Below, piece after piece: positions 1 to 28,721 of a DNA stretch of 28,721 nt. Within the stretch, counting starts at the first letter, position 1. Every line of letters starts with the position of its first letter. The notes under the pieces are model-generated. The model worked only from the letters and a program-made list of their open reading frames with translations, made no database searches and was not told where the DNA came from. The position numbers and the translations under genes are program-made. The stretch is from a virus: IMG/VR virus record IMGVR_UViG_3300027832_000082, positions 1-28,721 of that record. One strand, 5' to 3'.

Positions 1-2
1 GC

Positions 3-1226
3 CGCGTATTGGGCGTTATCCCTACGGGGGACGTGACAGTAGGCAGCCTAGTCGATATGGCCGGAGGCGCTAATGTGGTGCCCGCTATCCCCGAAATATC
101 TAGCATCGTCGTGGACAGTTACACCGCTGCGACCTTGTACACAGCTACGCTGGACTCAGTGGATTATGAGATAAGAGGGGACTCCTCTGCTATGCCCCAA
201 GCAGTGCGGACCATACAGCAAAAAGTATATGCCGTAGTAGGATCCCTTTTGTACTTCTCGGGTCTTGCCGGCGCCCCCGCCCAAGCAGATCCAACTAAAT
301 GGATCAACGATGCGACGGGTCCCCCTGTAGTGGTAGGTGCGGGGTTTATCGACTTATCTACTCAAGATGGTGGATCGGAGATACTAACAGGCATTGGCGT
401 ATATGAAGGCAAGGTAGCGGTATTCTCCCGCAGATCTATCCAAATATGGACAGTAGATCCCGATCCAAATCTGAACGTATTAAACCAGGTGTTACAAAAC
501 GTGGGCGCTATCGCCTCAGAAAGCATTTTAGAATATGGAGACGTAGACGTATTTTTCTTGGCAACGTCAGGATTAAGATCATTACGTGCCAGAAACATAA
601 CAAGCCTAGCCTCTGCTAGCGACGTAGGGGTGAGCATAGATGCCCAACTCACGGACTACATGAACACATTATCCAGGCAACAAGTCAGACAAGCTAAAGC
701 TGTGGTGGAGCCTATAGACAGTAGGTACATGATAGCAATAGGAAACACTATATACGTATTCAGCAACTTTACCGGTAGTCAGGTATCAGCTTGGTCAACG
801 TATGTTATGGACGGCGCAGTAAGCGGGGACGTAAGTAGCTGGTCTATCGCTGATGGCGTGCTACACGCCCGAGTAGGGGATGAAGTGTTGCGCTATGGCG
901 GGTTTTCCGGGGATGAGTACGACAACTCCCTAACGGAAGTTATCCTACCTTTCCTAGACGCGAATAACCCCGCGATGATGAAAGTTTTACAGGGCATCGA
1001 TGCGGGGGTGGAAGGTACTTGGGCCGTGTCGCTGGCAACAGAGCCTAACGATCCCGATGTATGGGAAGAGATAGCCGACTTTACTGAGAGTACATACGGT
1101 AGCGTTCAGCAAGTAGGCGCGGTAGGACGGTCTACCCATTTTTCCCTTAAGATAACGACTACTGCGGCGCAAGCTTGCGTGATAGGCAATCTACTTCTAC
1201 ACTATGATGAAACGAAGGCTAACTAG
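3..1226 (+). CDS. Phage tail-hub / head-closure protein (P22 gp10-like), 5' partial
   Basis: The frame is open to the left edge of the window, so the gene begins outside it; the first in-window start-like codon, TTG at 9, is probably not the true start. About 407 residues are visible. The protein is beta-rich and contains blocks I associate with podovirus tail/head-closure propeller proteins of the P22 gp10 'packaged DNA stabilisation' type: LVDMAGGANVVPA near the start, then VAVFSRRSIQIW, then VDVFFLATSGLRSLRAR around residues 180-195. Such proteins seal the portal and carry the tail tip. It is followed after 6 nt by the acetyltransferase gene and then by internal-virion-like genes, which fits a virion role. 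The assignment rests on recalled motifs and context. It could instead be another tail tubular or hub protein. There is no transmembrane segment or signal peptide. Confidence 0.7.
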   Translation, partial: RVLGVIPTGDVTVGSLVDMAGGANVVPAIPEISSIVVDSYTAATLYTATLDSVDYEIRGDSSAMPQAVRTIQQKVYAVVGSLLYFSGLAGAPAQADPTKWINDATGPPVVVGAGFIDLSTQDGGSEILTGIGVYEGKVAVFSRRSIQIWTVDPDPNLNVLNQVLQNVGAIASESILEYGDVDVFFLATSGLRSLRARNITSLASASDVGVSIDAQLTDYMNTLSRQQVRQAKAVVEPIDSRYMIAIGNTIYVFSNFTGSQVSAWSTYVMDGAVSGDVSSWSIADGVLHARVGDEVLRYGGFSGDEYDNSLTEVILPFLDANNPAMMKVLQGIDAGVEGTWAVSLATEPNDPDVWEEIADFTESTYGSVQQVGAVGRSTHFSLKITTTAAQACVIGNLLLHYDETKAN

Positions 1227-1232
1227 GAAACT

Positions 1233-1685
1233 ATGCTACTTATAAGAAAAGCTAAGATAGAAGATATAGAGGACCTCATAGTAATGGGGGCTAGTATGGT
1301 AGCTGAGTCCAATTTTGACCACGTAGGGTATAATCATAGATACTTTGGTGAGTACCTATGGCAGATGATATGCAGCGATAATTGCTGTATCTTAATAGCC
1401 GTTAGGGGTGAAGAGACTCTGGGGGCTATTTTATGTAGTGTTTCCCCTGCGGCAACATGCCCTAGTTTGATTGCGAATGAACATGCTTTTTACGTTCGAC
1501 CCGAGCGCAGGTCGTTAATAGTCGCGCAGCAGCTTTTAAAATCTTATGTCGAATGGGCCACAGAGCAGGGGGCCGTGCGGATCAACGCAGGCAACAGTGC
1601 AGGCGCACCCGATGAGGGTTATCAAAAGTTACTGAGTAGGTCTGGATTTAGTAAAGCCGGATCTATTATGTATATGAATAAATAA
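1233..1685 (+). CDS. GNAT-family N-acetyltransferase
   Basis: This 150-residue protein has the GNAT layout: an N-terminal strand (LLIRKAKIEDIEDLIVM), a central strand pair (CCILIAVRGEETLGAILCS), the beta4 strand ending in AFYVRPERR, and the start of the acetyl-CoA-binding helix (SLIVAQQLLKSYVEWA). The C-terminal EGYQKLLSRSGFSKAG matches the family's closing helix and strand. It would transfer an acetyl group from acetyl-CoA to an amine; the substrate cannot be read from sequence. The ATG lies 6 nt after the preceding stop with AGGA just upstream. It sits between virion genes, a position where podophages often carry a GNAT gene of unknown purpose, so it may act on a virion or host protein. The fold call is secure and the role is not. 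Confidence 0.85.
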   Translation: MLLIRKAKIEDIEDLIVMGASMVAESNFDHVGYNHRYFGEYLWQMICSDNCCILIAVRGEETLGAILCSVSPAATCPSLIANEHAFYVRPERRSLIVAQQLLKSYVEWATEQGAVRINAGNSAGAPDEGYQKLLSRSGFSKAGSIMYMNK

Positions 1686-1701
1686 ATACAGGAGCGCGGC
1701 T

Positions 1702-2340
1702 ATGTGTGGTGGCGGTGGAGGCGGAGGCGGCGGAGATCCCGCAGCGTATCAAAGAGCGGATGACGCGGCGCGTAAACGCCGTATCGATAGTGGTAAGGCT
1801 CAGCTAGAGCAGATTTTTGGCGGGCTAGAGGGCAAAGACGGCACTGCCCCTATCTGGGACCAGCAGGAACAGGCATACCTAGACTTTGCTAATCCGCAGT
1901 TAAACCGTGAGTATGGCGATGCACAAAAAGGCTTGGCCTTCGCGTTATCCAGACAAGGCCAGCTTAACGGATCGGTAGCCGGGGACAATTACGCGGACTT
2001 AAATAAAGACTTTCAGATCCAACAGCAAAACGTAGGTGAGCAAGGCAAGTCTTATGGCAATCAGGCCCGCTCGGACATATCCTCGCAGAAACAATCACTG
2101 CTAAATATGCTATCGGCAAGCGCGGACCCCGGTGCAACAGCCATGGCCGCTCGTTCGTCTATGGATGCCATACGCTCACGCCCCGCCTTTAGCCCCCTAG
2201 GTCCGCTATTCCAAAACGCAACGGCAGGCTTAGCGTCTGGGTATTCGGGTAATCAAGCTAATCAACAAAGAAATAGGTACGATAATGTTGTGTACGGCGG
2301 GGATCCGGACAAGTCCACCGGTTCCGTGAATAGGGGGTAA
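1702..2340 (+). CDS. Virion-associated protein with poly-Gly N-terminus
   Basis: This 212-residue protein has no assigned enzymatic function. It opens with Met-Cys followed by nine glycines, then a basic, Ala-rich helical segment (about residues 15-45) and a Gln/Asn/Ser-rich helical middle. The stretch YLDFANPQLNREYGDAQ, then LAFALSRQGQLNGSV, resembles a family of podophage structural proteins encoded just before the internal virion proteins. AGGAG lies 8 nt before the ATG. The gene is separated by 4 nt from the next one, which also begins Met-Cys. I infer a minor tail or internal-core protein from position and composition. The Cys at position 2 is not a lipobox, because there is no preceding signal peptide. 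Confidence 0.65.
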   Translation: MCGGGGGGGGGDPAAYQRADDAARKRRIDSGKAQLEQIFGGLEGKDGTAPIWDQQEQAYLDFANPQLNREYGDAQKGLAFALSRQGQLNGSVAGDNYADLNKDFQIQQQNVGEQGKSYGNQARSDISSQKQSLLNMLSASADPGATAMAARSSMDAIRSRPAFSPLGPLFQNATAGLASGYSGNQANQQRNRYDNVVYGGDPDKSTGSVNRG

Positions 2341-2344
2341 GACT

Positions 2345-3076
2345 ATGTGTACAGGAGCAGAAGTTGCTATCGTTAGCGCCCTGGCTACAGCCGGGGGTAC
2401 TTACATGCAGTACAACGCCAATAATAAGGCGCAGGACAGACAGGACACCGCGGCACAAGCTGAGTCGTTACGTCAAAGTAAAAAAGACGAAGAGAAGTTC
2501 ACTAACTTCCAATCCGCTTTAGCTGAGGTAGGTAGAGATAAACAGCAAACTAATATAGACGATGCGACCGCCGAGCTAGAGGGGGGTTATGCTAAAAATA
2601 TAAAGGATCCCACTTCGGGGGGAACGTATCGGTCTCCCGCCGCGTCAGGTACGCCTAGCGTGGTAAGGGATTATGCTGGCAAAAAGCAAAGTCAGGCCGA
2701 TGACTTCATATCACTACTAGGCAATGCCCGAGCTAAACAAAATGCCTGGGGGGAGAATAGCTTTGACTTTGGCGAAATGATGCTAGATAAACAATTTGAC
2801 CAGAGACAATTACAAACTGATATGGAGAGGTCCGCTCAAATAGGTAACTATGAAGCGCAAGTAGCCGGTCGTCCGGGTTCTGGTGCTGCTATAGGGAACG
2901 GTCTGGTAGGTTTAGGTGTTGCCGGGCTTGGCGCCGCAGGGGGTATGGGGGCATACGACGGAATGTTTGACGGACGCTTTAGCGGGTCCGGCATAGCAGG
3001 CCCCGTAGTGGGCAGTGGCGCTACTACAACGGCATACCCTGACATTTGGAAATCAGCAAAAGGAGTGAATATCTAA
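2345..3076 (+). CDS. Internal virion protein, T7 gp14-like
   Basis: The 243-residue protein starts MCTGAEVAIVSALATAGG, a short Ala/Gly hydrophobic stretch, followed by a long charged Gln/Lys/Glu-rich helical region (residues 25-70). A second Gly/Ala-rich hydrophobic segment lies near residues 180-205. A Met-Cys start, an early hydrophobic patch and then a coiled helix is the pattern I know from T7 gp14-type internal core proteins, which leave the capsid and help build the DNA channel across the cell envelope. The stop codon overlaps the next start (TAATG at 3074-3078), so the two genes are probably translationally coupled. Function is inferred from architecture and position. Confidence 0.6.
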   Translation: MCTGAEVAIVSALATAGGTYMQYNANNKAQDRQDTAAQAESLRQSKKDEEKFTNFQSALAEVGRDKQQTNIDDATAELEGGYAKNIKDPTSGGTYRSPAASGTPSVVRDYAGKKQSQADDFISLLGNARAKQNAWGENSFDFGEMMLDKQFDQRQLQTDMERSAQIGNYEAQVAGRPGSGAAIGNGLVGLGVAGLGAAGGMGAYDGMFDGRFSGSGIAGPVVGSGATTTAYPDIWKSAKGVNI

Positions 3077-4188
3077 TGGCCCAACGGTTTAGCCCTTACT
3101 ACGCGAACGAGGGCCGATATGGCGGCGTAGGCAAAGCAGTTGGCAACTTAGGTCAGGTCTTTGCAGATATGAATGATCCCAGCGCGGGAATCGCTACAGA
3201 CCGCGCGGCATGGGATACCCGAAAGAATATGGAGGACGTGACAGATACAACTATGGCCCGATCTGGCCGAGGTAAAGCCGCCGAGCTGATACTATCTGGG
3301 GACCCTGGCGGGGATGATATGAGACAGCTGTTTGCTTCCGTGATAGAGGGGGGCTCGTATACCCCTAGTGAAACAGCAAAGCTACTCCAAGCTATCCAAG
3401 GTAATATCAAGGGTGCTACTGATGAAGAACGCGCAGGCGCCTACGTTGGTGGCGGCGGTACTATCTCACCTGATGATGCGTTTAGCATAGATGGACGTAA
3501 CGAAGTAGCCGGACGAAACGCAGGCTACGCACAAGAATTAGAAGCCCTTAAAGGTGCCAACTCTCAAGCTGAAACGATGATGGGTAAACGCTTTGACTTG
3601 AATAATCCCACAGGTAGAGACGACACCGTAGGGAGCGTATTCCGTAGCCAAGGTGCGGAGGCGGGTAATGAGGCCTACCGCGCTATGTATGGTACAGGAT
3701 CTGGTGGGACTGGTGCGGGTGTGGGTGCGGGAGGAGGCCCTGTAGGGGTAACTCCTGATCAGGGCCGTTTCCTTGACGCGCAAGGTAAAATACGGGAAGA
3801 GCTTAGTGCGATGCTAGCGTCATACGGAGTACCTGTCGATAAGAAAGGGAATACGCGAGTAGGTCTACTACCGCAAGGGTACTATGAGAATGTTCTTCAG
3901 CAAGCTACCGACATGGCTAGCCAAGATAACTTTTCCAGGGGCGTTAGCTTTTACGTAGAAAAGGCACTAAAGAATCAAGAACAGATGCCGGGGGGCTACA
4001 CCGAGGACAACAGTATTTGGCCGGGCTTCGGGGGAGAAGAATTAAAAATGAAGTCAAATAGTCCTTCCCCACCAGCAGGCGGCCAAACTGTAGTAACCAC
4101 CGACGCGGAGTATGACGCTCTTCCTCCTGGTACTATGTTCGTAGATGAAACAGGTAAAGGCTTCCACAAGCCATGTGGAGAATATTAA
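3076..4188 (+). CDS. Putative internal virion / ejection protein
   Basis: I place the start at ATG 3076, which overlaps the upstream stop and has AGGAG at 3061-3065; a TTG at 3046 gives a longer frame but lacks a good site. The 370-residue product is hydrophilic and Gly-rich, with no transmembrane segment. It has a Gly-rich linker around residues 215-235 (GTGAGVGAGGG), helical stretches on either side, and a C-terminal TDAEYDALPPGTMFVDETGKG, a short module I have seen at the ends of phage virion proteins. It lies between the gp14-like gene and the giant protein gene, 1 nt from the latter, where podophages usually encode the middle internal core protein. No enzymatic motif was recognised. Confidence 0.55.
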   Translation: MAQRFSPYYANEGRYGGVGKAVGNLGQVFADMNDPSAGIATDRAAWDTRKNMEDVTDTTMARSGRGKAAELILSGDPGGDDMRQLFASVIEGGSYTPSETAKLLQAIQGNIKGATDEERAGAYVGGGGTISPDDAFSIDGRNEVAGRNAGYAQELEALKGANSQAETMMGKRFDLNNPTGRDDTVGSVFRSQGAEAGNEAYRAMYGTGSGGTGAGVGAGGGPVGVTPDQGRFLDAQGKIREELSAMLASYGVPVDKKGNTRVGLLPQGYYENVLQQATDMASQDNFSRGVSFYVEKALKNQEQMPGGYTEDNSIWPGFGGEELKMKSNSPSPPAGGQTVVTTDAEYDALPPGTMFVDETGKGFHKPCGEY

Positions 4189-4189
4189 A

Positions 4190-7100
4190 ATGGCTTCATG
4201 GCGTGAGAGAGCAGTACCCGTAGATAATGCAGGCCCACAGGATAGCGGATCTTCTTGGAGAGATAAAGCGGTAGCCGTAGACCAACCAGAGCAGGTAGGC
4301 ACGGGCCGGAATATCCTTAAAGGGGTCAACGCCGCAACAACTCAAATTATAGGGGATATTATTCAATTCCCCGGTACTATCGCAGAACTAGGAGAGAAAA
4401 GCCTAGTTAACCTTTTGGGGGGGTTCAACCCTGGCGTTATGTTTGGTGACTCTAATAAGTTACAAGAACTCGGGTATGAGTCTGACTTTAGCGTAGGCAA
4501 TTTTGGCGTAGACTTTACAAGCCGTGCAGATCCTAAAGACACATCTACGGGGTTTAATAAAATAGGTAGATATGTAGCTGATCAAGACTTTGGGTATGAG
4601 CCTAGACAAACCTTTGATAAAGCTTGGGAAGATCCAAGCCTATCTAACGTCGCGGGATTTGTAGGAGAGCAAGCCCCCCAGATGCTTCCTCACTTAGCGG
4701 GACTATGGGCAAAACCAGCCGTGTATGCGGGTTCTCTTAATCAAAATATAGCCGACACCCGTGTAAAAAATGACGGGAGAGTAGATCCCAACAGCACCGA
4801 CGCGGTACCTAACTTACCAACCAGAGAGGATTTGCTGTACTCAGCACCCATTGCAGCACTATCTGTTTTCCTAGATAGAATAGGTCTGGGACGGATGATA
4901 CCTGGCAGAGGTAAAGCCCTAGAAGAAGGCGCGCAGGTGGGTGCTAAAACCTTAAAAGAAGCAGGGACCAGTACGCTTAAGGCTACAGGAACGGAAACCC
5001 TTACCGAAGGTACCCAAGGCGGGCTGGAGTATGTAGGCGGCGCCGCAGGGACAGAAAAAGGGATGAACCCTACAGACGCGGCTAAGAATATACTAGCAGA
5101 AGCGTTAATAGGTGGCCCTGTAGGTGGCACGGTAAGAGGTGTGACTTCACTTGCGGAATTGCGGGTTAACACTCGCGAGGCTATGATTAAGCAAGGTATG
5201 GATGCGAGTGCAGCAACGGATCAAGATGTAGATGCTTTCCTAGCAGAGGCTATCCGCGTTAGTGAAACACCTATTCCACCTGAGCTTATGCAAGAAATTG
5301 TAGACAGCAACACGGGCGTAAATGCTAGTCCAGCTATCAATCGTGGTACCCCAGAAGGCAGACAAGCTTCACGCCAGGTAGAAAGTGAGCTTGGATCGCT
5401 ATTTCAAGGCACCGATGTAATGCCTCGTGAGTCAGTACAAACAAATGAAGATGGGGACGTAGACTTTCAAGAAGGGGCTACGCCTATCCAGGACACAGCA
5501 GGTCGTCAGGTTAATCCTGACACTTACGGATCACAAGCTATAGTAGACAGGGTAATACAGGAAGAAAGCCTTACCTTATCGCCACAAGAAATGACATTAG
5601 CTGCAAGAGATATAACGGCCAACCCAACTGCGGATCCTAAAAAGATAGTCCGTGATTATTCTCAACAAGGTAAAGAGAGCGCGTTCCGCATTGCAGAAGC
5701 ACGTCGTATCCGTAGAGAAAAAGATTTAGATCAAGAAGTACCACCTGAACGGGACTACACACGGGGCGCGGGTAGAGAAGAGGGTTTATCTCCTCGTATG
5801 CGTCAAGACTTGGAACAGGATGGTAAGAGCCCACCAGCCGGGGTGAATGAAAACCAACCTGGCCAACCGCGTGACAGTGTAGATCGTATATCAACTAAAG
5901 CGGTAGATATCCGCCGGGGTGATTATATCCCTGGTGATGGTCCTACCGGTCCCGGAATAGATCCAAACCCCAGACAACCTTTTACCGGTGGAGGCAACCT
6001 AGCCGACCGTGTAGGGACGGAAACAACACAAGGCAGCATAGGTGACGAAAGCGGTATAGGTCGTCGTGAGCAAACGGTGAGAGAAGCAGATCGTACCGGT
6101 CGTTTCCAAGGTCGTACTAATAATGAAGTGCAAGGCTTTTTAGACTTAGCACAAGCAGCGGACGCCGCTGATGTGGCTATAGAAAAAGCAGGCTTATCAG
6201 GCCCATTAAAAACAGCAGCTAACGATCATGTTCAAGCTATCTTTGATGGTATCGGGGACAAAGGTTCAATGGACGTACCCGCGGCAACTAAAGCAATTAA
6301 AGAGTTTACCGATGCGTTAGAACCAACTGCGGAGGCTGAACCACAGGCAGAAGAGCCTACGGCTAAACCACAGGCAGAAGAGCCTACGGCTAAACCACAG
6401 GCAGAAGAGCCTACGGCTAAACCAGAGCCTAAACCAGAGCCTAAACCAGAGCCTAAACCAGAGCCTAAACCAGAGCCTAAACCAGAGCCTAAACCAAACC
6501 AAGACTCCGATGCGGATATTGCCGCAGAGGATGATCTGGGTGGTGAATTAGGATTTGAAACAACGCCTCGTAGAGGGTTAGGTCCCGCACCGGCAGAAGA
6601 GGCGGCGGTTAAAAAGCTATTATCGGGCACCACCAGCGCGCTAAAGGTAGCTGAACGCCTATCCAAAGAAGCGCCTACCGCTACTCAAAGAGTCATATCT
6701 AAATTCATCATGCGGGTGCTACGCAAATGGGATTCCGCGGGTGTGCAGGTTACTATCCGAAGGGGTAAAGCTACTAAGTATCAAGGGTTATCCTCACTTA
6801 AGACTAGCTATACGCGTATACCAGACGGGACTATCATCGCTACGGTAGAGAATAATATCAGTATTAGTACCGTAAGGGGGCTAACGTATGACACGGTTAT
6901 ACATGAGCTGATCCATTCAATAACAAGTGTGGCCACTAACGGCGTAACTAAAGGGCATATCTCTGATAGGCAAACGGTCCAAGCGGTGAGAGCCTTGGAA
7001 GGACTGTACCGTCACGTCAATAAAGCCTACTCAGCTCAGATAGCTGAAATGATGGAGGGTAGTGGATACTCTTCACAAGCGGCGTCTCGTCTAGCTTCAA

Positions 7101-10042
7101 CTAATAATAACGCCTTTGATAGCGTAGATGAGCTTATCGCTTGGGGTATGTCTAACCGAGACTTCCAACAATTTTTAGAGGACACGCCCTATAAGAACAG
7201 CGGCGGTAGTATATGGTCGCATTTTGTAAGTAAGATCCGCGACTTGTTGGGGCTACAGCCTAAGCAGGACACGGCCCTATCCGAGCTACTACGTCAAGTA
7301 CAAATCTTATCTGATGCAGACATTAACAAGCAGGCGGACCAGTTCCGATCAGGCCAAGCTAAAGATAAAGAAGCCGAGCTTTCCGGCAGACGAAATAAGA
7401 GTAAGTCCGACCCGTTAGAAACCGACGTCACTACTTTGCAGAAAGCGGATGACCAGTCTACGGGCATATCTGATAAAGAAGCGTCACAAGAGTACGCAGG
7501 CAGACCCCTTAACCGCATTGCGGACTTAGTAGCCAAAGCACTAAGGGGAGACCCTGCTATGTGGAAGCGCAAACTTAAGGAAAATGCCGCGTTTGGAATC
7601 GCTATCAAGAAAGCTATGTCCACAAACGTAGGTAAAGTCAGTCCGGCAAAAGCCCTCTTTCGTTGGTATTACAATGACGCCGACGACCGTTTGAGAAATA
7701 TAGCCCGCGATTCCAACATGCCGGGAGTGGCCAGACTTGCTGACGCCTTTGCCTTAGAGGCGGGAGGGGCAGCAGGTACAGGCACGATACCCTACCATCA
7801 ACGGCTAAATCGCCGATTAAACGTGCGCCTTGCGGAAGCAGAAGCCGTAAGGGATATGATGGAGAGGGAGAACGTAGACTTAGACAAGTCCGCAGATCAA
7901 TTACGCAAGTTAATAGAGAACCCCCGCGCTTCTCGACGAGGAGGAATAGGTAAAGTAGCTACGGCAGTTGAGAAATTCTTTAGAGCGGAGCTAGATTACT
8001 TAAGAGACGCAGGCATAGAAGTTGGCGAGGTCAAAGGGTACTTCCCCCGTGTAGTGGACAGAGGCCTCATCAACTCAGGTGGAGGTAAAGCCACGTTCAT
8101 ACAAGCGGCTGCGAAAGCGTACCGTATAGATAGCCCTAACCTGAGTAAGGAGGACGCTACTGCGTTAGCTAACGTGCGCTGGCAGCGGGAGTTGTATGGT
8201 TTGCAAAGTGGGTCGCCGGGGTGGAACGCATCCGCCAGCAGTCCTGGTCGGGCGGACAGTTCTAAATCGCGTGTACTTAGCCAAAAAGCGGTAGATGGAT
8301 CCGGCTTGTTGGGGTTCATGGTATCGGACCCGTTTAAGGTGATGATAGGGTACACTCAAAACGCGGCGCTTCGCGGGGAGTTAGCTAAAGTAGAGTACGA
8401 GACTAGTACCGGTGAAACCATTAAGCTAGGGGATAACTGGAAAAATTGGGATCAGATCCGCGATGATTTAATAGAAGAAGGAGGCGACGGCGCTTACGAG
8501 TACATGGACGAAATCCAAGATATGATCGCCACTACGTCAGGCATTAAAGCGCGGACGTATCAAGGCCGCATGGCGCGTGGATTATCGTGGATGCGTACTA
8601 TATCTACGCTGGGTTTATTGGAGTTAGCGACAATGTCGTCTATGCCGGAGCCTATCGTATCGGCTCTTCGCATGAGTTCAGGTGGCGATGCCACTAACGT
8701 AATGCGGTCACACGCAGATCTCATCAAAAGCACAGTACGATACGGCGGCGACACGCTACGATACATCACTAAACTGCCGAAAAGAGAGAGGCTACAAGCC
8801 ACCTACGCTTTGATGGAAGGCTTAGGCGAAATCAATGCCAACAACGCTAACGCTATGAGCATAGATAGATACGCAGGGGGCGACCCAACAAGCGCACTTC
8901 AAAGTAGCCTACTTTCGGGTTATTTTAGGGGTATTCGTTTAGAACAATTCACTACCTACGCTACTGTATTCGCCTCAGAAAACGCCATGACGTTTATGAA
9001 TTACCTAACTAAAGATTTAGATGCGGGGGGCAAACGAGCGGCAAACGCCCGATTCCAACTGCGGGACTTGAATATCCCTGAGTCAGAGGTAGAGGCTTTT
9101 AGTGGTTTTGTCCGTCAGTTGGACGGGGACCACCCTTCCTTAGACCAGCTACAGGGAGCCGGACGGATGGGAGACCTGTACTCGGGGGCGATAGCTAAAT
9201 TTGTAGGAGAGTCTGTCATGCGCCCGTCGGCGTCGCTAAAACCTTCTTACGCGGCTCACCCTTTAGGGGCGGCTATATTTCATCTACTGTCTTTTCCTTT
9301 CGCATTTACTAAAAATGTATTGCGACGCCCATTGCGTAATATTAAGAACGCGCCAGATGATTTAGGCAAGATAAACGCGGCCTTGGTGGTACTGCCTTTC
9401 ATTACAGGTATGTCCCTCATTACCTTATTGCAAGCTTTCCAAGGCGCCGCGCGGGACGAGATAAAGTCTCTAATAGACGACGAAGAAGAGCCCGAGCAGT
9501 CCAAAGGATTCGTGTTAGAACGCGCGCTGTCATGGACAGGTATATTCGGCAAAGTAGATCCCCTATTGCAGATAGTTTCCGGTAGTAGATACCAAAAATC
9601 TTCTCTGGAAGGGGTAACGGGGCCGACAATAGGCAGGGCCGCATCGGGCGTAGATAGCGCCGTAAGGTCATTCAGCAACAACTCTGCTAATACCAGTTCT
9701 GCTGAACGTCAATTATGGAACACAACTATGGATCTGGTGGTAGAGCCCCTGTTCCAAGCCTCCCTCAATTTGGCCCCCGAGGGAGGCGCGGCGGGCGTGG
9801 GTGTTCTAGCGTTGCGTGTTCTAGGCCCGAAATACGCTAAGGATAAACTAGGCGCAGATATATTCCCTATAGACTCAGACAAGGATCCTTCTCCTAGATT
9901 CAGCCTTGTAGAAAAACTGCTAGATATGGATACCCCCGCAGCTACTTCGAGCGATTCTTCAAGAGGCTCATCTGGCCGTGGCTCATCTGGCCGTGGCTCT
10001 TCCGGCCGTGGATCATCTAGCCGTGGATCTTCTAGCCGTTAA
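4190..10042 (+). CDS. Giant ejection protein (about 1950 aa) with HExxH metallopeptidase-like domain
   Basis: The preferred start is ATG 4190, with GGAG at 4177-4180; an ATG at 4145 in the same frame lacks a good site. The product begins with two related modules (SWRERAVPVD and SWRDKAVAVD), followed by an Ala/Gly-rich region to about residue 330. A charged linker follows, then three 9-residue repeats and six KPEP units (6357-6492). Next comes a domain with HELIH at residues 905-909, matching a zincin metallopeptidase active site; Glu981 in DELIAWG is a possible third zinc ligand. The remaining ~900 residues are helical, with hydrophobic patches near residues 1710-1760. The tail is five GSS[GS]R units. 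Size, position and layout fit a protein ejected into the cell envelope, comparable to T7 gp16 or 'large polyvalent protein' types. The peptidase activity is a motif-based prediction. Confidence 0.7.
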   Translation: MASWRERAVPVDNAGPQDSGSSWRDKAVAVDQPEQVGTGRNILKGVNAATTQIIGDIIQFPGTIAELGEKSLVNLLGGFNPGVMFGDSNKLQELGYESDFSVGNFGVDFTSRADPKDTSTGFNKIGRYVADQDFGYEPRQTFDKAWEDPSLSNVAGFVGEQAPQMLPHLAGLWAKPAVYAGSLNQNIADTRVKNDGRVDPNSTDAVPNLPTREDLLYSAPIAALSVFLDRIGLGRMIPGRGKALEEGAQVGAKTLKEAGTSTLKATGTETLTEGTQGGLEYVGGAAGTEKGMNPTDAAKNILAEALIGGPVGGTVRGVTSLAELRVNTREAMIKQGMDASAATDQDVDAFLAEAIRVSETPIPPELMQEIVDSNTGVNASPAINRGTPEGRQASRQVESELGSLFQGTDVMPRESVQTNEDGDVDFQEGATPIQDTAGRQVNPDTYGSQAIVDRVIQEESLTLSPQEMTLAARDITANPTADPKKIVRDYSQQGKESAFRIAEARRIRREKDLDQEVPPERDYTRGAGREEGLSPRMRQDLEQDGKSPPAGVNENQPGQPRDSVDRISTKAVDIRRGDYIPGDGPTGPGIDPNPRQPFTGGGNLADRVGTETTQGSIGDESGIGRREQTVREADRTGRFQGRTNNEVQGFLDLAQAADAADVAIEKAGLSGPLKTAANDHVQAIFDGIGDKGSMDVPAATKAIKEFTDALEPTAEAEPQAEEPTAKPQAEEPTAKPQAEEPTAKPEPKPEPKPEPKPEPKPEPKPEPKPNQDSDADIAAEDDLGGELGFETTPRRGLGPAPAEEAAVKKLLSGTTSALKVAERLSKEAPTATQRVISKFIMRVLRKWDSAGVQVTIRRGKATKYQGLSSLKTSYTRIPDGTIIATVENNISISTVRGLTYDTVIHELIHSITSVATNGVTKGHISDRQTVQAVRALEGLYRHVNKAYSAQIAEMMEGSGYSSQAASRLASTNNNAFDSVDELIAWGMSNRDFQQFLEDTPYKNSGGSIWSHFVSKIRDLLGLQPKQDTALSELLRQVQILSDADINKQADQFRSGQAKDKEAELSGRRNKSKSDPLETDVTTLQKADDQSTGISDKEASQEYAGRPLNRIADLVAKALRGDPAMWKRKLKENAAFGIAIKKAMSTNVGKVSPAKALFRWYYNDADDRLRNIARDSNMPGVARLADAFALEAGGAAGTGTIPYHQRLNRRLNVRLAEAEAVRDMMERENVDLDKSADQLRKLIENPRASRRGGIGKVATAVEKFFRAELDYLRDAGIEVGEVKGYFPRVVDRGLINSGGGKATFIQAAAKAYRIDSPNLSKEDATALANVRWQRELYGLQSGSPGWNASASSPGRADSSKSRVLSQKAVDGSGLLGFMVSDPFKVMIGYTQNAALRGELAKVEYETSTGETIKLGDNWKNWDQIRDDLIEEGGDGAYEYMDEIQDMIATTSGIKARTYQGRMARGLSWMRTISTLGLLELATMSSMPEPIVSALRMSSGGDATNVMRSHADLIKSTVRYGGDTLRYITKLPKRERLQATYALMEGLGEINANNANAMSIDRYAGGDPTSALQSSLLSGYFRGIRLEQFTTYATVFASENAMTFMNYLTKDLDAGGKRAANARFQLRDLNIPESEVEAFSGFVRQLDGDHPSLDQLQGAGRMGDLYSGAIAKFVGESVMRPSASLKPSYAAHPLGAAIFHLLSFPFAFTKNVLRRPLRNIKNAPDDLGKINAALVVLPFITGMSLITLLQAFQGAARDEIKSLIDDEEEPEQSKGFVLERALSWTGIFGKVDPLLQIVSGSRYQKSSLEGVTGPTIGRAASGVDSAVRSFSNNSANTSSAERQLWNTTMDLVVEPLFQASLNLAPEGGAAGVGVLALRVLGPKYAKDKLGADIFPIDSDKDPSPRFSLVEKLLDMDTPAATSSDSSRGSSGRGSSGRGSSGRGSSSRGSSSR
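6357..6492 (+). repeat. Tandem repeats coding a KPEP rod in the giant ejection protein
   Basis: There are three copies of a 27-base unit (coding KPQAEEPTA, the first one diverging at its left edge), followed by six copies of a 12-base unit coding KPEP. They are almost identical at DNA level, which suggests recent expansion by slippage or unequal recombination. The repeats join the N-terminal region to the HExxH domain. Pro-rich alternating Lys/Glu repeats form stiff extended rods, as in TonB. Confidence 0.9.
9965..10039 (+). repeat. Five 15-base repeats coding the GSS[GS]R tail
   Basis: Five tandem 15-base units encode GSSGR three times and then GSSSR twice, ending directly at the stop codon of the giant ejection protein. 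The tail is basic and flexible, possibly a DNA- or membrane-contact tail. The last bases overlap the end of the convergent DNA polymerase gene. Confidence 0.85.
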
Positions 10043-12261
10043 TCTTTGCGGAACCTGTCAGAGATATATCCAGTGGCGGAGATAGGACACCCCTCCGCCC
10101 AGCTAGGTAGGTCACACAACAAATCCTCATACTCAGCTAGATTTTCTAAGCCTTTATCTATCTCGCTGGCTAGCTCATCGTGTACCGAAAATAGACCGGG
10201 GTAGCCAAGATCATCTACAGTTAACCAACCGTGAGCCATTATGTCCCGAGCAGATCCTTGTACCGCCGACTGGAATATATCGCCGCCATAGGTAGAAGAT
10301 CTAATGATCCGACCTTGCTCTACCTTATCAAATGTAATTTGTTTCTTAACCGCGCCCCACGGAGTAGTCCGGGAGACTAGCTTCACATTAGCATAATGAA
10401 TACACCGTCCACTAGGTAGGCGTAATAGCAAGAACAACTTACCTTGTATGGACTTGGCCAGCAAAGCCAGCTTACCATCACAGAAGTAAAACGGCTTGCC
10501 AGGTGTTTCCACGGCAGCTATCGCCGCGTCCTCTGCACCCCTCCAACTGTTCACAATACCGGGGTGTCTACTGCGCCAAGCAAGTTTAACCGTCTCACTG
10601 GCCACCCATGCGGTTTTAGATAAGGTCGTGTTACCCTTACCAAAATTATCATAATTCTCTAACGCGCTCTCCCAGTAGTCAAAAAGACTTTGTTTAATCG
10701 TGTCCGCATAATCTTCCATGTTAATGCCGTAGGCGTTACCCATAGAAACATAAGCCCCTACGCCACCTTGAAAGCCTAAAGCGAGTTCTGACACTTTGCC
10801 TAGTACGTTGCGTTGGGTTTTGTCTACATCTTCGGGGTTTATTCCCAGGATACCACCCGCCGTTACCTTGTACAGGTCAGGCCCTTCGCCATCATCGTAA
10901 GCCTTAAATGCGTCTAGCTTCCATTGTTCGCCCCCAAGCCAAGCGCCTATGCGTCCTTCAATATTAGAGTAATCCGCGCATATAATTTGCTTACCCGGTC
11001 TGGCCTTTATGGCCCCACGTAAACACATGGACAATACTTCTATTATAGATAAGCCTGTTATGGCTTCTATTCCGGGCACTAAGTCGTAAGGCGTGTCGGA
11101 CTCGTTAATGATCTGAATTACCCATTCAGCCTCATCGTATTTAAGCAAACCGCGTGAAGGTAAATTGTGTAGCTGAAAACCCAGTGCGGACCAGCGGCCT
11201 GTAGATTGAGCGCCGTAGTACACAAGCTGATCTCGCGCGATACCCTCTCCGTCAGCATGCCTTTTCATGGCAGGGAATTTAGCTACAGACGATTTACCTG
11301 CTTCGGATCTAATTGTTAAGACGCGCTTAAGTGCACTTGGCACATTGGGATCTTTAATCAATTCACCAACAATACCCGCGGCCAAACTGTCCACAGGTAC
11401 GCCCTGAGATTTAGCAAAAGCTTTCATGCCGTTAAGGTCTGTGTGCGATTTAACCTGGCCACCAGATAGGTCTAGCAGTTCTTCGGCGTAGCCTTTTAAG
11501 TTCCGCTCTATTATGGCAATCGCTTTGTTAATAAAAGGCATATCAAGTAGACAGCCTCTTACATTAGCCCGCATGGTTAACTGCCATATCTTCCATTCCA
11601 TAGGTGGCAATTCAGGGATATGTAAGTGTAAGTCCATTTGAGTACGTACATCGTCATCGCAATACGCGCCTAGTCTTTCCACCCTGTCGTTATCTGCCCA
11701 CCATTCGTAGAATATCGCAGCAACCCCATCTCGCGCATCTGTATAAGTTAGGGGGTCGTCTAGGTACTGGTTTATTATTTCGTCGTTATCGGGGTCCATC
11801 GGGTCAAAGCGATGAACCTTACGTGGCTTGGCCATCTGTTTCATCAGTTTAGATCCAGCCATATCCTTAGAATGGGCTAACCCTAAAGCAGGCGCGGCCT
11901 TTTCTAATGCCCTCGGTATGCCTATGCGCGCGGCCCTTGCGGCTGTATCTGACATTTGAGATAGCTTTAATTCTGGCCAGCCATACCGGGGCGTTAATAA
12001 TTGTGTCCAAACGGCAAACTCAAAACCCGCATTATGGGCGCAGATAATTCCACCAGCGGTAACATGGTCTATTAAATTTTGGGGGCAAGGTCGGCCGTAG
12101 CCCCATCGGAGCACTATATGAGGCGCATCATCAAAGGCATACCGCAGTAGCCAAACCTCTGTAGTGGGGTGCTGAGCGTACACAAAAGCGTTAGTGCCGC
12201 CCTTGCCTAGCTTAATGGTGCTTCTTGTCTCAACGTCAAGTACGCATACGGGCAAAGTCAT
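10039..12261 (-). CDS. Family A DNA polymerase with 3'-5' exonuclease domain
   Basis: The 740-residue protein copies phage DNA. The N-terminal DnaQ-like proofreading domain shows Exo I (LDVET, D9 and E11), Exo II (AHNAGFEF, N77 region) and Exo III (Y200...D204). The polymerase domain carries motif A (CADYSNIEGR, D430), a phage-type motif B (KTQRNVLGK then LALGFQGG, about 481-500) and motif C (VHDE, H694-D695-E696). All catalytic acids are present, so it should be active. The length is close to T7 DNA polymerase. It is the last gene of the leftward replication operon, overlapping the methyltransferase stop by 4 nt (ATGA). Its stop shares the palindrome TTAA (10039-10042) with the convergent virion gene. 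No terminator is visible at this junction. Confidence 0.96.
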   Translation of the reverse strand: MTLPVCVLDVETRSTIKLGKGGTNAFVYAQHPTTEVWLLRYAFDDAPHIVLRWGYGRPCPQNLIDHVTAGGIICAHNAGFEFAVWTQLLTPRYGWPELKLSQMSDTAARAARIGIPRALEKAAPALGLAHSKDMAGSKLMKQMAKPRKVHRFDPMDPDNDEIINQYLDDPLTYTDARDGVAAIFYEWWADNDRVERLGAYCDDDVRTQMDLHLHIPELPPMEWKIWQLTMRANVRGCLLDMPFINKAIAIIERNLKGYAEELLDLSGGQVKSHTDLNGMKAFAKSQGVPVDSLAAGIVGELIKDPNVPSALKRVLTIRSEAGKSSVAKFPAMKRHADGEGIARDQLVYYGAQSTGRWSALGFQLHNLPSRGLLKYDEAEWVIQIINESDTPYDLVPGIEAITGLSIIEVLSMCLRGAIKARPGKQIICADYSNIEGRIGAWLGGEQWKLDAFKAYDDGEGPDLYKVTAGGILGINPEDVDKTQRNVLGKVSELALGFQGGVGAYVSMGNAYGINMEDYADTIKQSLFDYWESALENYDNFGKGNTTLSKTAWVASETVKLAWRSRHPGIVNSWRGAEDAAIAAVETPGKPFYFCDGKLALLAKSIQGKLFLLLRLPSGRCIHYANVKLVSRTTPWGAVKKQITFDKVEQGRIIRSSTYGGDIFQSAVQGSARDIMAHGWLTVDDLGYPGLFSVHDELASEIDKGLENLAEYEDLLCDLPSWAEGCPISATGYISDRFRKD

Positions 12262-13475
12262 AGCAAAATCTCCGCTTCCATGTAAGCACTAATAAACGCG
12301 GTAGCCGTATCGGCTTGTATTGCATTACCGTAGCCTTTTAGGCGTATTGTCCTAGCTAAAGCGGTGGCATTTGCGTCGATTGGACCGCCGCGATACACCA
12401 CTCCTCGGGCAAGCTTATCAACCAACGGCTTAATGCCGGATTTAATTGGCCGGTACTTTTCGTCTCGGCAGTACAACCACTCGATTTCGCTTGCATCTGC
12501 AAGTCCGAAAGACATATCCCCATTGAAGTGCCCGTCTTCGCAACGGACTTTCTCTTCCGAGCCAGAAACGCCTCTGGAGTCCCGTTCGCAGGCTGCGCTA
12601 CAGGAGTTGCCCACCCCGCTAGGCTTGCTGGGTAAAGACGCGGGTGGACTTGCTCTCTCAAGTTCGCCGGTGCTGTTCGACCCTTCCGCGCAACTGAGAA
12701 TTGGCGCTTCATTGCCTCTTGGCTTCTCGGGGGAAGGATGTCCATCGTGTTCGGAGTCGCCCATCCCGCCACGCTCGCTATGGCACCTAGTCCGTTCTGG
12801 TTCGCTATTCGATACCGGTTGCACGCCTTGTTCCCGTCCACTGCCTGCGGAGTTGGCCTCCCCGCTATCTGCGCGCACACGTCCAGCGTGTCCGTCGATA
12901 TTTTCCCGTTGCGGATCCGTCCTCCCGCGTAACCCCCCTTCCAGTCCCGTGTTGATGGAGTTGCCCACGCAGACTTGTTCAGCAACCCAGTAAAGTCTTT
13001 GTCTTTGGTGCGCGGCGTTGACGCTGTGTGCGCCCAATACACAATGCCCAACGGTGTAGTTTTCTGCTTCCATTGTTGTTTGTAAATCATCGAGCCAACC
13101 GTGTCTAATCGCGCTTTCAACCTGCTCACCAATAATGACGTTAAATCCGCACTCTTTGACGAGTTCAAGGAAGTAGGGCAATAAGTGTCGTTCATCTTCT
13201 TTTCCTTTTTGATTTCCTGCCGCGCTGAAAGGCTGGCAAGGTAAGCTTGCTGTACACACAGGCCTATCATCTGACCACCCTGCGTTTCTAAGGGCGTATG
13301 ACCACACGCCGATACCTGCGAAAAAATGGTGCTGAGTATATCCGGCTAGGTCTTTTGCTTTTACGTCTAATACAGATCTCTCATCTACATAGCCGGGGGC
13401 AATATCCCCATTAGCAATTAACTGTCTTAACCAAGCTGCGGCTTTAGGGTCAAACTCGTTATAGTAAGCTGTCAT
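12258..13475 (-). CDS. C5-cytosine DNA methyltransferase (Dcm-like)
   Basis: The 405-residue protein would transfer a methyl group from SAM to cytosine C5. Motif I is FFAGIGVWSYAL (51-62), the catalytic motif IV is SLPCQPFSAAG with Cys80, motif VI is GEQVE in place of ENV, motif VIII is HQRQRLYWV, and the C-terminal motif X is GYGNAIQADTATAFI. Between motifs VIII and X, about 170 residues are low complexity (Gly, Ser, Asn, Glu, Arg), with repeated words such as VGNS and ADSG instead of an obvious target-recognition domain. This stretch overlaps a second long frame (next entry). It likely protects phage DNA from restriction or marks it for regulation. It follows the resolvase by 3 nt and overlaps the polymerase start. 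The start ATG has only a weak AAGG upstream. Confidence 0.93.
   Translation of the reverse strand: MTAYYNEFDPKAAAWLRQLIANGDIAPGYVDERSVLDVKAKDLAGYTQHHFFAGIGVWSYALRNAGWSDDRPVCTASLPCQPFSAAGNQKGKEDERHLLPYFLELVKECGFNVIIGEQVESAIRHGWLDDLQTTMEAENYTVGHCVLGAHSVNAAHQRQRLYWVAEQVCVGNSINTGLEGGLRGRTDPQRENIDGHAGRVRADSGEANSAGSGREQGVQPVSNSEPERTRCHSERGGMGDSEHDGHPSPEKPRGNEAPILSCAEGSNSTGELERASPPASLPSKPSGVGNSCSAACERDSRGVSGSEEKVRCEDGHFNGDMSFGLADASEIEWLYCRDEKYRPIKSGIKPLVDKLARGVVYRGGPIDANATALARTIRLKGYGNAIQADTATAFISAYMEAEILL
12356..13195 (-). CDS. Overprinted ORF inside the methyltransferase gene (279 aa)
   Basis: This frame lies wholly within the Dcm-like gene, shifted +1. The ATG at 13195 has AGGA seven bases upstream, a better site than that of the Dcm gene itself; an earlier in-frame ATG at 13270 is less convincing. 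The 279-residue product is not low complexity. It contains LTSLLVSRLKARLDTVGS, IYKQQWKQKTTP, three WATP words (WATPSTRDWKGG, WATPNTMDILPPRS, WATPVAQP) and NPALSRWLISLPEEW near the end. I recall these words from a phage protein family annotated near or as DNA methylases, so I think the frame is really translated. The function is unknown. It could also be reached by +1 frameshifting from Dcm. A third long ORF on the opposite strand here shows that frame openness alone is weak evidence. Confidence 0.6.
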   Translation of the reverse strand: MNDTYCPTSLNSSKSADLTSLLVSRLKARLDTVGSMIYKQQWKQKTTPLGIVYWAHTASTPRTKDKDFTGLLNKSAWATPSTRDWKGGYAGGRIRNGKISTDTLDVCAQIAGRPTPQAVDGNKACNRYRIANQNGLGAIASVAGWATPNTMDILPPRSQEAMKRQFSVARKGRTAPANLREQVHPRLYPASLAGWATPVAQPANGTPEAFLARKRKSVAKTGTSMGICLSDLQMQAKSSGCTAETKSTGQLNPALSRWLISLPEEWCIAAVQSTQMPPL

Positions 13476-13478
13476 TTT

Positions 13479-13979
13479 TTACGCCTTGTTCCATTTAATA
13501 GCATCGCGTCCGTATACAGCCATACATGCTGCGTCAGCTATCCCGTCGTTGGGGACAGTCATACGTCCGGGCGTTAAGTCCACTTGCGGTAGGAAGCGTT
13601 GTACATACGATATGGCCGCGGCTTTATCTGTGCCGGTGCCTTTTAGTATGGCTACCTTCCACCGCATCGGGCTTACTGTTTTGTAGGGTATCGCCATCGC
13701 GTCTAGTACGCCATGTAGGACACCTACGCCTATTGCAAATCTAAATTCATTACCGGCATTTCTTATGGCCTTTCCGGCTGCGTTTCTATGGCCTCTCGCG
13801 CCTATTAGCTCTATACATACTACGTCTACACTTTCTAAGGTAAGCCAAAGAGCTACAGCTTTACCATCGATAGACTTGCCATCTTCTTTAATTGGCATGC
13901 GGAGCAGTGCGCTTGTTCCGTCAGGTCTTAAGGCAACAAGCGCGCCTGTTTTTCCCGGATCAATCCCGCAAACTATCAT
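13479..13979 (-). CDS. RuvC-like Holliday junction resolvase
   Basis: The 166-residue protein has the RNase H-fold signature of RuvC endonucleases: GIDPGKTGA at the N-terminus (D7), VVCIE (E57) in the second acidic block, and NDGIADAACMA near the end (D145 and D149). Length and motif spacing match the small resolvases of phages. It would cut four-way junctions and branched DNA formed during phage recombination and replication, before packaging. AAGGAGG lies about 11 nt before the ATG, a rather long spacing. The gene overlaps the preceding small ORF by about 20 nt and leads straight into the methyltransferase gene. Confidence 0.9.
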   Translation of the reverse strand: MIVCGIDPGKTGALVALRPDGTSALLRMPIKEDGKSIDGKAVALWLTLESVDVVCIELIGARGHRNAAGKAIRNAGNEFRFAIGVGVLHGVLDAMAIPYKTVSPMRWKVAILKGTGTDKAAAISYVQRFLPQVDLTPGRMTVPNDGIADAACMAVYGRDAIKWNKA

Positions 13980-14166
13980 CTATCTGCCACCCTCCTTCTG
14001 TGGTGTACATCCATCTGATAGGGGCAGGTATATCGTCTAAGATAACGCTGTCGGCGCTCTTGCCTCTAATCTTACCGTCACTGCCTGTTATTACCCTGAC
14101 TGTCCCAGGGGCCTTTCCACCGACTGTGGCTAAAACTGTAGCTAAATCCATCGCGCAAAATATCAT
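13960..14166 (-). CDS. Small hypothetical protein
   Basis: This is a 68-residue frame between the terminator after the SSB gene and the resolvase gene, overlapping the latter by 20 nt. No family was recognised. The sequence looks protein-like (a short hydrophobic N-terminus, then TVRVITGSDGKIRGKSAD and a Trp-containing end). The ATG at 14166 sits in the T-tract of the upstream terminator and has no ribosome binding site; an internal ATG at 14151 is no better. It may start differently, be leaderless or be untranslated. Confidence 0.45.
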   Translation of the reverse strand: MIFCAMDLATVLATVGGKAPGTVRVITGSDGKIRGKSADSVILDDIPAPIRWMYTTEGGWQIDDSLRD

Positions 14167-14195
14167 AAAATAAAGCCCCGACTTTCACCGGGGCT
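14167..14195 (-). terminator. Intrinsic terminator after the SSB gene
   Basis: Read on the minus strand, a 7-bp stem AGCCCCG/CGGGGCT with an 8-base loop is followed by TTTATTTTA. It starts 9 nt after the SSB stop codon. It would reduce transcription into the small ORF, resolvase, methyltransferase and polymerase genes downstream. Confidence 0.8.
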
Positions 14196-14203
14196 CCTCA
14201 TTG

Positions 14204-14797
14204 CTAGTCCATAAAGTCGTCAGAAGCAGATCCTTCCGTCACATCTTCGCCAAAATCATCATCCGCAGATGCGTTGGTAGCGCCGAACGGATCATTTTCG
14301 CCTACCTTCATTACGTTAGATAAACCAAACGAGACACCACTACCGCCCACGTCATGTTTCCATGCGTACACGTTGATAGCCGCTTTAACATCACACCCCG
14401 CGTAGACTTCACGCTTAATGTCGGTACCTTCTAGTCTTCGAGTACCACCGCCCGGTATGGCCATAAGCACACCTACTGGTACCGTACTGGCTAGTCGGAT
14501 AAATACATCGTCTTCGCCGTAACCGTTAGGTACTTTGTTTTTTAGATCATCGATAGTCATAAAAGGGACTTTAACTTTACGTGGACGGTTATCCCCCCAT
14601 TTATCTTTAATCGCTTTTTCTACAGCAGCTTCCAAATCCTTAAAGTCTTTGGTCTTTTGAGCGGCTTGGTCAAAAATCATAGTAAGCTGATACTTCGGCT
14701 CACCCTGGTTATTGATTTGTTTTGGTTCCATTAGTACGGGGAACGACGCGCGGCCTACTGGTGTTAAGTAGTTACCTGTTTTTTCATTAAAAGCCAT
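14204..14797 (-). CDS. DUF2815 single-stranded DNA-binding protein
   Basis: This 197-residue protein matches DUF2815, a phage family with an OB fold considered functionally equivalent to T7 gp2.5-type ssDNA-binding proteins. It opens with GRASFPVLMEPKQINNQGEPKYQL, typical of the family (here broken by the first strand turn), has a KVKVPF segment in the middle, and VYAGCDVKAAINVYAW as a core strand pair. The C-terminus is strongly acidic (DDDFGEDVTEGSASDDFMD), as expected for SSBs that recruit replication partners through the tail. AAGGA lies before the ATG. It directly follows the DUF2800 nuclease gene; these two families are habitual neighbours in phage recombination modules. A terminator follows. 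Confidence 0.9.
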   Translation of the reverse strand: MAFNEKTGNYLTPVGRASFPVLMEPKQINNQGEPKYQLTMIFDQAAQKTKDFKDLEAAVEKAIKDKWGDNRPRKVKVPFMTIDDLKNKVPNGYGEDDVFIRLASTVPVGVLMAIPGGGTRRLEGTDIKREVYAGCDVKAAINVYAWKHDVGGSGVSFGLSNVMKVGENDPFGATNASADDDFGEDVTEGSASDDFMD

Positions 14798-14833
14798 GAT
14801 ATTTTTCCTTTCTGAGATAATAAGATATTGAGA

Positions 14834-16030
14834 TTAAGATGAAACGTCATCGACAAAATCATCTTCTGGTCCCCGCAGGATTGCAGGGCGTTTATCACTT
14901 GCTGGGGCTATTGTTGGCTTGCCCTCAGTAGTTGATATGAGATCGGCGAGTTCCGATTTTTGTTGCTTGCCAACCAACGTCTCTGCCTTTGCTGGCGTCG
15001 TGAAGTTCTCTGCGTAGAGATCAGCACGAGTATAGCCAAGGTCGAGAAGTTTCTTTTCGGCCGCGTCCGTGTCTTTCCAATCACGACTACTGCGGCCTGC
15101 TACTAGTTTAAATTCACCACCGGTTATATCTTTACCGTGGGATAACCCAGCTAAGGCTAATTCAGCCACCCCAGCAAACCATTTAACTACAAATTTTTCC
15201 GCCTTAAGTATAGCTGCAACCTGGGCCGGAGTTAACTTGTCTTTAGATACCGTAGGTACTACCGCTCCTGTATCGTCAAAGTCTAGCATCGCGTCCGACA
15301 TAGCCTTATCTGCTAATGCGGGGCAGATGCCTTTTGCTGGGCAAAACACACAAGCTTTGTCGCTAGGTACTAGAGGGGCGTCCGGTTCTCTGGTAGCTAA
15401 CACCGCCGGTTTAAGTACATTTTGCCCCCAATCTAGTAACTCTTGTACGCTGTATGTGCAGCTTCTAATCGGCCCTTTTTCATGCTCCTTTCTAGGTTGT
15501 ATGGCTGTGGTTCTTACTTGCGCTACCGCATGCGGATCTTTTAAAGAGAGCAAACCCCCTAAGCCGTAGTACATAAATTGAGTATTGTCCTCAACCTCTA
15601 CCATCATGCCCTCACCGTGCTTGTAATCATCTACAAGCAGGACCTGTCTATCCACCGCTAAAAAGTCAGCGGTACCAAATAGGTCCTTAGCCCAATCCCC
15701 TAGACGGGCTAACCGCACCCGTCGTTCTACATTGGTTTTATCTATAGGGATTTTATAGCTGCGGATATGGTCTACGTACACGGCTACGGCGTCCACCATG
15801 TTTACGTCTACGTCCAGGTCCATATATTCTGGATCAGGGTGAGGCGCATCCAGGTACTCCATAGGAAGATCTCCATTGAGTAGGCAAATCTCGCCTAAAC
15901 TATGGGCCGCACTACCTAATCGAGCATGAGTGGAGCTTGTGTTAGGCAGCCCTTCGGACATTCTCACCGAACCTGGACAGGTCATCCACCGTGAGGTAGA
16001 CGACGCACCTAACTTCGCGTGGGCGGCCAT
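14834..16030 (-). CDS. DUF2800 Cas4/RecB-like nuclease
   Basis: The 398-residue protein belongs to DUF2800, a PD-(D/E)XK nuclease family. Visible active-site elements are GTADF (D122), VDDYKHG (D135, K137) and the QFMYY helix (Q151). Four cysteines, C18 in WMTCPGS and C227, C230 and C236 in CVFCPAKGIC, are placed as in Cas4/AddB-type iron-sulfur nucleases. It probably acts as an exonuclease that makes ssDNA for the DUF2815 protein to coat. Its start overlaps the stop of the acidic protein gene (TAATG), indicating coupling. The C-terminal ~100 residues are helical and charged. The family is secure; polarity and substrate are not known from sequence. Confidence 0.88.
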   Translation of the reverse strand: MAAHAKLGASSTSRWMTCPGSVRMSEGLPNTSSTHARLGSAAHSLGEICLLNGDLPMEYLDAPHPDPEYMDLDVDVNMVDAVAVYVDHIRSYKIPIDKTNVERRVRLARLGDWAKDLFGTADFLAVDRQVLLVDDYKHGEGMMVEVEDNTQFMYYGLGGLLSLKDPHAVAQVRTTAIQPRKEHEKGPIRSCTYSVQELLDWGQNVLKPAVLATREPDAPLVPSDKACVFCPAKGICPALADKAMSDAMLDFDDTGAVVPTVSKDKLTPAQVAAILKAEKFVVKWFAGVAELALAGLSHGKDITGGEFKLVAGRSSRDWKDTDAAEKKLLDLGYTRADLYAENFTTPAKAETLVGKQQKSELADLISTTEGKPTIAPASDKRPAILRGPEDDFVDDVSS

Positions 16031-16542
16031 TATTTAGATCCAGCAATCGCAGTAGCCCATAAACCTGAACGCTTGTCTTCCGGTACTTCGCTTAAGCGCG
16101 CACCACCAAACTGAGCAATCAGCGCTTTACCTTTTACTGAGCCATTTTTGTCTACGTAAGCCATTACCGCATCGCGTAGCTCCTCATCAGTAACTTTATC
16201 TGGCGCGTCTTCTTCTCCATCGTCCCAAGGCAGGTCCTCTTCTTCGGCTACCTCTTCTTCAACTACTTCTTTTTCTTCAACTTCTGGCTTAGGCTTAGCC
16301 CGTGATTTGCGCTCGCGGGGCGTTGGCTTTTCTTCTTCGGGTTCTTGCTCCGGTGCCTCTTCGTCAGGAGTGGCTTCGGTTGGTTTTTTCTCCTGTGTTT
16401 CCCCTTTACCTGAGTATGTGCCCGCTAAGGTGCGGGTGTGTACGTAGTCCACCGCTGCAATAGCGTCCGTCATATCCGATTTAGCGGATTCTGATTCTAG
16501 GTTTATCTTCGATCCGCGGTATTCAATTTCAATTTTAATCAT
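16030..16542 (-). CDS. Acidic phage protein with a small C-terminal helical domain
   Basis: This 170-residue protein has a short N-terminal beta segment (MIKIEIEYRG), a long Glu/Pro/Lys-rich disordered middle (about residues 45-115), and a compact C-terminal domain. That domain reads EELRDAVMAYVDKNGSVKGKALIAQ (split here as EELRDAVMAYV and KGKALIAQFGGARLSEVP). Such a terminal helical module occurs in several phage proteins next to ssDNA-binding or recombination genes; I recall the pattern without a name. The position immediately upstream of the nuclease and SSB, with coupled translation, suggests an accessory role in recombination or replication. GGAG lies 7 nt before the ATG. Function is not assigned. 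Confidence 0.7.
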   Translation of the reverse strand: MIKIEIEYRGSKINLESESAKSDMTDAIAAVDYVHTRTLAGTYSGKGETQEKKPTEATPDEEAPEQEPEEEKPTPRERKSRAKPKPEVEEKEVVEEEVAEEEDLPWDDGEEDAPDKVTDEELRDAVMAYVDKNGSVKGKALIAQFGGARLSEVPEDKRSGLWATAIAGSK

Positions 16543-16579
16543 GTTTGTTCTCCAATTTTAAATAAGTCGTCCTACTTTT

Positions 16580-17089
16580 CTAATCAACTACGCCCCAATC
16601 TAGCGCATCCAGATCACTTTGGCTGGCAAGCCAACCCGGAAGCATCGCCCATCGCCCATCGGCATTGACGGTATACATGTCAAAGTGAGGCAAGATAATA
16701 CATTCATTAATGCCGTGGTTCTTGTAAACGCTACCTTCGGCCATAGCGTGAGTTTCACCATTGCTTCCAGGATTGTAAATAACCCACATTCCTTTGCCTT
16801 TCCACCCAGCGCGTGACGTTTTTAAACCCGCCTTCATCAAGACAACAGCATGCCCCGAGGACATATTGCCACTAGTTTGATGCGCATTTTCAAATTGTTC
16901 TTTAGGCGACCACGATATGCACCCATCGTGCCTTGGATCATTAGACTCTCCGCTATCTAAGTATTCGACTAAGTACCCGGCGTCGTCCCCGTCTTCATTT
17001 GAGGGAAGTAGCCAGTTTCGGTAATCGTTGTAATCCAGCCGGGTCATCGGCTGCGCGCTAATTCTTTTCGTTCCTATATAATTTTGCAT
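16580..17089 (-). CDS. Tad2-like (DUF2829) protein with N-terminal extension
   Basis: The 169-residue protein has two parts. Residues 1-75 (YIGTKRISAQPMTRLDYNDY, then GYLVEYLDSG and ISWSPKEQFE) form a domain common at the N-terminus of phage proteins. From about residue 76 the DUF2829 pattern appears: SGHAVVLMKAGLKTSRAGWKG, then GMWVIYNPGS, HFDMYTVNADG, and the closing GWLASQSDLDALDWGVV. DUF2829 is the family of Tad2, an anti-defence protein that sequesters the cyclic ADP-ribose-type signal of the Thoeris system. This copy keeps the whole Tad2-like domain. A sponge role is inferred from family membership only, and DUF2829 members may bind other ligands. AGGAG precedes the ATG. It sits within the early replication operon, which fits early expression. 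Confidence 0.8.
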   Translation of the reverse strand: MQNYIGTKRISAQPMTRLDYNDYRNWLLPSNEDGDDAGYLVEYLDSGESNDPRHDGCISWSPKEQFENAHQTSGNMSSGHAVVLMKAGLKTSRAGWKGKGMWVIYNPGSNGETHAMAEGSVYKNHGINECIILPHFDMYTVNADGRWAMLPGWLASQSDLDALDWGVVD

Positions 17090-17115
17090 GTTTATTCTCC
17101 TAAGTAGTGAAGCGG

Positions 17116-17532
17116 TTATTTAACTAGTTTCGACACATCGGCCCGCAACTGATCGATGTTCGGTATACCCATGGCCTCTAAGGCCTGTTGTCTAGCTGAG
17201 TCCCGTCGCGATGCGGACAGGACTTTTTCAATGCTGTTGTTCTTAGCTTTCAAATCGTGTAACTGGTTTAGGTCTACCCGGTCAAATATGTATTTATAGT
17301 TGATCGTCGTATCTAATATGCCGGTGCCGATCTTGTTTTCTACATTGCGGACCAAAGCCAAGGACACCCCGTTAGCTGTGTCAACTAGCACCCTAGCGTC
17401 TATTTCTAATTCGTCCGCAATGTCTTTACAGCAAAAGAAAGTATATTGCTGGCCGTTGACCTGGTTACAGAACACCACGTCTACTGTGGTTATGTCTTCG
17501 CGTACTAACGCGACTAATTCTCCGTTATTCAC
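17116..17532 (-). CDS. Hypothetical phage protein
   Basis: This 138-residue protein starts at GTG 17532, with a G-rich site (AGGGG) a few bases upstream. The N-terminal ~85 residues look like a small beta barrel (TTVDVVFCN, QQYTFFCC, ARVLVDTANGVSLALV), followed by YKYIFDRVD and a C-terminal helical, charged segment (about 95-138). I recall phage proteins with this order of strands plus a 'YK.I...VD' hinge, but no function. It lies between the SNF2 helicase and Tad2-like genes, with 9 nt to the helicase stop, and is clearly part of the leftward operon. Confidence 0.65.
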   Translation of the reverse strand: MNNGELVALVREDITTVDVVFCNQVNGQQYTFFCCKDIADELEIDARVLVDTANGVSLALVRNVENKIGTGILDTTINYKYIFDRVDLNQLHDLKAKNNSIEKVLSASRRDSARQQALEAMGIPNIDQLRADVSKLVK

Positions 17533-17541
17533 ACCCTGCCC

Positions 17542-18855
17542 CTAAAGTAATTGTGCAATCATGGCCGCTTTTCTCTCAGCAGATCCCATAATCGCCTCGT
17601 CTATAGATCCTGCTAACTTAGCAAACCGCACTAAGCATTTATTATTCTGACCTATCCTGTGTATGCGTAGCATAGCTTGCAGGTTCTCCCCCGGTACCCA
17701 ACTTGGTTCTACAATGATCATGCTATGCGCACCTGTCATCGTATGACCTACCCCCGCGGCTAATATCTGCCCTATAAATACTCTACAGTTTGTAGTGTAG
17801 GTGTGTCCATTAAACCTGTCAACCTCTTCTTGTCTTTTATTTGAAGGTACCCTTCCATCAACAACGGCCACCCCATATTTGTGTAATGCCTGTTTAAAGT
17901 AATCGATAGTATCGTGATGCCAGCACATGAGGACTATCTGCTCAAGCCCGCCGTTTAGCTCCTCTTCTATTTCCGGTACTAAAGAGTAGGCCTTAGCGAG
18001 TCCGCACATTTTGCGTAGGGTAGACAGTTCGGAGTTGTCCACCCAGTCCATCATCATATCGCTAGCGTCCTCGTCCCCTAGCAATGCCTCCATTTCTGGT
18101 GTGGACGTGGTTATGTTACGTATTGCGGCTAGTGCGTCTTCGTTCTCTACGGTAATAGATCCTATTTGTAGCTCAGGCAAGTCCGGCAGCACGTCTTCTC
18201 TTCTACGCCGCAGCATAAAGCCCTGTATGGCTTCTTTCAGATCAGCCACCGTAGGTTTGTTGCCTAAAACTTTTACGCCGTATGTGGTGGGCTGGGTGTA
18301 GCAATAGTGGTGTAGGAAAGCGTCGTAGTCTTTCCCATCGATTATGTCTGGCCTCAGCCTAGCCAAAATGGGGAATAGCTCCGCTATGTTATTCGGTGCG
18401 GGTGTTCCGCTGGCCATCCATACCCGTTCCGCGTTATCAACCACCCCATATTCGCCTAATACAGCTCGGGTCCGCTTAGCTACGGGGGACTTAAGCGCGT
18501 GGCTCTCATCGAAGGCCATAACGTCATATTCCATTTTTCTGATCTGCTGGTGGATCTCTTTTCTAATTAACAAATCATAATTAATAATAGTAATAGATGG
18601 TCCGGTAGGTAGCTTGTCCTGACTTGTTGGAATGTATACCGGCAAATCAGCCAGAGAAAATTTTGCTATTTCCCTAGCCCAGTTAACCTTAAGGCTTGCG
18701 GGACAGCCTATTAAGATACGTTGCGCCCCTACATAATCACAGGCCGTCGCTATTTGCGCTGTCTTGCCTAAGCCAGGCTGATCTCCTAGATATAAGGTCT
18801 TAGACGCAGCTAGGCGCCTGGCCCCCACTTCCTGATATGGGAATAGCTCTATCAC
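17542..18855 (-). CDS. SNF2-family DNA helicase/translocase
   Basis: The 437-residue superfamily 2 ATPase shows motif I (GDQPGLGKT, K31), motif II DESH (116-119), motif III ASGTPAPN, and motifs V-VI ending in RIHRIGQ near residues 397-403. The gaps between motifs are short and there are no accessory domains, as in phage SNF2 proteins that travel with DUF2800/DUF2815 genes. It is most like the SMARCAL1-type annealing or remodelling branch. It probably moves along double-stranded DNA to remodel forks, remove proteins or anneal strands. It follows the HTH gene by 7 nt. It is a complete, probably active ATPase. Confidence 0.93.
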   Translation of the reverse strand: MIELFPYQEVGARRLAASKTLYLGDQPGLGKTAQIATACDYVGAQRILIGCPASLKVNWAREIAKFSLADLPVYIPTSQDKLPTGPSITIINYDLLIRKEIHQQIRKMEYDVMAFDESHALKSPVAKRTRAVLGEYGVVDNAERVWMASGTPAPNNIAELFPILARLRPDIIDGKDYDAFLHHYCYTQPTTYGVKVLGNKPTVADLKEAIQGFMLRRRREDVLPDLPELQIGSITVENEDALAAIRNITTSTPEMEALLGDEDASDMMMDWVDNSELSTLRKMCGLAKAYSLVPEIEEELNGGLEQIVLMCWHHDTIDYFKQALHKYGVAVVDGRVPSNKRQEEVDRFNGHTYTTNCRVFIGQILAAGVGHTMTGAHSMIIVEPSWVPGENLQAMLRIHRIGQNNKCLVRFAKLAGSIDEAIMGSAERKAAMIAQLL

Positions 18856-18862
18856 TTAACTA

Positions 18863-19126
18863 TCAGTCCAAAAAATCTAAGTCTGACTTTTCTTCTTCCT
18901 CTTGACCGCCCCGCACCATGTACTGCGTTATATCAAAAGGGATACTATCCTGCTTCGCAAATCCGGCCAATATACCTAGCCAGCTAGCAGGAATACTTTC
19001 TCTAAAAATCCACATGTTAATCGCTTTTAGAGAAATATCTTCTCCTGATCGGTTGATCCGTATAGCGAGTGTCGTCGGTCCGCCAAATAGCCGGACTATA
19101 GCCCGCGCGTCTGTTCTAGTGCTCAT
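18863..19126 (-). CDS. Small HTH protein, YdaS/Cro-like
   Basis: This 87-residue protein begins the leftward operon. It has the pattern FGGPTTLAIRI, then ISLKAINMWIFRESIPASWLG, then a third helical block. This resembles YdaS/Cro-like HTH proteins (FGG..aLA, a gap, a V..W recognition helix, and IPa.w...la). The C-terminus is acidic (EEEEKSDLDFLD). GAGG lies 7 nt before the ATG. It is transcribed away from the cupin gene across a 126-bp region with operator-like palindromes, so it is the best local candidate for a Cro-type or repressor protein. No second regulator lies in the window. DNA binding is inferred. Confidence 0.7.
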   Translation of the reverse strand: MSTRTDARAIVRLFGGPTTLAIRINRSGEDISLKAINMWIFRESIPASWLGILAGFAKQDSIPFDITQYMVRGGQEEEEKSDLDFLD

Positions 19127-19164
19127 GTTCCATCCTCGGTAAGTTGTTTAGAGTGCTAAGATAC

Positions 19165-19179
19165 ACTACACGCTGTAGT
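19165..19179. promoter_or_regulatory. Operator-like palindrome 1
   Basis: ACTACA-CGC-TGTAGT is a perfect 6-bp inverted repeat. It lies in the divergent region, upstream of the rightward -35 box and close to where a leftward promoter would be expected. It shares 11 of its first 13 bases with the site at 19201. A binding site for the adjacent HTH protein is possible. Confidence 0.55.
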
Positions 19180-19188
19180 AAATATAGC

Positions 19189-19217
19189 TTGACTTTTTAG
19201 ACTACGCGCTCTACAGT
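19189..19217 (+). promoter_or_regulatory. Sigma70-type promoter for the rightward early genes
   Basis: A TTGACT -35 box (19189-19194), a 17-base spacer and a TACAGT -10 box (19212-19217) place the transcript start near 19224. AAGGAG (19237-19242) and the ATG at 19253 follow. No equally good leftward promoter is visible. Confidence 0.65.
19201..19217. promoter_or_regulatory. Operator-like site 2 over the -10 box
   Basis: ACTACGCGCTCTACAGT repeats the start of palindrome 1 (11 of 13 bases) and covers the spacer and -10 of the rightward promoter. The centres of the two sites are about 37 bp apart. A protein bound here would block the promoter. Confidence 0.45.
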
Positions 19218-19252
19218 CTGACCACCACTAACCAAAAAGGAGACGACATAAA

Positions 19253-19723
19253 ATGAAAAACCCCTTTAAACCGAAACACATAGGGGTCCACATGCTGCGG
19301 TGGCATTTAATCCCCCGCAATTTGTTTAGATTTAATATATACCTACATAAAATATATGCTAATGACGACGAGCGGGCGGTACACGACCACCCTTGGAACA
19401 GTTTTAGCATTAAATTGTTTGGGGGTACTCTGATTGAGATCTACAAAGACTCCCACACGGATATATCTGGCGGAAATTGGTCCTTAATTGGATCACGTAC
19501 CCCACCACGCCTCTGCTATCGGTCTGCTGACTTTGCTCATCGATTAGAAGTACCCGGCAAGCCTGTATGGACTCTGTTCTTCACAGGCCGCTATAAGAAG
19601 ACTTGGTACTTTCACTGCCCGGACCGCGGTATGGTCCACTATTCACACATGACAACCCTAGAGGGTACGGCTATCGCAAATTGTGGTGATCTGCCTGCCG
19701 GGGACGTTAAATCTAGGAGGTAA
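19253..19723 (+). CDS. Cupin-like phage protein
   Basis: The 156-residue protein matches a phage/prophage cupin-like family. The opening has HMLRWHLIPRNLFRFNIYLHK, split here as RWHLIPRN and FNIYLHK. The cupin metal-site-like box is VHDHPWNSFSIKLFGG, with a second-half ligand in FAHRLEV, followed by WTLFFTGRYKKTWYFHCP. The three histidines (two in HDHPW, one in AHRLEV) could bind a metal, so an oxygenase, isomerase or sugar-modifying reaction is possible, but no substrate can be read. It is the first gene behind the rightward promoter. Its final codons (AGGAGG) double as the ribosome binding site of the next gene. Confidence 0.75.
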   Translation: MKNPFKPKHIGVHMLRWHLIPRNLFRFNIYLHKIYANDDERAVHDHPWNSFSIKLFGGTLIEIYKDSHTDISGGNWSLIGSRTPPRLCYRSADFAHRLEVPGKPVWTLFFTGRYKKTWYFHCPDRGMVHYSHMTTLEGTAIANCGDLPAGDVKSRR

Positions 19724-19724
19724 C

Positions 19725-20018
19725 ATGGACTTAAGTATATTATTTGAATTAAGAAAAGCAAAAGCAGACTTGGAACGTAAAGTAGAAGCCCAGTCCACCG
19801 AGCTACGGGAAATGGAGTCTCACATGCGGGACTTGCAGATCCAGCTACTTGTCATTATCCATTCTATGAAGGGGCACAGCATTACACTTAGCCCAGATGA
19901 CTACGATAACCTGCCGGATAGTGTTAGTTCTATCCAGGAAGAACATCCCGACGGTAGCTACACCATAACCGTGTCAGAATCGCCAAAGGGAGAGGCTAAT
20001 GCAGACACAACTCACTAG
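19725..20018 (+). CDS. Small coiled-coil protein
   Basis: I choose ATG 19725, four bases after AGGAGG, over an upstream ATG at 19683 without a site. The 97-residue product starts with a charged helix with heptad spacing (about residues 5-45, LRKAKADLERKVEAQ then LREMESHMRDLQIQLL), followed by a short beta-type region and a hydrophilic end. No family was recognised. Its last 20 bases overlap the integrase gene, so it is probably coupled to the integrase and might affect its expression. Confidence 0.65.
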   Translation: MDLSILFELRKAKADLERKVEAQSTELREMESHMRDLQIQLLVIIHSMKGHSITLSPDDYDNLPDSVSSIQEEHPDGSYTITVSESPKGEANADTTH

Positions 20019-21069
20019 GCCCCCTTACCTAAAAGCTAATGCTAAAGGTGTATGGGAGATCCGCTGGTCCGGAGGTGGCCGCAGTAAGCGTAAATCTACT
20101 AAGACGCAGGACGTAAACCTAGCGCAACGCCGTCTAGGTATATGGTTATCTGATACAGGCAAAGAGCCGGATAAAACAGATCTCCGGGTAAAAGACTGCC
20201 TGTATAGATACTGGTCAGGTCATGTTCGTACTAAGACAGTGGACGTGGCCCGCATTAAATCCATATTGCGCTGGTTAGATCAGTCTATGGGCCATATAGC
20301 CATAGATAATCTACGGGATGATCATATAAACGAGTACATTGAAGCGCGATCGGAAGGTCAAATAGGTACGTCTAACGCCGGTATGAGTACGGTCCGACGG
20401 GAGTTAAGCTGTTTGAGATCTGCTTTAAACTATTGTGTTAAACAACGCCTTATCACCGCGGCTAACCTGCCTCACATCCCCTTGCCAGCCATAGCTAAAC
20501 ACCGGGCCTTCTGGTTATCTGAGGACCAGGTTAATGTGATGCTGGCCTATTTAGATGAAGACCGTAAAGAAGGCTTCTATTCTCAAGTACACCTGTTTGT
20601 TGTGCTAGGACTGGCTACCGGTTCCCGTAAAACGGCTATAGAAAATTTAACTTGGGAACAAGTTGATTTTGGCCAGGAAGTTATCCGCTTTGATATGCAA
20701 GTGAAAGTGGAGACGCGTAAACGTAAGGTGGCCGTTCCTATGTCTGACTGGCTGCGGGATATATTAAAAGGGCAGGTGGACGGGTATAAGGATCATTATG
20801 TTTTAGGATCTAACCAAAACATACGCCATGCCTTTAACACCTTTAAAACTAAGCTAGTTAAGGCCACAGGTGATACAGAGTACGCCCGCATGACGCCTCA
20901 CACCCTACGACATACAGCGGCCACCCAAATGCTACGGCACGGCGTCTCATTGTGGCAGGTAGCGGGTATTTTGGGAGACTCAGTGGAGACGGTGGCCAAC
21001 ATATACGGCCATCACGTTAAGGAGCATTTAAAAGATGCTGCTAATACTTGGAAAATTGGAGAAAAATAA
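19999..21069 (+). CDS. int: Tyrosine recombinase (integrase)
   Basis: The 356-residue protein integrates or excises phage DNA at att sites. Residues 1-60 form an arm-type or unclassified N-terminal region, about 60-165 a SAM-like core-binding domain (SGHVRTKTVDVARIKSILRW, split as RTKTVDVARI and KSILRWLD), and 170-356 the catalytic domain. Catalytic residues are R210 (LATGSRKTAI), a Lys in RKRKVAVP (240-247), H301 and R304 (TPHTLRHTAAT), and nucleophile Y336 (ANIYGHH). The usual LGH histidine is Asp327 (ILGDSVET); other YGHH-type phage integrases also vary here, so activity is still likely. No convincing att site was found nearby. ATG 19999 has AGAGG upstream. Confidence 0.95.
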   Translation: MQTQLTRPPYLKANAKGVWEIRWSGGGRSKRKSTKTQDVNLAQRRLGIWLSDTGKEPDKTDLRVKDCLYRYWSGHVRTKTVDVARIKSILRWLDQSMGHIAIDNLRDDHINEYIEARSEGQIGTSNAGMSTVRRELSCLRSALNYCVKQRLITAANLPHIPLPAIAKHRAFWLSEDQVNVMLAYLDEDRKEGFYSQVHLFVVLGLATGSRKTAIENLTWEQVDFGQEVIRFDMQVKVETRKRKVAVPMSDWLRDILKGQVDGYKDHYVLGSNQNIRHAFNTFKTKLVKATGDTEYARMTPHTLRHTAATQMLRHGVSLWQVAGILGDSVETVANIYGHHVKEHLKDAANTWKIGEK

Positions 21070-21488
21070 TGACTGCTAAATGGAAAGAGGGGATACCTCC
21101 TATAGGTGAGCCCTGCTTGTTTAAGTTTAAAGATGACCCCCGCTGGGAAGAGACTGACATAGTGGCAAAAGATAAAACGGTGCTTTGGGTAAGGGGTGTT
21201 GGGTTAGTTGCTAATCACGCCGCTCACTTCAAGTGCATTAAAACCCCAGCCGAAAAAGAGCGCGATGCTGCTATTGACGGTGCATCAAAAATTATTGAAA
21301 TGGCTCACGGATCTGCTGGAGGGGCATATAAAAAATACTGTGGAACTTTATATGATGCAGGCTACCGCAAGCAAAGCGAGGTGGCTGACCTCATCGATCT
21401 GTCAGAGTCAATGCACGGCTACGCGTATAGTGATGAGGCGGGTCGAAAGCTTCTCACTGATTTTAATATAACCCGTAAGGAGAAATGA
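21069..21488 (+). CDS. Hypothetical phage protein
   Basis: The start ATG 21069 overlaps the integrase stop (TAATG), with GGAG about 8 nt upstream; an upstream ATG at 21048 lies inside the integrase gene without a site. The 139-residue protein has a small beta-type N-terminal module (GIPPIGEPCLFKFKDD, then TVLWVRGVGLVA) and a helical second half with AEKERDAAIDGA and TLYDAGYRK. The last block is a signature I recall from many short phage proteins of unknown function. It is part of the rightward early operon. Confidence 0.7.
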   Translation: MTAKWKEGIPPIGEPCLFKFKDDPRWEETDIVAKDKTVLWVRGVGLVANHAAHFKCIKTPAEKERDAAIDGASKIIEMAHGSAGGAYKKYCGTLYDAGYRKQSEVADLIDLSESMHGYAYSDEAGRKLLTDFNITRKEK

Positions 21489-21489
21489 T

Positions 21490-21702
21490 ATGGCTATGTA
21501 CAGAAAGAGAGTACTCCAAGAATTAATACCTTGGACTGAAAATACGATAATGGACGCTGTTTCAATATCAGAGGCAGACAGGCTAAATGGGAGCCCAAAG
21601 AAAGGCGACATGATAGCAATCAACACTAAAGACTCGACTGATATGTGGCTGGTTGCCGAAGGGTTCTTTAAAGCTAACTATGAAGAAGCTAAGGAAAAAT
21701 AA
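21490..21702 (+). CDS. Small hypothetical phage protein
   Basis: This 70-residue protein starts at ATG 21490, with AAGGAG seven bases upstream; ATG 21496 is too far from it. It has an N-terminal helix, then GSPKKGDMIAINTKDSTDMW and VAEGFFKANYE, matching a recurrent phage family of unknown function that carries PK.GD and D.W..A. It is 1 nt from the preceding stop codon. Confidence 0.65.
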   Translation: MAMYRKRVLQELIPWTENTIMDAVSISEADRLNGSPKKGDMIAINTKDSTDMWLVAEGFFKANYEEAKEK

Positions 21703-21703
21703 C

Positions 21704-21851
21704 ATGAATAAATCACACTATAAATGTGCTAGATGTAACGAAAATGTCAACTGATGAAAAGCTAGCAGAAGCTAGCAGAAGCTTTTCCCTGATTGACGCA
21801 GAAAAAGATGCTAGGGAAGAATCCCATGTGAACCAATGGAGGCCATTATGA
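21704..21851 (+). pseudogene. Possible frameshifted small zinc-knuckle gene
   Basis: An ATG at 21704 with AAGGA upstream opens a 16-codon frame (MNKSHYKCARCNENVN), which stops at 21752-21754. The next frame, from ATG 21744, continues for 35 codons (MSTDEKLAEASRSFSLIDAE onward) and stops at 21851, overlapping the next gene by ATGA. Joining the frames at the A4 run (21741-21744) gives a continuous 48-residue protein with one CxxC pair. It may be broken by a one-base insertion, frameshifted during translation, or be two tiny genes. Confidence 0.4.
21757..21787. repeat. 10-bp tandem repeat inside an inverted repeat
   Basis: GCTAGCAGAA occurs twice in tandem (21761-21780). It is flanked by GAAAAGC and GCTTTTC, which can pair to form a hairpin. 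It lies in the small frame at 21744-21851, upstream of the DNA-binding protein gene. Confidence 0.6.
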
Positions 21852-22423
21852 CCGCTGATGAATTAGACAATTTAAGTGAAGATGAAAAGCTAGCTATCGA
21901 TTTAGAGTACGAGGTGCTAGGTGTAGTGGAGTTTTCGAGAAAATATAACCTAAGATCAGCTACAGTGATGGCCCGATTTTCTAGGCAGCCTACGGCTAGA
22001 CCCCACATGCAGATCTACACCCCCTTATCCCGCGCGGGTAAAGCCCCGGACGAAATGGAGTGGCCCACCGGTAGCGGGAACAAGCATACTTACGATGTAC
22101 TAGCTAAGATGATAAACATATCTAAAAATTGCCTTATACAGCGGCTACACCGCATGGGGCATGATATAGATAGGATAATGCGGGAAGCTAAACCGGCAGG
22201 GGCAGGCGGCCGTCCAGCAGGCGTTAAATATGGTGAAGGTAAGCCCGCGCGTAAAAAGGTGAAGAAAGTAAAAACAGCTACCCCGGTTAATCACCCGTAT
22301 GAAACTACCGACATTCTGACTCGAGATCAGAAAAACTTAATACAACTACGCGCCTGGCAGGAAGCGGGCGCGGCCCCGGAACAGCTTGCTTTTCGAGCTA
22401 AAACACTAAGAGGGGCCAACTAA
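21848..22423 (+). CDS. Putative DNA-binding protein with two HTH-like segments
   Basis: I choose ATG 21848, with GGAGG five bases upstream (21838-21842); an ATG at 21836 overlaps that site. The 191-residue protein has an HTH-like stretch GVVEFSRKYNLRSATVMARF (about 25-45) and a second one, TYDVLAKMINISKNCLIQRL (about 78-98). A basic linker follows (KPARKKVKKVK). The C-terminal helix-rich segment includes TRDQKNLIQLRAWQEAGA. Two helix-turn-helix units plus a basic tail suggest DNA binding and perhaps regulation of the early genes, but no named family was recognised. Its stop overlaps the next ATG. Confidence 0.65.
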   Translation: MTADELDNLSEDEKLAIDLEYEVLGVVEFSRKYNLRSATVMARFSRQPTARPHMQIYTPLSRAGKAPDEMEWPTGSGNKHTYDVLAKMINISKNCLIQRLHRMGHDIDRIMREAKPAGAGGRPAGVKYGEGKPARKKVKKVKTATPVNHPYETTDILTRDQKNLIQLRAWQEAGAAPEQLAFRAKTLRGAN

Positions 22424-22530
22424 TGTATAACCATAAACAGATAGTAAAATTCTCGCTGGGCATTGTGATCTTATCCGTGGTATTTCAAGTAGCTATGCTT
22501 ACTTTAGCTATAGTCTGGCCTTGGTTATGA
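22423..22530 (+). CDS. Tiny single-span membrane protein (35 aa)
   Basis: ATG 22423 overlaps the upstream stop codon (TAATG). The product has a basic start (MYNHKQIVK) and one hydrophobic span of about 24 residues (FSLGIVILSVVFQVAMLTLA, continuing IVWPWL). It overlaps the next gene by ATGA, so it is probably translated by coupling. The role is unknown; holin-like or superinfection-type functions cannot be distinguished. Confidence 0.55.
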   Translation: MYNHKQIVKFSLGIVILSVVFQVAMLTLAIVWPWL

Positions 22531-22988
22531 TTGCCTCTCCTCATATCAGCAAGCATGCCGTCTCCCGAGTGAAAGATAAAGTGCCTGTGCCTGCCCGCTG
22601 CCGCTACTGCGGAAGTGATGTGACGCTGGTGGACAACAAAATAATATACGGTAAGTCTTTTCATTCGTGGCCCTACGCCTACCTGTGCCAAGGTAAAGGC
22701 TGTGGCGCTTATGTAGGCGTTCACCCTAACACGGCTGTTCCGCTAGGGACGCTGGCGGATAAACCGTTGCGCATGGCCCGCAAGTGCGCTAAAGGTAGAT
22801 TTATTGCACTGATGAAGGAGAAAAGCTGGCCACGTAAGCGGGCCTACGCTTGGCTGGCCTCTCAATTACATATACCCGTGCGAGACTGCCATTTTGGCTG
22901 GTTTGAAAAGGATATGTTGGATAAAGTAGCGACCGCTGTACTTAAGGAGTCATCCGGTTGGCTATCTGATTTTAACTTAGGAGAATAA
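22527..22988 (+). CDS. DUF3268 zinc-finger protein
   Basis: The start is ATG 22527 (ATGA overlap); a TTG at 22521 is less likely. The 153-residue protein carries CRYCGSDV, then CQGKGCGAYVGVHP with NTAVPLGTLAD, and later ARKCAKGRFIALM. This is the DUF3268 zinc-finger pattern, four cysteines in two knuckles followed by a helical part. These proteins are common in phage early regions near primase genes and probably bind nucleic acid, but their job has not been defined as far as I know. The second half (SWPRKRAYAWLASQLHI) is also typical. Confidence 0.8.
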   Translation: MIASPHISKHAVSRVKDKVPVPARCRYCGSDVTLVDNKIIYGKSFHSWPYAYLCQGKGCGAYVGVHPNTAVPLGTLADKPLRMARKCAKGRFIALMKEKSWPRKRAYAWLASQLHIPVRDCHFGWFEKDMLDKVATAVLKESSGWLSDFNLGE

Positions 22989-22989
22989 C

Positions 22990-23157
22990 ATGCCCCGTTC
23001 ACAATTTCTAGCGCTTAACCTATTGGGCTCCGCTATATATAGCCTTCCGCTTAGACCCGAATACTACTTTGATTATGCCGCCTCGTTTACCTGGCTCTGC
23101 GCTATTGCGACTACCTTTATGAGCATCTATTTTATAGAAAAGATAATAAGTTACTAG
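22990..23157 (+). CDS. Small membrane protein (55 aa)
   Basis: ATG 22990 has AGGAG nine bases upstream and follows the DUF3268 stop by 1 nt. The 55-residue product has two hydrophobic stretches: a short, weak one (FLALNLLGSAIYSL) and a stronger one (AASFTWLCAIATTFMSIYFI). Between them is an aromatic, acidic segment (RPEYYFDY). No family was recognised. Confidence 0.6.
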   Translation: MPRSQFLALNLLGSAIYSLPLRPEYYFDYAASFTWLCAIATTFMSIYFIEKIISY

Positions 23158-23216
23158 GTGTGGTGTGGTATCTTGGCAGTCCAGCTATCCGGTACCCGCT
23201 ACCATAATAACAACAC

Positions 23217-23252
23217 AAAAAAGCCGCTATATTGGATAAAAATATAGCGGCT
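23217..23252 (-). terminator. Perfect hairpin upstream of the primase gene, terminator-like on the minus strand
   Basis: A perfect 12-bp inverted repeat, AGCCGCTATATT and AATATAGCGGCT, has a 7-base loop. On the minus strand it is followed by TTTTTT, an intrinsic terminator layout. On the plus strand no T-tract follows; the ribosome binding site (AGGAG, 23261-23265) of the primase begins 8 nt later, so an RNA-structure role is also possible. Confidence 0.6.
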
Positions 23253-23272
23253 ATCCGCTTAGGAGCTCTTTA

Positions 23273-25636
23273 ATGCAACACAAAAATACTATGTCTGGTT
23301 ACCATAATGCCGGATTTAAACATCTTTTACCAATAATTCCCCCTGGCGCAGATATATCCCCCGCGTCTAAAGCCCTAACCAACAAGCCTGAAATGATAGG
23401 GAAGATCCCCGGCAGGCTACGCGAAGAGGGCTGGGTAGGCTTTGCTGATTGGGTAAACTACACGCCTACGGCCAAAGATATTGCCCTGTGGGATTCATGG
23501 CCATGCGGGATAGGCTTGCGCTGTCAGGACGTTATCGCTATCGATATAGATGTAACCGATGAAGCCTTAGTGGTGGTGATATTAGACCATTTAGCCTCTT
23601 TGTTTGGTAAAGCCCCGCTCCGCATTGGTAATGCGCCTAAAGTATTGGCCCTATTTAAACAGGAAAACCCCGGTGAATTAGCCACCAAAAAAGTATTAAC
23701 ATTTTATGATTTTTTAGATAACAAGCACTTGATAGAAGTGCTGGGCGCGAGACAGCAATTTATAGTTGAAGGTATTCACCCTAAAACAGGGAAAGCCTAT
23801 TCTTGGGATGAGGACGTAGTAGCCTCCGGCTTAGACGGGCTAGGTAGTATCTCAGTAGCCGAAGTAGACGCGTTCCTGCTATCTGTTGGCGATGTGTTAG
23901 TTAAGCAAGACTGCGTTTTAAAAGGGGTTGAGGAGGGTAACAGTCCAGACGCCCGTGATTTTGACGGGCTTAAGTGTAATGATATGGCTTTGCTGCAATC
24001 TGCTATTGATACGATACCTAACGACGATACAACACCCCGAGAAATGTTTATTAAGATGGCCCACGCTATTAAAGCGGCCGCTATTGATTATCCCGAAGAG
24101 GGCTTAGCTATATTTGAAAGCTGGGCCAATAGACGACCCGAGGGACAAACAGAAGGAGAAGTAGCGCGCGTATTTGAGTCAGTCCGCACGGCGGGTTTAG
24201 GCATACAGTGGTTACTAGAAAAGGCCCGCGCGTATGGTATGTCTGTATTAGCGGAGGAGTTTGACGTAATTGACGTACAAGAAGGACCAGAAAAGCCGCT
24301 AGACTCCTGGTCTTTAGATGAGGATGCAGATCCAAATGATACCTGGAACCGGTTTATATATGTTAACGCGCTGAAAAGATTTGTCGATTTGCGTAGTGGG
24401 GCTTTACTGGACAAGGAACAGTTTAATGATAGACATAGAGTAGGCGATAAGGATAAACCCGCAGATCTCTTTTTAGATGCGAGACGACCTCATTCTTTTG
24501 CGGATAAGGTGGGGTACAGGCCAGGTGATCACCGCAAACTATACCGATGCCCCGATAAAAATATAGTAGAAATAAATATGTGGCAGCCAGGTCCCGCATA
24601 TAAAATTAATACTTTAGATATAGTAACGCTTGATGATGTAAGCCCTTGGATACAATTAGCTAGACACCTGTTTCCCCACAAGAATGAACGTGAAACATTA
24701 ATTGATTGGATGGCTAACCTGCTACAAAACCCCGGTGATAAACCCAACTGGCACCCCTTAATAGGCTCTAACGTACATGGAACGGGTAAAGATTCTTTTT
24801 TTGCACCGTTAATGCAAGGGCTGGGCGAAAATGTCAGCGTAATAAGAACCGGTGAGATCGAAGGGGACTTCAACTGGTGGGCGGAGAACGTACAACTAGT
24901 AATGGTATCTGAAATATCGACCTTTGATCGCAAGTCGGTAATGAATAAACTAAAATCATATATGGCCACGCCACCTTACACCATCGATATTAATAAGAAG
25001 AACATGCAACAGTATTCTGTCCCCAATTTATTTGGGATTGTGATGTTTACTAATACTGAGGATGGCGTCGCTATCGAAAGGCACGACCGCCGGTTTTTTG
25101 TAGTTTGGTCTGATGTTGAAGCCTTGGCCCCGCAGTGGTACGCGGACTACTACGAGTGGATGAACCAGGGCGGCGTCGCTAAAGTAAACGCTTTTCTACA
25201 CCAAAGAGACCTATCTTATTTTAGTTCGAGGGGGAACGCACCTGATACGGAAGCTAAAGACAAGATGCGTAAAGCGGCTATGTCGTCGGTGGAAGGTTCA
25301 CTAGAAGCCGCGCTTGAGGATAGGGATGGGCCGTTTAGCTCAGACCTGTTTACCATACCTGATGTTGACATATACCTGCGGTCTAAAGGTTTTAGATCAC
25401 AAGGCCCGCATAAAGTGGCCGCTATGGTAAAAGCAATAGGCTGTGTGTCGCTAGGGCGGGCTAAAGTTGAAGGGCGAGGGCCTATAGGCATTTGGGCCTG
25501 TAAGCGGGTGGGGATGTATGCTCAATTAGAACAGACTAAAGGCATAGGCCCTGTTAGGGATAGGCTAGTAGCAGATAGGGCCGGCGCTATGTTAGAAGAT
25601 TTTAAGGGTAGCGATGTAGACGAAATGTTGAAATAG
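23273..25636 (+). CDS. Primase-helicase (AEP prim/pol + PriCT + SF3 helicase)
   Basis: The 787-residue protein combines priming and unwinding. The N-terminal archaeo-eukaryotic primase domain shows GIGLRCQDVIAIDIDVTDEA with the metal-binding D91 and D93, then RIGNAPKVLALFK and QFIVEGIHPKTGKAYSW. A PriCT-like linker (about 245-320, with FESWANRRPEGQ) joins it to a superfamily 3 helicase. There, Walker A is GSNVHGTGKDS (about 498-508), Walker B ends VMVSEIS, the C motif is IVMFTNTED, and the arginine finger lies in HDRRFFVVW near 605. It resembles DUF5906/D5-type phage replication initiators. It is the last rightward gene, ending at a bidirectional terminator. All key residues are present. Confidence 0.92.
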   Translation: MQHKNTMSGYHNAGFKHLLPIIPPGADISPASKALTNKPEMIGKIPGRLREEGWVGFADWVNYTPTAKDIALWDSWPCGIGLRCQDVIAIDIDVTDEALVVVILDHLASLFGKAPLRIGNAPKVLALFKQENPGELATKKVLTFYDFLDNKHLIEVLGARQQFIVEGIHPKTGKAYSWDEDVVASGLDGLGSISVAEVDAFLLSVGDVLVKQDCVLKGVEEGNSPDARDFDGLKCNDMALLQSAIDTIPNDDTTPREMFIKMAHAIKAAAIDYPEEGLAIFESWANRRPEGQTEGEVARVFESVRTAGLGIQWLLEKARAYGMSVLAEEFDVIDVQEGPEKPLDSWSLDEDADPNDTWNRFIYVNALKRFVDLRSGALLDKEQFNDRHRVGDKDKPADLFLDARRPHSFADKVGYRPGDHRKLYRCPDKNIVEINMWQPGPAYKINTLDIVTLDDVSPWIQLARHLFPHKNERETLIDWMANLLQNPGDKPNWHPLIGSNVHGTGKDSFFAPLMQGLGENVSVIRTGEIEGDFNWWAENVQLVMVSEISTFDRKSVMNKLKSYMATPPYTIDINKKNMQQYSVPNLFGIVMFTNTEDGVAIERHDRRFFVVWSDVEALAPQWYADYYEWMNQGGVAKVNAFLHQRDLSYFSSRGNAPDTEAKDKMRKAAMSSVEGSLEAALEDRDGPFSSDLFTIPDVDIYLRSKGFRSQGPHKVAAMVKAIGCVSLGRAKVEGRGPIGIWACKRVGMYAQLEQTKGIGPVRDRLVADRAGAMLEDFKGSDVDEMLK

Positions 25637-25643
25637 CAGACAT

Positions 25644-25673
25644 AAAAAAGCCCTAATTAGATAGGGCTTTTTT
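25644..25673. terminator. Bidirectional intrinsic terminator
   Basis: A perfect 12-bp stem (six A, GCCCTA / TAGGGC, six T) has a 6-base loop ATTAGA. It carries a T-tract on both strands. It separates the rightward primase gene from the leftward right-arm genes. Confidence 0.93.
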
Positions 25674-25683
25674 GTGGCTAGGG

Positions 25684-25947
25684 CTAGTGGTCTAAGCCCA
25701 GACTTCGTTCGTAATAATCTAAATCCACCCGGCAGCCATTAAGGTAAAACCTAGTCTCTACCGTATCTCTCAGCTTAATACCAAAGAGCGTTGTTCTCCT
25801 AGAGATGGTGGATACTCCTGTTTGGGCCATCCTGGATAGGGCTTTGTCTGTTAAAACAGCCAGCCCAACTTTATCATTGCCCGCCATAACAGAATGACTC
25901 GTTTCGCCATTGGGGTGATCTACTTTTATGTGTATTTTATACCGCAT
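25684..25947 (-). CDS. Hypothetical protein (87 aa)
   Basis: This small beta-rich protein (YKIHIKVDHPNGETSHSVMAG, split as YKIHIKVDHPNG and SHSVMAG; later TRFYLNGCRVDL) is the last gene of the leftward right-arm operon, ending 11 nt before the bidirectional terminator. AGGAG lies before the ATG and inside the end of the previous gene. No family was recognised. Confidence 0.6.
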   Translation of the reverse strand: MRYKIHIKVDHPNGETSHSVMAGNDKVGLAVLTDKALSRMAQTGVSTISRRTTLFGIKLRDTVETRFYLNGCRVDLDYYERSLGLDH

Positions 25948-25949
25948 GG

Positions 25950-26198
25950 TTAAACTCCTTTTGGTTTTGGGCCGCGTTTAGCTGCGGGCTTGCCTGGCGC
26001 CAACACAAGTATTTCATATAAATATCTAGGGCTATGCTTACTATCAAAGCCGTTAATGATACCAATGGTTACTTTTGCCCCGGTGCGTGTTGCTGTGCTT
26101 AGGGCTGTGTCCATATCTCGACGGCGTTGTCCTGGATCTGCACTTACATACATCGCGCCTGTCCCGCTAGGGCTTCTTACTAATTCAATATATTTCAT
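25950..26198 (-). CDS. Hypothetical protein (82 aa) with basic tail
   Basis: Alternating strands and helices (MKYIELVRSP, GAKVTIGIINGFD, YLYEILVLAPG) are followed by a basic C-terminus, KPAAKRGPKPKGV, which may contact nucleic acid. The start overlaps the upstream stop by 4 nt (ATGA). No family was recognised. Confidence 0.6.
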   Translation of the reverse strand: MKYIELVRSPSGTGAMYVSADPGQRRRDMDTALSTATRTGAKVTIGIINGFDSKHSPRYLYEILVLAPGKPAAKRGPKPKGV

Positions 26199-26422
26199 AA
26201 TACTGTCACCTGTTCTATATCGTTAGAATGATTGTAGTAAAAATAGTTAACTACTTCTGTCCAGTTTTGAAAACTACGATCATCACTCTCTGGGTTGCCT
26301 TGAATGTGCGTCTTATCGTTAGCCGGATCACCGCATATAATCTCATATACCGCATTAGGGCTGACCCGGCCATAACACCACACTTCCTGATCTCCTACTG
26401 TTATTACGCTTGTTTTACTCAT
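26195..26422 (-). CDS. Hypothetical protein (75 aa)
   Basis: This acidic small protein opens with strands (SVITVGDQEVWCYGR, AVYEIICGD), has a DDRSFQNWTEVVNYFYYNHS helix (as SFQNWTEVVNYF) near the end, and no recognised motif. It lies 2 nt after the zinc-ribbon gene and overlaps the following gene by ATGA. Confidence 0.55.
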   Translation of the reverse strand: MSKTSVITVGDQEVWCYGRVSPNAVYEIICGDPANDKTHIQGNPESDDRSFQNWTEVVNYFYYNHSNDIEQVTVL

Positions 26423-26424
26423 GG

Positions 26425-26619
26425 TTAGTCGTCCTCATTTATTATTTCATTATCACAAACCGGGCAATCCGCACGGGCTATTATTTCTTGGTATCTCCCG
26501 TACTTAAAGTGTCTCTCGTCTAGTTCCCCACTATCAAGGTGGCTTCTGGTATCTGACATAAATATGCCACCACCTACTAAGGTATGACACTGACCACACT
26601 CATATACACTAATACTCAT
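26425..26619 (-). CDS. Small zinc-ribbon protein
   Basis: The 64-residue protein has two CxxC knuckles, CGQC near residue 8 and CPVC near residue 52, the arrangement of a zinc ribbon. The stretch between them is unusually long and charged. GGGAG precedes the ATG, and the start overlaps the previous gene by 11 nt. Binding to nucleic acid or RNA polymerase is possible; nothing shows the target. Confidence 0.65.
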   Translation of the reverse strand: MSISVYECGQCHTLVGGGIFMSDTRSHLDSGELDERHFKYGRYQEIIARADCPVCDNEIINEDD

Positions 26620-26845
26620 GATATTTACTCCCGGCCGCTTGTTTTCCTCTGGGTTTTTGTGGGTTCACGGCCTCAATTAGTAACAAGACGAGATCGTCAA
26701 TAAGGGTGTCACTGTATCGCTTGATCTTAGAAAGAGGGTCAATATTATGGTAACAACAAAGTTTCTCTTTCTTATCCCTAGACATACGTTTGATATCTTC
26801 TTTTTGGTGAGTCTTCATATCTTCACCACCTAATAAGTTAATCAT
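26609..26845 (-). CDS. Hypothetical protein (78 aa)
   Basis: This is a charged helical protein (EDIKRMSRDKKEKLCCYHN, later LIDDLVLLLIEAVNP) with a basic end. ATG 26845 has AGGAG 8 nt upstream, just beyond the structured element of copy A. An in-frame ATG ten codons on is a weaker start. No family was recognised; it may bind DNA. Confidence 0.55.
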   Translation of the reverse strand: MINLLGGEDMKTHQKEDIKRMSRDKKEKLCCYHNIDPLSKIKRYSDTLIDDLVLLLIEAVNPQKPRGKQAAGSKYHEY

Positions 26846-26860
26846 GATATTTACTCCTAT

Positions 26861-26917
26861 CTGCCAAAATTGGCATTATTAAACCCGCTGATTATTCAAC
26901 GGGTTTTGTAATGCTAA
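26861..26917 (-). other. Structured intergenic element, copy A
   Basis: Minus-strand order: GCATTACAAA, a hairpin (AAACCCG/CGGGTTT with an inner TGA/TCA pair and a 4-base loop), then AATAATGCC leading into TGCCAA-TT-TTGGCA (26862-26875), then the ribosome binding site of the next gene. It shares its layout with copies B and C but has different stem bases. Confidence 0.75.
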
Positions 26918-27313
26918 TTAAAACAAGTCGTGTTCCCTGCAATAGTCCATATAAGCTGAAAATGCTGTTCTCACTTCTGCTTCTGTTATGTCATATCCTG
27001 CTAGGGCTTCTAGGGCGTCGCTGTAGTCCATTGTGATTTGGCACTCATGGTTAGCCAACTCTCGCTGAATAATGGCTAATTTGCCGTTTTCCGCTAAATC
27101 TGCGGCTATACCCGCACGGTGGACTAGGGCTAACCCTTTTACTAGGTCGTTCATATTGGCCGTAGGGCATAGCAGACCCGATGGGCCTGTTGTGTAAGTA
27201 ACGCCGTCTACTTTCTGATCATTAAACTGCTGCTGGCTAAATGCAAAGAAGGCGCCGTGTTTTCTCATCGTGTCGGCTTGGGCTTCTTGTATGTAGTTAG
27301 ATAAATAATTCAT
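26918..27313 (-). CDS. Phage protein, possibly DUF7659 family
   Basis: The 131-residue protein carries GAFFAFSQQQFNDQK, then SGLLCPTANMNDLVKGL, then RELANHECQITMDYSDA and a helical end (EAEVRTAFSAYMDYC). I recall this order of blocks (FFAFS..QF, GLLCP, EL.NHE) from a family of phage accessory proteins, named DUF7659 to my memory but unverified. It has no known function. AGGAG precedes the ATG, downstream of a (TG)12 tract. It is flanked by structured elements A and B. Confidence 0.7.
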   Translation of the reverse strand: MNYLSNYIQEAQADTMRKHGAFFAFSQQQFNDQKVDGVTYTTGPSGLLCPTANMNDLVKGLALVHRAGIAADLAENGKLAIIQRELANHECQITMDYSDALEALAGYDITEAEVRTAFSAYMDYCREHDLF

Positions 27314-27329
27314 GCTGTTCGCTCCTGAT

Positions 27330-27353
27330 TGTGTGTGTGTGTGTGTGTGTGTG
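27330..27353. repeat. (TG)12 dinucleotide microsatellite
   Basis: Twelve TG units lie between structured element B and the ribosome binding site of the 131-residue protein gene. At the equivalent place in copy C there are only five units (28361-28370). Confidence 0.95.
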
Positions 27354-27414
27354 CTTCTGCCAAGTTGGCATTATCAAGGACCCTAGTTGATAGGGCCCTT
27401 TGTAATGGCTTCCT
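27354..27414 (-). other. Structured intergenic element, copy B
   Basis: Minus-strand order: GCCATTACA, a 10-bp stem AAGGGCCCTA/TAGGGTCCTT (one G-U pair in minus-strand RNA) with loop TCAAC, GATAATGCC, and TGCCAA-C-TTGGCA (27358-27370). It begins just after the stop codon of the clamp-like gene. It is nearly identical to copy C. Confidence 0.8.
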
Positions 27415-27416
27415 GG

Positions 27417-28133
27417 TTATTGTCTTACTGGCATTATTATGGATAGATGCAGATCCATATCTTTAAATTGAAGGCTTAACGTCGCGTTTACGTCTTCCGT
27501 GTTATACATAAGAGAAAAGATCTTTTCTTTAGTACAAGATAGGGCATCCCTTAAATATGAGTATTGAACCCATATGCCCGGCACTATTTCTATCTGGTCG
27601 CCTACGCGGCCCTGTCCCCGTTTGCGGTTCATGTTTTGTACGTCTGCTAGGGCGATGGTGACTGTAGCATGTGAACGCGTGATTACTGGTATTACGCGGT
27701 CAATGTTTGGGTATGTATGGTCAACGTCTAGTTTGTTTAGATCGTCATCGTAAAACCCAGGCGCCAATACGGTTGGGAGTAGGGCTAAACGGTGGCCATC
27801 TGTAGCTATTAGCCTTTTGCCATCGCTGTATAAGTAGCTAAGGTGTGACCACTCATCCTTATTGGCCCGGTGTTTTGATAACCACTCGATAGGGCTTTTA
27901 GCTTTAGCGATGCCGCGCGTGTCCGCAAAATGCTGGTATATGTTGATCCATTCTTCTTCCGTGGGCGCGCGGTCTTCTATCATTATTGATAATAAACCGG
28001 CCCGCGCTTGCTCTTTGGTCCAGGCTTTCGCACCTGGTCGGCTTGCTCGCGTTAATATAAACGTCAATTTTTTGGCCGCTGCTGCTTGTTGCTCTTTAGA
28101 TTTATCTTGTATTGTTTCTTTACGAGTAATCAT
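27417..28133 (-). CDS. Putative sliding-clamp-like protein
   Basis: The start is ATG 28133, with AGGA 7 nt upstream and 4 nt after the preceding stop; an upstream ATG at 28187 lies inside that gene. The 238-residue protein has a charged helical first part, then LYSDGKRLIATDGHRLALL (about residues 115-130), then APGFYDDD and YPNIDRVIPVI. The combination of DG..L.ATDGHRL with a Y.D....YP...RVIP block resembles phage beta-clamp-like proteins, which hold the polymerase on DNA. If so, it would serve the PolA of the middle operon. Resemblance is limited to this region and an alternative role is possible. Confidence 0.5.
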   Translation of the reverse strand: MITRKETIQDKSKEQQAAAAKKLTFILTRASRPGAKAWTKEQARAGLLSIMIEDRAPTEEEWINIYQHFADTRGIAKAKSPIEWLSKHRANKDEWSHLSYLYSDGKRLIATDGHRLALLPTVLAPGFYDDDLNKLDVDHTYPNIDRVIPVITRSHATVTIALADVQNMNRKRGQGRVGDQIEIVPGIWVQYSYLRDALSCTKEKIFSLMYNTEDVNATLSLQFKDMDLHLSIIMPVRQ

Positions 28134-28137
28134 TATT

Positions 28138-28341
28138 TTATGTCCTGTTGGTTGTGTTAAATAGTTGTGTTCTGATTCTGTAAGCATCTGCCAGCTTGTC
28201 TGTAGTTTGGCTTACGTGCCGGCCATTTATAAAACCCTGCACCTTGTACGTTTTGTGGTCTTTGCTAATTGATACCGCGTTGTCTTCGTTTTCTTCCCTG
28301 CGGTCAATAGCGCCTAAGCTAAAATCGTATGCTGAATACAT
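28138..28341 (-). CDS. Small hypothetical protein (67 aa), own start inside a longer frame
   Basis: ATG 28341 has GGGAG about 8 nt upstream, beyond element C and a (TG)5 tract, exactly where the other structured elements place a gene start. The 67-residue product (MYSAYDFSLGAIDRREENE, then KTYKVQGFINGRHVSQTTD, then LADAYRIRTQLF) looks self-contained. It also lies in the same frame as the preceding gene, with no stop between them. Confidence 0.6.
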   Translation of the reverse strand: MYSAYDFSLGAIDRREENEDNAVSISKDHKTYKVQGFINGRHVSQTTDKLADAYRIRTQLFNTTNRT

Positions 28342-28626
28342 GATTGATACTCCCGATTGTTGTGTGTGTGCTTCTGCCAGGTTGGCATTATCAAGGACCC
28401 TAGTTGATAGGGCCCTTTGTAATGGCTCCTGGTATTTAATTGATTGGATAGCTATGCGAATTAAATCAGACCCTGTGTCGTTGGATAGGTCCTGACTATC
28501 TTGTTCTTGTAAAACGTCATATATAAACGCTTTTACGCCATAATCTTCTATTTGCTCCTGTGCTTGGCTAAATTGGCCATTAATGTAAGAGTCTACTATT
28601 TCGTTAAATTCTTCTTGGTTTTTCAT
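28138..28626 (-). CDS. Hypothetical gene reading through element C (162 aa)
   Basis: ATG 28626 has AGGA 9 nt upstream. The first ~65 residues (NEIVDSYINGQFSQAQEQIE, then YGVKAFIYDVLQEQ) are a small helical phage-type domain. Residues ~66-95 are encoded by structured element C (YQEPLQRALSTRVLDNANLA), and the rest equals the 67-residue protein above. By analogy with copies A and B, a stop just before the element would be expected; a TAA lies there one frame off. So the long frame may be a fusion made by a small indel, or the true form. Confidence 0.5.
   Translation of the reverse strand: MKNQEEFNEIVDSYINGQFSQAQEQIEDYGVKAFIYDVLQEQDSQDLSNDTGSDLIRIAIQSIKYQEPLQRALSTRVLDNANLAEAHTQQSGVSIMYSAYDFSLGAIDRREENEDNAVSISKDHKTYKVQGFINGRHVSQTTDKLADAYRIRTQLFNTTNRT
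28371..28431 (-). other. Structured intergenic element, copy C
   Basis: This near-identical copy of element B has the same 10-bp stem (28393-28402 with 28408-28417) and loop, and a palindrome with one mismatch (TGCCAG-G-TTGGCA, 28375-28387). It is open in the frame of the gene at 28626. Confidence 0.8.
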
Positions 28627-28637
28627 GATGTTTAATC

Positions 28638-28721
28638 CTATTTAGTGAATGAGGGTAGCAAGTAGCGTGCAGCAAATACCGCAAGGGTTGCCAGCGCAAT
28701 ATAGACGCCGTCACCAAACGT
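28638..28721 (-). CDS. C-terminal end of a membrane protein (partial)
   Basis: On the minus strand an open frame runs from the window edge to TAG at 28638-28640, encoding FGDGVYIALATLAVFAARYL and then LPSFTK. This is a hydrophobic span ending in a short basic tail. Its stop overlaps the ribosome binding site of the next gene. The rest lies outside the window. Confidence 0.5.
   Translation of the reverse strand, partial: TFGDGVYIALATLAVFAARYLLPSFTK

Follow-up and report, generated by a model that had tools for sequence, protein, structure and literature searches.

Split C5-methyltransferases are already known, and in one of them, M.EcoHK31I, the gene for the larger polypeptide also encodes the smaller one, in a different frame. 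Multispecific methyltransferases of Bacillus phages have exchangeable recognition domains with a size near 40 residues. M.EcoHK31I carries motifs I–VIII and X in one polypeptide and motif IX in the other, and its predicted recognition domain is assigned to the larger subunit (PMC3404938). M.AquI also comprises two polypeptides, the second of which contains motif IX together with a portion of the variable region (PMC3404938). Phage C5-methyltransferases with several tandem recognition domains have been described (Wilke 1988; Trautner 1996, as cited in PMC8936443 and PMC12707154).

The locus described here is located in IMG/VR record IMGVR_UViG_3300027832_000082, positions 1 to 28,721; this whole stretch of 28,721 nucleotides was analysed and is referred to as the window. 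The Dcm-like product of the locus is termed alpha and the product of the overlapping +1 frame is termed beta. By published layout, the locus resembles M.EcoHK31I (and M.EaeI) in that the larger chain holds motifs I–VIII and X. However, M.EcoHK31I is part of a restriction-modification system and its predicted recognition domain is in the larger subunit, and the tandem array of W-x-TP modules present in the window beta is not described for it. In M.AquI motif X resides in the second polypeptide, whereas the window has it in the catalytic frame, with the other frame carrying the nested putative recognition half. Judged by module layout, the SPR, SPbeta, phi3T, rho11 and H2 methyltransferases resemble beta, with tandem modules (median here 39 residues), but they are single-chain enzymes written in one frame whereas the window uses two. 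The nested layout in phages is a variant of the split enzymes, and our literature search found no description of nested methyltransferase frames in phages.

Two pairs are direct relatives, with the same offset and the same families as the window: K1ind2 ORF28/ORF29 and the Xanthomonas phage PhiXhv-28 pair. Public records annotate both frames of each pair but do not interpret them as one enzyme. The K1ind2 frames are located at L284:2203-3132 and 2291-3088, and the +1 product (ORF28) is named 'putative Mte8-like protein'. The PhiXhv-28 frames are located at L285:2215-3207 and 2297-3202, and both products are named DNA methyltransferase.

Two reading frames in one methyltransferase gene

The features of the locus, in window coordinates, are:

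12258..13475, minus strand: alpha, Dcm-like C5-methyltransferase ORF, 405 aa, motifs I–VIII and X in frame 0 (PF00145, PHROG_363, M.HhaI fold)
12356..13195, minus strand: beta, +1 ORF from ATG 13195, 279 aa (PHROG_1008, PHROG_31772, selection in the +1 frame)
13196..13270, minus strand: possible N-terminal extension of beta from ATG 13270, 304 aa in total (ORF list; stop depletion over Dcm codons 61–105)
13203..13207, minus strand: AAGGA, Shine-Dalgarno-like, 7 nt 5' of ATG 13195 (sequence)
13308..13328, minus strand: alpha motif I, HFFAGIG (invariant or nearly so in alignment A3)
13224..13241, minus strand: alpha motif IV, catalytic PCQPFS (invariant or nearly so in alignment A3)
13119..13127, minus strand: alpha motif VI, EQV (invariant in alignment A3)
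12996..13010, minus strand: alpha motif VIII, HQRQR (R158 and R160 invariant in alignment A3)
13017..13155, minus strand: conserved N-terminal part of beta, helix then beta-hairpin, SADL...GSMIYKQQWKQKTTPLGIVYWAHTASTP (alignments A1 and A2; model confidence)
12446..12967, minus strand: four tandem W/R-x-TP modules of beta, candidate target-recognition domains (module analysis)
12398..12445, minus strand: motif IX-like element of beta, LNPALSRWLISLPEEW (invariant residues; gapless alignment to ordinary C5-methyltransferases)
12318..12344, minus strand: alpha motif X, RLKGYGNAI (G383 and N384 invariant in alignment A3; synonymous O/E near 1 again)
13479-13979: RuvC-like resolvase, neighbour of the methyltransferase gene
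10039-12261: DNA polymerase, neighbour on the other side of the methyltransferase gene

Alpha matches PHROG_363 (DNA methyltransferase, E 9.8e-61) and Pfam PF00145 (E 6.6e-14), the latter over profile positions 66–160 only, ending after motif VIII. The motifs HFFAGIG, PCQPFS, EQV and HQRQR are nearly invariant in 37 relatives (alignment A3), and the closest structure in a fold search was M.HhaI (E 2e-9). The alpha model comprises a Rossmann domain to residue 171, a disordered segment spanning residues 172–331, with pLDDT below 50 throughout, single residues excepted, and then a C-terminal helix. The DNA of the W-x-TP module array, read in the alpha frame, accounts for the greater part of the unconserved linker (alpha residues ~170–343). 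Ordinary C5-methyltransferases of the same host genomes match PF00145 to its end, and those of some of these genomes contain RRLTPRECARLMGFPDTF...QAYRQFGNSV (motifs IX and X), whereas the overlapped Dcm proteins show only ...RVGRLRAYGNAI; no LTPRE-type motif was found in them ahead of GYGNAI. Alpha has neither a recognition domain nor motif IX in its own frame, only the disordered segment there.

Beta belongs to PHROG_1008 and PHROG_31772, both labelled DNA methyltransferase, and the phage-family words that the original prediction pointed out are those of this real family. Sequence searches of Pfam, NCBIfam and the PDB with beta yielded nothing significant, nor did a fold search yield a significant match. 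Alignments A1 and A2 define a layout that begins with a helix-hairpin, GSTLYxLTWKxxxTPxGR, continues with W-x-TP modules and ends with GQLNPxxSRWLMGxPxEW. The helix-hairpin is the best-modelled part, with pLDDT up to 93, and the segment that contains it (13017..13155) overlaps alpha motifs VI–VIII; the module region models poorly. The four modules of the window beta comprise 36, 32, 50 and 56 aa, and the 56-aa figure counts the stretch leading to motif IX. A census of 553 modules gave a median of 39 aa. Of 52 module types with occurrences in three or more loci, 45 are seen at more than one position, and the first module type of the window beta is found in 30 other loci; modules are exchanged among loci. 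The W-x-TP modules are candidate target-recognition domains, which would read the DNA, and in these properties they resemble the exchangeable recognition domains of the multispecific Bacillus phage methyltransferases.

The same bases yield repeated words in both frames, as the original prediction described: TGGGCAACTCC reads GNS in the Dcm frame and WATP in the +1 frame. The Dcm linker words VGNS, GDS and ADS are a frame shadow of the +1 W-x-TP repeats. The gene lies in a phage replication block (window 10039-18855) encoding a SNF2-like helicase, an exonuclease (DUF2800), an Enc34-type ssDNA-binding protein, the RuvC-like resolvase and a family A DNA polymerase; given this setting, self-methylation against restriction is a likely use.

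Dual coding and its conservation

The number of +1 stops expected was obtained by shuffling Dcm codons synonymously in 47 non-redundant relatives. Over Dcm codons 106–168 the +1 frame is stop-free in 47/47 relatives, compared with 7.6 expected, and 0 stops were seen versus 84 expected. Over the linker, 1 stop was seen versus 64 expected. The depletion extends upstream, with 1 stop versus 13.9 expected at codons 61–80 and 0 versus 10.7 at codons 81–105, so the region in which the +1 frame stays open begins at about Dcm codon 61. The third frame showed no stop depletion under the same shuffling, its counts matching expectation. In the converse calculation, with +1 codons shuffled, the Dcm-frame linker contained 2 stops versus 744 expected and the third frame 1222 versus 1090. 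The alpha frame is held open across the linker, so translation in it must continue as far as motif X. The overlap of two protein-like frames proposed by the original prediction is thus confirmed, and the rarity of +1 stops in relatives, one of the checks that it proposed, favours the overlap.

Dcm synonymous variation, expressed relative to the 5' end, is ~1 to codon 80 and slightly lower at codons 81–100, falls to 0.1–0.7 in most windows of codons 106–365 where residues are shared, and is ~1 again past the +1 stop. Dcm synonymous sites are therefore constrained only within the overlap, an excess that was another of the proposed checks and that also favours the overlap. Substitution rates at Dcm positions 1/2/3 are 0.158/0.130/0.479 upstream; the linker values are 0.278/0.105/0.063, with Dcm position 1 corresponding to the third codon position of the +1 frame. 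The linker changes fastest at beta third positions in 127/127 scorable pairs, and Dcm third positions are the slowest.

For dN/dS, substitutions in 83 disjoint pairs were classed by their effect in each frame, and ranges were obtained by bootstrap. The linker dN/dS is 0.31 (0.28–0.34) in the +1 frame versus 0.78 (0.72–0.85) in the Dcm frame. In the flanking parts of the overlap the +1 and Dcm values are, respectively, 0.50 and 0.31 upstream, and 0.32 and 0.35 downstream. Both frames are held open, and the region codes for two proteins with selection acting on each. The variable linker belongs to the +1 protein, and Dcm needs only its openness.

A search of IMG/VR with Dcm yielded 80 loci. A homologous +1 ORF is present at offset +1 in 78 of the 81 IMG/VR loci in which both frames were identified, and in these relatives it usually ends just short of the Dcm stop. 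Together with the linker dN/dS, this conservation upholds the proposal of an overprinted pair in which the second protein shapes the methyltransferase linker. Independently, a profile built from alignment A1 of the +1 protein was searched against 84,980 bacterial and archaeal genomes and against viral contigs, yielding 80 loci from each source. A Dcm relative overlaps at the identical offset in 160/160 of these loci. The original prediction had named a lack of homologues outside Dcm genes as an outcome that would refute it, and taken literally this outcome was observed, as the sampled set contains no standalone beta homologue; its other two checks, however, favour the overlap. The arrangement is common to hundreds of related phages and prophages, and a PHROG_1008 search gave matches in 13/198 genomes of one host family.

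Three of the 160 loci (L107, L164 and L239) have an intact +1 frame but a Dcm linker interrupted by a stop; alpha motif X would be lost there or produced separately. In L033, L016 and L184, the Dcm and +1 segments switch frame together, as from one indel (sequencing error or pseudogene). Such a joint frame change was seen in 1/160 loci from the +1 profile.

A putative two-subunit methyltransferase

We propose that one phage gene specifies, in two of its frames, both subunits of a DNA cytosine-5 methyltransferase, and assign this reading a probability of about three in four. Alpha, in frame 0, would be the AdoMet-binding catalytic half, with motifs I–VIII, a disordered unconserved tether and motif X. 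Beta, in the +1 frame, would be the target-recognition half, with the helix-hairpin, tandem exchangeable W-x-TP modules of ~39 residues and the motif IX-like element. Alpha would catalyse and beta would recognise the target, the two probably assembling into one active methyltransferase that marks the phage DNA, presumably against host restriction. The two-subunit reading is favoured because alpha lacks exactly what beta appears to carry, namely motif IX and the recognition domain. Along the DNA the order VIII – recognition modules – IX – X would match that of an ordinary single-chain enzyme, except that its central part has passed into the +1 frame. A heteromeric methyltransferase is the simplest reading. 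The original prediction overlooked the resemblance of the +1 product to the half that this enzyme lacks.

Beta residues L251, P253, W258, L259, P263 and W266 of the motif IX-like element are invariant in 96 relatives. A profile comparison with free choice of site placed LNPALSRWLISLPEEW without gaps on motif IX, LTPRECARLMGFPDTF (P 0.053), a match that is short and statistically weak alone. Proof of motif IX from the sequence profile alone was rejected, as the element falls in the right place but with a weak P (about 0.05). Also counting against the two-subunit reading are the failure of the sequence and fold searches to find relatives of beta, the poor model of its module region, the variable start codon and the placement of the M.EcoHK31I recognition domain in the larger subunit.

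The comparative evidence from other phages argues more strongly for the motif IX identity than the profile match does. The seed peptide behind the search for these forms served as a lead only, and the proteins themselves were taken from records. In B22 and MidnightRain the element (LSARFVEWMMGLPDGW and LSPRFTEWMMGLPDGW, respectively) belongs to a single chain, with motif VIII before it and motif X after it. The motifs of Catdawg are divided between gp6, with I–VIII, and gp5, with the recognition region, IX and X; the two overlap by 209 nt in +1, a layout like that of M.AquI. In Llama, Harrison, Yong-M4-211, ctgrD200 and N133 the element is in the +1 frame inside the Dcm gene. Phages with this arrangement include mycobacterial ones and those of Paenibacillus and Synechococcus. 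A search with the nested-beta profile recovers the MidnightRain motif as well as the +1 ORFs, and gives a weak match to the single-chain B22 (E 0.027 in a 22-protein set). PHROG_1008 matches the nested beta proteins, the C-terminal halves of B22 and MidnightRain, Catdawg gp5 and the Llama, Harrison, Yong-M4-211, ctgrD200 and N133 forms. The single-chain and partly overlapping phage versions support the two-subunit reading, for which M.EcoHK31I is the precedent. The gp6/gp5 pair of Mycobacterium phage Catdawg (L279:1750-2701) is an apparent intermediate between the single-chain and nested forms.

The +1 ORF could instead be a real overprinted gene whose function is unrelated and which is only by chance nested in a methyltransferase gene; a DNA-binding or an anti-restriction protein would be an example. 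The dual coding holds whatever the function, beta has no solved or Pfam relative, and the sequence evidence for motif IX is short, all of which would suit such a gene. However, beta is never apart from Dcm in the 160 loci, its motif IX-like element is colinear and has in-frame homologues in single-chain methyltransferases, and its apparent content is exactly what alpha is missing; an unrelated function is therefore unlikely.

The original prediction assigned beta its own ribosome-binding site and ATG 13195; the AAGGA site is indeed present upstream of it. However, ATG 13195 as a conserved start was rejected: most relatives have ACG at that site because the Dcm Asp-Glu codons dictate the letters. 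Many relatives have a Shine-Dalgarno-like site and a start at about Dcm codons 31–41, positions that are themselves Dcm-constrained, and in the K1ind2 and PhiXhv-28 records beta is annotated from near Dcm codon 30. The +1 frame of the window is closed in this region and opens only at 13345, so that its ATG candidates are 13270 and 13195. Initiation 5' of codon 61 is likely in many relatives, and beta is probably translated from an internal start of its own.

Programmed +1 frameshifting from Dcm, also raised by the original prediction, would join the catalytic N-terminus to the recognition half in one fusion protein. It would account for the lack of a conserved start codon where the conserved beta region begins, and in two metagenomic relatives, L016 and L033, the Dcm N-terminal and beta C-terminal parts are in one frame; these two loci, however, shift both frames together, as a single indel would. 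The depletion of +1 stops at codons 61–105 would be unneeded with a shift near codon 105, and a start codon is present upstream in every relative listed. A fusion before the beta helix-hairpin would lose motifs VI–VIII, and motif X would be lost too. Frameshifting is thus very improbable, and this part of the original prediction is not borne out. That the +1 frame is untranslated, its openness stemming from Dcm coding constraint, codon bias or an RNA or DNA element, is scarcely credible: GC-rich phages carry fewer alternative-frame stops and the linker is of low complexity, but the many stops predicted by Dcm synonymous shuffling are absent in reality, linker changes concentrate at beta rather than Dcm third positions, and the third frame behaves as by chance.

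Implications for phage methyltransferases

Beyond the single locus, the two-subunit reading may apply widely to cytosine methyltransferases of phages and prophages, as a class in which the specificity subunit is a combination of small exchangeable modules written over the catalytic gene. Phages would then retarget methylation by swapping modules, and the low-complexity 'VADS/GNS' linkers that many annotated Dcm proteins show would be only their frame shadow. We advance this generalization tentatively, at somewhat less than even odds.

If the two-subunit reading is true, part of the phage 'DNA cytosine methyltransferase' annotations denote half an enzyme, and the annotated gene product expressed alone would fail or mislead. 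Methylome predictions made from the Dcm frame would be wrong, and the variable linker should not be taken for a recognition domain. If the modules read DNA, they would constitute a ready-made combinatorial specificity system for phage counter-restriction. The loci also form a large, natural and experimentally easy set of fully overlapping genes with measurable selection in both frames. Their clear intermediates (single chain, partly overlapping, nested) allow a test of how overlapping genes arise when one protein is split.

Among the single-chain forms, gp50 of Propionibacterium phage B22 (L283:629-2728) contains an intein-like insertion that splits the catalytic PCQ exactly at the cysteine (SPC...HNCQ).
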